From positions 1 to 64,000 of the forward strand of contig JARLIH010000366.1 of NCBI GenBank assembly GCA_031291845.1: DNA of 64,000 nucleotides. Reading direction: 5' to 3'. Source of the stretch: Isosphaeraceae bacterium (lineage in GTDB: Bacteria > Planctomycetota > Planctomycetia > Isosphaerales > Isosphaeraceae). Shown here piece by piece: positions 1-64,000 of the stretch. Numbering within the stretch: position 1 is the stretch's first letter; every line of letters begins with the position of its first letter. A program made the position numbers and the translations under genes. The notes beneath the pieces were generated by a model. The model saw only the letters and a list, made by a program, of their open reading frames with translations. It was not told the origin of the DNA and did no database searches.

Positions 1-640
1 ACAGGTTCGCGCCGTCACCGGGGTAGCCGATGAAACCCTTCTCCTTCGCGAGCCCGATCAGCAGCGGTAGGAAGCCGGCACGATCGGTGGTGCTGTGCGC
101 GATGGTAGGAATCCGGACGATCGACGACCGCACGCCCCGCTCCGCGAGGCCGACCACGGTGAGCTCCACGATGTTACGAACACGCAGGGAACCCTTGTAC
201 TGATCGCCACCGGGGGGAAGGGCCGGATGCTCCTCTGTCGCCGGTCGTCCCAAGAAGTGGGCCCCAGGGGCTGGCCAGCCTATGTTTGTGGGCGAGCCAA
301 TGCTCCCCGACACGACCAACGGCTTTCCGGTCCCCGCCAGTGCCTCGCCGTACGCGAGCATGATCTGGTGCTCCGCGGCGGCCACTGCGTCAATCCCTCC
401 GGAGGGAAGTAGGTCTTGCCTGTGCGCGACATGGATGACGCCGTCGGACTCCGCCGCCGCCGCCTTGAGCCCATCGAGGTCGGAAATATCCCCGCGACGC
501 ACCTTGGCGCCGAGCGAGGACACCGCCGCCGCGGACTCGTCGGATCGGGCCAGGCCTGTGACATCGTGGCCGGCGGCGATGAGCTCGGGGATGATGTACG
601 AACCAATATGGCCTGTCCCGCCGGTGACGAAAACATGCAT
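1..640 (-). CDS. SDR-family NAD(P)-dependent oxidoreductase, 3' end cut by window edge
   Basis: About 213 codons are visible and no stop is reached before the left edge, so the gene is partial here. The N-terminus carries the glycine-rich dinucleotide motif VTGGTGHIGSY, which starts a Rossmann fold, followed by an acidic/basic pattern (GLARSDES) and GDISD, as in extended or atypical short-chain dehydrogenases that act on small carbonyl substrates or nucleotide sugars. I chose the ATG at 640 because it places the glycine motif four residues in; the ATG at 636 is in another frame. It lies 46 bases downstream of the F420-reductase-like gene on the same strand, so the two are probably co-transcribed from the promoter shared with the divergent OhrR-like regulator. 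The substrate cannot be read from the sequence. Confidence 0.85.
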   Translation of the reverse strand, partial: MHVFVTGGTGHIGSYIIPELIAAGHDVTGLARSDESAAAVSSLGAKVRRGDISDLDGLKAAAAESDGVIHVAHRQDLLPSGGIDAVAAAEHQIMLAYGEALAGTGKPLVVSGSIGSPTNIGWPAPGAHFLGRPATEEHPALPPGGDQYKGSLRVRNIVELTVVGLAERGVRSSIVRIPTIAHSTTDRAGFLPLLIGLAKEKGFIGYPGDGANL

Positions 641-686
641 TTCCTGCTCCTCGTGAGTGATGTGAGAAGTGGTGCGCCGGGCGCGC

Positions 687-1322
687 TCAGCCGAGAAGGC
701 TGACGCCGATCGAGAAGTGTGTGTGGTTGATGGAGTGGGCGACGAGGCCCAGCGACAGAAGGCAGACGTGCTCCAGCGTCCGCGCCATGGGCAGCGGCCC
801 GGTATCCATCGGGCGTAGTCCGAGGCTCTTGATGAACGCCGAGACGCGTGCCTTCGCCTCCGCGTCGTCCCCGGCGATGAATACGTCCAACGGGTGGCCT
901 TCGGAGGGACCGGCAGCCAGGACGTGGGAGAACTGGGTGTTGAACGCCTTGACGACATCCGCATCGGCAGGGGCGGCTTTGGTGATCTCCTGCGCGCCGA
1001 AACTGCCCTCAGGGGTGACAAAGCTCATGTGGTCGGAGGCGACGGGGTTGGTGATGTCTACGAGGAGCTTGCCCGCCAACCCTTCACCGTACTGCTTCAC
1101 CACGTCGAGAACGGCTGGGTAAGGGACCGCTAGGATGACAATGTCCCCGGCCGGGGCGGCGCCGAACGTGCCCGTCGTCGCGCCAGCTCCGACCCGCTCG
1201 GCTAGCGCCCGCGCCTTCGCGGCGTCGCGATTCATCAACTCAACGGTGTGTCCGGCCCTGGCTGCTAGGCCGCCAATCGCGGCGGCCATGCCGCCCGATC
1301 CGATGATGCTGATGATGCTCAT
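687..1322 (-). CDS. NADPH-dependent F420 reductase-like oxidoreductase
   Basis: A 211-residue protein whose N-terminus (MSIISIIGSGGMAAAIGG) is a dinucleotide-binding fold with GxGxxA-type spacing, followed by NRD, typical of NADPH-specific members. It matches the NADP-oxidoreductase/F420-dependent family (Pfam F420_oxidored) in size and in conserved blocks such as ILAVPY, DITNPV and KAFNT. Known members transfer hydride between NADPH and cofactor F420, but many bacterial relatives have no proven F420 role, so the cofactor is an inference. The ATG at 1322 opens the fold directly. The gene is divergent from the MarR/OhrR-like regulator, and paired dyads lie between them, so repression by that regulator is likely. 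It is followed by an SDR gene, which suggests a small redox operon. Confidence 0.85.
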   Translation of the reverse strand: MSIISIIGSGGMAAAIGGLAARAGHTVELMNRDAAKARALAERVGAGATTGTFGAAPAGDIVILAVPYPAVLDVVKQYGEGLAGKLLVDITNPVASDHMSFVTPEGSFGAQEITKAAPADADVVKAFNTQFSHVLAAGPSEGHPLDVFIAGDDAEAKARVSAFIKSLGLRPMDTGPLPMARTLEHVCLLSLGLVAHSINHTHFSIGVSLLG

Positions 1323-1363
1323 GTTCGTATTCTCCCCTTCCAGCCGGTCGTTTTGATCGTGTC

Positions 1364-1374
1364 CGATTTAATCG
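1364..1374. promoter_or_regulatory. Operator-like dyad, copy 1 (OhrR-type regulator)
   Basis: CGATTTAATCG is a dyad with 4-bp arms and a 3-base centre. It sits within a longer block (from about 1363) that recurs at 1419 with most bases unchanged, 56 bases apart. It lies between the F420-reductase-like gene and the regulator gene, just downstream of the predicted minus-strand -10 box, where a bound repressor would block transcription. Assignment to the regulator is inference from position. Confidence 0.6.
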
Positions 1375-1385
1375 AATGCGATTCA

Positions 1386-1413
1386 ATGCTAGCGTCCGAC
1401 TGGTGCAAGTCAA
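1386..1413 (-). promoter_or_regulatory. Promoter of the F420-reductase/SDR operon
   Basis: On the minus strand TTGACT (1413-1408) is followed after 16 bases by TAGCAT (1391-1386), close to the sigma-70 consensus. Transcription would start near 1379, leaving a leader of about 57 bases that contains dyad copy 1. Predicted from sequence only. Confidence 0.45.
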
Positions 1414-1419
1414 GAGCAT

Positions 1420-1432
1420 CCGATATAATCGG
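1420..1432. promoter_or_regulatory. Operator-like dyad, copy 2, overlapping a TATAAT box
   Basis: CCGATATAATCGG has perfect 5-bp arms (CCGAT/ATCGG) around a 3-base centre. A perfect TATAAT (1424-1429) lies inside it in the direction of the regulator gene, so a protein bound here would cover the -10 region: a classic autorepression arrangement. Transcription starting near 1436 also argues that the regulator is translated from GTG 1478 rather than ATG 1442. Confidence 0.6.
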
Positions 1433-1477
1433 GTACGACTCATGGTGGCCGCGACGTCACAAGCCCTGGAGGAATCC

Positions 1478-1945
1478 GTGACCCGTTCCCCAAAGGGCGA
1501 AGCCAAAGGCCCAAAACTCTCGAAGTTCCTGTGCTTTGCGGTCTATTCGGCCAATCTGGCGTTTGGCCGCGCCTACAAGCCGATCCTGGATGCGGTCGGC
1601 CTGACCTACACCCAGTACATCGCGATGGTGGCCCTGTCGGAGCAGGACGAGCAGACCGTGAGCGAGCTCGGAGAGAAGCTGTTTCTGGAATCCAACACGC
1701 TGACGCCAATCCTCAAGAAGCTGGAGCAGACTGGCAATATCAGCCGCATCCGCGATCCCGCCGACGAGCGGCAGGTGAGGGTGAGCCTGACCGCAGCCGG
1801 CCGGAGCCTGCTCAAGAACGATCTCGGTAGGGCGCTGGTCGAGTCCTGCGGCTTAGGTGACGAGTTCTCCGCCGTGCAGAAGAACGTCGTCAGGCTGCGC
1901 GACAATCTGCTACGCAACACCAGAGGCAAGCAGGATGCGACGTAG
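1478..1945 (+). CDS. OhrR-like MarR-family transcriptional regulator (two-cysteine type)
   Basis: A MarR-family winged-helix repressor. The N-terminal block FLCFAVYSA followed by LTYTQYIAM is the hallmark of OhrR, the organic-hydroperoxide sensor, in which the cysteine of this block is oxidised and releases DNA. With the GTG start at 1478 the protein is 155 residues, the sensor cysteine is Cys19, and a second cysteine is Cys124. The 105-residue separation equals that of the reactive pair recalled for Xanthomonas OhrR (Cys22/Cys127), so this should be a disulfide-type sensor. The helix-turn-helix and wing are TVSELGEKLFLESNTLTPILKK and DERQVRV split across residues 60-102. GTG 1478 is preceded by GGAGGA (1468-1473); ATG 1442 has no ribosome-binding site and would sit almost on the predicted transcription start. 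No ohr gene is visible; the divergent targets are an F420-reductase-like gene and an SDR gene. Confidence 0.85.
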   Translation: MTRSPKGEAKGPKLSKFLCFAVYSANLAFGRAYKPILDAVGLTYTQYIAMVALSEQDEQTVSELGEKLFLESNTLTPILKKLEQTGNISRIRDPADERQVRVSLTAAGRSLLKNDLGRALVESCGLGDEFSAVQKNVVRLRDNLLRNTRGKQDAT

Positions 1946-2208
1946 GGGAACGAAACGGGGACGTAGCTTATTTTCCGCGGATTTGTCCCGTTCGGGCCAC
2001 TTCATCGTATGCTTCTTTGCCCGAACCTTACAATGAGCCAATTAGTGCCGGATGGGGAATGCATCCACCCAGTGCGTCTATGATCCTCACCCCAATGATG
2101 CGCAACAGCGTTGAGTCCAGCGCCCGTACCATGCCGGCGTCGTCCTACGAAAACGCCCTCGAACCACCTCGTCCTGCGTAAAGATGGCGGAAAAATACAT
2201 GTCCATAA

Positions 2209-2250
2209 CAGCAAAAGGGCTCACGCCTCTCGACGTAAGCCCTTTTGCTG
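2209..2250 (-). terminator. Hairpin downstream of tRNA-Leu
   Basis: Arms beginning CAGCAAAAGGGCT and ending AGCCCTTTTGCTG pair over 13 bp perfectly and extend to 17 bp with one G-T wobble. The hairpin starts 3 bases beyond the tRNA 3' end on the same strand. The arms hold A/T runs but no long U-tract follows, so it may serve as a terminator or a processing signal. Confidence 0.7.
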
Positions 2251-2252
2251 TA

Positions 2253-2339
2253 TGCCGAAGAGAGGACTTGAACCTCCACGGGCATGGTTAGCCCACTAGG
2301 ACCTGAACCTAGCGCGTCTGCCAATTCCGCCACTTCGGC
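2253..2339 (-). tRNA. tRNA-Leu(CAG)
   Basis: On the minus strand the molecule begins GCCGAAG and ends CTTCGGC plus discriminator A, giving a full 7-bp acceptor stem. The anticodon stem CTAGG/CCTAG encloses the loop TTCAGGT, placing CAG in the anticodon, which reads CUG leucine codons. A long variable arm and the T-arm GAGG-TTCAAGT-CCTC complete the class II leucine tRNA form; total length is 87 bases. The CCA end is not encoded. Confidence 0.95.
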
Positions 2340-2349
2340 TGCACGAGCT

Positions 2350-2379
2350 TTTATAATGGTCCGGCCCGCTGAGCGTCAA
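2350..2379 (-). promoter_or_regulatory. Promoter of tRNA-Leu
   Basis: TTGACG (2379-2374) and TATAAA (2355-2350) are separated by 18 bases on the minus strand and lie immediately upstream of the tRNA 5' end at 2339. This matches a strong sigma-70 promoter with a very short leader. Confidence 0.6.
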
Positions 2380-2762
2380 GTGGTGAAGGCGATGTGAGGC
2401 TCGAACATCGTCGTCACGGTGAGAAGAATCGGCATAATCGAGCGAACCGCGCGGCGAGTCGAGGCGTGGGCCGCACGGTACAGTTTTCCCAGGGGGAAGA
2501 ACCCGCGCAGGTGGAGCGACGACGGCGAGAATACCGCTGTTTTTCGCACGGGCGCCGGCGGACCGTCGTCGATACGTAAGTGCTCTCTCCCAAGGCGATC
2601 GTCCCGGCCGCGGCTCTCTCACGTCGGCGGATGGTCTTGGCCTTGCCGACTCGTTGACTGCGATCTGCCGTGCGGCCGTTACGGCGGCCCGGGCGGATTT
2701 TGCGGTCCTGCCGGACGACACAGGAAGGATAACCAAACGCTAACGACCTGGAGGGTCCGTCC
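2380..2762. other. Gene-free stretch upstream of secreted protein gene
   Basis: About 380 bases with no convincing reading frame on either strand; the frames present give arginine-rich translations of the kind made by antisense of GC-rich DNA. It should contain the promoter of the gene at 2763, but I could not pick one with confidence. A GGAGG ribosome-binding site lies shortly before that start. Confidence 0.4.
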
Positions 2763-3779
2763 ATGAGGATCTGCGCCGCGATTGTCCTGGGATCTAGCTT
2801 AGGGTTCCCCGCGCTCGCCGCGGCCCAAGCGGCACCTGCCCCGCCCGCGGTTCCCGTCCCCGTCCCGGCTGCGACGCCCGCGGCCCCGGCGGTGAATCCG
2901 GCCCCGACGCCGCCCACGCCCCCGGCGTTCGTGCCGCCGCCGCCCCCCACGACGGCTCCTGCTACGCCCGTGCCCGCGCCGACCCCCGCTCCCGCGGCTC
3001 CCGCCCCCGCGGCATCGGCATCGGGCTTCGAGTTCGTCCTCGGCGGAGCCCAGAACGGCGTGGCGCCGTATACCCACGGCTCGGCGAAGACCGAGGAAGG
3101 GAAGATCGACGTCACCACGGAGCCGAACGTGCTCAAGCTGGTTCTCACCGGCGGCGTCGGGGCCAACGTTTTCTTCGGCATCGAGTCGACGGCCGTGCAG
3201 ACGTTCTCGGTCAACCAGGAGTTCGATATCACGTCGACGGACCCGGCGGTGAGTCAGGTCGTGCTGACGCTGGATAGCGGGCTGGTCGGGTTCGTTCGCG
3301 CGAAGCACAAGGGGTCGGCGTGCGTGCAGGTGGCCAGCGTGACCATCGCTCCGGTGGGCTGGTCGACGACGCCGCTCTCTTTGGCCCACCCCCAGCTCTG
3401 CGTGGCGGGGCCGTCCCCGGTCCATGGGGAGCCGGTCGGCATCCTGAACAAGGATCCGGTGTCGTCCATCACGAGCCCCCCGATGCCGCTGGGCCGCTAC
3501 GTGATCCAGGCCAACTTCTCCATCCAGGCGGACGCGTGCGGCTTCCTCGACGGACACTCCACGGCGATTTTCTCGCCGGAGCCCACCGAACTCGACCCCT
3601 GGGAGCGCGAGCACGACATGTTCAAGGGTGAGGACAAGGCCGGCTACGGCTTCACCACGATCCTCACGGCCTCGCCGGTGGACGGCAAGCCTGTCGCCAA
3701 CGCCTGGGAGAAGCACCTGAAGACGGTGAAAGTCGCCAAGCGGAACGCGAAGCCGAACCAGGACACCGTCACGCGCTGA
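2763..3779 (+). CDS. Secreted proline/alanine-rich protein of unknown function
   Basis: A 338-residue protein starting with a Sec signal peptide (hydrophobic AIVLGSSLGFPALAAA, likely cleavage near residue 21-22). A linker of roughly residues 22-87 is almost wholly proline, alanine, valine and threonine, as in proteins that stand off a membrane or cell wall. The remaining 250 residues form a globular, mostly beta-like domain with several cysteines (SACVQV, PQLCVAG, ADACGFLDGHS) that could form disulfides outside the cytoplasm. I do not recognise the domain. The ATG at 2763 follows a GGAGG in CCTGGAGGGTCC. It stands alone, convergent with xylose isomerase, and is closed by a perfect hairpin at 3811. 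Confidence 0.8.
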   Translation: MRICAAIVLGSSLGFPALAAAQAAPAPPAVPVPVPAATPAAPAVNPAPTPPTPPAFVPPPPPTTAPATPVPAPTPAPAAPAPAASASGFEFVLGGAQNGVAPYTHGSAKTEEGKIDVTTEPNVLKLVLTGGVGANVFFGIESTAVQTFSVNQEFDITSTDPAVSQVVLTLDSGLVGFVRAKHKGSACVQVASVTIAPVGWSTTPLSLAHPQLCVAGPSPVHGEPVGILNKDPVSSITSPPMPLGRYVIQANFSIQADACGFLDGHSTAIFSPEPTELDPWEREHDMFKGEDKAGYGFTTILTASPVDGKPVANAWEKHLKTVKVAKRNAKPNQDTVTR

Positions 3780-3810
3780 TGGCCGCTCTACACACGTCCC
3801 GGCACAACGA

Positions 3811-3841
3811 GAACGGCCGGCCCTACCAGGGCCGGCCGTTC
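3811..3841. terminator. Bidirectional hairpin between convergent genes
   Basis: GAACGGCCGGCCCT (3811-3824) and its exact complement (3828-3841) form a 14-bp perfect stem around a 3-base loop. It lies between two genes that end at 3779 (+) and 3867 (-), the expected place for a shared terminator. There is no strong U-run on either side. Confidence 0.75.
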
Positions 3842-3866
3842 GCTTGCGCGCTGGACGTCGGATGTC

Positions 3867-5180
3867 TCAGATGAACTCGTTGATCAGGTTCTCGAGCATC
3901 TCCTGCCGCCCGCTGGCGTTGCGCGACGCTTCGCCCTTGGGCATGATGTACTCCTCCAGGTCGGCGAACGAGGCGTGGCCGGTCTCGATCCGGCGGCCGA
4001 GCTCGCTGTCCCAGCTCTTGTAGCGGTCCTTGACGAAGGAGGCCAGCCGTCCGTCCGCGATGATCGCGTGGGCGATCTTGAGGCCGCGGGCGAACGCATC
4101 CATGCCGCCGATGTGGGCGTGGAACAGGTCGACCGGCTCGAAGCTCTCCCGGCGCACCTTGGCGTCGAAGTTGACGCCGCCCGTCGTGAACCCGCCCATG
4201 CCGAGGATGCAGAGCATGCACTGCGCGGTCAGGTAGATGCTCGTCGGGAACTGGTCGGTGTCCCAGCCGAGAAGGGGGTCGCCCGTGTTGGCGTCGATCG
4301 AGCCGAGCGCCCCGGCGCCGATGGCCACCTCGAGCTCGTGCATCATCTCGTGCCCGGCGAGCGTGGCGTGGTTCGTCTCGAGGTTCAGCTTGAAGTACGG
4401 CAGCAGGTCGTAGGTGCGCAGGAAATTCAGGCAGGCGGCCGCGTCGGAGTCGTACTGGTGTTTTGTCGGCTCTTTCGGCTTCGGCTCGATGTAGAACGGG
4501 CCCGCAAAGCCGATCTCCTTCTTGTAGTCGACGGCCATGTGCAGGAAGCGCGCGAGGTGGTCGATCTCCCGCTTCATGTCGGTGTTGAGGAGTGTCGAGT
4601 AGCCCTCGCGTCCCCCCCAGAACGTATAACCAGCGCCCCCCAGGTCGTGCGTCACCTCGAGCGCTTTCTTGACCTGGGCGGCAGCGAACGCGAACGCGTC
4701 AAGGTTCGGGCTCGTCGCCGCGCCGTGCATGTAGCGGGGGTTCGAGAACAGGTTCGCAGTCCCCCACAGCAGCTTCACCCCGGTCCGCGTCTGCTCTTCC
4801 TTCAGGACTTTGACGACCTCGTCGAGGTTGGCGTGACTCTCTTTGAGCGTTTTCCCTTCGGGCGCCACGTCGCGGTCGTGAAACGCATAATAAGGGGCCC
4901 CTAGCTTTTCAAAGAACTCAAACGCGACCCGTGCTTTTGTCTGAGCGTTCGCGACCGAGTGACTCCCGTCATCCCAGGGACGCAAGGCCGTGCCTACCCC
5001 AAATGGGTCGGACAGCGGATTACTGAACGTGTGCCAGTAGACGACGGAGAAGCGAAGGTGCTCCTTCATCGTCTTATCGCCGACCACCTCGTCCGCGTTG
5101 TAGTGCTTGAATTCCAAGGGGTTCCGGGAGAGCGGGCCCCCGAACGCGATCTTCGGAATCTCGGGAAAAAATTCGGACAT
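3867..5180 (-). CDS. xylA: Xylose isomerase
   Basis: A 437-residue class II xylose isomerase, the length usual for that class. It interconverts D-xylose and D-xylulose in the cytoplasm, using two divalent metals. Seen motifs are [10 protein letters not shown] with the ring-opening histidine, [36 protein letters not shown] with a metal-binding glutamate and the conserved lysine, [13 protein letters not shown], and [16 protein letters not shown] with metal-binding aspartates. The ATG at 5180 gives the typical start [15 protein letters not shown]. No xylulokinase or transporter gene adjoins it; the sugar-phosphate isomerase-like gene at 56136 is far away. A sigma-70-like promoter lies at 5245-5273. 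Confidence 0.97.
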
Positions 5181-5244
5181 CGGTAGATCTCGCGAACCTC
5201 AAGGGAAAACATGGGTCGAGGGGGAGTTCAAGCGGTAACGCGAT

Positions 5245-5273
5245 AGTCTAAAGCCGGTTGCCGCGAGCGACAA
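5245..5273 (-). promoter_or_regulatory. Predicted promoter of xylA
   Basis: TTGTCG (5273-5268) and TAGACT (5250-5245) are separated by 17 bases on the minus strand, about 65 bases upstream of the xylA ATG. The rest of the interval to 5527 shows no gene or clear dyad. Confidence 0.4.
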
Positions 5274-5527
5274 CCCCCCAGGGCGATTGCGAAGCCCCAG
5301 CGTGAGAGCCGTCGGTGTGTCCAGCGCCACACCCGTCGCGGACTGCGGGCGTGCCGCCCTGATCGATCCAAGAGGGATTTTGCATTCGTCCTATCGTCCC
5401 GGGGTTGGCCCTCGCTTCGTTGCGACGGCGAGCCGTTTCTGTTACAAACGATGGCTGTCACTTTTGTGTAAACCTTCCCGCCTGGTCCTACCCGCCATTT
5501 TCTCTCGATTCAAGGCATCCCACGGTC

Positions 5528-6976
5528 ATGAGCCGAGTCCTCCTTCTTCGCAGGCTTTCGCAGGCTGTGGCCTGCCGGTGGTCTGCTCGCCCTGTGTGCG
5601 CTCAAAGCCTCGGGCGCTGAGCCGTCGGCGGGGCGCGGGTATGAGCCGAAGGTTGTCGCAGAGTCCGGCGATGCCGCGCGAGCGCTCAAGACGATCCGCG
5701 TTCCCAAGGGGTTAAGGCTGGACTTGTTCGCGGCGGAGCCGATGCTGGCGAACCCGGTCGCGTTCGGGTTCGACGAGAACGGACGGGTCTTCGTCGTCGA
5801 GACGTTCCGGCGGCACGACGGGGTGACCGACACGCGCGGACATATGGGCTGGCTCGACGACGACATGGCGTGCCGCACGGTCGCCGGCCGGGTGGCGATG
5901 TAGCGCGAGCACCTCGGCAACGACGTGGAGTCGTACGGCAAAGCGCACGACCGGATCCGACTGCTCGAGGATCGCGACCACGACGGCAGGGTGGACCACG
6001 CGACGGTCTTCACCGACGGCTACAACGACCTGACCGACCGTCTCGGAGCGGGCGTGCTGATGCGCAAGGGGGACGCCTATTTCGCGTGCATCCCCGACCT
6101 CTCGATTGCGTCTCTCAGGTGAGCGCGTCCGGGGAGACGCGCGTCGAAGCGCTCGCTGCCCTGGAGCGATTGCGGGACCCGCAGCTCGCGTCGGCCGTGA
6201 AACGGGCGATGGCGGACCGGGATTCGAAGGTGCGGGTTGCGGGGCAGAAGCTGCTTGCCCAGCCTCAGCCAGAGCAGGCCTTGCCCGTTCTGGAAGTGGT
6301 CGTGCGCGACGGGACGATCCCGCAGCGGCAGAACGCCATTGCGCTCCTGGGCGGAATGGCCGGTGACGCGGCGAATCGGGTCCTGGCGGTCTGGCTCGAC
6401 GCGATGCTTGACCGCAAGACGCCGCCCGAGATCGAGCTCGACTTGCTGGAGGCGGCGGGGCGCAAGGCGTCGGCCGAGGTGGTCGCGAAACGGGACCGCC
6501 TGGTGCAGGGACGACCCGCGGACGATCCGCTCGCTCCGTATCGTGAGACGCTGGCCGGCGGCGATGCCCAGCGCGGCGAGAAGCTGCTAAAAGAGGAGGC
6601 CGAGGTTTCTTGCGTCCGTTGCCACAAGGTGCGCGGGCAGGGTGGCGAGGTGGGGCCTGAGCTCGCGGGCGTCGGGCAGCGTCACGATCGGCGATGCCTC
6701 CTGGAATCGATTGTTGCCCCGAACCGGCAGATCGCGCAAGGGTTCGAGACGCTCGTCCTGGCCACGAGCGATGGCCAGGTCGTCTCGGGCATTCTCAAAC
6801 GGGAGGACGGCAAGGGCCTTCACCTGGTCTTGGCGGACGGAAAGATGGCGACGGTTGCGAAGGACCAGGTCGAGGAGCGCAAACGGGGCGAGCCGGCGAT
6901 GCCGGCGGACTTGATCAAGCAGCTATCGAAGGTCGAGCTGCGCGATCTCATCGAGTTCCTGGCCACGGTTCGGTAG
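5528..6976 (+). pseudogene. Remnant of PVC-type CxxCH (propeller + cytochrome) secreted protein
   Basis: Pieces of a protein like the intact one at 48473 lie in order but in three frames. The start MSRVLLLRR is a signal peptide, but a 10-base tandem duplication (TCGCAGGCTT twice, near 5550-5570) shifts the frame; deleting one copy restores a clean signal peptide running into the propeller start (KTIRVPKGLRLDLFAAEP). An in-frame TAG at 5901-5903 follows GRVAM, where relatives carry tyrosine. After FACIPDL (about 6105) the propeller is cut off and the frame changes; a C-terminal piece resumes near 6125 with HEAT-like repeats, CVRCH heme-binding motif and the usual end. Roughly half of a normal 1,000-residue protein is missing. 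Independent translation of the tail is unlikely because it lacks a signal peptide. Confidence 0.88.
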
Positions 6977-7202
6977 GCGAAAGCTTCCCGGCCCGGCTCG
7001 GCTTGGGGATCTGGGAATTCGCCAAAACGCCGGTTCGGGGTGGCTTTACGACGGTCGAGCGCTGTACGCTGGATAGATTCGGACGGCGCTGTAAGTCCTT
7101 GGGGGCGCGGCGGCCGCTTGGGTTGACAGGAATGGGCGATGGGTCTAGCATTCCCGGTCCCTTCCACGCCACGAAAATGCCGAAAGAACGGGTGGGAGTC
7201 GC

Positions 7203-7589
7203 ATGGCGAGTGTCATGAAGAATGATGAGCTGGAGTCGTTTCGGCAGACCCTACAGAGCTTGCGGGCGAGGCTGCGCGGTGACCTCGACCAGATGACGGA
7301 CGAGGCCCTCCGGCGCGACCAGCCCCAATCGTCGGGCAACCTTTCGAACGTGCCCCTGCACATGGCGGACGTGGGCACGGAGAACTACGACCAGGAATTC
7401 ACGCTGGGGTTAATCGAGAACGAGCGGGGGACGCTGGAAGAGATCCAGGAAGCCCTGGGCCGGATCGAGGCGGGCACGTTCGGACGCTGCCTCGAATGCA
7501 GCACGGCGATTCCCAAGCCGAGGTTGCAGGCCTTACCCTACACGCGCCACTGCATCCAGTGTGCGCGGGACCTGGAGACCCGGGGATGA
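7203..7589 (+). CDS. DksA/TraR-family zinc-finger protein
   Basis: A 128-residue protein with a coiled-coil-like N-terminal half (LESFRQTLQSLRARLRGDLDQM) and a C-terminal four-cysteine finger (CLEC, then CIQC 20 residues later), the layout of DksA/TraR proteins that bind the RNA polymerase secondary channel. Whether it responds to ppGpp cannot be told, and this shorter form lacks the long DksA coiled coil. The middle segment LGLIENERGTLEEIQEALGRIEAGTFGRC is typical of the short TraR/DksA relatives. The ATG at 7203 follows GGGTGGGAG. Its stop overlaps the lspA start by four bases (ATGA), so the two are translationally coupled. Confidence 0.9.
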   Translation: MASVMKNDELESFRQTLQSLRARLRGDLDQMTDEALRRDQPQSSGNLSNVPLHMADVGTENYDQEFTLGLIENERGTLEEIQEALGRIEAGTFGRCLECSTAIPKPRLQALPYTRHCIQCARDLETRG

Positions 7590-8128
7590 GCGAAAAGGTG
7601 CGCGGGGCTCGTTGGGTGCTCTTTTGGACGATCGCGCTCGGTGGGACCGTGTTCGACCTCGCGACGAAGTCGCTGATCTTCTCGTACGTAGGCCCCCCCC
7701 ACTCGCGCCCCGTGACCTTGGTCGCGAACGTGTTGGAGCTGCAAACCAGCTACAACCCCGGCGCGCTCTGGGGAATGGGGCGCAATTTGCCGTACAGCAG
7801 CCAGATCTTCGCCGGGCTCTCGGTCGTCGCGGCGCTGGCGATCTGCTACTGGCTGTTCGTCAAGGGTGCCTCGGCCGACCGCCGGCTGACGATCGCGCTC
7901 GGCCTGATCATGGCCGGTGCGATGGGGAATTGCTACGACCGGCTGTTCCTGGGGCACGTCCGGGACTTCATGCACTTTCACGTCGATCGGATCAATTTCG
8001 ACTGCGCGATCTTCAACTTCGCCGACAATATGCTCGTCGCGGGGGCGATCATCCTGATGTTCCTGGCCCTTCGGCCGGAGCCGGTTGAGCTGCCGTCCCC
8101 TTCTGCGGGGCCGGTTCACTCGGCGTAG
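7586..8128 (+). CDS. lspA: Signal peptidase II (prolipoprotein)
   Basis: A 180-residue integral membrane aspartic protease that cleaves lipoprotein signal peptides before the lipid-modified cysteine. Four hydrophobic segments are visible (about residues 10-27, 71-88, 97-112, 147-165). The catalytic aspartates lie in GNCYDRL and FNFADNM, and the conserved NPGALWGM block is present. The ATG at 7586 overlaps the upstream stop (ATGA) and gives MSEKVRGARW before the first helix. Lipoproteins it could process include the small one at 45073. It is convergent with the DUF1570 gene. Confidence 0.97.
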   Translation: MSEKVRGARWVLFWTIALGGTVFDLATKSLIFSYVGPPHSRPVTLVANVLELQTSYNPGALWGMGRNLPYSSQIFAGLSVVAALAICYWLFVKGASADRRLTIALGLIMAGAMGNCYDRLFLGHVRDFMHFHVDRINFDCAIFNFADNMLVAGAIILMFLALRPEPVELPSPSAGPVHSA

Positions 8129-8195
8129 CGGCGAGGGGCTTTGCGTACGGGCCCGTCAGGAGACCTCGCGTACTTGGGTGGTAGGCACGGAGTCT

Positions 8196-8218
8196 GCGAC
8201 GGGCGCGCCACCCGTCGC
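8196..8218. terminator. Possible hairpin terminator between convergent genes
   Basis: GCGACGGG and CCCGTCGC form an 8-bp perfect stem around a 7-base loop between lspA and the convergent DUF1570 gene. No U-run follows, so the role is only suggested by position. Confidence 0.35.
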
Positions 8219-8261
8219 GGCGACGGTCGGTCCGCGACTTTGCTATCGTCGGGGCGACTCG

Positions 8262-9224
8262 TCAGCCCGACTTGAGCAACTGAACCGAGTACTGCTTCAG
8301 CTCTCCGTCCAGTTTTTCCAGGTCGCCGAGGTGAGTCCGCGCGTCGTTCAGCCGGAGGTCGCCCGCACGCCGTCCGTAGATGGCCTCGAGATACTTACGG
8401 AACGCCGCAGCGCGACCGGTGTCGGCCATCATGTAGTGGACCAGGAGCCAGCTCTCGGCATACGAGAGCAGGATTTTCCCGCCGTCGGGGGCGCCGAACC
8501 AGCTCTCGTCCGTGATCAGGCGAGACAGGGGGATCCACCCCAGACCGCGACGGTAGTGCGCGAGGTCTGATAGACGGGTGCGGTTGAGCTGGCCGGGGAG
8601 ACTACGCGTGCGGGGACGCCGTATCTCGCCGTAGAGCCCGAGGCCCTCGCTGACGCACCGCGGCACGTCACCCTCGCGGTTGAGGAGTCCGGTGTTGTAG
8701 GTGAGCTGGTGTGTCGCCTCGTGCGACAGGGTGCGCAGGTTGTCCGCCCAGACGGGAACGTCGCTGTGCGCGCGGGGAACGCTGCGAAAGTCCTGCACGA
8801 CAAGCCAGTTTGCCTTGGGCACGTAAATGCCGTTCGCGCCATGGGGCGTTCGCTCGGGGACGAACCGCGCGTAGGCCCGTTCGTCCTCGAGGACGACGGC
8901 GGTCATCCGCTTGGCCGGATAAGCAACCTTGAAACCGTTGACCTGGAACTGTTCGATGAAATCGCGTGCAACGTCCTCGCAGTCGAGCAACGTGATCCGC
9001 AAGTACTCTTCGGGGGCGTTCCCCACTGCAACGTAATGCTTCGAACGCAGGGTGCGGAACGGCTTGAGCCCTTTGGCCCGCGCACGCTCTTCGGCCTCGA
9101 CGGCCTCGCGCTCGTCGGCCCCCTGCGCACGCGTGGCGGCGGCCGAGGCCAGTGCGCCGGCCAGCCATGTCCTCCGGCTGAGTGTTGGGCCGGTCCTTCC
9201 TCGTGGCGGCTCTGCTCGGTTCAT
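8262..9224 (-). CDS. DUF1570-type putative metalloprotease, Tat-exported
   Basis: A 320-residue protein with a twin-arginine signal (LSRRTWLAGALASAAATRAQGA), so it is probably exported folded, perhaps with its metal. The core contains SHEATHQLTYNTGL, an HExxH-like zinc-protease motif (HEATH), followed by a GEVPR/SEGLG-like segment (CVSEGLGLYGE) giving a possible third ligand; this is the pattern of the planctomycete DUF1570 family. A further segment, SYAESWLLVHYMM, is usual for the family. The substrate is unknown. The ATG at 9224 precedes the Tat motif by 15 residues. It is monocistronic, with a promoter candidate at 9272-9300. Confidence 0.82.
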   Translation of the reverse strand: MNRAEPPRGRTGPTLSRRTWLAGALASAAATRAQGADEREAVEAEERARAKGLKPFRTLRSKHYVAVGNAPEEYLRITLLDCEDVARDFIEQFQVNGFKVAYPAKRMTAVVLEDERAYARFVPERTPHGANGIYVPKANWLVVQDFRSVPRAHSDVPVWADNLRTLSHEATHQLTYNTGLLNREGDVPRCVSEGLGLYGEIRRPRTRSLPGQLNRTRLSDLAHYRRGLGWIPLSRLITDESWFGAPDGGKILLSYAESWLLVHYMMADTGRAAAFRKYLEAIYGRRAGDLRLNDARTHLGDLEKLDGELKQYSVQLLKSG

Positions 9225-9271
9225 CGCGCGCTCCTCAGCCGAACATCCAAGAGATATGGCCCTATCCCGCG

Positions 9272-9300
9272 TCGATAGCTCGGTCTGCCTAACTTGTCAA
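9272..9300 (-). promoter_or_regulatory. Predicted promoter of DUF1570 gene
   Basis: A perfect TTGACA (9300-9295) and TATCGA (9277-9272) are separated by 17 bases on the minus strand, about 50 bases upstream of the ATG. The -10 is poor, the -35 excellent. Confidence 0.5.
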
Positions 9301-9483
9301 GTATAGAAGGTCATTACCCGTCTTCAAAGGGATTGTTGCGGATGCTTGGCCGCCGCGTCGGGCCTTCGATGGCGCGAGAATTTTGAGCGTGCCGGCAGGC
9401 CGCGGCGGTTAGAATGGCGTTGCGGTTGGGTTGAGGCTCGCGTGCAGCCTGTGGGCTCCGGGCGAAAGCGCCGGGATGAGACG

Positions 9484-10119
9484 ATGACGGAGAATCGGGA
9501 CGGGTCCGTGACGCGCTGGATCGGCGACCTGAAGGCGGGCGATTTCGCCGCGGCGCAGCCGCTTTGGGAGCGCTACTTCGAGCGGCTGGTGCGCCTGGCG
9601 CGGGGAAAGCTGCGCGCGACCCGCAAGGGATCGCCCGTCGAGGACGAGGAAGACGCCGCGCTCAGCGCGTTCAACAGTTTTTGCGACGGCGCCGCGCGCG
9701 GCCGCTTTCCGTTGCTCTCGGACCGAGGCGACCTTTGGCGCCTGCTCGTCGTCATCACCGCGCGCAAAGCATGCGCCCAGGTGCAGCGTCGCACGCGGCA
9801 GAAGCGGGGGGCGGGGCACGTGCTGGGCGAGGTCGACCTTGCCGGCGTGCGGGCAGATGCACCGGGGGCGCTGGACCAACTGATCGGCGAGGAGCCGACC
9901 CCCGAGTTCGCCGCGATGGTGGCCGAGGAGTGCCGCCGGCTGCTGGAAATCCTCGACGACGATACCTTGAGACGCGTGGCGCTCGACCGGATGGAAGGCT
10001 ACACGAATGACGAGATCGCCGCGCGTCTCGGCTGCGCCCGGCGCACCGTGGCGCGCCGGCTCGACCTGATTCGCTCCATCTGGTCGGCCGAGGGGTCCGA
10101 GACCGATGCGCACGCCTGA
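9484..10119 (+). CDS. ECF-type RNA polymerase sigma factor (planctomycete, kinase-linked)
   Basis: A 211-residue ECF sigma factor. Region 2 begins with WIGDLKAGDFAAAQPLWERYFERLVRLARGKL split over residues 12-43, and region 4 ends with a helix-turn-helix (YTNDEIAARLGCARRTVARRL, about residues 173-193). The ATG at 9484 (after GGGATGAGACG) starts the domain at once; an upstream in-frame ATG gives an arginine-rich extension that looks non-coding. Its last 14 bases overlap the start of the Ser/Thr kinase gene. No anti-sigma factor is adjacent. In planctomycetes this sigma family is commonly encoded next to Ser/Thr kinases, so control by phosphorylation instead of an anti-sigma factor is the likely model. 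Confidence 0.92.
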   Translation: MTENRDGSVTRWIGDLKAGDFAAAQPLWERYFERLVRLARGKLRATRKGSPVEDEEDAALSAFNSFCDGAARGRFPLLSDRGDLWRLLVVITARKACAQVQRRTRQKRGAGHVLGEVDLAGVRADAPGALDQLIGEEPTPEFAAMVAEECRRLLEILDDDTLRRVALDRMEGYTNDEIAARLGCARRTVARRLDLIRSIWSAEGSETDAHA

Positions 10120-11848
10120 CCCCGAGGGCCTGGCGCGAGCGCGCCGGGTCAACGCCGCTTGCGAGCAATTCGAAGCGGATTGGAGACGTGGCGAACGGCG
10201 GGCAGTCGAGGAATTCGTCCGCGATGGCCTCGACCCGCTCGAGCGCGACGCGTTGCTCGTCGAGCTCCTCGCGCTGGAACGGGAGCTACGCCGTGAGGCT
10301 GACGTCTCCGGGGAGATTTCGGAGCCGCGCACGCGGGTCGCCGACAACGCGTCGGAGATCGGCACCCTGCTGGGTCGCTTCCAAGCAGCCGATTCGGACC
10401 TCGATGAGACCGTTGCGCTCGAGCCGTCCGGGGTCAACGAACCGGGCGGCGATGCGCATTTCGTCAGCTTCGGCGACTACGAGCTCCTCCACGAGATCGC
10501 CCGCGGCGGGATGGGGGTCGTGTTTCGCGCCCGGCAAAAGAGCCTGAAGCGGGACGTCGCCCTGAAAATGATCCTTGCGGGACAGTTCGCATCGGCGGCC
10601 GAGCGAGACCGCTTCCTCCTGGAAGCCGAGCTGGCGGCGAACCTGGACCACGCGCACATCGTGCCGATTTACGAAATCGGCGAGCAGGAGGGACGCCTCT
10701 ATTTCAGCATGAAGCTGGTCGACGGCGAGAGTCTCTCCCGGCGCCTCCGCCACTTCGCCGGCGACCCCGAGGCCGCAGCGCGTCTGCTCGTTACCGTCGC
10801 CCGCGCGGTGCATTATGCCCACGGGCGGGGATTCCTGCACTGCGACCTGAAGCCCGCGAACATCCTGGTCGACGGCCAGGGGGAGCCACACGTCACGGAC
10901 TTCGGTCTGGCCAAGCGCGTGGGCGATAGCACGTTGACCGCGACCGGCGTTCTGCTCGGCACGCCGAGCTATATGGCTCCGGAACAGGCATCCGGCCGGC
11001 GCGGGGAGCTTTCGCCCGCGACTGACGTTTACGGGCTTGGGGCCATCCTGTATGAGCTGCTGACGGGCCGTCCGCCGTTCCGCGGTCCGAGCCTGATGGA
11101 AACGGTCGGCGAGGTCATGGAACGCGAGCCCCGCCCGCCGCGCCAGGTGCGCACGGGGGTGCCTGAAGGGCTCGAGCGGATCTGTCTTCGCTGCCTGGAG
11201 AAGGCCCCGCGCGACCGTTACGCAACGGCCGAGGAGCTGGCTGAAAACCTCGAACGCTACCTGCGAGGCGAGGACATCGAGGGGACGAGCATTCCCGCTC
11301 GGCTTCGGCGCTGGACGCGCAGAGAGCCGGAACTGGTGTCGCGCCTGGGCGGCCTGGGGCTGATGGTCGCGCTCAACGAATACAACTATTCGGTCTCGAC
11401 CGCGCCGAACCCTCGGGTCTACCTGATCGTGCTGGCCGTTCTGCTCGCCTGGGCCCTCGCGTCGTTTGTCTTCCAGGTGCTGGTACGACGGGGTCTGCGG
11501 CCCGAGGCGGTTCGCGTTGGTTGGGCGGCGACTGACATCGTGCTGCTGACGACCCTGCTCAAGATCCTCGGCGCCATGGAGTCGACGCTCGTCGTCGGCT
11601 ATCCGCTCCTGATCGCGGCGTCGGGCCTCTGGTATCGCGTCCGGCTGGTCTGGCTCACGACAGGGCTCGCCATGGCGGCGTACGGCATGCTCGTGCTCGA
11701 TAAACTCCTGGTCGACCCCACCTGGAGGTCCGCCCAGTTTCCGAACATTTTCCTGGCCGCGCTCGCCGTGAACGGCTTCGTCGTCGCGCGCCAAGTTAAG
11801 CGGATCTGCGCGCTGAGCTCGTATTACGAGCGCCGGCCGATCACGTGA
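10106..11848 (+). CDS. Membrane Ser/Thr protein kinase (Hanks type)
   Basis: A 580-residue protein with its kinase domain at about residues 125-385 and a C-terminal membrane domain. Visible elements are the glycine loop ARGGMGVV (132-139), VALK with the ATP-binding lysine (Lys154), HCDLKPAN as catalytic loop, TDFGLAK and the activation segment GTPSYMAPEQAS. The usual HRD is HCD, so it is a non-RD kinase that may not need activation-loop phosphorylation. Residues 1-120 form a charged helical region that may bind a partner. After residue 410 there are about five hydrophobic segments and a short tail. The start overlaps the sigma gene by 14 bases, which couples their expression and makes the sigma factor the first candidate substrate or partner. 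Confidence 0.93.
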   Translation: MRTPDPEGLARARRVNAACEQFEADWRRGERRAVEEFVRDGLDPLERDALLVELLALERELRREADVSGEISEPRTRVADNASEIGTLLGRFQAADSDLDETVALEPSGVNEPGGDAHFVSFGDYELLHEIARGGMGVVFRARQKSLKRDVALKMILAGQFASAAERDRFLLEAELAANLDHAHIVPIYEIGEQEGRLYFSMKLVDGESLSRRLRHFAGDPEAAARLLVTVARAVHYAHGRGFLHCDLKPANILVDGQGEPHVTDFGLAKRVGDSTLTATGVLLGTPSYMAPEQASGRRGELSPATDVYGLGAILYELLTGRPPFRGPSLMETVGEVMEREPRPPRQVRTGVPEGLERICLRCLEKAPRDRYATAEELAENLERYLRGEDIEGTSIPARLRRWTRREPELVSRLGGLGLMVALNEYNYSVSTAPNPRVYLIVLAVLLAWALASFVFQVLVRRGLRPEAVRVGWAATDIVLLTTLLKILGAMESTLVVGYPLLIAASGLWYRVRLVWLTTGLAMAAYGMLVLDKLLVDPTWRSAQFPNIFLAALAVNGFVVARQVKRICALSSYYERRPIT

Positions 11849-11875
11849 CCGCTGCGCCGTGCCCAGGGCGGCTCC

Positions 11876-11940
11876 GTAGGGTGCATGAAATGCACCGTCC
11901 CCGTTCGCGCCGAGAGGATAGTGCATTTCATGCACCCTAC
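11876..11940. repeat. 20-bp perfect inverted repeat, each arm itself a dyad
   Basis: The arms GTAGGGTGCATGAAATGCAC (11876-11895) and its exact complement (11921-11940) enclose 25 bases. Within each arm GTGCAT-GAA-ATGCAC is a smaller dyad. It starts 27 bases after the kinase stop. This fits an extragenic palindrome or an RNA hairpin ending the sigma-kinase transcript. I see no second copy in the window. Confidence 0.85.
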
Positions 11941-12027
11941 AAGGAAGGTCGCTCACGTCGGTGGCGGCTGCTGCCCGTTCACCGTATGCTTGCTGAGCCT
12001 ATCGACCCGCACCTTTGAGGATTGATC

Positions 12028-13848
12028 ATGTTCGCGGGGCCCGTCTGTCACTTTGAGCTCGTACGCATCGCGCGTCGCGGTCGCACGTTCGCCGTGAGGT
12101 TCGCATTCGGGCTGTTTTTGCTGGGCGCCGTAGGCCTGAACTACTCCGTGCATTCGGGGCCGGGGAGACCCTGGTATAGCCCCGGCGACCTGACAATATC
12201 CGAGATGTCCGAGCTCAGCGAAGCGCTCTTCCTTTCGTTCATGGCGACTCTCTTGGTGCTCGTTCTGGGGCTGACCCCCGGCCTGGTGGCGGACGCGATT
12301 GCGACCGAGCGGCAAAGCAAGACGCTGCATTACCTGCTGGCGAGCCGCCTCAGCAGTGCCGAGATCATTTTGGGTAAACTCTTCGCCCGGCTGATCAACG
12401 TCGGGGTCTTTCCGGTGCTCGTCCTCCCGGTCGTGAGCCTGTTGACGCTCCTCGGGGGCGTGTCGCCGCCGGCGCTTGTGCTGGGCTACACGGCGCTCGG
12501 CGCCACGGCGTACTTCCTCGCCGGGCTGGCGCTACTGGTCTCGGTGCTGACGCGGCGAGCGCGCGAGGCCGTGGGAATCGCCTACATGCTGACGGCGGCC
12601 TGGCTGTTCGTGCCCCCGTTTCTCCAGGCGCTGCTGCAAGCAGCCTCGCCGCCTTGGACCGAGGTGGCACACTGGATTCTGTTTGCCGGCGCCTGGGCCG
12701 GTCCGCCGACCCCGCTGGGCTTCCTCACGGACGCCAGCGCGACCTTGGGCGGCGGCTCCCAGCAGTTGGCAGCGCACGTCGCTTGGATGGCCGGAATGCA
12801 GGTCGTGTACGGCACGCTGTTCGTGCTGCTGGCCGCCTGGCAATTGCGCCCCGCGTTTCGGCGCCACGAGGGACGCGCGGAACGACGAGGAAAAGCCGCC
12901 CGGTTTGCTCAGACGTGGTTTCCCCTCCGGCCCTGTGGCGACGACCCGGTCTTCTGGAAAGAGGCGTACTTCGCGGTGCGAGCCGGCGGACTTTCCCGCA
13001 ACCTCGCTCGAGCGGGCGTGTTTGGTCTCCTCGCGTTGGTCCTTGCGGGCGCGCTCTACGGCTCTGCGGATGCTTTCCGTGAACTGTGGCAGCACGGGTA
13101 CGGCTTCGGCGATTTCAATATATATCAATCCAGGATGGGGCTGAACTTCGCGCTTCGGTATGGCACACCGGTCCTTTTCGTCGTCTGGATGCTCTGGCTC
13201 GGGGGTGTCACGGCCGCGGGGATCTCGTCGGAGCGCGAGCAGGACACCTGGATCAGCCTGCTGTCGACGCCGCTGGAGGCGGGGGAGATCCTGCGCGGCA
13301 AGATGCTGGGCCCGTTGCGGGCGACGGCCCATTTCGGGGTCGTCATCGTTGCGCTCTGGATCATCGGGCTGCTGGCGGGCGCGGTCCATCCCCTCGGACT
13401 TCTGAACGCGCTTGTCGTCGCGGGTCTTTACGCAGCCTTCATGATCGCGCTCGGCACGTATGCCTCGTTCAAGTGCCAGTCGACGTGGCGGGCGCGGCTC
13501 TGGACCCAAGGGCTCCTTGTTGGGCCCCATGTCTGCTGCCTTTTGCCGCTGCCGTCGGCGGGATTGCTCCTCGGAGTGTCACTCTGGTCGTACGCCGAAA
13601 TCAACGAGCTCTGGAACGCTAAACTGGAGACGGTCCTGGGGAACTTTGGCCCCTTTTCCCTCGCGGTCGTCTGGTATTTCGGCGGTCTGGTGCTCTACGG
13701 GGGCGCCGCGTATTTCCTCGCAAGTGCCCTGTATCGGCAGTTCGACCGGGTCGCCGGCCGTCCCCAGCAGGGACCGCGGACGGACGTCGTGCTGAAAGAG
13801 TGGAAAGGGAATACAGACAGTGCCGTCGCGGACGATGCAGTCGGCTGA
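12028..13848 (+). CDS. ABC-2 type transporter permease subunit, orphan
   Basis: A 606-residue membrane protein with two sets of about six hydrophobic segments separated by a charged loop near residues 275-315 (AFRRHEGRAERRGKAARF). The phrases VADAIATERQSKTLHYLLASRLSSAEIILGKLFARL and, in the second half, GISSEREQDTWISLLSTPLEAGEILRGKML are the ABC-2 cytoplasmic signature, present twice, so the protein looks like an internal duplication or fusion of two permeases. The usual ATPase gene is absent from both flanks. The ATG at 12028 follows TTTGAGG (about 7 bases); an in-frame TTG two codons upstream is less likely. The transported substrate is unknown. Confidence 0.85.
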   Translation: MFAGPVCHFELVRIARRGRTFAVRFAFGLFLLGAVGLNYSVHSGPGRPWYSPGDLTISEMSELSEALFLSFMATLLVLVLGLTPGLVADAIATERQSKTLHYLLASRLSSAEIILGKLFARLINVGVFPVLVLPVVSLLTLLGGVSPPALVLGYTALGATAYFLAGLALLVSVLTRRAREAVGIAYMLTAAWLFVPPFLQALLQAASPPWTEVAHWILFAGAWAGPPTPLGFLTDASATLGGGSQQLAAHVAWMAGMQVVYGTLFVLLAAWQLRPAFRRHEGRAERRGKAARFAQTWFPLRPCGDDPVFWKEAYFAVRAGGLSRNLARAGVFGLLALVLAGALYGSADAFRELWQHGYGFGDFNIYQSRMGLNFALRYGTPVLFVVWMLWLGGVTAAGISSEREQDTWISLLSTPLEAGEILRGKMLGPLRATAHFGVVIVALWIIGLLAGAVHPLGLLNALVVAGLYAAFMIALGTYASFKCQSTWRARLWTQGLLVGPHVCCLLPLPSAGLLLGVSLWSYAEINELWNAKLETVLGNFGPFSLAVVWYFGGLVLYGGAAYFLASALYRQFDRVAGRPQQGPRTDVVLKEWKGNTDSAVADDAVG

Positions 13849-14082
13849 ACCGGAGGAGTAAACTCCCACCATTGTCCACGAACGTGAGAGACGTTATGAT
13901 CTAAGGACCGCTGCTCAATTTGACCCACCCCGGCGAGTTCTGCCCCTGGCCTCGCTGGACCGCCCCGTATCCTCCGTTCGGTCCTACGCCCCAGTCGGCG
14001 TGCGTTACCTTCAGAATCCACCGAGGCAAGAACCACCGTACCTGTCGCACGGTTCGACGGGTGCCAAACCGGACCAAGACCC

Positions 14083-14670
14083 ATGGCGAAGCTCTCCTCC
14101 TGGCTGTCGGACTATCGAAACCGGCAGTGCGAACTTTATGCGGCGCTGCCCCTTGCCGAAGTCGAACCCGTCGTGGAACTCCTGCGCGACGCACACGCCA
14201 GGGGGGCGCAGATCTTCGTATTCGGCAACGGCGGCAGCGCGGCCAACGCGTCGCATTTTGCGACCGACCTTGGGAAAGGGGCCTCGGACGTGTGCGGCAC
14301 CCGGTTCAAGGTCCTGTCCTTGAACGACAATTCCGCCTGGATGACGGCCCTCGGCAACGACTACTCGTTCGAGGACGTGTTCCTCCGGCAGCTTGAAAAC
14401 TACGCCCGTCCGGGCGATGTGGCGCTCTGCATGAGCGTGAGCGGCAACTCTCCAAACCTGGTGCGCGCCATGCGCTGGGCGCGTGAGAATGGGCTGGCGA
14501 CCGTGGCGCTCGTCGGCGGCAAGCGGGGCGCGCTCGCGACGATTGCCGAGCACGTTGTGGTCTTTCCCGACACGCACTACGGACGCGTCGAGGACGCCCA
14601 GATGACCGTCTGCCACATGCTGGCCTATGCTTTCATGGAACAGGCCGCCGGCGCGGAGGTTCGTTCATGA
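14083..14670 (+). CDS. SIS-domain sugar-phosphate isomerase (GmhA-like)
   Basis: A 195-residue single SIS domain. FVFGNGGSAANASHFATDL (about residues 46-64) and the SVSGNSPNL phosphate loop are the signature of D-sedoheptulose-7-phosphate isomerase (GmhA), and length agrees. That enzyme converts sedoheptulose 7-phosphate to D-glycero-heptose 7-phosphate. The next genes are a HAD phosphatase, an unknown protein and a PfkB kinase of the HldE N-terminal type, consistent with heptose or related sugar-phosphate chemistry, although a nucleotidyltransferase domain is missing. The stop overlaps the HAD start by four bases. A different sugar substrate is possible, so I leave the gene symbol blank. Confidence 0.88.
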   Translation: MAKLSSWLSDYRNRQCELYAALPLAEVEPVVELLRDAHARGAQIFVFGNGGSAANASHFATDLGKGASDVCGTRFKVLSLNDNSAWMTALGNDYSFEDVFLRQLENYARPGDVALCMSVSGNSPNLVRAMRWARENGLATVALVGGKRGALATIAEHVVVFPDTHYGRVEDAQMTVCHMLAYAFMEQAAGAEVRS

Positions 14671-15521
14671 GCACGCCCACCGAGACTGCCGCGTCGCCCT
14701 CGCGCTGGGCGAGCGTGGAGCTCCCCGGCCGGCTCGAGTCGCGCCCCGAGATCAGCCACGTCCTCTTCGACTTTGACGGCACACTGTCGCTGATCCGGCA
14801 GGGTTGGCCCGAAGTGATGGTCCCGATGTTCGTCGAAGCGCTCCCGCGACTGGATGGTGAGTCGGACGAGGACCTTCGCCAGTTGGTGCTCGACGACATC
14901 ATGCGGCTCAACGGCAAGCAGACGATCTACCAGATGATCCAGTTGGCCGAGCGCGTGACGGAACGCGGGGGCGAGCCTCGCGAGCCGCTCTGGTACAAAC
15001 ACGAGTACCTGCGGCGGCTGGACGCGCATATCAGCGCTCGGACCGACGGGCTCGCCCGCGGCGCCATCCCGGCCGACGACCTCTTGGTCCACGGCGTCCG
15101 CTCGTTGCTCGAGCACTTGAAGGCCCGTGGACTTCACCTCTACCTCGCCAGCGGCACCGACGAATACGCAGTGAAGCGCGAGGCCGAGCTGCTCGACGTC
15201 ACACGTTACTTCGGCCCGAACATCTATGGGGCGCTCGACGACTACAAGAATTTCTCGAAGAAGATGGTCATCGACCGGATCCTGCTCGAACACGGCATCA
15301 CCGGTCAGCACTTGCTGTCGTTCGGCGATGGTTACGTCGAAATCGAGAACACCAAGCAGGTGGGCGGTCTGGCCGTGGCCGTGGCGAGCGACGAAGCCAA
15401 CAACGGTTCTGGACGCGTCGACGAGTGGAAGCGGAAGCGCCTGCTGGGCGTCGGCGCTGATGCCGTGATCCCGGATTACCGCGACGCAACGGCATTCGTG
15501 GATTACTTGCTGGGACGCTAG
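14667..15521 (+). CDS. HAD-superfamily phosphatase
   Basis: A 284-residue HAD hydrolase. HVLFDFDGTLSLI gives the nucleophile Asp35 and acid/base Asp37, LASGTDEY is motif II, KKMVIDRIL contains the motif III lysine region, and FGDGYVEIENTKQVGG holds the motif IV acidic residues. The cap (about residues 45-140) is helical. It is longer than GmhB phosphatases, and it lacks their extra zinc-binding cysteines, so it is not a plain GmhB. Coupled to the SIS gene by ATGA overlap and followed after 42 bases by the unknown protein. The expected job is removal of a phosphate from a sugar bisphosphate or phosphate in this pathway; the substrate is inference. Confidence 0.88.
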   Translation: MSTPTETAASPSRWASVELPGRLESRPEISHVLFDFDGTLSLIRQGWPEVMVPMFVEALPRLDGESDEDLRQLVLDDIMRLNGKQTIYQMIQLAERVTERGGEPREPLWYKHEYLRRLDAHISARTDGLARGAIPADDLLVHGVRSLLEHLKARGLHLYLASGTDEYAVKREAELLDVTRYFGPNIYGALDDYKNFSKKMVIDRILLEHGITGQHLLSFGDGYVEIENTKQVGGLAVAVASDEANNGSGRVDEWKRKRLLGVGADAVIPDYRDATAFVDYLLGR

Positions 15522-15563
15522 TCCCGTCTGTATCGAACGGTTCGTCAAGACCAGGGAACCACG

Positions 15564-16670
15564 GTGAACGTACAGCCTCTGGACCTGAGCCGGGTGAGGG
15601 TCCTCCCCCTCGCCGCGCGTCGTAGCCTCACGCGGGCCGATGAGATCCTGGTCGACCCCGAATCCGAACCGAAGCCGTGCCCCGCGAGCGTGGAGCCGCT
15701 CGTCGCGGCCTGCGTGCGAGACGTCCGGGCGGCTCGCGAGCGTGGCGCGGCGGTCGTCTTGATCTACGGCGCGCATCTGCTCCGCAATGGGGCGGCGACG
15801 ATCCTCGAACGCATGATGGCCGGCGGCTGGCTCACGCACCTCGCGACCAACGGCGCCGGGACGATCCACGACTGGGAGTACGCCTGGTTCGGCGCCTCGA
15901 CGGAGAGCGTCGAGCAGAACGTCGCGACCGGCACCTTCGGCACGTGGGACGAGACGTCGACGAACATCCATCGCGCCTTGATGGTCGGCGCGCTGGAAGG
16001 GCTCGGTTACGGTCGGTCGTTGGGCCGCTACATCCTCGACGACGGCGCGGTTTTGCCGGGTCCGGAAGCGCTCGCCCAGGCCATCGCCAACGAGCCCTCG
16101 CACCCTCTCACGTCGGCCCGCGCGGATCTGCTGCGGACGACGCTCGCTCAGCACTGGCCCGCGGGTCGGGTCACGATCGAGCACCGCTGGAAACAGGCAT
16201 CCATCCTCGCGCAGGCGTTTCGCCTGGGCGTTCCGTTCACGGTCCATCCGGGCATCGGCTACGACATCATCACGAACCACCCGATTTTCAACGGCGCGGT
16301 GATCGGCCGGGCGGCGGAGCTGGACTTCAAGCTCTTCGCGGGCTCCCTGCGCAACCTGGAGGGGGGTGTCGTCCTTTCGGTCGGCTCGGCCATCATGGGG
16401 CCGCAGGTCTTCGAGAAGGCGTTGAGCTGCGTGAACAACCTCCGTCTTCAAGACGGAGGTGACGTCGTTCGCGGACATTCGTTCTACGTGGTCGACCTTC
16501 AGGACGGCGGTGGCTGGGACTGGACCCGGGGCGAGCCCCCCAAGACCAACCCCGCCTATTATCTCCGATTTTGCAAGAGCTACTCGCGGATGGGCGGGGC
16601 CTTGAATTACGTGCAGTGCGACAACGCGACGTTCATCCACCACCTGTATCGTCAACTGGCCAAGCCATGA
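15564..16670 (+). CDS. Conserved-looking 368-aa protein, deoxyhypusine-synthase-like (uncertain)
   Basis: I do not firmly recognise this protein. It is cytoplasmic (no signal peptide or membrane segment). The region around residues 70-105 (IYGAHLLRNGAATILERMM, then THLATNGAGTIHDWEYAWFG) resembles the NAD-binding core of deoxyhypusine synthase in the order glycine-turn, helix, strand, NGAG, acidic helix. Later conserved-looking segments are VHPGIGYDIITNHP, LSVGSAIMGPQVFEKAL and RGHSFYVVDLQDG. It lies between a HAD phosphatase (42 bases upstream) and a PfkB kinase (ATGA overlap), so it probably acts on the same sugar-phosphate intermediate, perhaps as an NAD-dependent enzyme. The GTG at 15564 (preceded by AGGGAACCACG) is one choice of start. 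Confidence 0.75.
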   Translation: MNVQPLDLSRVRVLPLAARRSLTRADEILVDPESEPKPCPASVEPLVAACVRDVRAARERGAAVVLIYGAHLLRNGAATILERMMAGGWLTHLATNGAGTIHDWEYAWFGASTESVEQNVATGTFGTWDETSTNIHRALMVGALEGLGYGRSLGRYILDDGAVLPGPEALAQAIANEPSHPLTSARADLLRTTLAQHWPAGRVTIEHRWKQASILAQAFRLGVPFTVHPGIGYDIITNHPIFNGAVIGRAAELDFKLFAGSLRNLEGGVVLSVGSAIMGPQVFEKALSCVNNLRLQDGGDVVRGHSFYVVDLQDGGGWDWTRGEPPKTNPAYYLRFCKSYSRMGGALNYVQCDNATFIHHLYRQLAKP

Positions 16671-17686
16671 ATTCCGAACGGTTCGCCGCCATCGTCGACC
16701 GCTATCCGCGCTTGCGCATCGGGATCGTGGGCGACTTCTTCCTGGACCGCTACCTCGAGATCGACCCGGCGAAGACCGAGACCTCGATCGAGACGGGGCT
16801 GCCGGCGTATAACGTCGTCCGCGTCCGGAGCCAGCCGGGTGCGGCGGGCACGATCTTGAACAACCTCGTCGCGCTCGGGATCGGCACCATCCACGCGGTG
16901 GGTTTCTGCGGCGATGACGGCGAGGGCTACGAGCTGCGCCGGGAACTCGCAGCGCGGCCCGGCGTCGACCTGACGCATTTCCAGACGACTCCCGAACGCC
17001 GTACGCCCGTGTACTGTAAGCCCTTGGTTTGCGAGAAAGGCGCGCCGCCGCGCGAGCTCAACCGGTTGGATTCCAAGAACTGGACGCCGACTCCTCCGGA
17101 CCTGCAGCGCGACCTCGCCGCGCGGGTGCGTGAGCTGGCCCCGTCCGTGGATGTGCTCCTCTTGATGGATCAAGTGGACCTTCCGGAGACCGGCGTCGTC
17201 ACGCAGTCGGTCGCTAACGCCGCGCTCGCTGCACTCCGGCGGAACGGCAAACTCCTGGTGCTGGCGGACAGCCGCCGGGGCCTCGCCGAGTATCCGCCGG
17301 TGGGCTTCAAGATGAACGCGGCCGAGCTCTCTCGCATGTCCGCCGCCGTGTCGGAGGATATTGGTTCCGTCATGAAGGAGACGGCGGACGTCGCGGGGCG
17401 GAATGGGCAGCCAGTGTTCGTGACCTTGGCAGAGCGAGGGATCATCGGCGCGGCGCCGGGGCTACCCTCCGAGCACGTGCCCGCGCACCCGGTTCGCGGC
17501 CCGATCGATATTGTGGGGGCAGGGGACTCGGTCACCGCCAACCTCGCCGCGGCACTCGCCGCCGGCGCGAACGTGCGCGAGGCGATGGAGCTGGCCATGG
17601 CGGCCTCTTCGCTGGTCATCCATCAGCTTGGGACGACTGGTACGGCGTCGGTAAGCACGATCGCGGGGCTGCTGGGGATGTCGTAA
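16667..17686 (+). CDS. PfkB-family carbohydrate kinase (HldE N-terminal-like)
   Basis: A 339-residue ribokinase-fold kinase. It starts RIGIVGDFFLDRYLEID, has the substrate-region glycines QPGAAGTILNNLVALG, and ends with DIVGAGDSVTANLAAALAAG, whose aspartate is the PfkB catalytic base. The N-terminal layout is that of the heptose-7-phosphate kinase domain of HldE/RfaE, but the C-terminal adenylyltransferase domain of HldE is absent. The ATG at 16667 overlaps the upstream stop (ATGA). It would phosphorylate the sugar phosphate made by the SIS isomerase in this set. A ribokinase or adenosine kinase role cannot be excluded. Confidence 0.9.
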   Translation: MNSERFAAIVDRYPRLRIGIVGDFFLDRYLEIDPAKTETSIETGLPAYNVVRVRSQPGAAGTILNNLVALGIGTIHAVGFCGDDGEGYELRRELAARPGVDLTHFQTTPERRTPVYCKPLVCEKGAPPRELNRLDSKNWTPTPPDLQRDLAARVRELAPSVDVLLLMDQVDLPETGVVTQSVANAALAALRRNGKLLVLADSRRGLAEYPPVGFKMNAAELSRMSAAVSEDIGSVMKETADVAGRNGQPVFVTLAERGIIGAAPGLPSEHVPAHPVRGPIDIVGAGDSVTANLAAALAAGANVREAMELAMAASSLVIHQLGTTGTASVSTIAGLLGMS

Positions 17687-17818
17687 TCATCGCGGCACGT
17701 GGACCGAGCCGCGCGCCGGCATGCCACTTGAGAGATTTCAACTCCTGGCCGAAGCCCGTCTACGGCGGTATGATCAGTTGAGCGTGAACTCCCGTTCCAC
17801 TCGCTGAGGCCAACGGTC

Positions 17819-20107
17819 ATGACCGGAGGCGACAGCCGAAGGAGCCGGTCGCTGCCGCAGACGTTTCGCTCCCTTCGCGCGGTGGCGAGCTTGCTTCGGG
17901 CCATTCTGGCAACACCGCGAGGCCGTCTGCTTGCAAGGGCTGACAGCGTGCTTCCGTGGATTGGCCCGTCCGTCGGTGCCGGCGCGGCGATCGGGGCGGG
18001 GCTTTTTCTCAGCTTCGCGTCGGGTCCGGCGTCGGCGTCACGATCCCTCCACGCGCTAATGGGGGGTGCCGTTGGTGCGATCCTGGGTGCGTTTGTCGGC
18101 ATGATCGGGGCGGTGAGCTTTCCCAGTGCAGCGCCCGGCGTCCAATTCGCCGGTGACGACCCGCGCGACCTCTGGGACGCGTGGCTCGACGAACCGGCGG
18201 AGGAGCCGGCTGACTCTCCTTGCGAGGAGCCCGATGCGATCACGACGATGCCGGCAAGGGCACCGGTACGGCCGAGGGTGCGGCTTCACGAGAGTGGTGA
18301 CGCATTACCCCTCGAAGACGAGCTATTGCCGCTGATCAAGACCAATGCGTGCGGGGCAATCCACATCGCGGGACCGGATGGCTCGGGCAAATCAACGGCG
18401 ATCCGGCACCTGTCGGCTGTATTGCCTTCGTGGAGTCAGCTCGTTCTACTAGATCAACCCGACGCATCGGTGCTCGCCGGTGCCGCCGCGACTCGCCTTG
18501 CCGTCTATGCGTCCGACAAACCGCTCTGTCCCAAGCATCTGGCGACCTATCAGCTTGCGCCCTGGAGCCGGGATGAGCAGATCGAATATCTCTTGTCGGT
18601 TGCTCGGGAACGATGTGCTTCGGTGATGGCACGGCTCGCGCTCCGAGAGCAAGAATTCACCGACGCCCCACCGGAGCTCTGGGGGATTGTGCTCGACCGG
18701 ATGATCGAGGACGAGGCGGTCGAGGGGCCTCGTCAAGCGCTCCGACTGGCCTTGCACGACCGTCTTGGTGATCTCGCTCGGCGGCGTCTCGTGGGTGCCT
18801 ACTGCTTGGTGGCACTGACGTCGCCGCAGAATCTCCTCGATAATGATGTTGTGGAGGCGAGAAACAGTCTCTTCGATGCGACGCTGGTGCGTTGGCTTCG
18901 GCATCACGCGGTGCAGCGGATTCTTGGCGCTGAGTTCATGGCCGCCGAACTGAGCGGCGGCGAGGCTTGCGATTTCTTGGCCGTGCGGCTGCCAACGGAC
19001 CTTGTTGCCGAAGCAGGCTCGCTCATTTCGAACAACGACATTGCGCTCATTCGTTTACGCACAAACTTGGTGCTGGGTGATCGGACTCGCCACGCGATGG
19101 CTGCCAGCTTATTGCACGCAACGGGAACCGACTGGAAGCCCGAGCCCGGGCAGTTGCTTTGCCTAGAGGGTGCAGATCTCACGGGTGCCTCTTGGGCCGG
19201 TCTTGACCTGACGCAGGTTTTTCTTCAGAAGGCCGACCTGTCGGGCGCGAACCTGCGGGGAACGAATCTGCGCGGAGGTTGCGTCAGTGGGGCAAGGCTC
19301 GAACACGCTCAGCTCTGCGAAGCCGATTTGAGCGGCCTGATCGGCGACTTGGCCGATCTGAGTTATGCAAATTTAATGAACATCAATGCCTTTGCTGTGA
19401 ACTTGCGAAGTGCGAAACTCAACCGTGCGAACCTCCATCGCGCACAACTCGGAAGTGCCGACTTGAGCCACGCCGACCTGTCGGGCGCGTGCCTGCGCGA
19501 TGCCTCGCTTAACGGCGCAAATCTGCAAGGCGGCGCGATTGATGGAGCCGATTTTCGGGGTGCGTCGCTGGCCCACGCGTCGTTGCGACGGCTGAAGCTT
19601 AGTCGCGCGAATTTTCAGGGTGCTCGGTTCCGAAACGCGATCCTGACCGGTTGCGATCTCGAAGAAATGCAACTCTCCCACGCTCAGTTCCGCGATGCAA
19701 ATCTTGACGGAGCCTTGCTGACCGGTTCCTACATGCCCAGTGCAGACTTTCGCGCAGCCAACCTTAGAAACACGGGACTCGGCGAGATCGAATGGGAGAA
19801 CGCCAACCTCAACGGCGCCGATCTGCGCGGGGCGACGTTCCATCTTGGCTCGACGCGCAGCGGACTCGTGAACAGTCCGATCGCGTGCGAAGGGTCGCGC
19901 ACCGGCTTCTACACCGACGATTTCCATGAGCTCGATTTCAAAGCTCCCGAAGAGATTCGCAAGGCCAACTTGCGGGGGGCCGATCTGCGCGGGGCGAGAA
20001 TCGATGGGGTCGATTTCTACCTGGTGGATCTCCGTGACGCGCTCTACGATCCCGGACGGGCCGAGCACCTCCGGCGGTGCGGGGCGATTCTCGAGCACCG
20101 CACATAA
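17819..20107 (+). CDS. Membrane-anchored P-loop protein with C-terminal pentapeptide repeats
   Basis: A 762-residue protein of three parts. Residues 46-67 and 79-101 are two hydrophobic, glycine-rich membrane segments. Residues about 150-440 contain GPDGSGKST (185-193), a Walker A loop, with LVLLDQPD (208-215) as a possible Walker B, so this is an NTPase-like domain of unassigned type. From about 450 to 742 there are roughly forty pentapeptide repeats of the A(D/N)LxG kind (such as ADLSGANLRG), which fold into a right-handed square helix. The ATG at 17819 follows TGAGG. The PPK2 gene starts 19 bases downstream on the same strand. The layout resembles NTPase sensor proteins, with the repeats as scaffold or ligand surface; function is unknown. 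Confidence 0.85.
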   Translation: MTGGDSRRSRSLPQTFRSLRAVASLLRAILATPRGRLLARADSVLPWIGPSVGAGAAIGAGLFLSFASGPASASRSLHALMGGAVGAILGAFVGMIGAVSFPSAAPGVQFAGDDPRDLWDAWLDEPAEEPADSPCEEPDAITTMPARAPVRPRVRLHESGDALPLEDELLPLIKTNACGAIHIAGPDGSGKSTAIRHLSAVLPSWSQLVLLDQPDASVLAGAAATRLAVYASDKPLCPKHLATYQLAPWSRDEQIEYLLSVARERCASVMARLALREQEFTDAPPELWGIVLDRMIEDEAVEGPRQALRLALHDRLGDLARRRLVGAYCLVALTSPQNLLDNDVVEARNSLFDATLVRWLRHHAVQRILGAEFMAAELSGGEACDFLAVRLPTDLVAEAGSLISNNDIALIRLRTNLVLGDRTRHAMAASLLHATGTDWKPEPGQLLCLEGADLTGASWAGLDLTQVFLQKADLSGANLRGTNLRGGCVSGARLEHAQLCEADLSGLIGDLADLSYANLMNINAFAVNLRSAKLNRANLHRAQLGSADLSHADLSGACLRDASLNGANLQGGAIDGADFRGASLAHASLRRLKLSRANFQGARFRNAILTGCDLEEMQLSHAQFRDANLDGALLTGSYMPSADFRAANLRNTGLGEIEWENANLNGADLRGATFHLGSTRSGLVNSPIACEGSRTGFYTDDFHELDFKAPEEIRKANLRGADLRGARIDGVDFYLVDLRDALYDPGRAEHLRRCGAILEHRT

Positions 20108-20126
20108 GCGGTAGAGGTGGTAGTTG

Positions 20127-20999
20127 ATGAAAGACTCCGTGCGCTTCCTGGTGGAGCCCCGTTCGAAGGTCAAACTGCGCGACGTCGACCCGGACTACCG
20201 GGGGGGCCATGCGAAACCGGAGGACGCTCAGGAAGAGATCGAACATCACGCGCAGCGACTGCGAGCGCTCCAGGAATTGCTGTACGCCGAGCACCAGCGA
20301 GCGCTGCTCATCTGCCTTCAGGCGATGGACGCCGGGGGTAAGGACGGCACGATCAACCATGTTCTCGGCGCCATGAATCCCCAGGGCTGCAAGGTCGTCT
20401 CGTTCAAGCAGCCGAGCGTCGTCGAACGAGACCACGACTTCCTCTGGCGCGTCCACCTCCAGACGCCGGGCAAAGGCGAGGTCGGGGTCTTCAATCGGTC
20501 GTATTACGAGGACGTTCTCGTCACTCGCGTTCACGACCTCGTGCCCGAGAAGGTCTGGTCGAAACGCTACGATCAGATCAACGACTTTGAAAAAATGCTC
20601 GCCAAGAACGGCACCCTTCTCCTGAAGTTTTTCCTGTACATCAGCAAGGACGAACAGCTCCGCCGCTTCAAGGACCGGCTCGACGACCCGACCAAGCACT
20701 GGAAGATCAGCGCCTCGGACTACACCGAGCGCGAGCGATGGGATGACTACATCGGCGCGTTTGAGGCGGCCCTTTCGCGGTGTAGCACGAAGCACGCGCC
20801 CTGGTTCATCATCCCGGCGAACCACAAGTGGTTTCGCAACCTCGCGGTCAGCCGGATCGTCGTCGAGTGCCTTGAAGGATTGAACATGAAATATCCTGAG
20901 CCTTCAGTTGACTTCGATCAGATCCGGAAGGCGTACCACGATGCGCAACGAGAGCAATTGGGGAACGCGGTCCCAGGCGGAAGCGAGGGCCAAGGTTAG
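20127..20999 (+). CDS. Polyphosphate kinase 2 family protein
   Basis: A 290-residue PPK2-family phosphotransferase, which moves phosphate between polyphosphate and nucleotides in the cytoplasm. Seen are the Walker A variant MDAGGKDGTINH (about residues 67-78), the Walker B region FNRSYYEDVL and the lid segment RYDQINDFEKML. The length and N-terminus (KVKLRDVDPDY) fit the short PPK2 forms that phosphorylate AMP or ADP with polyphosphate; which nucleotide is preferred cannot be read off. I use ATG 20127 after GAGGTGG; the frame also has TTG three bases earlier. It lies 19 bases after the pentapeptide/P-loop gene, so the two are probably co-transcribed. Confidence 0.95.
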   Translation: MKDSVRFLVEPRSKVKLRDVDPDYRGGHAKPEDAQEEIEHHAQRLRALQELLYAEHQRALLICLQAMDAGGKDGTINHVLGAMNPQGCKVVSFKQPSVVERDHDFLWRVHLQTPGKGEVGVFNRSYYEDVLVTRVHDLVPEKVWSKRYDQINDFEKMLAKNGTLLLKFFLYISKDEQLRRFKDRLDDPTKHWKISASDYTERERWDDYIGAFEAALSRCSTKHAPWFIIPANHKWFRNLAVSRIVVECLEGLNMKYPEPSVDFDQIRKAYHDAQREQLGNAVPGGSEGQG

Positions 21000-21093
21000 T
21001 GATCATGACAATCTCGTTCTCACACTCCGCGTGCGATATAGGTTGAGATGTCTACGAGTTGTGAATTTGGTTTGATAAATCTGCGATCTTTCG

Positions 21094-22641
21094 TCAAGGC
21101 TGAGGGGAGGGATTGGCGCGAAACGCCTCGATCGTCGCGTCCAGGGTTGCCACAGGGAGTCGGTCGTCGACCCTCCGCATCCAGCTCTTGAGGCGCCCGT
21201 ACAGGTCGTCGATCAGCGCACGGTTTGCTGATTCACGGGCCAGGTTCTGCTGCTCCCACGGATCGTTCTTGATGTCGAACAACTGGACCATTCTCGCCCG
21301 GGGCGTGAGCACGAGCTTCCAGCGCTCGGTTCGCACCATGCGCTGGGTGTCGACGTAGGCGGCGTAGATGTCGTCGTAAAGTCGTGGTGTCTGACCCGTG
21401 AGCAGGGGTACGAGCGACGGGAACTGAACGGTCTCGGGGGCCGGGATGCCGGCCATCTCGCAGGTGGTTGCGAACAGGCTCGGGACGTAGACCATGGCGT
21501 CGTTGCGCCGGCCCTCGGGGACGCCAGGGCCCACGACGATCAGCGGCACACGGATCGAGTGCTCGTAAAGGCACTGCTTGCCAAGGAGCCCATGCTGGCC
21601 GACGGCGAGCCCGTTGTCGGCCGCAAACGCAACGATGGTGTTGCGGGCCTGCCCGGAGCGTTCGAGGGCGTCGAGGATGCGGCCGACCTGGGCGTCGAGA
21701 TGGCTGATGATGCCATAATATTCTTGCAGGTGAGTGCGTACGATCGCGGGCGTGCGCGGGTAGGGTGCGAGGATTTCGTCGCGGCATTCGAACTCACCCA
21801 GGTCGAACGGGTGTTTCGGCTGGAAGTTCGGCGGTACGGCGAGCGAGTCCGGCGGGTACATGTCGAGGTACGCCCGGGGCGCCTGACGCGGGTCGTGGGG
21901 CGCGTTGAAGGCGATGTAGATGAAAAATGGACGGTCCGATTTACGGGCGGTTTCGATGTCGGCGATCGCGGCATCGGCCCAACGCTCGCTGCTGTGGACG
22001 GCCTTGCCGCCGACCTCCAGCCAGTGGCCTTTCCACTTCGGGTCGTCGGGTTGCCAGAGGTTGTCGGGCGCGGGGCGGTGGTACGCGGGGCCGCCGGGCT
22101 TGGTGGATTCGAGCATCCCGTTGAGGATCACGGGGGACCGGGTCCGGAACGCCTGGTCCAGCACGGCCTGGCCGTTGTGCCACTTGCCGGCGACGAACGT
22201 CTGGTAGCCCGCGCTGGCGAGAGTTTGGCCCCAGAGGGGATAGAGGGTCTTCCCGTCTCGCGCGCAGTCGCCGTTTCGCCCGCCAGTTGCCCAGATGTAT
22301 CGGCCCGTCAACAGCATCGCTCGGCTGGCCACGCACACGGCCCCGCTCGTTCCTCCCTGGATGAAGGCGTGAGTGAATAGTGTGCCCCGCTGCGCGAGCC
22401 GGTCGAGGTTCGGGGTCTTGACGGCCGTTTGGCCCGCCGCCCCGAGCGCACGAAACGTCATGTCGTCGGCGAAGAGGAAAAGAAAGTTCGGCCGGTCCCG
22501 GCCGGGGGCCGCGAATCGCGCGGGCGCTGCGACCGTGAACGCAACGGGAACCGTCGCGGACAGTCCCCACGCGAGGAGCACAAACAACGCTCTTCGGGGC
22601 GACCGGTCGGCGCCGGCCCGCTGGGTCTGGGACTGGATCAT
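21094..22641 (-). CDS. Secreted sulfatase
   Basis: A 515-residue type I sulfatase with an N-terminal hydrophobic export segment (RRALFVLLAWGLSATVPVAFTVAA). FLFADDMTFRALGAAG contains the metal-binding aspartates, and the active-site motif is CVASR, with alanine where most have proline; the cysteine should be converted to formylglycine by an FGE enzyme not seen in this window. AGKWHNGQ is the second sulfatase signature, and AADNGLAVGQHGLLGKQ carries the second metal-binding Asp-Asn. It resembles heparan or iduronate-type polysaccharide sulfatases. Divergent from a second sulfatase 77 bases away. Confidence 0.92.
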   Translation of the reverse strand: MIQSQTQRAGADRSPRRALFVLLAWGLSATVPVAFTVAAPARFAAPGRDRPNFLFLFADDMTFRALGAAGQTAVKTPNLDRLAQRGTLFTHAFIQGGTSGAVCVASRAMLLTGRYIWATGGRNGDCARDGKTLYPLWGQTLASAGYQTFVAGKWHNGQAVLDQAFRTRSPVILNGMLESTKPGGPAYHRPAPDNLWQPDDPKWKGHWLEVGGKAVHSSERWADAAIADIETARKSDRPFFIYIAFNAPHDPRQAPRAYLDMYPPDSLAVPPNFQPKHPFDLGEFECRDEILAPYPRTPAIVRTHLQEYYGIISHLDAQVGRILDALERSGQARNTIVAFAADNGLAVGQHGLLGKQCLYEHSIRVPLIVVGPGVPEGRRNDAMVYVPSLFATTCEMAGIPAPETVQFPSLVPLLTGQTPRLYDDIYAAYVDTQRMVRTERWKLVLTPRARMVQLFDIKNDPWEQQNLARESANRALIDDLYGRLKSWMRRVDDRLPVATLDATIEAFRANPSPQP

Positions 22642-22718
22642 CGTCGTCTCCTCGGGGATGGGGCAACCCGTGGACTCACAGGTTACCGCCCTCTACACTC
22701 GCGGAGGAGGGTGTTCTG

Positions 22719-24323
22719 GTGATTCGAAGATTCGCACTCATACTGCTCGTGGTACTGGCCGGAATGTCGCCGACGTGTTTGCCGGCGGCGACCAAGCCGA
22801 ATGTGGTCGTTATTCTTGCGGACGACCTCGGCTACTCGGACCTCGGCTGTTACGGCGGCGAGATCGCCACGCCGAACCTCGATCGCCTTGCGGCGAACGG
22901 GCTGCGGTTTACGCAATTTTACAATACGGCCCGGTGCTGGCCGTCGCGTGCCGCGCTCCTCACGGGCTATTACGCCCAGCAGGTCAACCGCGACCCGGCG
23001 GCATTGCGCCCGAAATGGGCGGCGCTGCTGCCTGAGCTGCTGAAGGGGGCCGGCTACCGTTCGTACCACTCGGGGAAGTGGCACGTGGACGGCAAGGTGC
23101 GCGACGGCGGGTTCGATCGGTCGTACCTCGTCGTCGACCAGGACCGCTTTTTCGCGCCGCGGGACCACCAGCTTGATGACACACGCTTGCCACAGCCCAC
23201 GGCGGCCGATGGATACTATGCGACGGTCGCGATTGCCGACCACGCGCGCCAATGGCTCGGACAGCACGCGTCAGAGCATCGGAACGAGCCGTTTTTCCTG
23301 TACCTCGCCTTCACCTCGCCCCATTTTCCGCTGCAGGCACTGCCGGAGGACATCGAGCGCTATCGTGAGCGCTACAAGGCGGGCTGGGACGCGCTGCGCG
23401 CGGCACGTTGGCAGCGCGTGCAGTCGTTGGGCCTTGCCAGCGGGGCGCTGTCCGATCCGGAACCACGGATTGCTCCGTCGTGGAACCTCTCGGAACAGGA
23501 GCTGCACGCCAGGGTCGGTCCCGGGGAGGTCAGCCGCGCGATGCATTGGAACGAGCTCACGCCCGAACAACAGTCCTTCCAGGCCACGAAGATGGCGATC
23601 CACGCGGCGATGGTGGACCGCATGGACCGCGAGATCGGCCGCGTGATCGATCAATTGCGAAGCATGGGAGTTTTCGACGACACGCTGATTCTTTTCGCCT
23701 CGGACAACGGCGCGAGCGCCGAGCAGATCATCCGGGGCGAAGGGCATGACCGGTCTGCCCCGCTCGGGTCGGCCGGGAGCTTTTTGGGGCTGGGGCCGGG
23801 GTGGTCGACTGTCGCGAACACGCCGTTCCGCCGGCACAAGTCCTGGACCCACGAGGGGGGCATCGCCACGCCCTTGATCGTGCACTGGCCCGCGGGCATC
23901 GCGGCGAAGGGAGCCCTGCGGCATACGCCGGGCCACCTGATCGATATTGCACCGACGCTGTTGGAGTTGGCGGCGGTCGCGCCCCCGGCCGCCTGGAACG
24001 GCGAGCCTCGGCCCGTTCTGCCGGGCCGAAGCTTGGTCCCGACGTTCGCGGGCGACGTCTCGATCAAACGAGACGCTCTCTTTTTCAAGCACAGCGACAA
24101 CCGCGCCCTCCGCGTGGGCGACTGGAAGATCGTCGCCTCCGGGCCGCAGGCCCCGTGGGAGCTCTACAACCTGGCAAACGACCGCGCCGAGATGCACACC
24201 CTCGCCGCGCACAATCCCGAGAAGGCCGCCGAGTTAGCTCAGCTCTGGCTGCGAAGGGATACGGAATACGCGAGGCAGGGGGCGACAGGTCGTCGGCCAC
24301 CGGCTCGCCAGACGAGCGATTGA
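22719..24323 (+). CDS. Secreted sulfatase (arylsulfatase A type)
   Basis: A 534-residue sulfatase with signal peptide (MIRRFALILLVVLAGM..LPAA). VVVILADDLGYSDLGCYGGE gives the metal-binding aspartates, CWPSR the formylglycine site in its canonical C-x-P-S-R form, and YHSGKWH and LFASDNGAS the other signatures. The start is GTG 22719 after GGAGGAGGG; no ATG is available before the signal peptide. The insert around residues 210-260 (IERYRERYKAGWDALRAARWQR) is common in planctomycete arylsulfatase A relatives. Divergent from the sulfatase at 21094 across 77 bases, so a shared promoter region is likely, and both may act on sulfated polysaccharide. Confidence 0.93.
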   Translation: MIRRFALILLVVLAGMSPTCLPAATKPNVVVILADDLGYSDLGCYGGEIATPNLDRLAANGLRFTQFYNTARCWPSRAALLTGYYAQQVNRDPAALRPKWAALLPELLKGAGYRSYHSGKWHVDGKVRDGGFDRSYLVVDQDRFFAPRDHQLDDTRLPQPTAADGYYATVAIADHARQWLGQHASEHRNEPFFLYLAFTSPHFPLQALPEDIERYRERYKAGWDALRAARWQRVQSLGLASGALSDPEPRIAPSWNLSEQELHARVGPGEVSRAMHWNELTPEQQSFQATKMAIHAAMVDRMDREIGRVIDQLRSMGVFDDTLILFASDNGASAEQIIRGEGHDRSAPLGSAGSFLGLGPGWSTVANTPFRRHKSWTHEGGIATPLIVHWPAGIAAKGALRHTPGHLIDIAPTLLELAAVAPPAAWNGEPRPVLPGRSLVPTFAGDVSIKRDALFFKHSDNRALRVGDWKIVASGPQAPWELYNLANDRAEMHTLAAHNPEKAAELAQLWLRRDTEYARQGATGRRPPARQTSD

Positions 24324-24475
24324 GGGGCGATTCCGTCGTCATCGGGCCGAAGACAACGGCGTTGCCGAACGCGCGGCCCGGGCGAGGAACCACTTCGATC
24401 AGGACCTGCGCAGCTTCGGGGCGAATGATGAGGGCGTGCAGGGCCTCGATCGCTCCGAATGGGTCGCGGATCGGG

Positions 24476-26113
24476 TCAATAAGCCCCCGCGTGGCGCCCG
24501 GCTCGCGGATCTCCCGCCCCGCGCAGCAGCTTCGATGACGGGTCGATGCTCACGGCTGTTGCCGCTGCGCCGAGCGGTGTCTGCTGGACGACCAACCTGT
24601 GCCCCCGCGCCGAGAGCTCGGCGAGGGTCGTCTCCCCGACCTCGGGATTGATGCGCAACTGCCCCAGCTTCGGCGGCGCCTGGCGGAACGAGCCGAGGAA
24701 ATGATCGCTCATGAACCGAGGTGCTGTGACGGCATCGGCCGGCGGCAGGCCGAAGTCGATCTGGTCGAGCAGGAGCTGGAGGGTCATCTGTTCCTGGTTG
24801 TCGCCGCCCGCGACGCTAACGGCCAGAAGCGGTTTGCCGTCCTTGAGCACGAGGGTGGGCGTGAGCGTGATCCGCGGGCGCTTGCCGGGCTCGATGCAGT
24901 TGGGATGACCGGGCCATGTGTTGAAGCTTTGGAGCCGGGTGCCGAGCCAAACGCCGGTCTTGCCCGCGACGACGCCGGACCAGCCGCTGGGGGTCGCCGC
25001 GACGACGTTGCCGAACCGGTCGGCGGTCAGGCAGGTGGTGGTGTCGGATGCGGGGCCGTTTACCCCGCGACGAGCGTCGGTCTCGTCGAGTAACGCGTGC
25101 CCCGCGCGCGGGTTACCGGGCCGCTGAGTGAGCGACGCGTGGCGGGGGTCGATCAGCGCGCGCCGTTTTGAAGCGTACTGAGGGGCGAGCAACTCCGCGA
25201 GCGGCACATCCGCGAACAGCGGGTCCGCATAGTACGTGTCGCGGTCGGCGAGCGCGAGCTTGAGCGCCTCGACGGTGGTGTGAATCGTGTCAGGACGGTT
25301 ATGCCCCATCGCCTTCAGGTCGTAGCCTTCGAGCAGTTGCAGGGCTTCGAGCAGGTACGGCCCCTGCGTCCAGGGGCCGCACTTGACGACGGTCAAGCCC
25401 CGGTAAGAGGAGGATACGGGTTCCTCGACGCGGGTCACATGGGTGGCGAGGTCGGTATAGCGAACCAATCCTCCGTGGGTGCGCGACCAGTCATCGATTT
25501 CGCGGGCGATCGCGCCACGATAGAAGGCGTCGGCCACCAGTCGGAGGCCGCGCCTGCGCTCGCCCGGCGAATCGCCTTCGGCCGCCGTGAGCCGCCGAAT
25601 CGTACGAGCGAGGTCGAGGTGCCAGTCTTTCACGCCCCGGTCGAGAAGGCGGAGGGCCGGAGCAGCGACCTGCGCGAACGTGCGCGTGCCCGAGCGGTCG
25701 AGGGCGGTGACGCAAGCATCGACGACCGCAGGGACGGCGGCGGGCTCCACCCCGGTTCCCGGGATCCCCCCGCGCTGCTCGAAATAGCGCTGGGTCGCGA
25801 GGCGAGGGGCGGCTCCTTGGCCGGCGATCACCTCCACGACGCCGCGCCTGGCGTCGTAGATGAGGATCGGCACCTCGCCGCCGAAGCAAAACGACGTGGC
25901 GTCGGTGACGCTGAGCGCGAGGATCGTGGCGACGGCCGCATCGACGGCGTTCCCGCCGTCGCGGAGCACCTCGATGCCCGCCGCGACGGCCTCTTCTCCG
26001 CCGGCGACCACGACGCCGCTGGTCCCCGAAACCTCCCACGTACCGGGGGGCGCCGCGGACGCCGACGCGGTACCGATGGCAAGAATTCCGACGGCGATGA
26101 GCTGTCTGATCAT
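24476..26113 (-). CDS. Gamma-glutamyltransferase family protein
   Basis: A 545-residue Ntn-hydrolase precursor with a Sec signal peptide (IRQLIAVGILAIGTASASA). GGNAVDAAVATILALSV and SFCFGGE are typical of the large-subunit start of gamma-glutamyltransferase, and SDTTTCLTADRFGNVVAATPSGW marks the autoprocessing site where the new N-terminal threonine becomes the nucleophile. The usual TTHY is TTTC here. The small subunit ends with LGAAATAVSIDPSSKLLRGAGDPRAGR. It would act in the periplasm on glutathione or other gamma-glutamyl compounds. The ATG at 26113 follows GGGAGAGG; an upstream frame extends 56 codons without homology. Convergent with the second sulfatase, divergent from the giant membrane-protein gene. 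Confidence 0.93.
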   Translation of the reverse strand: MIRQLIAVGILAIGTASASAAPPGTWEVSGTSGVVVAGGEEAVAAGIEVLRDGGNAVDAAVATILALSVTDATSFCFGGEVPILIYDARRGVVEVIAGQGAAPRLATQRYFEQRGGIPGTGVEPAAVPAVVDACVTALDRSGTRTFAQVAAPALRLLDRGVKDWHLDLARTIRRLTAAEGDSPGERRRGLRLVADAFYRGAIAREIDDWSRTHGGLVRYTDLATHVTRVEEPVSSSYRGLTVVKCGPWTQGPYLLEALQLLEGYDLKAMGHNRPDTIHTTVEALKLALADRDTYYADPLFADVPLAELLAPQYASKRRALIDPRHASLTQRPGNPRAGHALLDETDARRGVNGPASDTTTCLTADRFGNVVAATPSGWSGVVAGKTGVWLGTRLQSFNTWPGHPNCIEPGKRPRITLTPTLVLKDGKPLLAVSVAGGDNQEQMTLQLLLDQIDFGLPPADAVTAPRFMSDHFLGSFRQAPPKLGQLRINPEVGETTLAELSARGHRLVVQQTPLGAAATAVSIDPSSKLLRGAGDPRAGRHAGAY

Positions 26114-26202
26114 CGGCCTCTCCCAAGGAACCTGCATGTGGTTTGCACTCGTGTCCGGGTGAATCCGGGGGCATTCATCATAAGCCTCGGGGTCGCCGTT
26201 CT

Positions 26203-26224
26203 CCACGAAGTAAACGCTTCGTGG
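26203..26224. promoter_or_regulatory. Dyad in divergent interval, possible operator
   Basis: CCACGAAG and its complement CTTCGTGG are separated by six bases in the 255-base interval between the gamma-glutamyltransferase and giant membrane-protein starts. Perfect 8-bp arms at this position suggest a regulator site, but no promoter element could be tied to it. Confidence 0.35.
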
Positions 26225-26368
26225 CCCCGGCATTGGTCCTGTCCCGTTTTCGCGTTGCGAGAAAAACCTCGCATATGGCACGCCAGAGCCTCGTTTGCTC
26301 AGTCTCCCGTGGAGGAAGCGGCGGCGACGTCACCGTCCTTACCGCGCGTGCACCGAGGAGCGACCGCC

Positions 26369-29300
26369 GTGCCAGCCACCGGAAGCCTCAAACCGGACTT
26401 GCTGTTCTGCGAGCGCGAGGAGTTGGGGCATATCGCGTACTTTCTCACCGAATGGGACGCTCTGCGCGATCGGGGGCTCATCGGCGAGGACGTTCACGCG
26501 AGCATCGCCACGGAGTACGCGGGGCGTCGCGCATCGATCGAGCGGGGCGGGACTTTCCGCGCTGCGCTCGCGCGGGCGACGCAGTTTTCGGCGACACATC
26601 CGGCGGAGGCGCTGGACTGGGCCGATCAGGCAGCGCGGCTCGATCCGGAGCGTCCAGAGGCACCTGCGCTGGCGGTCGAGCTGCTCCGCCGGCTCGGTCG
26701 ACACGACGAGGCCCTGGCGCTGTGCGAGCACGCGGTGGAGCGGTTCGCGGCCCTGCAGGAACGGCTCGAGGACCTCCGTTGCGAACGCGCGAACCGGCCC
26801 GTCGAGGACCTGCTCGCTCGGGCACGACTTGCACTCAAAGCGCAACAGTATGCCGAAAATGTCACGCTGTGCGAGCAGGCCCTGGACCTGGCTCCGGGCA
26901 ACGCGCATGCCCTTGTGCTGCTCGCCTTCTCGCAGCGCCGGCTCGGCCACGAAAAGGAAGCGCTCGAAATCTACAGGCGGCTCCAGTATCGAGAACCGGA
27001 CAACTCGTCGTGGGGCCGATGGGTGGCCGAGCTCGAACGTCGCGTGGCCGCGACCAACGCGGACGCGGAGCTGAATGGCGAAGCGACGGAAGCCATGTTG
27101 CCACAAGAATCGCCATCTCCGCCGGTGCGCGAACTCGTTGAGAGTTGGGGAACTCCGGATCGTGCCTTGAGCTGGAAGGGCGTCACGGGGGAGTTCCTGC
27201 TCGACCACTGGCAGAAGCTGATCCTCGGTCTCGGGGTGTTGCTGATCGTCGTCAGCTCGAACGTCGGGGTGTACCAGCTCGTTGGCCCCAAACTTTGGCG
27301 TTCGGAGGGCAAGTGCCTGCTGGCTCTGGTCTATACCGTTCTTTGTGCGGGGTTCGGGATCGGCTTGTTGCGCTGGGGGGCCGAGCGCGCGGGACGCATG
27401 ATGCTGCTGGCCACGCTGATCGTCGTGCCTGCAAATTTCATGCTCGTGGGGCAGATCCGGTTGCTCCTGGAGCCCACGGCCTTTGGTCTTGCCGTTGCGC
27501 TGCTCGACGCGGCCGCGCTATTTGCTCTCATGCGGGTGGTGACCGCGACGCTGGGTCTCGGGCGTGGCGGGCTGTTCCTGGCGGTGGCCCTGTTCGCGCT
27601 GAGCGCTGTCAATGCGGTCACTGCGCGCGGCACCCCTTTTGTCTGGGGCTTCGCGGGGCTGCTCGTGCCCGCCTGGGGCTATGTCGCTGCGGTCTCCTGG
27701 CTCAATACGCGCTACCGGGCCGAGACTGCCGACCAGGAGCGCGAGTTTACGTATGTCGCCCTGATCCTGCTTTCGCTGGCGTTCTTGTCGGGCGCAATAC
27801 GAACGGGCGTTTATGTGCTGCGACCAGTCGCTCCTTGTCTCTTTGCGGTGCCGGTGATGTTGCTCGCGATGGCCTGCGTCCACACAGCGCATCACCTCGG
27901 GCGATTCGAGAAAGACGTTCGGCATCCGCGGCTCCTGCGGTTCGGAGGCACGCTGCTCGCGATCCTGGCGTTTGCCCTGGCGCTGTCGCGGCCGCCGGGC
28001 GCATCGGTCCTTCTGAGCGGCAACACGCTCGGAACGGCGGTGCTGGGTCTGGTGCTGTTCGCGACAATGCTCCGCGCGTATCGGCAGCCGGCATTTCTCT
28101 ACCTCGGATTCGCGTCGCTTTTTGTGGGCTACTTCGGAGCGTACGACTTTCTGGTCGAACTCCTGCGCGCCGTCGAGGAGGTGGTGTCGAACGCACTCGG
28201 ATACCGGCACAAGCTCCCCTTGCCGTTCAAGTCGCTCAACGGGCTCGTCTTCAATACCGTGCTCGCCGGCCTTTCGCTCGCGTTCGCAAACCGCTGGCGC
28301 GACCTGCGGCTGGCCCGGCATTGCCACTGGCTCGGCCTGCCGTTGTCGGTGGCGGCTTGCATTCTGTCCGGCTTCGAGCCGAAGGCCGGGGTGCTCTGCC
28401 TGTCCGGATACACGATTCTGTACACGTGTGCGGCGCCGCTGTTTTGTGAGCCCCGGCTCCTCTACCCGGCCTGTGCGGCGTTCATCGGGGCGTCGTTTTT
28501 CGGTACAGGGCTCGTCCCCGAGGCGACGACGGGGACGCTCGCGGCGGTCGTCGCGGGGTGTGGGTTGTTGTTCTCGGCGGTTCGTATCGTATTGGGCCTG
28601 TCGAATGCCAGTCCCCCCTACCGGCAGCCGTTGCTCCACGCCGCGGTCTCGGCCTCCGCGCTGGTAATGGTGCTGGGGATCGGCTCGGCCGGGACGCCGG
28701 CCTCGGTCCTGGCTTTCGCGCTAGTTGCCGTCCTGTGCGCGTCGCTGCACGTCCAGGAACCATACGCACCCATCGCCTACGTGGGAGCGCTCAGCGCGAA
28801 CCTTGCCTATGGATCGCTGGCCGTTTACGGAGCGAGCCGCTGGCAATGGTCGCTGATGCCCGGACAGCATGCGCTCGTGCTTTCCGCGGCAGCGCTGGGC
28901 CTCGCAGGCATGGGCCGGAGCCTGCGACGAGCCGGAGCAGTCTCTCTGCCACTCTGGCCGATCGCTCTGGCCGAGGTCATCATCGCCACCACGGCATGTC
29001 TGGCCGCTGCGTCTGTGTGTGTGCTGAGGCCGACACCCGCATTACTTGCGAATCTCAGTCTCGCGCTGGCTCTGGAGAGCGTTGCGCTCGTGATCGTCTC
29101 GGCGTGGGGCGTCCGTTCGAAAGCAGTGTCGTATTCGGCGATCGCGATGGGTTCTGCGGCTTACGTGGCCGTGGCGCTGGCGGCACTGATCCAGCTTCAG
29201 GTCAGCCCGCTGGGAGGATGGGCGGCCATCGCCATGGCTCTCCTTGGCCTCTCTCTCTATGCGGCGAGCCGATGCTTGCCCGGCGGTGGAGGATCGATCC

Positions 29301-32300
29301 TTTACGGCGCACCGCTCCGGCGCGCATCCCTCGTCGCGGTTGGGGCGACGTGGTTAATCGCGATTCCGGTTTGGAACCAGTTTGCGCTCGTCGGGGTCGC
29401 ACTGAGCCTGGCTTTCCTGACGCTCGTCGCGGCCACGCGCGAATGCCGCTCGCCCGTGCTCGCGCACTGCGCGCTGCTCACTCTTTCGCTGGCCTGGCTC
29501 TGTCTGCTCGAGGTCATGACGGGCGATGCCACGGCGCCGCCGACGGCCTACGCACTTTGGCTCGTCGTCCTGTCGCTGCTTCTCCTCGTAGTCACCGAAG
29601 GCGCCGGTCGTCACGTGCGCAAGGTCCCGAGCCCGGACCACGAATTCGCGGGGAGTGTTGCAGTGCGCCGGCTGTTATTTGTCCAGTCCATGCCGGCGTT
29701 CGCGTTGGCGATCCTCACGGTTTCGGTGAGCCTCGTCGCGTGGGACGGGATGCCCTCGGCGGCCGGCGCCGCCGTACTGGGGCTCGCGTCGTTGGCCGTT
29801 CTGTGGGAGACACGAACGCTGCGCGAGCGTGTGCTCGTCTACGCCGGTCTCGGTCTCGCGGTCGCGTCGGCACTGGTGCTCTGCGGGTGGCAGACGGCCG
29901 AGGTTGAACGCGGGATTGGGCTTGGATGGCTTGCCACGAGCGCAGCGGTTTGCTCCGTGGTGTTGCTAGCTACGCAGCGGTTCTGCCGACGATCGAACCG
30001 CGGCGAACTTTACGTTGTGCCCTGCGTGAACTGCGCGGCCGTGCTTGCGGCGGCGGTCTTCGCCTTGGCCCTGGGCGCCCGTGGCCTCTCGCGGGCCGCG
30101 TTTCCGGTCGCTTCGGCCGGGCTGCTCGTCAATGTTTTCGTTTGCGTCTGGCTGGCGATCCTGGGCCGCGTATCTGCGTGGACGTTCGCCGCGGCCGTTT
30201 CGTTCGTAACGGCAACGTATATAAGCCTACTCAGTGTTGGCCGGCCGGACCCAAAGCTCGTTTACGTCCTCGGACTGGCCGCCGTGGTCCAGGCGATCGG
30301 CTTCTGGTCGATCGGCTGGGCCTGTCGCCGGCGCCTGAGCGCGGTATGGGCGCGGGTTTTCGTCTCGCCGCTCCTGGACGTCGCCCTCGCCTTGACGCTG
30401 CTGGCGATCCCTCCCGCGTATAATTCGCCGGTCGCGATGGTGCTGGTCGCCGTTGCTTTCCTGCTCTCAGCGAAGAGTTTCCCCCATGCCGATTGGCTGT
30501 ACACGGTCCTGGGGGCTCTCGGATGTGCGATCTACTTCGGATGGATGCGAGGACTTGGGTCGTCACAACAAATCATGGTGGTTGTTGGAGCCGCCTATGC
30601 CGTGTGGTGTCTTGGTGTCTTGCTTCGACGTTACCGAAGCCAGGTCTATGCACTTCTGGGCGCGAGCGCTGAGCTCGGGGAGTTCCCGTGCTTTCACGCG
30701 GCCGTTGCGCTCGGTTTCCTCGCGGGGGCATTGCGCGTCCCCCTGAGCATGACGCGCGGCAGCGCATGGGGTGAGCAGGCGTCGTTGGCGTTTGCGCTGG
30801 GGTTGCTGTGCCTACTGATGCTCGCGGCCTATCCTTGTCGGGCCTGGGTTCATGGATCGATCGGTCTTTGCACCGTCGGCCTCGCGATGCTCGCCGCGCC
30901 TCACATCGTGCATCCTGTCTTTTGGCTTTTGACCGCGATTTCGGTAGCGAACGTCTTCTTCGTTACGAGTCGCGCGGTAGGACGTGTCGAGCCGCGACTG
31001 CGGGAGCGATCGCAGATCGCCAGGAACGGCTACTATGAGGTTCTGCAGCACTGGTCGGCTGGCCTGTTCGCGGTTTCGGCCACGCTGGTGGGTGCTTTCG
31101 TGATCGCGACGACTGCCGCCGCGACAAGCGGCTACCCCGTCGTGCTCCGCGCAGACGGCGCGGCATGGTGGGCCGTATTGCTGACGGAGTTTCTTGCGCT
31201 CTTCTACTTGATCGTCGTCGGCCCGTGGCGCGGTGGGCTCCCGGACCTGGTTGGCCGGTGGCTCGGCTTGGTCCTGATCGTTTGGTGGCTCGGGGCGCCG
31301 GCCTCGCCGGTGGCGGCAGTATCGGCGATCGACTACCGCGCCTATCTTCCGTTCGCCACGGCGACCACTGCCTTTCTCGTGATGCGGATAAGCCTTCGGC
31401 CATACGTCGAGGCGCGTTGCGACCTGGAGGAAGTCACGGGCTCGATGCGAGCCCCCGAGGCCCGTCTCGCCGGTCATTACTTGGAGTGTGTCGCAGTCGG
31501 TCTCGCGCTCGTGGCTTTGGGCCTTACCCGGTGCGAGGTCCGCGTCGCGACCGTCGGCGCACTGGCCATCGGCAGTCTGACGTTCGGTCTCCAATCGGCC
31601 GCTCGGCGCCGGGCCGCGCCGGCGTACGCGGCGGCAGGGCATTGCGTCGGGGCGTGCGCGTGTGCAGCGCTTGTGGTCGCGGAATCCCTCGGGATCGACT
31701 CGCCGGCCGTGCGGTTCACCGCGGTGGCGCTCGGGGGTACGGTCGCCGCTTATTGGCTCGGCGCGGTGGCAGCCGGCCTCAGACGCTCCGAAACGCGTTT
31801 GGCGATCGCGCTCGAACAATCCGCGCTCTTGAGTGCGGCCTTGCCATTGTTCGCCGTGATCGCCGCGCGCACGGCCGGTGCCCCTTGCGGTGAAGAGAGC
31901 GCCTTGCTCGGCGTCGGGATCCTGATGGCCCTTTCTGTCTTCGCGCTTGCTTTGTCCGCACGTTGGCGAGCCGAGTGGCTGGTCTACGCGGCGCAGGGGC
32001 TCATGCTCGCGGCGTATTGCGCGTACCGAACGGCCTTTGGGCTGACCCCCTCAACCGACGCGGCGGTACTCACGCTCTTCGGGTACCTCGACCTCGCCGC
32101 CGCCGAGGTCATGCAGCGTTTGCGGCTGAACCTCTACGCGCGACCGACGCTCTACTTCGCGCTCGTCATGCCGCTCGTTCCGCTCGGGACCGCGCTCGCC
32201 GACGGCCGGCTCGACGATCTCAACCTCCTGTTCGTCTTCACGGCCGCGACGTTCTACGGGGTCGCCTGCTACCGGATGCAATGGAAGACCCTCGGCTACG

Positions 32301-32803
32301 CGGCGGCCGTCCTGTACAACGTGTTTCTCTGGATCTTCTGGGCACGCGCGGGATACAGGCTGGCCGACCAGGCGCCGTTCTTCCTCGTTCCAGTGGGCTT
32401 CTCGGCAATCCTGTTCGCCGAGGTGAACCGCGGCGAGCTGGGTCGGGCCACGGTCAACGCGATCAGAGGGAGCGGCCTGGTCGCGATTTACCTATCGCTG
32501 GCCGTTCCGATCTGGCAGTTCGCGAGCTTCGGCGCGTGGCTTACGCTGCTCCTGGTGTCGCTGGCCGCTGTGTTCGCGGGGATCGGGCTGCGGGTCCAGT
32601 CGTTCCTCTGGTTGGGGTTGGTCTGTTTCGTGCTCGACGTGCTCTACGAGATCGGCCGCCTGGGGGCGGAGCATGCCCTCGCCCGCTGGGCCATCATGCT
32701 CGCGCTCGGTATCTTGCTCATCCTCTTTGTTGCGCTCAATGAGAAGAAGCGATTGGTTTTGGCGATGCGAGAGATGTACGCACATGTTCGGCAGTGGGAG
32801 TAG
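26369..32803 (+). CDS. Giant multi-spanning membrane protein with N-terminal TPR-like region
   Basis: A 2,144-residue protein. Residues 1 to about 275 are soluble: an opening block (LLFCEREELGHIAYFLTEWDALRDRGLI), then tandem helical pairs of TPR type (SATHPAEALDWADQAARLDP, LARARLALKAQQYAENVTL). From about 280 to the C-terminus the sequence is one hydrophobic helix after another, dozens in all, ending KKRLVLAMREMYAHVRQWE. I do not recognise the family; large DUF2157/DUF2339-like membrane proteins are the nearest idea. The start used is GTG 26369 after GAGGAG. A much longer open frame upstream runs antisense to the gamma-glutamyltransferase gene and is not real. The last 68 bases overlap the convergent acyltransferase remnant. 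No frameshift or stop was seen across 6.4 kb, so it is under selection. Confidence 0.85.
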   Translation: MPATGSLKPDLLFCEREELGHIAYFLTEWDALRDRGLIGEDVHASIATEYAGRRASIERGGTFRAALARATQFSATHPAEALDWADQAARLDPERPEAPALAVELLRRLGRHDEALALCEHAVERFAALQERLEDLRCERANRPVEDLLARARLALKAQQYAENVTLCEQALDLAPGNAHALVLLAFSQRRLGHEKEALEIYRRLQYREPDNSSWGRWVAELERRVAATNADAELNGEATEAMLPQESPSPPVRELVESWGTPDRALSWKGVTGEFLLDHWQKLILGLGVLLIVVSSNVGVYQLVGPKLWRSEGKCLLALVYTVLCAGFGIGLLRWGAERAGRMMLLATLIVVPANFMLVGQIRLLLEPTAFGLAVALLDAAALFALMRVVTATLGLGRGGLFLAVALFALSAVNAVTARGTPFVWGFAGLLVPAWGYVAAVSWLNTRYRAETADQEREFTYVALILLSLAFLSGAIRTGVYVLRPVAPCLFAVPVMLLAMACVHTAHHLGRFEKDVRHPRLLRFGGTLLAILAFALALSRPPGASVLLSGNTLGTAVLGLVLFATMLRAYRQPAFLYLGFASLFVGYFGAYDFLVELLRAVEEVVSNALGYRHKLPLPFKSLNGLVFNTVLAGLSLAFANRWRDLRLARHCHWLGLPLSVAACILSGFEPKAGVLCLSGYTILYTCAAPLFCEPRLLYPACAAFIGASFFGTGLVPEATTGTLAAVVAGCGLLFSAVRIVLGLSNASPPYRQPLLHAAVSASALVMVLGIGSAGTPASVLAFALVAVLCASLHVQEPYAPIAYVGALSANLAYGSLAVYGASRWQWSLMPGQHALVLSAAALGLAGMGRSLRRAGAVSLPLWPIALAEVIIATTACLAAASVCVLRPTPALLANLSLALALESVALVIVSAWGVRSKAVSYSAIAMGSAAYVAVALAALIQLQVSPLGGWAAIAMALLGLSLYAASRCLPGGGGSILYGAPLRRASLVAVGATWLIAIPVWNQFALVGVALSLAFLTLVAATRECRSPVLAHCALLTLSLAWLCLLEVMTGDATAPPTAYALWLVVLSLLLLVVTEGAGRHVRKVPSPDHEFAGSVAVRRLLFVQSMPAFALAILTVSVSLVAWDGMPSAAGAAVLGLASLAVLWETRTLRERVLVYAGLGLAVASALVLCGWQTAEVERGIGLGWLATSAAVCSVVLLATQRFCRRSNRGELYVVPCVNCAAVLAAAVFALALGARGLSRAAFPVASAGLLVNVFVCVWLAILGRVSAWTFAAAVSFVTATYISLLSVGRPDPKLVYVLGLAAVVQAIGFWSIGWACRRRLSAVWARVFVSPLLDVALALTLLAIPPAYNSPVAMVLVAVAFLLSAKSFPHADWLYTVLGALGCAIYFGWMRGLGSSQQIMVVVGAAYAVWCLGVLLRRYRSQVYALLGASAELGEFPCFHAAVALGFLAGALRVPLSMTRGSAWGEQASLAFALGLLCLLMLAAYPCRAWVHGSIGLCTVGLAMLAAPHIVHPVFWLLTAISVANVFFVTSRAVGRVEPRLRERSQIARNGYYEVLQHWSAGLFAVSATLVGAFVIATTAAATSGYPVVLRADGAAWWAVLLTEFLALFYLIVVGPWRGGLPDLVGRWLGLVLIVWWLGAPASPVAAVSAIDYRAYLPFATATTAFLVMRISLRPYVEARCDLEEVTGSMRAPEARLAGHYLECVAVGLALVALGLTRCEVRVATVGALAIGSLTFGLQSAARRRAAPAYAAAGHCVGACACAALVVAESLGIDSPAVRFTAVALGGTVAAYWLGAVAAGLRRSETRLAIALEQSALLSAALPLFAVIAARTAGAPCGEESALLGVGILMALSVFALALSARWRAEWLVYAAQGLMLAAYCAYRTAFGLTPSTDAAVLTLFGYLDLAAAEVMQRLRLNLYARPTLYFALVMPLVPLGTALADGRLDDLNLLFVFTAATFYGVACYRMQWKTLGYAAAVLYNVFLWIFWARAGYRLADQAPFFLVPVGFSAILFAEVNRGELGRATVNAIRGSGLVAIYLSLAVPIWQFASFGAWLTLLLVSLAAVFAGIGLRVQSFLWLGLVCFVLDVLYEIGRLGAEHALARWAIMLALGILLILFVALNEKKRLVLAMREMYAHVRQWE

Positions 32804-33950
32804 AATTTGTCTCCGGCCGGACACCGGCGGAGCCGTAGTCGTAGCGCTCCTTCCACTTCAAGATCGGCCGCTCAATGAACTTCCAAGAAAGGGCCGCCAG
32901 GCGAAACGAGAACGCAATAGCGGCCGCCTTCGAGAGCAGGCTGTGCCGGTAGCCAAGGGCGTGGGCGAGCTCTGCTGTGGCCATGAGTATGACGAAATGA
33001 TAGAGATAAATTCCATAGCTGATACGACCCAGATACACGAGCGGACGCGAGACCAGGACGCGCAGCAACGGGCTGCCGGCGTGGAGCACGATCAGGCCGA
33101 TGAGGCCGAACCAGAATCCGTTGATGGCGAATAACGTGAGGGCGGGCCAGGGCGGTGGGTTTGACGGAAGGTTAAGCCCGACGCTGCACGAGAGGCCCAG
33201 CACCACGACGAACCCTGCCAGCATCGCCCCACCGAAGAGCGATTGAAGGGCCCGCGAGTTTCTCGCGTCGGTCGTGAGCCGGCCGCACAGAACAGCGAGG
33301 ATCCCGCCCATCGCAAGGGCATCGCAGCACGAACCGAGGATGTTCCAGTTCCAGCCCCCCGCGCGTCCGACAACCGCGATTCAAATGCACGCGAACGCGA
33401 GCGGAATCACGCGCCGGCGTCCCAGGGCGATCAGCGCGAGCGGCCAGATCAGGTAGAACTGTTCTTCGATTGCCAGGGTCCACGTGTGGCAGAGGTAGGG
33501 GCAATACTCCGGCATGTCCTTGAACGCGCGCAGGGCAATGAATTGCGTACAGGTTAACGTGTACGGCAAGCCGGCCCACCGGATTCGCCTGGGGATCAAC
33601 AATCGTACGCCGGCGACGGCCAGGACGGCGAGATAATAAATCGGCAAGATCCGGAGACCGCGGCGGACGTAAAACGCCTTGAGGAAGCCGGGAGCGCCGC
33701 CGTGCTTGATGATGATCGAGGTAATCAAGAAGCCGGAGAGCACAAAGAACAGGTCGACGGCCGCCCAGCCCCCGGGCAAACGTTGGGGACTCCCGTGGAA
33801 AATCACGATGGCGACCACCGCCAGGCCTCTCACGCCGTCGAGTTCGGGGATTCGCTCCACGCCGTCCGCGGAGAACGTTTTGGCCGCGCTATCGGCCCGC
33901 AGCCATCGGCGACCAACCTGGTCTCGTTTCGGGTCCATTTTCGCATCCAT
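32736..33950 (-). pseudogene. Acyltransferase 3 family protein interrupted by one in-frame TGA
   Basis: Two open segments in the same frame, 33950-33384 and 33380-32736, are separated only by TGA at 33383-33381. Joined, they give about 400 residues, the normal size of membrane O-acyltransferases of the acyltransferase-3/OafA type. The first segment has the family start RIPELDGVRGLAVVAIVIFHG, the DLFFVLSGFLIT block and HTWTLAIEEQFYLIWP; the second has the C-terminal LGRISYGIYLYHF and FIERPIL. The lost residue would be tryptophan or arginine by a single base change. Whether this is a true nonsense mutation or a sequencing error cannot be decided here. It sits at the end of the surface-gene run and its 3' end overlaps the giant gene. 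Confidence 0.82.
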
Positions 33951-34009
33951 GCGCAATCTTCCACCCACTCGTCTCGAGAATGGCACCCGGTCGCCGGGCG
34001 GCGCGTCCC

Positions 34010-34831
34010 TTAGAGCCGTGAAACGACGAGCAGGACCGCGCAGAGGCCCAAGATCGCCACGGCGATGACGATCAGAACATCCACGTCGTTGTCGGTCATC
34101 GCGGTCCGGCTACGGTTGTCCCTGCTGGCGGCCTTGTCACTTCGGCAGCGAACCAAGGGCCGCGACCGACGACCGCTCCACGGGCTTCCGGCAGGGGTCT
34201 CGACCGGCGCAAGCTTGCAGGCGAGGAACGCCACGGCCAGGAGCAATCCCCCTGCCGTCCCCGTCGTGATGACGGACGAGGCGATGGTTCGATCGGCGGC
34301 CTTTTGATAGGCCGACGAACGTTCGGCCAGGACGCACTCTTCTTCTCGCTCCATCCGACCAAACAACTCGCGGGCAGTTTCCGTGAGGTTGGTTTTTCGG
34401 CGAAGGAGGTCCGCTTCCGCCTCCGTCGTGCGACCGTGCTGCTCGAACCGCCAGAGCGCGCACTTCAGTTCCCCAACTCTTCCTACGACGAGCGCGCGGA
34501 GTCGATTTACACTTTCTTGTTGCCGCGGATTCTCCCGAGTCAACGCGGCAATTCGATCGAACTTGGGGTGAAGCGCGGCGACCGATTCGCGATATCGCTC
34601 CAAGTGCTCTCTGTCGCGCGTCAGCAAGTAGCTGCCTTGACCGATTTCCGCATCCTGAAGCGTCGAAATCGTGTCGCGCAGCTCGGCAATGACAACGTGG
34701 GAGCGCGCGACTCGGTCCACTCCCGTGCGCAACGCGTGTACGTCGCGGTAGGTGAGGACTGCATTCGCCGTAAGGACGGCGAGGGCCAGCGCGAAGGCGG
34801 ATTTAGCGATTCTGGGTAGAGCTCGATTCAT
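34010..34831 (-). CDS. CHASE3-domain membrane protein
   Basis: A 273-residue protein with an N-terminal membrane helix (SAFALALAVLTANAVLTY), an extracytoplasmic helical CHASE3-like sensor (about residues 38-180; TISTLQDAEIGQGSYLLTRDREHLERYRE is the diagnostic stretch), a second helix (SVITTGTAGGLLLAVAFLACKLA) and, after a charged linker, a third helix at the extreme C-terminus. CHASE3 domains normally precede histidine kinases or cyclases; here no output domain follows, so the protein is a stand-alone sensor or adaptor. The ATG at 34831 opens the first helix. It lies between the acyltransferase remnant and the SGNH hydrolase gene on the same strand. Confidence 0.85.
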   Translation of the reverse strand: MNRALPRIAKSAFALALAVLTANAVLTYRDVHALRTGVDRVARSHVVIAELRDTISTLQDAEIGQGSYLLTRDREHLERYRESVAALHPKFDRIAALTRENPRQQESVNRLRALVVGRVGELKCALWRFEQHGRTTEAEADLLRRKTNLTETARELFGRMEREEECVLAERSSAYQKAADRTIASSVITTGTAGGLLLAVAFLACKLAPVETPAGSPWSGRRSRPLVRCRSDKAASRDNRSRTAMTDNDVDVLIVIAVAILGLCAVLLVVSRL

Positions 34832-34983
34832 GGATGGACTCTACTCAGTATCGAGCGTCAAATTCGGTGGCTCCGTCCCTCCGTCATTCCCGTAAACTTG
34901 GTGTCCAACAGGTCTAACACGATCGAACACCGTTTCTTGCGCATGAAACGACTTCTTATTGGCACGCCCCGCGGTGCGCGCGG

Positions 34984-36348
34984 TCAGAAGCGGATGTGCC
35001 CCTTGAGCCGCTCGCTTTCGAGCAAAGGGGCCAGCCTGCGTCCCACCGCCTTTCCCCAGAGGGCGGTGCCGGCCGCGGACATGTGATTGTCGTGGAGCCG
35101 GCCGTTGAACAGAGGGCTCGTTTTGGCCGGCGCACCGTGCCGTAGGTGCTCCAGGTCGAGGCGAGCCTGCTCGTCCGCGAAATCGTCGAAGGGGTTGCAG
35201 TACCAGAGGCTCTCGATCGGCAGGATGTCGCAGACTTTGCCAGGGTAGTTCCCCTCGCGGCGGGCCCTGGTGATCGGTTCCTCGTGCGGTACCGGCGCGG
35301 CGATCACGGCGATGCCGCGGGCCCGGCAGTACTCGAAGATCTTGCCGACCCAGAACTTTCCTTCTTCGAGGTCGAACGAGTTGGGGTTGGGCTTGAACAC
35401 CGATCCGAAGTCGTTCGCACAGAAGCTGAATACGACGAATTGCGGCCGAAATCGGTCGCCGTACTCGAGCAACGCATGGAAGAACTGCTCGGGAGAATAG
35501 CCGAGATGGCCCGTGTTGAGCATCGAGACGCGCGTGTTCAGCCGGGACTCGAGCTCGCGTCGAAGGCACTCAGGGGGCGTCTCGTCGTCGCTCACGAGAA
35601 GGCCCTGCATGTTCGAGTCGCCGAGGATCAGGCCGCGTAGCGGCGCACTCAGGTCGGGCTCAGGGCCGCGGCAGCCCCAGGAGTTCGTCGTCTGTGTCGA
35701 CCCCTGCACGGCGTAGGCCCCCGTGCCTTCGAGCAACGATCGGAGTTCGGCGGTGTCCGGCACCAGAAAGAACCCGATCACGTCCCACGACAACGCGACG
35801 TCCTTCAGCCAGATCGAGCGAGTGTGCGGTCGCATCCGGTAAGAGCGCCCGTCATCGTCGGGCGCGAAGACGCGGGACGGCAGCACGAACGTCTGGTTGT
35901 AGTTGCCCCAGCGAAGCACCGCGTCTTGTGGCGACAGGCCCGCGTAGTCGAGCAATCGCCGGGTCTGGGGCGTCACTTGCGCATAGGCCTGCTGGTATGT
36001 CCGTCGGGTTCTCTCGATACCGTAACTGCGCCTGACGCGCCAGTCGGTGTCGATCGCCCAGCGGTCGGCGGGTAGGCCAACCGCGCGCACCAGCGTCGAC
36101 CGTGCCTGGAGGAAGAAGCGCTGGGCGTTGTACCGTCCCACCGGTGACGCCACCACCGCAGTGAATACGGCGAGGAGGGTGAACCCGGCGATGGATTGTT
36201 TGAAGAAGCGCTCCAGAACCAGGGAACGCTCCAGGAACGGGAGACGCTGCTGCCGAGGCGAAGGCTCCTGCCGGCCCGGCACCCACCGCGGACGATTGCG
36301 GCTGTTGGAGCCTGGGTGCAGACGGTGCGCACGACGGAAAACGATCAT
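34984..36348 (-). CDS. SGNH-hydrolase-like membrane-anchored protein
   Basis: A 454-residue protein with an N-terminal basic region and one membrane helix (about residues 52-70, SIAGFTLLAVFTAVVASPV), then an extracytoplasmic domain. LILGDSNMQG is the GDS(L) nucleophile block, VVFSFCANDFGS contains the conserved N-D of block III, and LHDNHMSAAGTALWG provides the catalytic Asp-x-x-His in the form DNHMSAAG. Such proteins deacetylate or esterify cell-surface polysaccharides. The ATG at 36348 follows GGGGAG (8 bases). It lies 85 bases downstream of the membrane sulfatase and near an acyltransferase remnant, which supports a role in decorating a surface glycan. Confidence 0.85.
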   Translation of the reverse strand: MIVFRRAHRLHPGSNSRNRPRWVPGRQEPSPRQQRLPFLERSLVLERFFKQSIAGFTLLAVFTAVVASPVGRYNAQRFFLQARSTLVRAVGLPADRWAIDTDWRVRRSYGIERTRRTYQQAYAQVTPQTRRLLDYAGLSPQDAVLRWGNYNQTFVLPSRVFAPDDDGRSYRMRPHTRSIWLKDVALSWDVIGFFLVPDTAELRSLLEGTGAYAVQGSTQTTNSWGCRGPEPDLSAPLRGLILGDSNMQGLLVSDDETPPECLRRELESRLNTRVSMLNTGHLGYSPEQFFHALLEYGDRFRPQFVVFSFCANDFGSVFKPNPNSFDLEEGKFWVGKIFEYCRARGIAVIAAPVPHEEPITRARREGNYPGKVCDILPIESLWYCNPFDDFADEQARLDLEHLRHGAPAKTSPLFNGRLHDNHMSAAGTALWGKAVGRRLAPLLESERLKGHIRF

Positions 36349-36433
36349 CGCACTTTCTCCCCGGGAGCCGCCCGGGCGACATCATGGTCGCTGCCCGTCT
36401 CGTGATTGAGCATCATTGGTAACGTTTCCTCAA

Positions 36434-38419
36434 TTAGTGTCCCAGTTCGCTGACGGCCCTGTCCTCCTGGGGGACCCCGTCGTCCTGCGACCATTGCAGC
36501 GGGGGCTCCGTGGCCGTCGTGATCCCAATCGCTTCGCGGTACCCCTTCAGGTTTGTCGTAGCCGCGAGATTTCGCGTCTCGCGCGGGTCCACGGTCAGGT
36601 CGAACACTTCCTCGGTGCCGTCGCCATACCAGATGTATTTCCTGCCGCGGAGGAAAACGGCCCTGATGGGCCCGCGCAATGCGGGTGAGAGCCGGGCCTC
36701 GCCGCCGGGCGTCGTGCGGATGAACACTTCGGAGAGGACCGGATCGTCGTTAGTATGCTCGGGAGCGGCTTGGTCTTGCCAGTGGCGCGCGAGCGAACGG
36801 CCGGGGAAGGGCGAGCTGTCGCCGAGCCCAACAAGATCGGCCACGGTCGCCGGCACGTCCCGCAAACTCGCCGTCGCACTCAGGCGGCGATTCGCTGGAA
36901 TGCTGCGGGGCCCGAAGATCAGGAGCGGCACGCGGACCTCGGGTTGATAGAGGCTGCGGCCGTGACTGTACAGGTCGTGCTCTCCCAGGTTTTCGCCGTG
37001 ATCGGCCGTGACGATCACGATCGTGTTCTCGAGCAGGCCGCGCACTTGCATCTCGTCGAAGAGTCGGCCGACCTGCGCGTCGAGGTAGGCGATCCCGTCA
37101 TCGTAGGCGTCGCGGACGAGCGCGGCGTCCTCGGACGGCAGTGCGGCGGGGCCGGGATGCGACCAATCGCGGAGTACCCGTTCTTGCTCCGCCGTGCGGC
37201 GAGCAGGGCCGTACCGGGGGACGACGCCCTCGGGGAGAATAAACGGGTCGTGCGCGTCGAGGTAGTTCACGAATGCGAAAAAGGGACGTCCTTCCTGTTG
37301 AACCAGCCAGCTCATGAGGTTGCGGTTAATCGCGGGAGCGGCTTTGCGAACCCTGTCCGGATCGAGCTTAAGCCGGTCCGCCAGGCCCGCAAACTGGAAC
37401 AAGCGCCGGCCGATTTCCGAGCAGTTGACGGTCTCGACGAGCGAGACGGTCATCTTCTCGGGAAAATCTTCGTAGCGCGTGAATCCTCGGTCAAAGTCGT
37501 AGCAGGCGTTGCAGTTGGTCGTGTTCCCGACGAACCCGGCGGTGGCATAGCCGTGGTCCCGCAGGAACTCGGCGAGCGGTTTGAACGCCGGGTCCAGCCG
37601 ACGGTCGGCGTTGGCCGTGAGCTCCGAGTGCCAGCGGCCCGTGAACAGGCTCGCGTGCGCGGGGAGGGTCCAGGGGGCCGTGCTGATCGCGTGATCGAAC
37701 TGCACCCCGCGCTGACCGATCGCGTCGAGGCGAGGGGTCGTCTGGCGATCATAGCCGTATGCGCTCATGTGATCGGCTCGCACCGTGTCGAGCACGACCA
37801 GCAGGACGTTGGGGGACTCCGGCGCCGCGAGAGCCAGCGACGCCAGCGCGCGACGTTCCGCGCCCGCGACGCGGTTGTATTCGTAGGTTCCGTACGTCAC
37901 CATTAGTATCGCCAGCCAGGGAAGGCTGAAGTGGATCACCCGCTGGAGGCGCCGGGCACGCGCCTCATTGATCGTGACCAACCGGGCTCCGACTCCGCCC
38001 GCGAGCAGCAGGCATGCGACCGGGTGCAAACGGTGCGCGCTCAACAGCGGCGCAAGTGCAGTCAGGGCCCCGAACGCGCCGACCGCGGCCGGGTAGACGC
38101 GTCGGCCGAAGAATCGTGTGGCGGAAACGAAGAACAAGCCGATGGCCGCCATGATCGCGAGGTCGGCCGCCGGGATCATCCACCCCGCGTGCCGGTTCGT
38201 TCGCAACCAGTCCCGCACGACCCGTTGCAGAAACTCCCGGTTGATCGCGAAGACCACGAGCTCCGCAAGGCCGGCGACGAGACCGAACCAAACCGCCGCA
38301 AGCACGATCGCCCGCGGTCCCCTCGACACAGACGTTTTCTGCCGTCCCGCATCAACGGCCGTGGCTTCCTTCCAATGGACGTGTCTCGAGGTTCTCGGAA
38401 TTCTTTCGAGTTGTGTCAT
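36434..38419 (-). CDS. Membrane sulfatase-fold protein with threonine at nucleophile
   Basis: A 661-residue protein. Residues 35-190 hold about four or five membrane helices (AIVLAAVWFGLVAGLAELVVF and others); the rest is an alkaline-phosphatase/sulfatase-fold domain on the outside. VLLVVLDTVRADHMSAYGY carries the first metal site, and the active-site segment is PWTLPAHASLFTG: threonine takes the place of the formylglycine cysteine, as in phosphoglycerol- and phosphoethanolamine-transferase relatives. IVIVTADHGENLGEHDLYSHG gives the second metal cluster. It is therefore more likely a phosphotransferase or phosphodiesterase than a sulfatase. The ATG at 38419 follows AGGAGAG; an upstream extension of 19 codons is unsupported. 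First large gene of the surface run. Confidence 0.88.
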   Translation of the reverse strand: MTQLERIPRTSRHVHWKEATAVDAGRQKTSVSRGPRAIVLAAVWFGLVAGLAELVVFAINREFLQRVVRDWLRTNRHAGWMIPAADLAIMAAIGLFFVSATRFFGRRVYPAAVGAFGALTALAPLLSAHRLHPVACLLLAGGVGARLVTINEARARRLQRVIHFSLPWLAILMVTYGTYEYNRVAGAERRALASLALAAPESPNVLLVVLDTVRADHMSAYGYDRQTTPRLDAIGQRGVQFDHAISTAPWTLPAHASLFTGRWHSELTANADRRLDPAFKPLAEFLRDHGYATAGFVGNTTNCNACYDFDRGFTRYEDFPEKMTVSLVETVNCSEIGRRLFQFAGLADRLKLDPDRVRKAAPAINRNLMSWLVQQEGRPFFAFVNYLDAHDPFILPEGVVPRYGPARRTAEQERVLRDWSHPGPAALPSEDAALVRDAYDDGIAYLDAQVGRLFDEMQVRGLLENTIVIVTADHGENLGEHDLYSHGRSLYQPEVRVPLLIFGPRSIPANRRLSATASLRDVPATVADLVGLGDSSPFPGRSLARHWQDQAAPEHTNDDPVLSEVFIRTTPGGEARLSPALRGPIRAVFLRGRKYIWYGDGTEEVFDLTVDPRETRNLAATTNLKGYREAIGITTATEPPLQWSQDDGVPQEDRAVSELGH

Positions 38420-38584
38420 CAGGCTCTCCTGCCGTTGTTCATCGCCGGGCGGCAACGCGTGGGCGCGCTGCCCCATCCCTCGATCAATGGCCTGATGGGC
38501 ACTGTTGATCGAATCGGTTCTCTTTGGAGACAGGTTCTTTTTTCACTTTGGCAGCAGTGCGCCGACTGCTCGTGGGCTCCGGAT

Positions 38585-38845
38585 TCAGTCGATTGCGGCC
38601 GGCGGCGTCTGGGGCATACCGGTGGCGACCGCCGTGGTCGTCGGGCGTCTTCGCTGCGCGAACTTCGGCGCCGGTGTTTCCCGAGGAAAGCCAGGTCGGA
38701 GGCGTGCTCCAACGCTGCGCACGATCGTGCGCATCCCCGTTCCCCACAAAAACATGACGACGCCCACGAGGGCCGAGAGAGCGGACGTGACCGGCAAGAA
38801 CGTGTCGGGTCCCACGTACGCGAACAGGCTAGGCAATGTCATCAT
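38585..38845 (-). CDS. Small membrane protein
   Basis: An 86-residue protein with one hydrophobic helix (about residues 16-38, FLPVTSALSALVGVVMFLWGTGM) followed by a basic, proline-rich tail. The opening SLFAYVGPDTFLPVTS resembles small proteins encoded beside surface-polysaccharide genes in planctomycetes, but I cannot name a family. A ribosome-binding site GGGAAGG precedes the double ATG at 38845/38842. It is 165 bases upstream of the membrane-sulfatase gene, on the same strand. The longer frame upstream has an arginine-rich composition and is not used. A plus-strand frame across this region is antisense noise. Confidence 0.6.
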   Translation of the reverse strand: MMTLPSLFAYVGPDTFLPVTSALSALVGVVMFLWGTGMRTIVRSVGARLRPGFPRETPAPKFAQRRRPTTTAVATGMPQTPPAAID

Positions 38846-39075
38846 CGGACCTTCCCTGGGGGGGATTCTGTGGGTACGCGATAACGACGACGTGTCTGCG
38901 CTGACCTGTGCCAGACCGAACGTCGCACGGGTTGTGAGCGCGCCGGCAACGAGCTGTACTCCCGGTCTGCGATACCGCGAAGTACGCGCCGCTGCTGGGC
39001 CAAGGGCGCCGGGCCAGGATGCAAAGATCGGCGTAAACGTCCCTGAAGTGACGCCAAAGCGAGAGCGCGAACGCC

Positions 39076-39522
39076 TCAGCAATGAAGGCGGCAAAGGCGA
39101 AGTGAGAGACGCACGTCGATCACGGCCAAGGGGCCGAAGTTCGGTGGCAACGATGATTCGGGAAGGGGGGACGCCGCGACGACGACCCCGGGGGCGGCCA
39201 CCCTGGGAACGCTCGCTTGCGCCGGAGTGGTCGGGATCACGGGCGTCGTCCAGTCGGCCCCCTTCAACACGAACGGGGGTGTCGACGAGGGAGCCGTTGT
39301 GGGACGCCCAAACGGTGAGGAATGAACGGCGACCGCTCGGAGCAGAGGCGCCTTCGCTTGCTCGGCCGCCTGGTTTGCCGGCAGCAGAATCGCACAGATC
39401 GCTCGGAGCGCAGCTTGCGGGGTGAGGGGCCCCGAAATCAAGTCAACCTGCATTCCCAGCGTCGACCACGCGAGAAGTGGGACGAGGATGGGCTTCAGCA
39501 ATTGTCCCAAGACTCTCCGCAT
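39076..39522 (-). CDS. Hypothetical secreted or membrane protein
   Basis: A 148-residue protein from the ATG at 39522 (a longer frame begins at 39633). It opens with a hydrophobic export segment (LLKPILVPLLAWSTLGMQ), continues with a moderately hydrophobic stretch and ends in a proline/serine/threonine-rich region (TTAPSSTPPF, ASPLPESSLPPN). No domain recognised. It is first in the minus-strand surface run, 230 bases upstream of the small membrane protein. Coding is plausible by composition, not proven. Confidence 0.4.
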   Translation of the reverse strand: MRRVLGQLLKPILVPLLAWSTLGMQVDLISGPLTPQAALRAICAILLPANQAAEQAKAPLLRAVAVHSSPFGRPTTAPSSTPPFVLKGADWTTPVIPTTPAQASVPRVAAPGVVVAASPLPESSLPPNFGPLAVIDVRLSLRLCRLHC

Positions 39523-39687
39523 CCATGCGGTCCCGGGGAACCGTCGCCAAATGGCGACTTCTCTGAGTAAGATCACTTCAGGGATTATCGGCATTTCCGG
39601 TACGAACGTTAAGACCAAATGCTTGTGGAGCACATTTTTTGCGAGGCGCGGGCCGCTGCCGGCTCCATGGGCTCCGTAGGGGCTGGA

Positions 39688-40626
39688 TCAAAGCAGCCGG
39701 AGCCTTGAAAACTCGTCACGGAACTGATGCTTGTCCATCAGGCCGTGGTACTCGAAGAGGCGGATCGTCACCAGCGCCGCCGCCCGCGCTGAGGCGAGCA
39801 CTTTTGGTGTGGGGTAGGTCTGACCGATGATTCGCTCGATGGCCGGACGTTCGAGAGGGAGCGACTCGAGACTGCGCCGGATCGCCGCATGGTCCGGGGA
39901 AAGGAAAGCCAGGACGTAGTGGGGAAGTTGCGGGCCCAGGAGGGCCTGCTCGTACGCGGAGAGTTGTGGCCAGAGATAGCCGAAGAGCTGCGCGAAATAG
40001 GCGCTATGCCGTCCCTCGTCCTCGGCGTGGTCGGCCACGATGTGCCGCACGGCGGAAACGACGCGTTTGTCCTTGGGGATCTGGCACAGAATGCTGGAGA
40101 TCAATGTCTCGGAGACGACGGTAAAGAGCAGCTCGGCCATTGGCCGCAGGCCGATCGGGAGCTCGTCCTGCAGAGCCCGCAAGCGTTCGAGGAACCGGGG
40201 TGTTTCGAGCTCCGCCGGCCTGATGCCGGTTGCGCCGGCGACCTGACGCTTCATGTCGTCGGAGAAGTAGGCGTGGTGCGCCTCGTCTGTGCAGAGCTTG
40301 AACGCGTCCTCGCGCATCACGTCCGGGAAAGCCGCCCGAATCTTGCCCAGGGCGATGTCCCGGCACGCCGAGTTGACGACTTCCAGCTCGAGCTGGGTCG
40401 TGAAATCCAGGTAGCGGTAGAGGTGCTGGACCTGCATCGCCCGGACAGCTTCCGGCCCGAGCGCGACGACCTCGGGATGCTGCGCGATCGGGACGAGCTC
40501 GGGGCTGAAGTAGACCCGGCCGATGGCTTCTTCGTCGAGCAGCATGCGGCGCGGCTTGACACGCACCGATGCTTTCGCGTCCCAGTTCTGAAGCTTGCGG
40601 ACGACCGGCCTGACGCCGACGCTCAT
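39688..40626 (-). CDS. AurF-like diiron protein
   Basis: A 312-residue helical protein with two glutamate/histidine clusters: ELEVVNSACRD near residue 83, CTDEAHHAYF near 112, and DHAEDEGRHSAYF near 200, the ExnExxH spacing of the p-aminobenzoate N-oxygenase (AurF) diiron family. AurF converts arylamines to nitro compounds; other relatives act on different substrates, so only the fold and metal site are clear. The ATG at 40626 follows TAGGAGAT (7 bases). It is 61 bases downstream of asparagine synthetase, on the same strand, so AsnB/AurF pairing suggests a small amine- or amide-bearing product. Confidence 0.85.
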   Translation of the reverse strand: MSVGVRPVVRKLQNWDAKASVRVKPRRMLLDEEAIGRVYFSPELVPIAQHPEVVALGPEAVRAMQVQHLYRYLDFTTQLELEVVNSACRDIALGKIRAAFPDVMREDAFKLCTDEAHHAYFSDDMKRQVAGATGIRPAELETPRFLERLRALQDELPIGLRPMAELLFTVVSETLISSILCQIPKDKRVVSAVRHIVADHAEDEGRHSAYFAQLFGYLWPQLSAYEQALLGPQLPHYVLAFLSPDHAAIRRSLESLPLERPAIERIIGQTYPTPKVLASARAAALVTIRLFEYHGLMDKHQFRDEFSRLRLL

Positions 40627-40687
40627 GGAACGATCTCCTACCGCTTCGTAGCAAGTCTCGACGTGGTCGATCGCCGGTCTGGTTCGT

Positions 40688-42676
40688 TCAGGAGAGACAA
40701 GGCTGGCCGGCATCCACGACCGGTTGCGGGCGCAACGCTTGTCGTTCCGGGGGGGACCAGACCGGCAGGTCGCACAGTCCGCCTCCGCAGTAGATGTGGT
40801 GCCAGAGCTGTGTGGTGACCGCGGACGCGAGCCCCGCGTCGAGCGCTAAACGCCGCGCCGAGATGCGGGGCAGCCGTGGCAATGCCAGCCGCGCGTCGGC
40901 GATCGCCCGGGAGTCGAAGTAGCCGGAGGCACGGAGCGACTCGGGACTGAGCAACTGGTCGACCCAGGCCGGCCGGTGATCGTCCAGAAATACGGCGGAA
41001 AGGTTGGCCCGGAACATTGTCTTCCGGCGGCTGGCGATCTGTTGAGGCAGCGTCCGCCGGGCCACCTGGCGCAAGATCCATTTGTCGGTCAATCCGCGCA
41101 GCTTGTACTCGGGCGCGATCCCCGCGCAGAACTCGATCACAGTCTCGTCGAGGAAAGGGTAGCGCGCCTCGACCGAGGACCAACGTGCCACCCGGTCCCC
41201 CTTCGAGCTGAGGAGCATCCCGGCGAGCATCAGCTTGTAGGCGACGTAAAGCGACTGATTCAACGGGTGCCAGCGCTTCAGGCGTTCGGACGGGAACTGG
41301 ACGTCGGAGTAAGGGTCGTGATCGCCCAGCGAGTCCCAAAGCGCGGGACTGTAAAGCAGCGATCGCGACTGGCCGAGGATGTCGTAGACGTCCTGCTGCG
41401 CGGGCCGCACGCCACCGAGGGCGCGGAGCGCGGGACGGTGTCCCCCCTTGCCGCCCCGGACGAGGGCCTTACGCGCGAGCTTGAGCAGAGCCCCCGTCGG
41501 CCCTCGGCGAAAGGCCATACGCACTTTCTGGATCTTGAACCAGATGTAGCCCGCCAACGCCTCGTCGGACCCCTCGCCGGTCAGCACCACCTTGTAACCC
41601 TGGGAGTGGACCTCACCGGCCAGGCAAAGCATGCAGGCCGCGGTCGTGTCGAGCACCGGGGCTTCGGCCGCCGTCATCAGCTCGGGGTACGCCGAAGCGA
41701 TCGCGTGGCGGTCCATGCGGAGCGTCGTCAGGTGCGACCCGAGCACGCGCGCGGCCTCAGCGGCCTTCGAGCCCTCGTCGGTCCCCGCGCCGTCCAGGCT
41801 GACGGCGAAGGAGGGGACCGCCTCGCCCTGGATTTTCTTGCTCAGCCCCAGGACGGTCGTCGAGTCGAGCCCGCCGCTGATATAGCTCACGACCGGCACG
41901 TCACAGTGCAGCCGGCGCTCGACCGCGCCGGTCAGAAGCGCCTCGAGCTCCTCCACCAGCGGGGTCGGGTCGGCGAGCCGCCGTTCCTGGCCGGCGTCCG
42001 GGAAGTCGAGGTCCCAGTATTTCTTGAGTTCGACTCGCCCGTCCTTGATCTTCAGGTAGTGCCCCGGCGGGATCGACTTCACACCCTCGAAGTAGGTCCG
42101 CTCCGTCCCCGCGCAGAAGAACGAAAAGAAGTGGTCGATCCCTTTCAGGTCCGGCCGCGCAGCCACCAGCCCAGAGGCCAGTAACACCTTGACTTCCGAG
42201 CCCCAGAGCAGCCAGCCGTCGCGCTCGGCGTAATAGAGCGGGCAGACACCGACGCGGTCGCGCCCGAGGATCAGCGTGCGGTTTGGCCGGTCCCACAGGG
42301 CAACGCCGTAATCGCCTCGCGCTCGCTCGAACATCCCCTCGCCGCGGTCCTCGTACATGTGGACCCACGCTTCAGTATCACAACGGCTCGCCAAGCGGTG
42401 GCCCCGCGCGAGCAGCTCCTCGCGCAGCACCGGGTAGTCGTACAGCTCGCCGTTGTACGCCACCCAGAGCGACCCGTCCTCGTTGGCGATGGGCTGCCGG
42501 CCTCCTTCCAGGTCGACGACGGAAAGGCGTCGTACGCCCAGCGCGATACCCGGCTCGATGTGGATCCGCTCGTCGTCAGGACCGCGTCGGGCGATCGCCC
42601 CTGTCATGTTGAGCAGTCGTGCGGCCGGGAACTCCCTCTGGCCGGTCAAATCCAATGCGCCCGCGATGCCGCACAT
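40688..42676 (-). CDS. asnB: Glutamine-dependent asparagine synthetase
   Basis: A 662-residue enzyme of the AsnB type. It begins MCGIAGALD with Cys2 as glutaminase nucleophile after Met removal, and RRGPDDERI binds glutamine. The synthetase half holds SYISGGLDSTTVLGLSKK (PP-loop, ATP pyrophosphatase, near residue 265) and GEGSDEALAGY. It makes asparagine from aspartate, ATP and glutamine, or amidates a related acid in secondary metabolism. Upstream is an AT-rich region with a promoter and a dyad (42804-42839); downstream is the AurF-like gene. The C-terminal part (after about residue 560) is longer than in housekeeping AsnB forms but not unusual. Confidence 0.95.
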   Translation of the reverse strand: MCGIAGALDLTGQREFPAARLLNMTGAIARRGPDDERIHIEPGIALGVRRLSVVDLEGGRQPIANEDGSLWVAYNGELYDYPVLREELLARGHRLASRCDTEAWVHMYEDRGEGMFERARGDYGVALWDRPNRTLILGRDRVGVCPLYYAERDGWLLWGSEVKVLLASGLVAARPDLKGIDHFFSFFCAGTERTYFEGVKSIPPGHYLKIKDGRVELKKYWDLDFPDAGQERRLADPTPLVEELEALLTGAVERRLHCDVPVVSYISGGLDSTTVLGLSKKIQGEAVPSFAVSLDGAGTDEGSKAAEAARVLGSHLTTLRMDRHAIASAYPELMTAAEAPVLDTTAACMLCLAGEVHSQGYKVVLTGEGSDEALAGYIWFKIQKVRMAFRRGPTGALLKLARKALVRGGKGGHRPALRALGGVRPAQQDVYDILGQSRSLLYSPALWDSLGDHDPYSDVQFPSERLKRWHPLNQSLYVAYKLMLAGMLLSSKGDRVARWSSVEARYPFLDETVIEFCAGIAPEYKLRGLTDKWILRQVARRTLPQQIASRRKTMFRANLSAVFLDDHRPAWVDQLLSPESLRASGYFDSRAIADARLALPRLPRISARRLALDAGLASAVTTQLWHHIYCGGGLCDLPVWSPPERQALRPQPVVDAGQPCLS

Positions 42677-42803
42677 CGTTGCGTCTCCGAGTCAACACGA
42701 TTTCAATGCCCGAGCCGAACGCCCCGAATGCGCATTCTGCGCCCACTACGCTTCCGGCAGAGTCGGGTGGCGCACTGCTCTCAACTTCGCGCGCAGCACA
42801 TTT

Positions 42804-42839
42804 AGTGCAATAATGGGTAATATGCACTGTTTGAGTCAA
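42804..42839 (-). promoter_or_regulatory. Promoter with overlapping inverted repeat, upstream of asnB
   Basis: TTGACT (42839-42834) and CATTAT (42815-42810) are separated by 18 bases on the minus strand. Across the spacer and -10 lies an inverted repeat with arms AGTGCA (42804-42809) and TGCACT (42823-42828), so a regulator could cover the promoter. The surrounding 80 bases are distinctly AT-rich. Confidence 0.45.
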
Positions 42840-43156
42840 TTAGGCAAGATATTTCGTAAGATAGGGTAGATTGCAATCGAGGTGCCAATCCGACTGCGCC
42901 CGGCGGATTTCACTGGCGGATGCGCGCGGAGGGGGTTTGTCGATCCTCACCTCGACCCCCGTTGCGGCGACCGGGCAGCCGGGGAACGCCTCGGGCGCGG
43001 GGTTCGATGTTTCGGCGGGGGGGGGGGCGAGAGATTCTTGAGCCGGCGGTCACCCGGCCGGCGACCTGTCGCCGGTAGCCGTGGCCGTGAGCGAATTTCG
43101 GGCGCCAGCGGGCGCGCCGCGTCGTGAACGGACCACCCGGGCGTCAAAAGATCCGC
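42840..43156. other. Gene-free interval with 11-base G run
   Basis: About 317 bases between the pfpI-like gene and the asnB promoter with no supported gene. It holds an 11-G tract (43017-43027) and GC-rich short dyads such as GCCGGCGGTCACCCGGCCGGC near 43040 (shortened). The G run sits in no reading frame, so phase variation is not suggested. Confidence 0.4.
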
Positions 43157-43693
43157 TCAGCGCTCCGAGCGGTTCGCCAGGGCGTCAAGAATACCTTCCA
43201 TGAATGCCGGCAGGTCGTCGGGAGTGCGACTTGTCACGAGGTTACCGTCTCGGACGCACGGGGCGTCTTCCCAGAGACCGCCTGCGTTTTCGACATCATC
43301 ACGGATCGCGAAGAAACCCGTGACGCGCCTTCCCTTGAGGCAGCGGGCCGAGCAGAGCAGCCACGGTCCGTGGCAGATCGCGGCCACCACCTTGCCTTGC
43401 CGCGCGGCCTGGGTCACGAGGTCGACCATCGCCTTATGCCGGCGCATGTGGTCCGGGGAGTAGCCGCCGGGGACGATGATGGCGTCGAACTCGTCGGCCT
43501 TCACGTCCCCCGCGGCCACGTCGGACTTGGCCGGATACCCGTGTTTCGACGGGTACGTCTCCCCCGCCTTGGGGCCGACAATCGTTACTTCGAGTCCCGC
43601 CTCGCGCAGGCGGAGTACGGGATACCAGAGCTCCAGGTCCTCGTACAGCTTTTCGACCAGCACGGCGGCACGTTTGCCTCGGACGTCTTCCAT
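43157..43693 (-). CDS. DJ-1/PfpI-family protein
   Basis: A 178-residue protein of the DJ-1/PfpI superfamily. AICHGPWLL contains the nucleophile cysteine in its sharp turn, DAIIVPGGYSPDHMRRH the conserved glycine loop with an acidic residue, and the end DDLPAFMEGILDAL is typical. Such proteins act as glyoxalases, deglycases or chaperones; which one cannot be said. The ATG at 43693 has GGAG nine bases upstream; a longer frame adds unrelated residues. It lies 94 bases downstream of the SDR gene and upstream of asnB on the same strand. Confidence 0.92.
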   Translation of the reverse strand: MEDVRGKRAAVLVEKLYEDLELWYPVLRLREAGLEVTIVGPKAGETYPSKHGYPAKSDVAAGDVKADEFDAIIVPGGYSPDHMRRHKAMVDLVTQAARQGKVVAAICHGPWLLCSARCLKGRRVTGFFAIRDDVENAGGLWEDAPCVRDGNLVTSRTPDDLPAFMEGILDALANRSER

Positions 43694-43787
43694 CCTTCTG
43701 GGCTCCCCGCGTTGCGGTAGGCTGGATGCACGAGCTTTCCTGCTTGAAAACGCGATGCCGGCAAGATGCAAAACCGCGGCGCGGCCC

Positions 43788-44819
43788 TTACGTCGCGTTG
43801 ACCGGCTCCTTTTCTCCCGAGGCCGGCGCGAACTCCGCCATCGCCTCTACCAGCCCCGCTTCGGTCGTGTAAGGCGGCTGGTATCCGAGCACGCGCTGGG
43901 CCATCGCAATGGAATAGTCGAGGTTCAGCCCCACGAACTTGTAGCGTGCCTTGTTGACGAGCGGCGGCACCGTATCGCCTCGCCGCTTCGCCCGCCGTTC
44001 CATGACGTTGGCCAGCAGCCGCGCCAGCCAGAGCGGGATCGCACGATTCGGCGGCCGCAGTCCGGCGAGCTCGGCGACGCGCCCGATGAATTGCCGTTTC
44101 GTCACGCGTCCGCCGTCGGTCACGTTGAAGACCTCGCCGACCGCTTCCGGGACCTCGGCCGCCAGGAAGATCGCGTAGACGAGGTTCTTCACGTAGATGC
44201 AGTTGAGGATTTGCTGGCCGGAGCCAAAATAGAAGAATCGCCCGGACCGTAGCGTGCTCAAGAGCTTGGGGAGGACCGTCCGGTCCCGTGGCCCGTAAAT
44301 GAAGCCCGGGCGCACGACGCTGAGGGGGAGACCCTTCTGTTTCACGTACTGGAGGGCCAGCTCCTCGGCCTCGACCTTCGAGCGCGTGTAGGCGTCGAGC
44401 GACTCGGCGGCCGGGGGCACGGTCTCGTCCGTGCCGAAGTGGTCGCGTCCTTCGTAGACCCCGAGGGAACTGACGTGGACGAACCGCTCGACGTGTGCTT
44501 CGACGGCCGCGTCGAGCAGGAGGCGAAACGCCTCAACGTTCAGCCTGCGAAATTCTTCCAGCGTTCCCCAGTCGCCGACCTTGGCAGCGCAATTGAGGAT
44601 CCAGTCCGCGCTGGTGGCTCCGCGGCGGAGGGCGTCGCGGTCCTCGAGATCGCCGCTGACCTTTTCGACGCCCCACTGGTCGAGCCAGCGCGTGTCGCTA
44701 GAGGGGCGGACGAGCGCGCGGACGTGGTGACCCCGGCGCAGCGCTTCTTCGACGACGTGGCTCCCCACGAGGCCGGTGGCGCCGGTGATGAAAAGGGTCT
44801 TGGTCGGGTTGTCGTTCAT
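43788..44819 (-). CDS. NAD-dependent epimerase/dehydratase (extended SDR)
   Basis: A 343-residue extended SDR. LFITGATGLVGSHVVEE is the Rossmann motif, SADWILNCAAKVGDWG the NNAG-like element, FVHVSSLGVYEG the strand with the catalytic serine, and YTRSK the Tyr-x-x-x-Lys pair. NVTDGGRVTKRQF near residue 240 is typical of the 3-beta-HSD/NSDHL-like or nucleotide-sugar epimerase branch. Substrate unknown. The ATG at 44819 is at the usual distance from the glycine motif. First gene of the minus-strand run that includes PfpI, AsnB and AurF-like proteins. Confidence 0.92.
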   Translation of the reverse strand: MNDNPTKTLFITGATGLVGSHVVEEALRRGHHVRALVRPSSDTRWLDQWGVEKVSGDLEDRDALRRGATSADWILNCAAKVGDWGTLEEFRRLNVEAFRLLLDAAVEAHVERFVHVSSLGVYEGRDHFGTDETVPPAAESLDAYTRSKVEAEELALQYVKQKGLPLSVVRPGFIYGPRDRTVLPKLLSTLRSGRFFYFGSGQQILNCIYVKNLVYAIFLAAEVPEAVGEVFNVTDGGRVTKRQFIGRVAELAGLRPPNRAIPLWLARLLANVMERRAKRRGDTVPPLVNKARYKFVGLNLDYSIAMAQRVLGYQPPYTTEAGLVEAMAEFAPASGEKEPVNAT

Positions 44820-45072
44820 CGACGATCTCGCACGGTTGCGGGACGTCCGCCGAGGTCAACAACGGCACCTGAACCGCCCGCGCCGATCAAGGTAACCGCC
44901 ACAGGGGGAGTGCGGCTAGGCCGATTACCCTGAACGCTTGGAACCGTTGGCGAGTTGAAGATGCGAACGTGGAACGCCTGGGCCCGTGTCGTCGTGCCCG
45001 GGGCCAGTATTCCGCCTATCGCGACCCGTTTCCCCGGCCGAGCGAGACGTTCGGCCGGGGCTTCGCGACAGC

Positions 45073-45285
45073 CTACTTCCCGGCCGCGGGCTTCGTGGGG
45101 GCGGGTCGAGTGCCGCCTTTGGGGATCTCTTTCGGCGGTAGGTTCATGTTCTTCATCTTGTCCCGATAGTCCGCAGGCAGTTCCTTGGGAGGCTCGCTGG
45201 GCATTCCCGCGGGATTGGGGTCTGAGCAGCCGAAGAGCAGGGAGGAGAAGACGAGGAGAGACGGCCACAGAGCAGCACGACGCAT
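45073..45285 (-). CDS. Small lipoprotein
   Basis: A 70-residue protein with a lipoprotein signal peptide ending in LLFGC, the cysteine being the lipidation site (Cys20). The mature part of 51 residues is proline- and lysine-rich (EPPKELPADYRDKMKNMNLPPKEIPKGG shortened in meaning; no domain). It should be processed by signal peptidase II. It follows the DUF1559 gene by about 90 bases on the same strand, a pairing often seen in planctomycetes, and may share its transcript. Confidence 0.85.
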   Translation of the reverse strand: MRRAALWPSLLVFSSLLFGCSDPNPAGMPSEPPKELPADYRDKMKNMNLPPKEIPKGGTRPAPTKPAAGK

Positions 45286-45374
45286 CGTAAGTTGAGCTCC
45301 TTGTGCGCACTGGGATTCGCTCGACCGAAACGGGAGCGCGACGTCCGTCGCGCTCCCGTTGGCCTACCGGGTTA

Positions 45375-46448
45375 TCAGAAGGAGTCCGCACTGACCGTCT
45401 CGCCGCCGTTCCGGGTCCCGACGGCCCACCAGGTCTGGTAGCTGACCGAGTCCTTGACGAACTTGACGGAGCCGTCGGCCATGCCCACATTCACGCCCCC
45501 GGCGTGGTTGCTGCAGGCCGAGGGCATGCTGTTGCTTGCCTCCCAGACCTGGGTGTTCTCCTGGGTCTGATTGTGGCAGGAGATCATATTTGGAGTGCCC
45601 CAGTGGGTGTAGGCGTTATTGGCATGAACGTAATACCCCATCGGGAAAGCGTATCCAAAGACCTCCGAATTGCCGGCCTGCGTCGTTCCCGGCACCGACT
45701 TGCACTGGTTGTAGAAGTTGACGGCGAGGGGAGCTCCGTTGACAACGCCCTGGTTGGCGGGCGTCGGCCCGGGGATGTCGTAATAGCCGCGCAGCTTGTC
45801 CTGGGAGGAAACGTAGGGCAGAGGGCTGTTGTTCTTGATTCCCACCAAGTGTTCGCTGAACAGCGCGGTGTTCGACGTGCCGTCCCGTATTGCCTCCAGC
45901 CCGATGGAGCCCCCAAGATTAGTCCAACCCAGAGAGTCGGACGGTACCATCGTGCCCGAAAACTGCGCGATCACGCCCGGACCACCCAGGTTGCCCACGT
46001 AATTGTGCGTCCCGTAGATCCAGGGCCGCTGGTAACCATCGGACGGACAGATCAGGCTCGCGATCTGCGAGTAGCACACGGTCGAGTTCGGCGTGTTGGT
46101 CGTGTTCCCTCCGGGGAAGAAGCCGCGACTGAAGTTGAAGGCGTTGTACATCGGTTGCTGCTCGAACTGCGGCAGCAGGAGCAAAGGCCATCCGTAACCC
46201 CACCCCCAACTTTCGTTGGCATTTAGCGTGTTCCCCCAGCAGATGCTCTGCGGCGGCAGAGAACTATTCGCTGAGATGTAGTTGTGGACGGCCAACCCGA
46301 GTTGCTTCAGGTTGTTGACGCACTGGGATCGCCGGGCTGCCTCACGGGCCGCTTGCACCGCGGGCAGCAACAGCGCGATGAGGACCGCGATGATCGCGAT
46401 CACCACCAACAACTCGATCAATGTGAAACCCCGGTGTGCTCTCCTCAT
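45375..46448 (-). CDS. DUF1559-domain protein with type IV prepilin-like N-terminus
   Basis: A 357-residue protein whose N-terminus [25 protein letters not shown] is a prepilin/pseudopilin signal (cleavage after glycine by a prepilin peptidase, then methylation of Phe). [22 protein letters not shown] is the DUF1559 opening, and [22 protein letters not shown] is the conserved H-x9-DG motif near the C-terminus. Planctomycetes carry dozens of these; they are thought to be surface or periplasmic pseudopilin-like proteins. I use ATG 46448 after GAGGAGA; a GTG five codons upstream (46463) is also in frame. A promoter candidate lies at 46650-46679 and a lipoprotein gene follows. Confidence 0.95.
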
Positions 46449-46649
46449 GGATGGTCTCCTCACATGAATTCAATGAGGTTCGATAACAGATCGGAGCCTG
46501 ACACGCTGAAGGTGTCTAAGCCCAGCGATGCGGATCTGCTGAACGGGCACATGCCAATCGCGGCGGGAGAGGTGGTGACGACGGAGTGCGCGGTCTGTTT
46601 TTCGCAAGTCTCCTTTGATTGAGGTGGGCGAATCAACGGATGCGACGGC

Positions 46650-46679
46650 ATCATATCGCACCGAAACTCGTCGGTACAA
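46650..46679 (-). promoter_or_regulatory. Predicted promoter of DUF1559/lipoprotein genes
   Basis: TTGTAC (46679-46674) and TATGAT (46655-46650) are separated by 18 bases on the minus strand. The leader would be about 195 bases. The rest of the 46449-46822 interval holds no convincing gene. Confidence 0.45.
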
Positions 46680-46822
46680 CAAGAATTTATCGGAACGAGA
46701 ACATCGAATTCCTTAGGGCGGCGCATGGCCGCTTGCAGGCGTGAATGTCGCTCGGGGATGCGTGCGAACGTCTAAAGACGTCGGGGGAATCGAAGACGCG
46801 CGGGTTCTCTCGCCGATGTCTG

Positions 46823-48025
46823 TCAGAACCGCCCCGTACCGCCTGAGGGCTTGAGCCGAGCGCGGGCCGATTGGGCCTGGGTGTCGAGTGGGTCGCGGGC
46901 GATTGCCAGACCGTACCAGGTCAGTGCCTCACGCGTCTGCCCGAGCTCTTCACAGGCTTGGCCGAGCTTGAAATAGAGTCTCGGGTCTTGTCCGAGGGGA
47001 CCTTTCGATTCCAAGATCATTCGCTTGAGCCGGTCCTCCCGTGCCACCTGTTCGAGGTAAGTGATTGCCCTCGGTTCATTGAGCCGTCGTAGGCACTGGC
47101 CCAGACCGTAGAGCGCAGCGCGGTCGTGAGGGTCCTGTTTCAAGACCGCTTCAAAGAAGTGAGACGCACCCGTTGGATCTTGTCGGATGAGTGCGAGTCG
47201 GGCGCGGATGACATTCAAACCCGCGTGGTCGCTTGCACCTGCTTGGACGAGCGATTCCGCAGCTGATTCGTCGCCGCGATCGAGCGCGATCCTGGCCCGC
47301 AGGGCTCGTGCGTTGTCGTCCTCGACGTCAAGCGGACCAATCGCTTCCTCGGCCGCGCTGACCTGGCTCATCATCAAATACGCTTCGACGAGCGCGAGGC
47401 GCGATTGGCGATCGCCCGGGTCGTTTTTCACGAAGCGCTCCAGGCGGGCGGCGGCCTCCCTGGGGTCCCAGATCGCGCAGAGATTCTGGCACCAGATAAA
47501 AGCCCGCTTCTCATCAAGCGGACCGAGTTCGACTAGGGCGCGGAACTGGGCGTCGCAATCGCGTCGGCGCCGCTGCAATGCGTAGATGTACGCAAGGTCA
47601 CGACGTGCGGCGACCTGATGGGGATCGAGCGCCACCGCTCGGGCCAAAAGGCGCTCCGCCGCGCGTGCATGATCTCGGTCGAGCTCGATCTCACCCGCGA
47701 GCAATCGCGCTCGACCGGCGAACGGGTCCGAGTCAGGGACGCAGCAGAGGACGCGAAGCGACTCGTCAAAATGCTCGCGCGCCTGGCTAATCCGGGCGCG
47801 GAGGATCAGGTCCAGAGCCGTCGGATGGACCCGCCTCGCACGCCGGTCGAGCAGGACTTCCGCGTCATCGACTCGCCCCCGGTCGAACTCTCGAGCGGCC
47901 GCATCAAGGAGCAGCAATGGATCGGGCTGTGCCCGTAAGACGACGATCGCGCCCGAAACGCCCAGGATGATCACCAGGGCAAGGCTCGTGGCTAAGCGAG
48001 TTCGGCGCGTCGGAGCACGAAGCAT
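46823..48025 (-). CDS. TPR-repeat membrane-anchored protein
   Basis: A 400-residue protein with one N-terminal membrane helix (ATSLALVIILGVSGAIVVL, residues about 13-31), then tetratricopeptide-like repeats to the end (RAAERLLARAVALDPHQVAARRDLAYIYAL; LYFKLGQACEELGQTREALTWYGLAIARDP). TPR domains hold protein partners together, here probably outside the cytoplasm. The ATG at 48025 follows GAGGAGGG; the longer frame starting at 48160 has no helix or repeats and is unlikely. It lies upstream of the DUF1559 gene on the same strand, 374 bases away, and faces away from the PVC heme-protein gene. Confidence 0.88.
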   Translation of the reverse strand: MLRAPTRRTRLATSLALVIILGVSGAIVVLRAQPDPLLLLDAAAREFDRGRVDDAEVLLDRRARRVHPTALDLILRARISQAREHFDESLRVLCCVPDSDPFAGRARLLAGEIELDRDHARAAERLLARAVALDPHQVAARRDLAYIYALQRRRRDCDAQFRALVELGPLDEKRAFIWCQNLCAIWDPREAAARLERFVKNDPGDRQSRLALVEAYLMMSQVSAAEEAIGPLDVEDDNARALRARIALDRGDESAAESLVQAGASDHAGLNVIRARLALIRQDPTGASHFFEAVLKQDPHDRAALYGLGQCLRRLNEPRAITYLEQVAREDRLKRMILESKGPLGQDPRLYFKLGQACEELGQTREALTWYGLAIARDPLDTQAQSARARLKPSGGTGRF

Positions 48026-48318
48026 TCTCACCGCCCTCCTCACCCACGCGGTTGACTCCGTATCCAGATTTGTTGGCACGCAAGCGGTTGTCAACGCCCG
48101 GTTGCGGTTCGCCGAGAGAACACTGTCGCCGAAGGCCCCATGTTCCGGGGTTGGTTTCAAACAGAATCCCCGCAGCGTTCGGACCGAGAGCCAGGCTTCG
48201 GGCTATCTATAGGATCGTCGCAGTCCGCAGCGCGGTTCGCGAACCGCCGAACGCGATCACACGGCGATACAACCTCTACGCGGTCCCGGATGGTTGCCCG
48301 CGCGGAGGCACGAGGGGG

Positions 48319-48432
48319 GTGCTGAGGGCTTGAGAATGGGGGGCCTGTCCGTCAGATGTGCTCTGCACGCAGCTCGTGCTCAAGCGCCTGGCGTGTGCTG
48401 AGGGCTTGAGAATGGGGGGCCTGTCCGTCAGA
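48319..48432 (+). repeat. 38-bp perfect direct repeat, 76-base period
   Basis: The 38 bases beginning GTGCTGAGGGCTTGAGAATG at 48319-48356 recur exactly at 48395-48432. The 38-base spacer between them is different. It lies in the leader of the PVC heme-protein gene, 40 bases before its likely start. The rest of the interval from 48026 shows no gene. Confidence 0.85.
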
Positions 48433-48472
48433 GTGGTTCATCCCCGTGAAGCCGACCCCGCGCGAAGGAACC

Positions 48473-51400
48473 GTGCTCGTGATCGCGAACCCCAAGCCCC
48501 CGACGTTCCATCGAGTCCTCATTCTGCCTCTCATCGGCGTGCTGGCCACCGCGTCCGCGGCCCGCGCTGAGGGTCCGGACCCGCGGCTGGCGGGCTACCG
48601 GACGCCCCCGGGTTGGAAGGTATCAATTGCGGCGACGGAGCCGCTGGTGATCAACCCGGTAACGATGACGTTCGGCCTCGACGGGCGTCTCTACGTTGTG
48701 GAGTGGCAGGCTGGGCGCGGTCCGAACGACCACATCAAGGTGCTGACCGACACCGACGGCGACGGCGCGTTTGACAAGGCCGACATGTACATGGACGGCC
48801 TCGACCTCCCGGCGGGCGTCCTCTTCTGGGACGGCTGGACCTACGTGACGCTCGACCACGACGTCGTTCGCTTCAAGGATAAGGATGGCGACGGCAAGTT
48901 CGAGACGCGCGAGGTCATCGCCTCGGGCTTCGGCAACGACGACTCGCACCACCGCGTCTCGGGCATGACGATGGGGCCCGACGGCTGGATCTACCTGACA
49001 ACGGGCGACAGCGACGCTCATGCGAAGGGCTCGGACGGCTCGACCGCGACCGTCCTGCGCTCGGGGGGCGTCTTTCGCTGCAAGCCGGACGGCTCCCACA
49101 TGGAGAACGTCGCCTTTGGCATGCGGAACCCCTGGGGCAACATCGCGTTCGACGACGAGTTTCGCATCTTCCACACCGACAACGACAATGAAGGGGCCGC
49201 CGGCTTCACCGGCTGCCGCATCCTGCACGTCGTCGAAGGGGGCGACTACGGCTGGCGCCTGCGCGAAGGCGCCCGCTGCTGCCAGCCCGACTACGAGCGC
49301 GCCACCTGGAACGGCGGCCGCCCGGGCCGCCTGGGCTGGGTCGCCGAAACGGGTCGCGGTGCGCCCGCGGGTCTCTGCGTCTTGAATTCGGCCGCATTTC
49401 CCCCGTCCACGCGCAACCTGCTCGTCTATCCCGACGTCTTTCGCAAGCTCGTGCGGGCCTACAAGCTGAAGCCCGCCGGCGCGACATTCACGGTGGCCGA
49501 GGAGTTCGAGCTGCTCGCGTCGGATGACCCCCTTTTTCGGCCCGACGACGCCGAGATCGGGCCCGACGGAGCGCTCTACATCCTCGACTGGCGAACCGAC
49601 TCCGGGGGCGCGGGGCAGCTCTCGGGGAACGGGAAGACCGGGCGGATCTATCGAGTGACGTGGGGGGGCACCGAGAAGGAGCCGGCGCGGGCGCCATTGG
49701 CGCGCGATCGGTTTGCAAAACTGCTCGGAGCGGAAGACGCGAGGCTCGTTCAGGCCCTCACCGACGACGATTACAACCTTCGCAGGACTGCCAATCTCGA
49801 ACTGATTCGACGTGGGGGGAAGGACACGAAGGCACTAATCGAGGTCGTTAAGCGGATGAAACCCGAGAGTGCTCGCCTGCATGCGCTCGTGACGCTCTCG
49901 GCAACAAATACGCTGAAGACCGACAAAGCTGGCGCTGGTGTTCCCTGGGATTTTGGCATTTTGGGAGGCTCACCGGCTCTCCGCCGACTGGCATTCGAAT
50001 GTCTTGGTCGCTTCGCCGATTTCAGAGATTACGATCTGACGATCAGTATGATCGGCGCAAAGGAAGAGGATTACGAGGCACTCCGCGCTTTCGCCCTCGC
50101 CATTGGCAGGTTCGGCAGCGCGGTTCCCGCGAAGCCTCGCACGGGCTCAGCTCAATCCGTCGCACAAGCGCTCGCGGAATTCCCGCTGTTGTCGTACGCC
50201 GAAAACTCGCTCGGTGAAGACCCGTTCTTCCGTGACGGATGGACGCGCGGGCTCGAGCGCCTTGGCCCGGACGCGCTCAAGGTTCTCCTGAGAGCCATCG
50301 CTGACGGCAAACCCAAGAGTTCGGCCGCAGCACTTTATGCGCTTCAAGGATGGCGTGATTCTTCCGGTGTCGAAGCCGTGCTCACCGAAGCGACGACCCG
50401 AGAGCCGATCCCTCCGTCCGCCCGCGTTGGTCTGTTCCGGGCTCTCCGCGAGTTCGTCCCGAGCGTACCGGCAGACCGGATCGTTGAGTGGCTCGTGGGT
50501 GGAACGAACGCCCCGCCCGAAGCTCGTGTCGAGGCCATCCGCGTTCTCATTGCGTTGCACCAGCGGGCTGCGCTCGCGGCCGGCCCCATCTTGCCGTCTC
50601 TGCTCGCAGACAGCCGCGACGAGGTACGGCGCGAATCGCTACGGCTCGCGGCGGAAGTCCGATCCGCCGACGCCAAGGCGAGTCTCGTTTCGCTAGTGCA
50701 GGCCGAGAATCGCCGGGCCGACGAGCGCCGGCTCGCGCTGGTGGCGCTCAGGAGCTACCAGGACAACGGACTCGCGCCTTTGTTGTCAGGCCTGCTTGCA
50801 AAAAGCACTGACGCAGGCTTCCGGATTGAGTTACTCCGTACGCTGGCCGCGCTTGATTTCAAGGCCGCCGCAGAAGGGGCGAAAGCCTTACTCTCCAGCA
50901 AGGATCGCGAGCTGCGGCAGGAGGCGATCGGTATTCTCGGCCAGCGGCCAGAGACAGCGCTGATCGTGGCCCAGGAATACAACGATGGGAAACTCTCGCC
51001 CGAGGATCTCGCCCGTGTGATCGAGGCCGTCCGGCCGCATGCGACTCCTGAGCTACAGGCGGCGATGCAGAGCCTTCTCAAGAAGACACTCCTTGCCGCC
51101 CCGACGGGTGCGGAGGCCAGTCGCCTGCGCGAGTACGTCGGGCGCTTCGGCAGCCCCGATCGGGGCAAGGCGCTCTACCTCGACACGAAGAAAGTCGGCT
51201 GTACCGTGTGCCACCGGCTCGAAGGGTCCGGTGGCGCCGTGGGGCCCGACCTGACACGGATCTATGAGACGCTGTCGTTCGACAAGCGCGTGGAGGCGAT
51301 CCTCGAGCCCTCCAAGGAAATCAAGGAGGGCTTCGGCACCTTCAAGGTCGCCACCACCGACGGACGGATTGTCACGGGCTTGCTGCTCGGTGACACCCCC

Positions 51401-51604
51401 GAGGGCGTCGCGCTCAAGGACGCGCAAGGATGCGAGGTGCGCATCTCGGCCAAGGAGATCGAGGACAAAGGCCCGGACAAAGCGAGCCTCATGCCCGTCG
51501 GGGTCGTCGGCAACCTCTCGTTCAACGAGTTCGCCGACCTGCTCTCGTTCCTCGGCGACCGCAAGGCACAGGAAAGCCTGCGAGCCTTGGCAAAACCGAA
51601 CTAG
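48473..51604 (+). CDS. PVC-type CxxCH heme-binding protein with propeller and HEAT-like repeats
   Basis: A protein of about 1,043 residues, exported by a Sec signal (VLILPLIGVLATASAARA). The first third is a glucose/sorbosone-dehydrogenase-like beta-propeller with repeated calcium-like acidic turns (DTDGDGAFDKADMY, DKDGDGKFETREV). Residues about 380-880 carry HEAT-like helical repeats (ADSRDEVRRESLRLAAEVRS). The C-terminal PVC cytochrome holds CTVCH (about 910-914) and the usual VGPDLTRI. This build is common in planctomycetes and is thought to oxidise sugars or alcohols outside the cytoplasm and pass electrons to a carrier. The start is uncertain: GTG at 48446, 48473 or 48479 are all in frame; AAGGA at 48465 favours the latter two. 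No stop or frame break seen. Confidence 0.92.
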   Translation: MLVIANPKPPTFHRVLILPLIGVLATASAARAEGPDPRLAGYRTPPGWKVSIAATEPLVINPVTMTFGLDGRLYVVEWQAGRGPNDHIKVLTDTDGDGAFDKADMYMDGLDLPAGVLFWDGWTYVTLDHDVVRFKDKDGDGKFETREVIASGFGNDDSHHRVSGMTMGPDGWIYLTTGDSDAHAKGSDGSTATVLRSGGVFRCKPDGSHMENVAFGMRNPWGNIAFDDEFRIFHTDNDNEGAAGFTGCRILHVVEGGDYGWRLREGARCCQPDYERATWNGGRPGRLGWVAETGRGAPAGLCVLNSAAFPPSTRNLLVYPDVFRKLVRAYKLKPAGATFTVAEEFELLASDDPLFRPDDAEIGPDGALYILDWRTDSGGAGQLSGNGKTGRIYRVTWGGTEKEPARAPLARDRFAKLLGAEDARLVQALTDDDYNLRRTANLELIRRGGKDTKALIEVVKRMKPESARLHALVTLSATNTLKTDKAGAGVPWDFGILGGSPALRRLAFECLGRFADFRDYDLTISMIGAKEEDYEALRAFALAIGRFGSAVPAKPRTGSAQSVAQALAEFPLLSYAENSLGEDPFFRDGWTRGLERLGPDALKVLLRAIADGKPKSSAAALYALQGWRDSSGVEAVLTEATTREPIPPSARVGLFRALREFVPSVPADRIVEWLVGGTNAPPEARVEAIRVLIALHQRAALAAGPILPSLLADSRDEVRRESLRLAAEVRSADAKASLVSLVQAENRRADERRLALVALRSYQDNGLAPLLSGLLAKSTDAGFRIELLRTLAALDFKAAAEGAKALLSSKDRELRQEAIGILGQRPETALIVAQEYNDGKLSPEDLARVIEAVRPHATPELQAAMQSLLKKTLLAAPTGAEASRLREYVGRFGSPDRGKALYLDTKKVGCTVCHRLEGSGGAVGPDLTRIYETLSFDKRVEAILEPSKEIKEGFGTFKVATTDGRIVTGLLLGDTPEGVALKDAQGCEVRISAKEIEDKGPDKASLMPVGVVGNLSFNEFADLLSFLGDRKAQESLRALAKPN

Positions 51605-51607
51605 GAG

Positions 51608-51764
51608 TCATCCGCCGATGTCGCCGATTTACGCAGATAGGTTGTCAAGAATTGCTGGCCGTCATGGATTTTGCGGCCTTGGGCCTCTCTGCGGCCGCCC
51701 AAAGAATTCGTAACGCACCTAAGAACGGAGTTGATCTGCGTCAATCGGCGTCATCCGCGGATAA
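51608..51764. repeat. Imperfect inverted repeat (31-nt arms) between convergent genes
   Basis: Arms at 51608-51638 and 51734-51764 match in 27 of 31 positions when one is reversed and complemented; the core is ATCTGCGTnAATCGGCG (n variable). About 95 bases lie between them. This pattern of ATC-TGCGT and CGGCG blocks is a typical scattered intergenic palindrome. It sits between the PVC gene and htpG and could end both transcripts. Confidence 0.6.
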
Positions 51765-51773
51765 GAACTCTTC

Positions 51774-53657
51774 TCAGCTCAGCACGATCGGCGATCGCTT
51801 TTCCGCGGCTTCTTCCATGAACGACTGGACGCGTGACACCAGCGTCTCGGGCTCTTCCACGCCTCCTTCCAGGAGCTGCGCGTTGGCCCAGAGCTGGAGG
51901 CCGCACTGCCTGATGAAGGCGTCGTGGTCGCGGTTGGCGCTGAGGCTCGCGAGGCGGCGGATCAACGGTGCCGAGGGGTTGATCTCGAGGGTCCGCTTGG
52001 TGACCGCGAAGTCGCGGTTGGCCCGCTGAAGCAGACGCTGCATCTGGGTGCTGAGCCCGCCGTCGGCGTTCACGAGGCAGCACGGGCTGTCGGTCAGGCG
52101 CTTCGACTCCCGGACTTCCTGGACGCGGTCACCGAGGGCTTCGCGAAAGAGCTCCAGCACCCGGGCGAACGGTCCGGTCGGCGGCTCGGGTTCTTTCTTG
52201 TCTTCGGTTTCCTCGCCGGGGAGGTCGAGGTCCGCGGAGTCGATCGAGGTGAGCGCTTTGTCCTGGAACTTGCCCAGGGACGACATCACGAACTCGTCCA
52301 CGGGGTCGGTCAGGTACAGGACCTCGATCCCGCGCCTGCGGAAGATTTCGAGATTCGGGCTCTTCTGAATCGAAGTGAGGTCCGGACCACCGAAGTAGTA
52401 AATGTGCTTCTGATCCGCCAGCGCACGGCTGACGTACTCCTCCAGCGAGGTGGGTTTGTCGGCTCCTTCGGTCCGGGACGACGTGAACCGGAGCAGCTTC
52501 GCGATCCGTTCGCGGTTCGAAAAATCGTTGGCGATCCCTTCCTTCAGGACCGGGCCGAACTGCTGGTAAAACGCCAAGTATTTTTCGGGATCGTCCTTCG
52601 CCAGCAGGTCGAGGCGGTCGAACACTCCCTTCACAAGCGTGTTGCGGATGCGCCTGATGACCGTGTTGTCCTGGAGCGTTTCGCGGGAGACGTTCAGAGG
52701 GAGGTCTTCGGAGTCGACGAGTCCGTAGAGGAAGCGGAGGTACTCCGGCAGCAACTCCCGGCAGTCGTTCTGGACCAGGATACGCTTCGCGCAGAGGTTC
52801 AGGCCGTGCTCTTCGCGAGCGAGGCCGAGCCGCTCGATGCTGGTGGAGGGGCAATACAGGATCGCGCGGAACTGGATCGGTGAATCGGCGGCGAGGTGCA
52901 GATGCCAGAGCGGGGTCTCGTCGGTGCGGTGGGTCAGGTGCTGGAAGAATTTCTGGTACTGCTCGTCGGTCACCTGGCTCTTCGGCTCGACCCAGATCGG
53001 CTTTTGCTCGTTGATGACCTGGTCGGCGAACTTGATCGGATGGGGAACGAAACTCGAGTATTTCCGGAGCGCGGTCTGGATGCGCCAGGGTTCGGTGAAG
53101 TCCTTGCAGTCTTCTTTCAAGTGAAGGATGACCTCGGTGCCCCGTTCCAGGCCTTCCGCCGGCGTGATCTGGAACGTCCCGGTCCCCTCCGACTCCCACT
53201 CCCAGCCGGAGTCCTCCCGGTAGCTGCGGGTGCGGACGCGCACGCGGTCGGCCAGCATGAAAGCCGAGTAGAAACCGACGCCGAACTGCCCGATGAGGGA
53301 GAGGTCGGTCTTTCCCTGGCTCGTCGCGTTCTTCAGGAATTCGAGCGAGCCGCTCCGGGCAATCGTGCCCAGGTTCGTCACCAGTTCGTCGTGCGACATA
53401 CCGATCCCGTTGTCGCGAATCACGAGCTCGTGAGCGTCGGGCTTGGCTTCGATCACGATCTCGAGGGTGCCGGTCTCGCGAAACGCTTCGTCCGTCAGCC
53501 CGACGTAACGCATCTTGTCGAGCGCATCAGAGGCATTCGACACCAGCTCGCGCAACGCGATTTCACGACTCTGGTAGAGCGAGTGCGCCAGCAAGTGGAG
53601 CAACTGCTTGATTTCGGCCTGAAATGTGAATTCTTGCTTTTCGGACACAGCGGACAT
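51774..53657 (-). CDS. htpG: Chaperone protein HtpG (Hsp90 family)
   Basis: A 627-residue ATP-dependent chaperone. The N-terminal GHKL nucleotide site is shown by NASDALDKMRY, DNGIGMSHDEL and GQFGVGFYSAFM; the middle domain has the catalytic-loop region RETLQDNTVIRRIRNTLV; the C-terminal dimer domain ends EAAEKRSPIVLS. Length is usual for bacterial HtpG. The ATG at 53657 follows GGGGAG (8 bases) and gives the standard opening QEFTFQAEIKQLLHLLAHSLY; the 76-codon extension upstream has no match to the family. No CIRCE or sigma-32 site could be recognised upstream. Convergent with the PVC gene. Confidence 0.98.
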   Translation of the reverse strand: MSAVSEKQEFTFQAEIKQLLHLLAHSLYQSREIALRELVSNASDALDKMRYVGLTDEAFRETGTLEIVIEAKPDAHELVIRDNGIGMSHDELVTNLGTIARSGSLEFLKNATSQGKTDLSLIGQFGVGFYSAFMLADRVRVRTRSYREDSGWEWESEGTGTFQITPAEGLERGTEVILHLKEDCKDFTEPWRIQTALRKYSSFVPHPIKFADQVINEQKPIWVEPKSQVTDEQYQKFFQHLTHRTDETPLWHLHLAADSPIQFRAILYCPSTSIERLGLAREEHGLNLCAKRILVQNDCRELLPEYLRFLYGLVDSEDLPLNVSRETLQDNTVIRRIRNTLVKGVFDRLDLLAKDDPEKYLAFYQQFGPVLKEGIANDFSNRERIAKLLRFTSSRTEGADKPTSLEEYVSRALADQKHIYYFGGPDLTSIQKSPNLEIFRRRGIEVLYLTDPVDEFVMSSLGKFQDKALTSIDSADLDLPGEETEDKKEPEPPTGPFARVLELFREALGDRVQEVRESKRLTDSPCCLVNADGGLSTQMQRLLQRANRDFAVTKRTLEINPSAPLIRRLASLSANRDHDAFIRQCGLQLWANAQLLEGGVEEPETLVSRVQSFMEEAAEKRSPIVLS

Positions 53658-54003
53658 GACGAACACTCCCCGGCTCGCTGGGGCGCTACGGTGGACAATG
53701 CGGAATCGACGCGTGATGGGCTGTCGGCTCGTTAGGACAACCATTAAGCAAGGTCCGTACCAAGCTAACTTCGTGGTCGCAAGTGTCGATAATGCAAGCA
53801 CTTTCGGGTCGGGTGCCGGAGGGCGAACTCGAGTTGTCCTGCCAGGAAGCTCGCAAAGTGAACGTCCAGGATGCCAAAATGGCACCTCGTTCCTTCCTGA
53901 GCCAGCGGAGCGCTAAGTCAGCGCCCTGAAACACGGCATCGCCGTTGCATGATTGTTCGGACGTTGCGCGCCGGCCATTCCATTACTTATGGAGAGCACT
54001 GCA
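53658..54003. other. Intergenic region between htpG and hydrolase gene
   Basis: 346 bases between divergent starts, with no gene on either strand. It must hold the htpG promoter and the promoter of the plus-strand series. I searched for CIRCE (TTAGCACTC pairs) and found none; an imperfect AAGTG/CACTT dyad near 53785-53806 is the only notable structure. Confidence 0.35.
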
Positions 54004-54780
54004 ATGTTGCTCGCATACGACGATCACGGCCCCGGCCCCGTTGTGGTGTTGTTGCACGGCTTCCCGTTGAACCGTTCGCTCTGGGAGTACCAGGTGGGAA
54101 GCATCGGCTCGCGGTACCGGCTCATCCTGCCCGACCTGCGCGGGCACGGTGAATCGGCAGCCCCCGAGGGGACGTACACGATGGACGCCATGGCCGACGA
54201 CGTGCTCGAACTGCTCGACGTGCTGCAGCTCCGCGAGCCCGTGGTGCTGGGCGGACTGTCGATGGGGGGATACGTCGCGCTTTCGCTCATCGAGCGGTTC
54301 CCCGAGCGCTTTCGCGGGCTGATCCTCATGAGCACCCGTGCGGAGGCCGACAGTCCGGAGGCGAGGCACGCGCGCGAAGACTTGGTTGACGAGATCGAGG
54401 GGACCCAGGACGTGCGGCCTGTCGTCGACGCGATGCTCCCGCGGTTGCTCTCCCCAACGACACGCGTCCAGCGGCCCGAGGTGGTGGCGCGAGTGCGGTC
54501 GATGATGGAAAAGACGGCGCCGAGGGGCGTCATCGGCGCGCTTCGAGGGATGGCCTCCCGACCGGACAGGACGGGTGTGCTGGCGGGGATCAACGTACCG
54601 ACGCTTTTGCTCTTCGGCAGGGACGACCCGATCACGCCTCCCGAGGTCGCCCAGAAGTTCGCGGCAGCGATCCCACGCGCCCAGCCGGAGGTAATCGACG
54701 GCGCGGGGCACCTCGCGCCGATCGAGCGCCCCGACGACGCGAACCGAGCGATCCTGGCCTTTTTGGCCGAGCTCGCGTGA
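54004..54780 (+). CDS. Alpha/beta-hydrolase
   Basis: A 258-residue alpha/beta-hydrolase. VVVLLHGFPLNRSLWEY contains the HG oxyanion region, GGLSMGGYVALSL the nucleophile elbow (Gly-x-Ser-x-Gly), FGRDDPITPPE the acid and GAGHLAPIERP the catalytic histidine. Substrate class (lipase, esterase, lactonase or haloperoxidase-like) cannot be told. The ATG at 54004 follows GGAGAGC (8 bases). The plus-strand series begins here; rnd follows after 106 bases. Confidence 0.92.
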   Translation: MLLAYDDHGPGPVVVLLHGFPLNRSLWEYQVGSIGSRYRLILPDLRGHGESAAPEGTYTMDAMADDVLELLDVLQLREPVVLGGLSMGGYVALSLIERFPERFRGLILMSTRAEADSPEARHAREDLVDEIEGTQDVRPVVDAMLPRLLSPTTRVQRPEVVARVRSMMEKTAPRGVIGALRGMASRPDRTGVLAGINVPTLLLFGRDDPITPPEVAQKFAAAIPRAQPEVIDGAGHLAPIERPDDANRAILAFLAELA

Positions 54781-54886
54781 ACGTGGCGCCCGAGGGCCCA
54801 CGCCTCTTGCTTCCCAGCCGTCCAGTCTCGATAATCCCAGGCCGAGGGGAGAGCAATCACAGGACGCGCGGACGCATTGGGGTGCG

Positions 54887-56107
54887 ATGGCCGAAGACCT
54901 TGCGGAACCGCTGATTGCAACCCCAGCCGGCCTCGATGAGCTGGTCGCGCACCTGCGTTCCTCGGGGCGGTTCGCGTTTGACACGGAGTTCGTCTCGGAG
55001 GAGACCTTCGAGCCGCAGCTTTGTCTGATCCAGATTGCCACGCGCGACCGCCTGGCGGTTGTCGACCCGATCGCGGTGCGCGAGCTCCGGCCCTTCTGGG
55101 ACGTCGTGAACGACCCGGCCGTCGAAGTCGTGATGCACGCAGCCGGCGAGGACCTGCGGATTTGCCGGTTTCAGACGGGGACGGTTCCGGCTCGGGTCTT
55201 TGACGTCCAGATCGCGGCCGGCCTGGTCGGCTTCGGTTACCCGCTTTCGCTGGGAAACCTCGTCTATCAATGCCTCCGCACCACCGTCGCTGGCGGGGAA
55301 ACCCGCACCGACTGGCGGCGCCGGCCGCTCAGTACGCCCCAGTTGCGTTACGCCCTGGACGACGTTCGCTACTTGCTGCCCGTCGCCGACGACATCCGCG
55401 ACCGATTGGCAGGGCTTGGTCGTTCGGAGTGGGCCGAGGACGAGTTCGTGCGGTTCGTCAGCGCGATCCAGAACCGAACCGACGAGGAACGGTGGCGGCG
55501 TCTTCCGGGGCTGCACCAACTTTCGCGCCGCGGCCTGGAGGTGGCTCGCCGGCTGTCCGAATGGCGGTTCGAAGAAGCCCGGCGCTCGAACCGGCCGATC
55601 AGGCAGCTCCTGCGCGATGATCTGCTGGTGGCGATCGCCAAGCGGCAGCCGCTGAACCGCCGCGATCTCGAGCTCTTGCGCGAGTTCAACCGGCCCCACC
55701 TGCTGAGCAAAGGCCCGGACATCCTGCGCGTGATCGCCGAGGCTCAGGCCGTACCCGCCGAAGCGCTGCCGGAGCACGCGGACAAGCCGGACGACGGGCC
55801 GGGGCTGTCGATGGTCGTCAACCTCCTGAGTGCAGCGCTCGCTCGCTGCTGCGCCCAGAACAAAGTGGCCGTCGGACTCGTCGGGGCGGTCGCCGACCTC
55901 AAGGACCTGGTTCGCTGGCACACGGAGGGGCGACCCGAATCCCGGCGTCCCACGTTGGCGCGCGGCTGGCGGGACATCGTCTGCGGAGAGCCGCTGCTCG
56001 ACGTTCTGTCGGGCCGCTGTGCGTTGCGCGTCGTCGACCCGCAGGCCGAAGTGCCGGTTGCCCTCGTACCAATGCCCGAAGATCGACGATTTGAAGACGC
56101 GGTGTGA
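54887..56107 (+). CDS. rnd: Ribonuclease D-like 3'-5' exonuclease
   Basis: A 406-residue RNase D. The DEDD catalytic residues lie in FAFDTEFVSE, VMHAAGEDLRI and the Asp-Tyr pair in LRYALDDVRYLL; QLCLIQIATR is conserved. HRDC-like helices follow at about residues 195-350 (RLPGLHQLSRRGLEVARRLSEWR; LLSKGPDILRVIAEA). It trims tRNA and other RNA 3' ends. The ATG at 54887 gives MAEDLAEPLI just before the exonuclease domain. The AP-endonuclease-like isomerase gene starts 28 bases after it. Confidence 0.93.
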   Translation: MAEDLAEPLIATPAGLDELVAHLRSSGRFAFDTEFVSEETFEPQLCLIQIATRDRLAVVDPIAVRELRPFWDVVNDPAVEVVMHAAGEDLRICRFQTGTVPARVFDVQIAAGLVGFGYPLSLGNLVYQCLRTTVAGGETRTDWRRRPLSTPQLRYALDDVRYLLPVADDIRDRLAGLGRSEWAEDEFVRFVSAIQNRTDEERWRRLPGLHQLSRRGLEVARRLSEWRFEEARRSNRPIRQLLRDDLLVAIAKRQPLNRRDLELLREFNRPHLLSKGPDILRVIAEAQAVPAEALPEHADKPDDGPGLSMVVNLLSAALARCCAQNKVAVGLVGAVADLKDLVRWHTEGRPESRRPTLARGWRDIVCGEPLLDVLSGRCALRVVDPQAEVPVALVPMPEDRRFEDAV

Positions 56108-56135
56108 GTTTTCATAGACTTCCGAGGGATGACGG

Positions 56136-56978
56136 ATGGCCCGGGTTCTGAGCTGTTTCAGCAATTGCTATGGCCCGTCTGGTGTCTGGGCCGCGGTGGA
56201 GAACATCCGTGCGGCGGGGATCGACCACCTGGAGCTCGCGCTCCGGGGGCACAATTTCGGGGGCCTCGTGATTCCGGAGTCGGCCGTCGTCACCGAGAAA
56301 GCGGACGATGCGACCGCAGGTGCCTTCTGCGATCACTTGCGAAAGCACGGCGTGAAGGTGAGCGGGTGCAACGTCGGTGGTGCCGATATCCGGACCGAGG
56401 ACGGCGTGGCCCTGACCGAGCGCAGAATCCGGTTCGCCGCGCGCTGGTTCGGTGTCAGCGTCGTCGTCTCGGGGGCGGGGCAGCCGGCCGACGCGGCGGA
56501 ACGCCGGGCGATCGTCGAGCACCTCCGGCGGATCGGCGACACGGCCGGGTCCGTCGGCATCACGGTCGCGCTCGAAACCCACAAGGGGCCGACCCAGAAC
56601 GCCCGGTCCATGCTCGCCCTGATGGACGAGGTCGACCATCCGCAGGTACGCCTCAATTTTGATACGGGCAACATCGCCTACTACAACGAGGCGACCAACC
56701 CGGTCGACGAACTGGATCTAGTCAAGCACCTGGTCCGAAACGTCCACCTGAAGGACAACCGGGGTGGTCTCGAGGACTGGTATTTCCCCGCGCTCGGCGA
56801 AGGGGGCGCGGTCGACTTCGTGCGCGTGCGCGAGATCCTCGATGGGGTCGGCTTTTCAGGTCCCTACACGATCGAGTTGGAAGGTATCGGAGGGGAGCCC
56901 GAACCGGGGCTCGAGGAACGCCAGGCACGAATTGCGCGAAGTGTCGAACACCTCCGCTCCTGCGGATATCTCGCGTAG
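56136..56978 (+). CDS. Sugar-phosphate isomerase/epimerase (xylose-isomerase-like TIM barrel)
   Basis: A 280-residue TIM-barrel protein of the AP-endonuclease-2/sugar isomerase superfamily. ALETHKGPTQNARSMLALM, RLNFDTGNIAYYNE and VHLKDNRGG give the expected Glu, Asp and His/Asp metal ligands in order. Family members isomerise or epimerise small sugars or inositols. Substrate unknown. The ATG at 56136 begins MARVLSCFSNCYG. It lies 28 bases after rnd and may share its transcript. Confidence 0.88.
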   Translation: MARVLSCFSNCYGPSGVWAAVENIRAAGIDHLELALRGHNFGGLVIPESAVVTEKADDATAGAFCDHLRKHGVKVSGCNVGGADIRTEDGVALTERRIRFAARWFGVSVVVSGAGQPADAAERRAIVEHLRRIGDTAGSVGITVALETHKGPTQNARSMLALMDEVDHPQVRLNFDTGNIAYYNEATNPVDELDLVKHLVRNVHLKDNRGGLEDWYFPALGEGGAVDFVRVREILDGVGFSGPYTIELEGIGGEPEPGLEERQARIARSVEHLRSCGYLA

Positions 56979-57181
56979 GACGTATTGTACCCCCCGTCGT
57001 TACTTCGGAGTTCCTCGTGGGAACGAGGCGATTATCATTCGTGGGTCGCGAGGAACGCCCGGCGCATCGCATCCACGCCGCAGGAATGCGAGTTGGCCGC
57101 CCTACGAATTACGCTCCCTCCGCCTCTACAATGCTAGCGGAGGTCATTAAGGAAAGCGTCACTACGATCGGACCCTACGCC

Positions 57182-57502
57182 ATGCCCACCGCGAACCAAC
57201 TGTACGATGAAGCCGCTGCGCTCCGCGACAAGGGCGACAAGGTCGCCGCAATCGCCAAGCTTGACGAAGCCGTCGCCCTCGACCCCGCCTTCGCGATCGG
57301 TCACGGCATGCTCGCGAAACTCTGCGCCGATGTCGCTGAAGTGGACAAGGCCATCCACCACGCGAAACGCGTTGTCGAGCTGGAACCGGACGACGCGTTC
57401 AGCTACACCGCCCTCTCCGTCATCTACCAGCGTTGCGGCAAGATCCCGGAGGCCGAGCAGGCCAAGGCGATCGCCTGGAACAAGCAGATGGGATTCGAGT
57501 AA
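57182..57502 (+). CDS. Small TPR protein
   Basis: A 106-residue cytoplasmic protein with about two and a half tetratricopeptide repeats (NQLYDEAAALRDKGDKVAAIAKLDEAVALDP; AIHHAKRVVELEPDDAFSYTALSVIYQ). It ends KIPEAEQAKAIAWNKQMGFE. It most likely binds another protein. The ATG at 57182 starts the first repeat; ATG 57134 is also in frame but no ribosome-binding site favours either. Between it and 56978 are 203 bases without a gene. The M20 peptidase gene follows 24 bases later. Confidence 0.85.
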   Translation: MPTANQLYDEAAALRDKGDKVAAIAKLDEAVALDPAFAIGHGMLAKLCADVAEVDKAIHHAKRVVELEPDDAFSYTALSVIYQRCGKIPEAEQAKAIAWNKQMGFE

Positions 57503-57525
57503 GACCATCCCCGGAGCTCCGCCTG

Positions 57526-58833
57526 ATGCCGATTCTCCGTACCGCACTCGTTCTCGGGCTTCTGGCCGGCATAGGGCCGTCGTCAAACGCTCAGACCGGA
57601 AAGGATGACGACGCCTGGTTTCACCAGCACCGTGACGAATTCGTCGGGCTCTACACGGACCTGCACCGTCACCCCGAGCTGTCGTTCCAGGAGGTCAAGA
57701 CGGCCCAGCGCGTGGCCGACGAACTGCGAAAGGCCGGCGCGGACGTGACGACGGGCGTTGGCAAGCTCGGCGTTGTCGGCGTTTTCAAGAATGGCGTTGG
57801 CAAGACCGTTCTCGTGCGCACGGACCTCGACGCGCTTCCCGTGACCGAGGAAACCGGGCTGCCGTACGCGAGCAAGGCGAAAGGCGTCGATGCGTCCGGC
57901 AAGGAGGTCGGCGTCATGCACGCGTGCGGCCACGACATGCACATGGCTTGTCTCGTGGGAACGGCGAGGTGGCTGTCGGATCACAAGGACCAGTGGTCTG
58001 GCACCGTGGTCTTCATCGGGCAGCCGGCCGAGGAAATGATCGGCGGCGCCAAGGAGATGCTCAAGGACGGGCTCTATACGCGCTTTCCGAAGCCGGATTA
58101 TGCCCTGGCGCTGCACGTGGTGAACGACCAGCCGGTCGGCACCGTTGCCTATACGTCCGGGCCGGCACTGGCGGGCTCGACGTCCGTGGACATCACGATC
58201 AAGGGACGCGGCGGCCACGGGGCTGCGCCCCACACGGCCGTCGACCCGATCGTTGTGGCCGCGTTCGTGATCGTCGACTTGCAGACGGTGGTCAGTCGCG
58301 AGATCGATCCGATTCATCCGTCCGTTCTGACGGTTGGGTCGATCCACGGCGGGACCAAGCACAATATCATCCCCGAAGAGGTCAAGCTGCAACTCACCTT
58401 GCGGGCCTACAGCGAGGAGGTGAGGTCGCAATTGATTGAGGGGCTGAAGAGACGCGTTTTCGCCCTGGCCAAGGCACACCGAGCTCCCGACCCGATCGTG
58501 ACCGTGCACGACGGAACCCCGCCGACGATCAACACGCCGGAGCTCGTCAAGAAGGTGGTTCCCGCGCTGATCCGGGAACTGGGGCCGACGCACATCAAGG
58601 AAGTCGAGCCCGTGATGGGGGCGGAGGATTTCGGCCTCTTTAGCCAGGGGGGCGTGCCGATCTTTATGTTCCGGCTGGGGACGATCAGCCCCGAGCGGAT
58701 GGCCGAAGCGAAGCAAAAAGGACTGCCTTCGCTTCACTCGCCCCAGTACTACCCCGAACCCGCCCCCAGCCTGCAGACCGGCATTCGCGCCATGACGGCC
58801 GCCGTGCGCGAGTTGCTCCCTCCGAAGTCGTGA
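57526..58833 (+). CDS. Secreted M20-family amidohydrolase/peptidase
   Basis: A 435-residue zinc-dependent hydrolase of the M20 (aminoacylase/hippurate hydrolase) type with a signal peptide (LRTALVLGLLAGIGPSSNA). HRHPELSFQE, HACGHDMHMACLVG and GQPAEEMIGGAKEML hold the metal ligands and catalytic glutamate; DITIKGRGGHGAAPH is the dimerisation-domain loop. Activity is N-acyl-amino-acid or indole-acetyl-amino-acid hydrolysis in the periplasm. The ATG at 57526 follows GGAGCTCC and gives the signal directly. The racemase/aldolase-like gene starts 25 bases after it. Confidence 0.93.
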   Translation: MPILRTALVLGLLAGIGPSSNAQTGKDDDAWFHQHRDEFVGLYTDLHRHPELSFQEVKTAQRVADELRKAGADVTTGVGKLGVVGVFKNGVGKTVLVRTDLDALPVTEETGLPYASKAKGVDASGKEVGVMHACGHDMHMACLVGTARWLSDHKDQWSGTVVFIGQPAEEMIGGAKEMLKDGLYTRFPKPDYALALHVVNDQPVGTVAYTSGPALAGSTSVDITIKGRGGHGAAPHTAVDPIVVAAFVIVDLQTVVSREIDPIHPSVLTVGSIHGGTKHNIIPEEVKLQLTLRAYSEEVRSQLIEGLKRRVFALAKAHRAPDPIVTVHDGTPPTINTPELVKKVVPALIRELGPTHIKEVEPVMGAEDFGLFSQGGVPIFMFRLGTISPERMAEAKQKGLPSLHSPQYYPEPAPSLQTGIRAMTAAVRELLPPKS

Positions 58834-58858
58834 ACGCTTCTTCCCCGAGAAATGGACC

Positions 58859-59974
58859 ATGCAACCCGACTATCGAGTGAACGACCCCGACGCGCTCCTG
58901 AGCCCGTCGCTGCTCATCTTCCGCGACATCGTCGTTCATAACCTGCACGAGATGATCCGCTTGGCGCGGGGCGCCGAGCGGTTGCGCCCGCACGTGAAGA
59001 CGCACAAGATGCCGCGGCTGGTCGCCCTCTGCGAGCAGTTGGGAATTCACAAGCATAAGTGCGCCACGATTGCCGAGGCCGAGATGACCGCCGCCGCGGG
59101 GGGGCAGGACGTGCTGCTGGCCTACCCGCTCGTCGGGCCGAACATCCGGCGCTTCGTGCGGCTTGCCACGGCGTATCCGGAGACCACGTTCCGCGTCCTT
59201 GTCGACGAACCTTTGCCCGCGCGCGCCCTGTCTGCGGCGCTCGCCGAGACCGAGTTGTCGGTGCCGGTCCTGATCGACCTGGAAGTCGGCATGGGACGGA
59301 CCGGGACCGCCCCCGACGACGCTGCGCTGGCCCTGTGCGAGCTGGTCGACGGGCTGCCCCACCTCGAATTCGAAGGGATCTCGGCCTACGATGGTCAAAT
59401 CCACGACAGCGACCTCGCGCAGCGCCGGCGCGCTGCCGAGACCGGCATCGCCCAGACGCTTGCATTTCGCGAACGGCTGTTGGCGAAGGGCCTGAACGTG
59501 CACCGGCTGGTGCTCGGGGGAACGCCCACCTTTCCCATCCACGCCGAGCTTGACGTTCCCGGCGTGGAGTGTTCGCCGGGAACCTGCACGATCCAAGACG
59601 TGGGATACGCGAATCGTCACCCGGATCTCCCCTTCATCCCAGGGGCCGCGCTTCTGACGCGCGTGATCAGCCGGCCCAGGCCCGGCCGGCTCTGCCTGGA
59701 CCTCGGGCACAAGGCCGTCGCCGCCGACCCACCCGCAGGCTCGCGGCTGACGATTCCCGAGTTGCCGGAGGCACACATCGGAGGCCAGAGCGAAGAGCAC
59801 CTCGTCGTCGACACGCCCAGGGCTTCCGAGTTTCCTCCGGGTACGGCGCTGCTGGCGTTCCCCAGCCATATCTGCCCGACCTGCGCGTTGCACCGCCGGG
59901 TGTACGTGATGGAGCACGGAGACCTCGTGGATGAGTGGGAAGTCGCGGCGCGCGACCGCGTGCTGACCGTCTGA
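58859..59974 (+). CDS. D-threonine aldolase / D-serine dehydratase-like PLP protein
   Basis: A 371-residue PLP-dependent protein of the alanine-racemase-fold D-threonine aldolase family. RPHVKTHKM carries the PLP lysine, VLIDLEVGMGRTG and LVLGGTPTFPIHAELD bind the cofactor, and the C-terminal FPSHICPTCALH provides the His and Cys metal ligands of D-serine dehydratase-like members. It would split D-threonine or D-serine. The ATG at 58859 follows GAGAAATGGACC. It follows the M20 peptidase by 25 bases, so both may degrade peptide- or D-amino-acid-derived material. Confidence 0.9.
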   Translation: MQPDYRVNDPDALLSPSLLIFRDIVVHNLHEMIRLARGAERLRPHVKTHKMPRLVALCEQLGIHKHKCATIAEAEMTAAAGGQDVLLAYPLVGPNIRRFVRLATAYPETTFRVLVDEPLPARALSAALAETELSVPVLIDLEVGMGRTGTAPDDAALALCELVDGLPHLEFEGISAYDGQIHDSDLAQRRRAAETGIAQTLAFRERLLAKGLNVHRLVLGGTPTFPIHAELDVPGVECSPGTCTIQDVGYANRHPDLPFIPGAALLTRVISRPRPGRLCLDLGHKAVAADPPAGSRLTIPELPEAHIGGQSEEHLVVDTPRASEFPPGTALLAFPSHICPTCALHRRVYVMEHGDLVDEWEVAARDRVLTV

Positions 59975-60075
59975 ATCGGCTTCCGCAGCAAGTCGGCACT
60001 GATTAAGATAATTTTTTCTCCGCGGGTCGAAATCCGCGGTCGCTCCGGAACCTCTCTCGCACACAGGAACGACGG

Positions 60076-60759
60076 ATGAAGTATCTCATGGCCGCCGCGG
60101 CCACCCTCGGGCTACTCGCCGTTTCGGCGCTGGCCCAGGAGCCGAAGGCGAAGGACGCGCCCAAGGCGAGCACCGACGCGCAGGACCTGCGTCAGAAAGC
60201 CAGCTACGCACTCGGCCAGAATATCGGCGATAGCATGCGGAAGCAGTCGATCGGGATCGACGCCGATGCCCTCGCGCGCGGCCTCAAGGACGGCTTGGCG
60301 GACAAGGGCCAGTTCACGGAGCACCAGATTCGCGAGGTCTTGACGGCGTTCCAGGAAGATATTGCTTCCAAGAAGAGCAAGGCCGACGGCGACTTCCTCG
60401 AGGCCAATAAGACCAAGCCCGGCGTGAAGACCACCGCCAGCGGTCTGCAGTACAAGGTCTTGAAGGAAGGCACTGGCGCGAGCCCCAAGGCGACCGACAC
60501 GGTTTCGGTCAACTATAAGGGCACGCTCGTCGACGGGACCGAATTTGACAGTTCGTACAAGCGCGGCGAGCCGACGGAGTTCCCGGTCAATCGCGTCATC
60601 CCGGGGTGGACCGAGGGCCTCCAGTTGATGAAGGTCGGCTCGAAGTTCGAGTTCTTCATCCCGGCCAAGCTCGCGTACGGCGACCGTCCCCCGCCCGGTA
60701 GCAAGATCGGTCCGGGTGCGACCTTGGTGTTCGAAGTCGAATTGCTCGGCATCAAGTAA
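60076..60759 (+). CDS. Exported FKBP-type peptidyl-prolyl isomerase
   Basis: A 227-residue periplasmic PPIase with signal peptide MKYLMAAAATLGLLAVSALA. The N-terminal helical dimerisation region (QDLRQKASYALGQNIGDSMRKQ...) is of the Mip/FkpA kind, and the C-terminal FKBP domain is complete: VNYKGTLVDGTEFDSSY, FPVNRVIPGWTEGLQLM, FFIPAKLAYGDR and LVFEVELLGIK. The ATG at 60076 gives the signal peptide. It stands alone, about 100 bases after the PLP-enzyme gene. Confidence 0.95.
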   Translation: MKYLMAAAATLGLLAVSALAQEPKAKDAPKASTDAQDLRQKASYALGQNIGDSMRKQSIGIDADALARGLKDGLADKGQFTEHQIREVLTAFQEDIASKKSKADGDFLEANKTKPGVKTTASGLQYKVLKEGTGASPKATDTVSVNYKGTLVDGTEFDSSYKRGEPTEFPVNRVIPGWTEGLQLMKVGSKFEFFIPAKLAYGDRPPPGSKIGPGATLVFEVELLGIK

Positions 60760-61092
60760 GACCGCGCCGAAGCGTTCGAACGAAGGGTGGGGACGACGAA
60801 CGCCGTGCTCCACCCGTTTTTCGTTAACGTTCCGCCAGAGGGCTGGCCGTTCGCTCTCTTGATTCCTGGGAGCACCAGGCCTGGCGGCCGAACACATCCT
60901 GCCGTGGAAGTATTGCGCGAAATCCCCGTCCCGCCGGGGCAGAGGTGGAATGAGCGCCCGTGGCCGAAGCAGCAACTCGTCCGCGGACGCGGCTTGAGAG
61001 CCGCTGCAAGCCCTACTCTTCAACGCCCCCCGTCTCACCGTCCCAAGGACAGACTCGTTTCTTGCCGTATGCCGGGACGTTAATTCAAGGTC
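60760..61092. other. Gene-free stretch between convergent units
   Basis: 333 bases between the FKBP gene and the minus-strand methanofuran operon. Open frames are arginine-rich and unsupported. No clear hairpin was picked out. Confidence 0.35.
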
Positions 61093-61407
61093 TCAAGCGG
61101 GGTCGATCACCTTCACATGCTGGACCCGCTCCGCCCGGAGCCAGCCGAGTAGCGTCTCTTGCTCCTCGGTCAGCTCCAGCTCGGTCATGTTGGCGGTGTC
61201 CAGGGGCGAAACGAGGTGAAAGACGCCGTCATCCAGCCAGCGAGCGACGTCGGCCTCGGCGAACCAGAACTCGCTTTCCCCGAGCGGCGGGGCCTCCGCC
61301 GGGGGGGATGCGCTGGCGAAGTACACGAGCTGCGTGCGGAGCCGCGCGGAAATCGGCCGGGCGGCGACGTTCGGGCGGTCGAGGGACACGAGCGCCGGCT
61401 GGTTCAT
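61093..61407 (-). CDS. Unknown small protein at end of methanofuran-type operon
   Basis: A 104-residue soluble protein (MNQPALVSLDRPNVAAR... to VQHVKVIDPA). The central part (FWFAEADVARWLDDGVFHLVSPLDTANMTELELTEEQETLLGWL) looks like a small folded domain, with no motif I recognise. The in-frame ATG at 61467 would begin one base after the upstream stop but adds an arginine-rich stretch; I therefore prefer 61407. It lies downstream of the MfnE-like gene on the same strand, so it may belong to the operon. Confidence 0.55.
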   Translation of the reverse strand: MNQPALVSLDRPNVAARPISARLRTQLVYFASASPPAEAPPLGESEFWFAEADVARWLDDGVFHLVSPLDTANMTELELTEEQETLLGWLRAERVQHVKVIDPA

Positions 61408-61468
61408 GCGATTGCGCCTGCGGTTTCGGTGGGGAATGTCGGTCCGGCTCGAATTCTCACCCAGCATG

Positions 61469-62086
61469 TCAGCGGTCGTCAAGAGACCGAACGAGACGAA
61501 GAGGCTCTGCGGACGGGGCTCTCAGGTTCAACAGGAAGACTCGCTCGACGTGTTGCGCAACGGCGGGGAAGTGGGCGTCGACCAGCCCGGCTCGTGCCGC
61601 ACTCTCGGCCGACCCCGCGCGGGGCAGGGGGGCACTCTTGAGCAGAACGAGCTCAGGTGCGCCGAGGCGTTGGGCCACGTATGCCGCGATCGAGTCGGTG
61701 GTCACGTCCCACGTGTGCGGGAGCGCCCTGCCGGAGCGTTTCTCGTCGCTTTCCAAAAGACGCCGGGGTGCGAAAACAGGTGTCCGCGCCAGGCCCCAGA
61801 CGCGCGAGAGCTCGGCTTCGTCGTCGACCGCGTCGAGGCCCGTTACCGCCGATGCTAGCACGTGGGCGGTGAAGTCGAGCGCGCGCAACGCGAGGTCGTG
61901 GGCGCGCTCCTCGCCCAGCCCATGAACGCGATCCAAACCGCGGACCACGTCGGCCGCCGCCCCACCTCCCGCGACGATCACCAGACGCTCAGCGGCTCGT
62001 TCTTTTAAATAGTACGAGAGCCGGGCCGGCAACTCGGGCCAATCGAGCAGGCTCCCCCCCACCTTGATCACGGCGTCTACGCTCAT
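61469..62086 (-). CDS. Amino-acid-kinase-fold protein, MfnE-like
   Basis: A 205-residue kinase of the amino-acid-kinase fold. The start AVIKVGGSLLDW, VIVAGGGAAADVVR and the late WDVTTDSIAAYVAQRLGAPELVLLKS are the family signatures. Size and operon match MfnE, the kinase that phosphorylates the aminomethylfuran precursor of methanofuran. Methylotrophs and planctomycetes that use tetrahydromethanopterin have such genes. The ATG at 62086 overlaps the upstream stop (ATGA). The exact substrate is inferred from neighbours. Confidence 0.85.
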   Translation of the reverse strand: MSVDAVIKVGGSLLDWPELPARLSYYLKERAAERLVIVAGGGAAADVVRGLDRVHGLGEERAHDLALRALDFTAHVLASAVTGLDAVDDEAELSRVWGLARTPVFAPRRLLESDEKRSGRALPHTWDVTTDSIAAYVAQRLGAPELVLLKSAPLPRAGSAESAARAGLVDAHFPAVAQHVERVFLLNLRAPSAEPLRLVRSLDDR

Positions 62087-63114
62087 CCCGCGGCGTCCTC
62101 GCACGCGAGGATTGTCAGCGCGTACGCGCAGCCCGCACTCGAGGCGACCGGCCCCCAGGCATCGCGTAGACTGACGATTAGCCCGCCGGGATCGATGACG
62201 CGCTGGGCGAGGCGCCGGGCGAGGAACTCTCCGGAGCCCGCGATCACGGCGGCCTGGGGAAGGACCCCGACGGCCCGGCAAGCACGAGCCGCGGCGGCCT
62301 CCAACCGGTTCCGAAGCGCTTCGTCTGCCGCCCGGGCGAAGGCGACGGCATCGTCGCCGCTGAAGCCGTCGCGGTCCGCTCCGACCATCCGTGCGAGCCG
62401 GTCTCGTGAGGCGTCGGCGGTGGCGGGGCGCCCGTCAGCCGTTGAGAAGTCCTTGGCGTCGGACGGGATCTCGCCAAGAGTGAGGTAGACATCAAGCGTG
62501 GAGGCGAACAATTCCGCCGCCAACCCGGTGGCAAGACCGCGGAACGGAAGCTCAATCGCGAGCGCGTGGACCGGCGTCCGCCGCACGCCGGCGTAAACGA
62601 GCTCGCCGTTCTGAAGCCGCTCGGTGTCGGTCCGCCCACGCGCAAGGGGCTGACCGTGACGTAGCGGGATCAGGTCCGTCGTCGTACTGCCAACATCGAT
62701 CAAGAGGCCCCCGCCCTCGGCGACCAACCGAGCGGCGAGCTCCGCAAGCGCCAGCCAATTCGCGGCCGCGGCAAGACCAGGGCGTTCGCGGGCGTCGGCC
62801 ACCTCGTGAAACTGGCCGTCGACCCCCCAAACCCGCGTCGGTACGCCCCGGAAGGCCGTGACCACGGCATCGAGGACCGCATTGACGCCAAACGCTTTGG
62901 TCGGATAGCAGTCGCAGAGCTCCGCGGTCATCGTCACCGCGATCCGGTCGAATGGTGGAAACGTGCCTCCGAGCGCGGCCAGCACGTCCGGCAATTCGTC
63001 GGGCCGCTTCCAAAGCTCAAAGGGGAGGGCCCGCGCGACTCCCAAGGTGTGCGCGGCCTTGATGTTCGCTCCTCCCACATCGAGCGCGAGCCAGGCCGAG
63101 GTCCGAGCCGTCAT
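62083..63114 (-). CDS. Hydantoinase/oxoprolinase-family protein, MfnF-like
   Basis: A 343-residue ASKHA-fold protein. LALDVGGANIKAAH is the phosphate-binding loop of the family, GGGLLIDVGSTTTDLIPLRHG the second, and AVIAGSGEFLARRLAQ the third. Its length and the flanking ATP-grasp and MfnE-like genes match MfnF, which joins the furan unit to tyramine-glutamate in methanofuran synthesis. The ATG at 63114 overlaps the upstream TGA by ATGA; the 35-codon extension in the frame is antisense-like and unsupported. Function by homology and context, not proven here. Confidence 0.85.
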   Translation of the reverse strand: MTARTSAWLALDVGGANIKAAHTLGVARALPFELWKRPDELPDVLAALGGTFPPFDRIAVTMTAELCDCYPTKAFGVNAVLDAVVTAFRGVPTRVWGVDGQFHEVADARERPGLAAAANWLALAELAARLVAEGGGLLIDVGSTTTDLIPLRHGQPLARGRTDTERLQNGELVYAGVRRTPVHALAIELPFRGLATGLAAELFASTLDVYLTLGEIPSDAKDFSTADGRPATADASRDRLARMVGADRDGFSGDDAVAFARAADEALRNRLEAAAARACRAVGVLPQAAVIAGSGEFLARRLAQRVIDPGGLIVSLRDAWGPVASSAGCAYALTILACEDAAG

Positions 63115-64000
63115 ACGTGTCGCACTCCTTTCTCGTTCCGGAACGTGCCGTCCGGGTCGAATGTGACGGGCGCCTGGGAGTGAACCAAGCTTGCCAAGTC
63201 GTCGGCCCCGCCCAACCATGCGCGGGCCAGGCGGCCGGGAGGTAACAGACTCAACAGGCCGACGACCGACGTCGTCGGCCGGGGGTTGAGCTCGATTACC
63301 GTCGCCCGGCAGTTTGCCTCATCATAAACAAAATCGACCCCGACAAACCCTCGCAAGCCCTCCACGGCGCGCACGGCGCGCGTAACGTCCGGCGTCAGCC
63401 AGTCGCGCGGGGCTGGGAGCTCACCCCCGTGATAGGAGACCCTCGCCCCGTTTATGGCGATCCGTTGCCGGCCCACGCCAATGAGCTGAGCCGACGCACT
63501 GGGACCGGCGAGGAAGCTCGCACTCAACGGAATGCCCGGCACATACGGTTGAAGGACGGCGGTTTCCATGGCCCGTGCGGCCTCGGGAACGAGGCCGGCA
63601 TTGGGGATCAAAAAGGTATCAAGTGAGCCTGCGCCATCGCGTGGCTTAAGGATCGCCGGATAAAGATGATCCTCGGGGAGCCGGTCCGCGGGTTGGACCA
63701 CGCGGCAGGGAGGGGTCGCGATGCCTTGCCGTACGAGATGCCTCTCGAAGATGAGTTTGTCCGCGGCCAGGGTGACCGCCTCGGCCGTCGACCCGAGCGA
63801 CTGGCCGCCTGCGCGACGGATGGCGCGGGCGCGTTCAGCAAGAATCCCGCCCGTCTCGGGGGCGATCGCGAGGGTATAATCCGCTCGGCCCGCGAGCGCC
63901 TCGAACAGGGGCAACTCTTCGCCCGCGCCGATGCGGACGATCTCCCACGGGCCGTCGTCGGCCGAAACCCGGTCGTCCAACGTGACGGTAACCCGAACAC
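63111..64000 (-). CDS. ATP-grasp ligase, MfnD-like, 5' end cut by window edge
   Basis: About 296 codons are visible; the frame stays open to the right edge (VRVTVTLDDRVSADD), so the gene is partial. Residues near TLAADKLIFERHLVRQGIATPPCRVV and PAILKPRDGAGSLDTFLI are the ATP-grasp domain, and FVGVDFVYDEANCRATVIELNPRPTTSVVG ends with the metal-binding Glu-Asn (ELNPR). Tyramine-glutamate ligase (MfnD) is an ATP-grasp enzyme found in methanofuran clusters and is the best candidate by context. It overlaps the next gene by ATGA. Confidence 0.85.
   Translation of the reverse strand, partial: VRVTVTLDDRVSADDGPWEIVRIGAGEELPLFEALAGRADYTLAIAPETGGILAERARAIRRAGGQSLGSTAEAVTLAADKLIFERHLVRQGIATPPCRVVQPADRLPEDHLYPAILKPRDGAGSLDTFLIPNAGLVPEAARAMETAVLQPYVPGIPLSASFLAGPSASAQLIGVGRQRIAINGARVSYHGGELPAPRDWLTPDVTRAVRAVEGLRGFVGVDFVYDEANCRATVIELNPRPTTSVVGLLSLLPPGRLARAWLGGADDLASLVHSQAPVTFDPDGTFRNEKGVRHV

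Follow-up and report, generated by a model that had tools for sequence, protein, structure and literature searches.

The left end of the window, i.e. the whole stretch of 64,000 nucleotides that was analysed, carries an OhrR-type regulator with its operators that appears to have been acquired horizontally and joined to a separate mobile reductase operon at the start codon of the operon, since the sensor with its operators and the operon trace to different sources. The window opens contig C216 in a draft genome of 9.7 Mb (G000), and the same hybrid occurs in two planctomycete genera. We consider it likely that the unit works as an OhrR-like redox switch that relies on a thiol and has had its target replaced, a switch of Bradyrhizobium descent having come to stand in front of the separate operon. 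The protein family, the operators with their conservation and the composite origin are read from the sequence, and the features are listed in Table 1.

Table 1. Coordinates of the divergent genes, predicted promoter and putative operator blocks in the window
Feature	Position	Strand	Remarks
NmrA/epimerase-type SDR oxidoreductase, N-terminal 213 aa	1..640	-	cut by contig start; complete 321-aa homologue in G028
PF03807 (F420_oxidored) family NAD(P)-binding oxidoreductase, 211 aa	687..1322	-	first gene of divergent operon; 86.7% identity to Caballeronia pSBC2-4 protein
Putative operator block 1, GTCCGATTTAATCGAATGCGATTCAATG	1361-1388	+	has dyad CGATTTAATCG 1364-1374; matrix score 24.4; position conserved in orthologous intergenic regions
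Predicted sigma-70 promoter of divergent operon	1386..1413	-	TTGACT (1413-1408), 16-nt spacer, TAGCAT (1391-1386); 1 found vs 0.6 expected by shuffling
Putative operator block 2, ATCCGATATAATCGGGTACGACTCATGG	1418-1445	+	has dyad CCGATATAATCGG 1420-1432 and TATAAT 1424-1429; matrix score 17.2; position conserved
OhrR-type MarR-family regulator, 155 aa, GTG start	1478..1945	+	Cys19 codon 1532-1534, Cys124 codon 1847-1849

The regulator contains a MarR domain (PF01047, 5e-15) and its closest solved relative is OhrR of Xanthomonas campestris (2PEX/2PFB), the best PDB match in phmmer being 2pfb (3e-29; 4e-41 with a profile). Residues C19, Y23, Y33 and Y44 are invariant across 52 aligned rows, and C19 and the tyrosines correspond to the OhrR sensing site. 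The start position and the ribosome-binding site agree with those of the orthologues and of the second planctomycete genome (G028), whose gene starts with ATG. The sequence contains exactly two cysteines, C19 and C124. The description of an OhrR-like, two-cysteine regulator in the original prediction was thus borne out, and we classify the protein as a predicted OhrR-type MarR repressor. Against the NCBI OhrR equivalog model NF052638 it scored 107.5 bits, below the curated cut-off of 200, a shortfall that suggests an unconfirmed OhrR rather than an exclusion, the short name of the model, TransRegOhrRVib, pointing to a tuning on Vibrio. No ohr gene lies beside the regulator in the window; adjacency to ohr is usual for OhrR, though not strictly defining, with OspR and SydR as exceptions.

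The region between the divergent genes contains two direct copies of a 28-bp block, the starts of which lie 57 bp apart, and the arms of both dyads measure 5 bp each. The two dyads had been predicted to lie inside a repeated block, and their letters and coordinates proved correct. The sites from which a weight matrix was derived all lay in front of orthologues in genomes other than this one; the matrix was applied to the window and the fetched loci, while the whole genome was searched by pattern only. Within the 64-kb window three hits scored above 8, all of them on the two blocks (24.4; 18.7 for block 1 on the other strand; 17.2), and in 1000 dinucleotide-shuffled versions of the intergenic region the top score was 8.9. 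The pattern search found the 19-bp core without mismatch at these two places only in the 9.7-Mb genome. The 11-bp dyad, with one mismatch allowed, occurred 6 times in the window against 2.7 expected; by itself the dyad is unimpressive, while the full block is far beyond chance. A literature search gave no papers containing CGATTTAATCG.

A single scan of GTDB genomes returned 42 orthologues from Hyphomicrobiales (L012-L053; 65-82% identity), one from an Obscuribacterales MAG (L011, 82%) and more distant relatives. When the dyads were sought upstream of these orthologous genes, the same twin 28-bp block was recovered from the ohr-ohrR intergenic region of Bradyrhizobium and its relatives, with the spacing and layout of the window: the block starts are 57 bp apart in most Bradyrhizobium and 56 bp apart in Aestuariivirga and in the Obscuribacterales locus. 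The rhizobial gene opposite the regulator belongs to the OsmC/Ohr family (PF02566) and is ohr, not an oxidoreductase or SDR gene. Ohr detoxifies peroxides, and in bacteria of the Bradyrhizobium type the switch normally induces it under oxidation. The fetched DNA of 40 of the 42 rhizobial loci carries ohr, either directly facing ohrR (23 loci) or within about 4 kb (17 loci), in line with the statement that OhrR usually governs ohr, and the non-facing ohr genes have a block pair of their own in those loci that were read. Since the twin block faces or accompanies ohr in the rhizobial loci, we infer that the two blocks together act as operator in an OhrR-ohr system.

The TTGAC of the divergent -35 is also conserved with the rhizobial loci, and the GTCAA of this element is invariant in 8 of 8 aligned intergenic regions. 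Block 1 overlaps and follows the predicted divergent -10, spanning its edge and the start region, with dyad 1 immediately past the -10, and the TATAAT sequence falls within dyad 2; the claim that the dyads cover the TATAAT of the regulator and the start region of the divergent operon agreed with these positions. This TATAAT is common to both planctomycetes. Rhizobia have TTTAAT at the same place and a -10-like TTTATAT further on, and the rhizobial -10 adjoining block 2 is not retained in the window. Between the two planctomycetes the blocks keep 48 of 56 bases, as compared with 48 of 67 in the spacer and reductase leader, a difference in conservation that is only suggestive. One arm is changed in each dyad of G028 (CGACTTAATCG and CGCTATAATCG; best scores 14.1 and 9.3), and operator function may be relaxing there.

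As to DNA binding, the inducer, the role of C124 and the substrates of the enzymes, we infer the following course of events. The reduced dimer would occupy both 28-bp blocks; at block 1 it would cover the region just downstream of the divergent -10 and repress the reductase/SDR operon, and at block 2 it would cover the promoter of the regulator itself, resulting in self-repression. Oxidation of Cys19 by an organic hydroperoxide (or hypochlorite), after which a disulfide between Cys19 and Cys124 of the other subunit may form, would release the protein and turn both transcripts on. The induced reductase and SDR would most likely act on carbonyls or quinones that oxidative damage has produced, reducing these and not the peroxide itself. 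OhrR of S. meliloti (SMc00098, PMC3107159) is similarly a repressor released by oxidation, with two cysteines and two palindromic sites between divergent genes; however, its sites, GCAAATTAATTTTG and GCAAATTGCTTTGC, have another half-site and are adjacent to each other, and its target is ohr.

The regulator might instead bind the twin sites and mainly sense some other signal, such as hypochlorite, quinones or sulfane sulfur, as has been reported for SydR and other MarR proteins, an explanation that we regard as rather unlikely. The precedent is SydR of S. meliloti (SMa2020), an OhrR-like repressor that has two cysteines, two sites in a divergent intergenic region and a target gene other than ohr; its response is about 100-fold with NaOCl but only about 2-fold with hydroperoxides (PMC11633110). 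In the window, moreover, the target is not a peroxidase. Nevertheless, the close rhizobial orthologues face ohr, which favours hydroperoxide as the signal sensed originally, and SydR differs in its cysteines (C16/C114) and in its TATCGCGATA sites. SydR had also been considered as the closest relative, as it too faces a non-ohr gene, and was rejected on the same differences in sites and cysteines. Together with SydR, OspR of P. aeruginosa (PMC4999210) is OhrR-like with a main target other than ohr, the two targets being a putative lipase and gpx respectively, and both proteins use operators other than the present ones. A switch of the OhrR kind with a new target remains the reading that we prefer. 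We regard it as a real case of a conserved regulatory module in a new setting, the surprise being limited because OhrR-like regulators with other targets, SydR and OspR, are known (PMC11633110; PMC4999210).

The second cysteine was then considered by comparison with X. campestris OhrR, which shares with the regulator the sequence family, the sensing cysteine and tyrosines, and two cysteines 105 residues apart, and has a different target. The original prediction had equated the spacing of Cys19 and Cys124 with that of the Xanthomonas pair, which holds numerically, as the Xanthomonas cysteines are C22 and C127 (PMC11633110), but the profile alignment sets C127 against residue 122 of the regulator and C124 against S129, two residues past C127. 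A cysteine at the position of C124 occurs in 4 of the 52 rows, those of the clade made up by the two planctomycetes, L011 and Bradyrhizobium jicamae (L012), and in the other 41 of the 42 rhizobial orthologues the position holds T, S, V or I. Because of this distribution and of the profile offset from C127, the ancestral protein probably had one cysteine and C124 was regained later and in parallel. A disulfide between C19 and C124 is plausible by analogy, since second cysteines placed at positions 120-124 of OhrR from B. subtilis are functional, according to a study cited in PMC3107159.

An F420-reductase-like gene and an SDR gene had been proposed as the likely targets. A target operon other than ohr was supported by the comparative evidence, but the F420 reductase was not. 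The PF03807 protein scored 73.6 bits against the NADPH-dependent F420 reductase (npdG) equivalog, the cut-off of which is 149.8, and a search of G000 for F420 synthesis genes gave no match to CofD (TIGR01819) or to CofE/F420 ligase (PF01996); a role in F420 metabolism was rejected on these grounds. Its best PDB match is the dinucleotide-binding oxidoreductase 2raf. As the CofD and CofE searches came back empty, the protein is probably an ordinary NAD(P) enzyme, for which "F420-reductase-like" is only a family name. The genome also has an ohr gene of its own on contig C299 (L131 2410-2805), with 48% identity to Bradyrhizobium Ohr, an SDR gene following it and no copy of the operator.

The two parts of the unit show different affinities; neither the horizontal acquisition nor the composite make-up had been part of the original prediction. 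In the tree, the regulator is nested among Bradyrhizobium orthologues (support 97/93 and 99/88), beside B. jicamae and the Obscuribacterales protein. A cassette of the same two genes in the same order as the operon, PF03807 and NmrA SDR, was found in Caballeronia pSBC2-4, S. meliloti pSymA ABS7, Rhizobium T1473 and Streptomyces, at identities to the window of 67-87% for the PF03807 protein and 69-92% for the SDR. The Caballeronia plasmid operon matches positions 1-1324 with 88% DNA identity, the match ending two bases past the start codon at 1322, and the S. meliloti and Rhizobium operons match up to 1332 with 79-80%. Unlike the window, the proteobacterial copies face TetR (L114, L116, L146 and L151) or HxlR (L115) regulators, and neither matrix hits nor OhrR-type blocks were found in these TetR- and HxlR-faced loci. 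The operon is rare at strict cut-offs (4 of 398 Hyphomicrobiales and 2 of 399 Pseudomonadota genomes); no further OhrR-operator-reductase unit was present in the loci inspected in these two sets (1.5-kb flanks, L164 excluded), and the literature search brought up no paper on an OhrR that faces divergent SDR genes.

G028, a near-complete genome from another genus of the same family (9 contigs, 3% contamination), matches window positions 1-1943 with 91% DNA identity over 1,943 bp, the match ending inside the stop codon of the regulator. It carries the SDR gene in full, with a SnoaL_2 protein encoded after it, and keeps a TetR of the operon-facing type, with an SDR, just beyond OhrR. Among the other 391 genomes sampled from the phylum we found neither a comparable regulator nor a close relative of the PF03807 protein, and in the family only G028 had such a regulator. 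The proteins of the unit are 94% (regulator), 89% (PF03807) and 92% (SDR) identical between G028 and G000, and since xylose isomerase reaches only 86%, the hybrid unit is younger than the split of the two lineages or has moved between them. The simplest history is an insertion of the OhrR/operator unit that separated the reductase operon from its former regulator.

The segment of 1.9 kb with which the contig begins could also be foreign to the planctomycete, by contamination or misassembly, and the contamination estimate of G000 (9.2%), the position at a contig end and the proteobacterial affinities speak for this. We hold it to be highly improbable, as the same contig carries a family-typical xylose isomerase with 93% identity to the copy of a same-genus genome, and the GC content of the segment is 64.1% against 65.1% in the adjoining DNA. 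Moreover, the same unit is present in the independent genome G028, and contamination was rejected on this evidence. A different objection would see regulator and operators as a remnant carried along by hitch-hiking, with self-control as the regulator's only role and the operon expressed independently. The partly decayed dyads of G028, the other regulators that face the operon elsewhere, and the TetR persisting nearby in G028, of the type opposite the operon in rhizobia, are in favor of such a remnant; yet the operon-side block 1 is the better site of the window and adjoins the only promoter-like site, and the regulator has stayed intact and more similar across the two genera than xylose isomerase. 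We judge the remnant unlikely, and consider that the acquired regulator probably governs the operon.

In the Obscuribacterales MAG (L011 1802-4480) the same OhrR and operator pair stand opposite SDR-SnoaL_2-PF03807 genes, the second instance outside Pseudomonadota in which this OhrR has no ohr with it. The SDR there is a different one, with 83% identity to the SDR encoded after ohr in B. jicamae, and the PF03807 protein is distant (31%). Tentatively, and with more doubt than confidence, we suggest that the Bradyrhizobium-type OhrR and its twin operator form a divergent promoter under redox control that is portable, that it moved into unrelated phyla (Planctomycetes, Obscuribacterales) and there came to stand before reductase operons in place of ohr, and that the target changed together with the gain of the second cysteine in just this lineage (B. 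jicamae ohr-SDR, Obscuribacterales SDR-SnoaL-PF03807, planctomycetes), making the switch reversible rather than sacrificial. The unit offers a case of natural regulatory rewiring by horizontal transfer, in which sensor with operators and operon can be traced to separate sources meeting at a start-codon junction. It also offers a natural transition from one to two cysteines among orthologues 65-82% identical to the query, the effect of which can be compared in natural neighbours instead of engineered mutants, and it would extend OhrR-type control to NAD(P)-dependent reductases.

Further along the window, positions 2763-3779 encode a protein of 338 aa that is rich in proline and alanine over a long stretch near its start and has no Pfam match. 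Closer to the regulator, about 300 bp past it and near the right edge of the acquired segment, a tRNA-Leu (CAG) gene lies on the minus strand (2253-2339); the opposite edge of the segment is off the contig, and this tRNA gene could be a candidate integration site.
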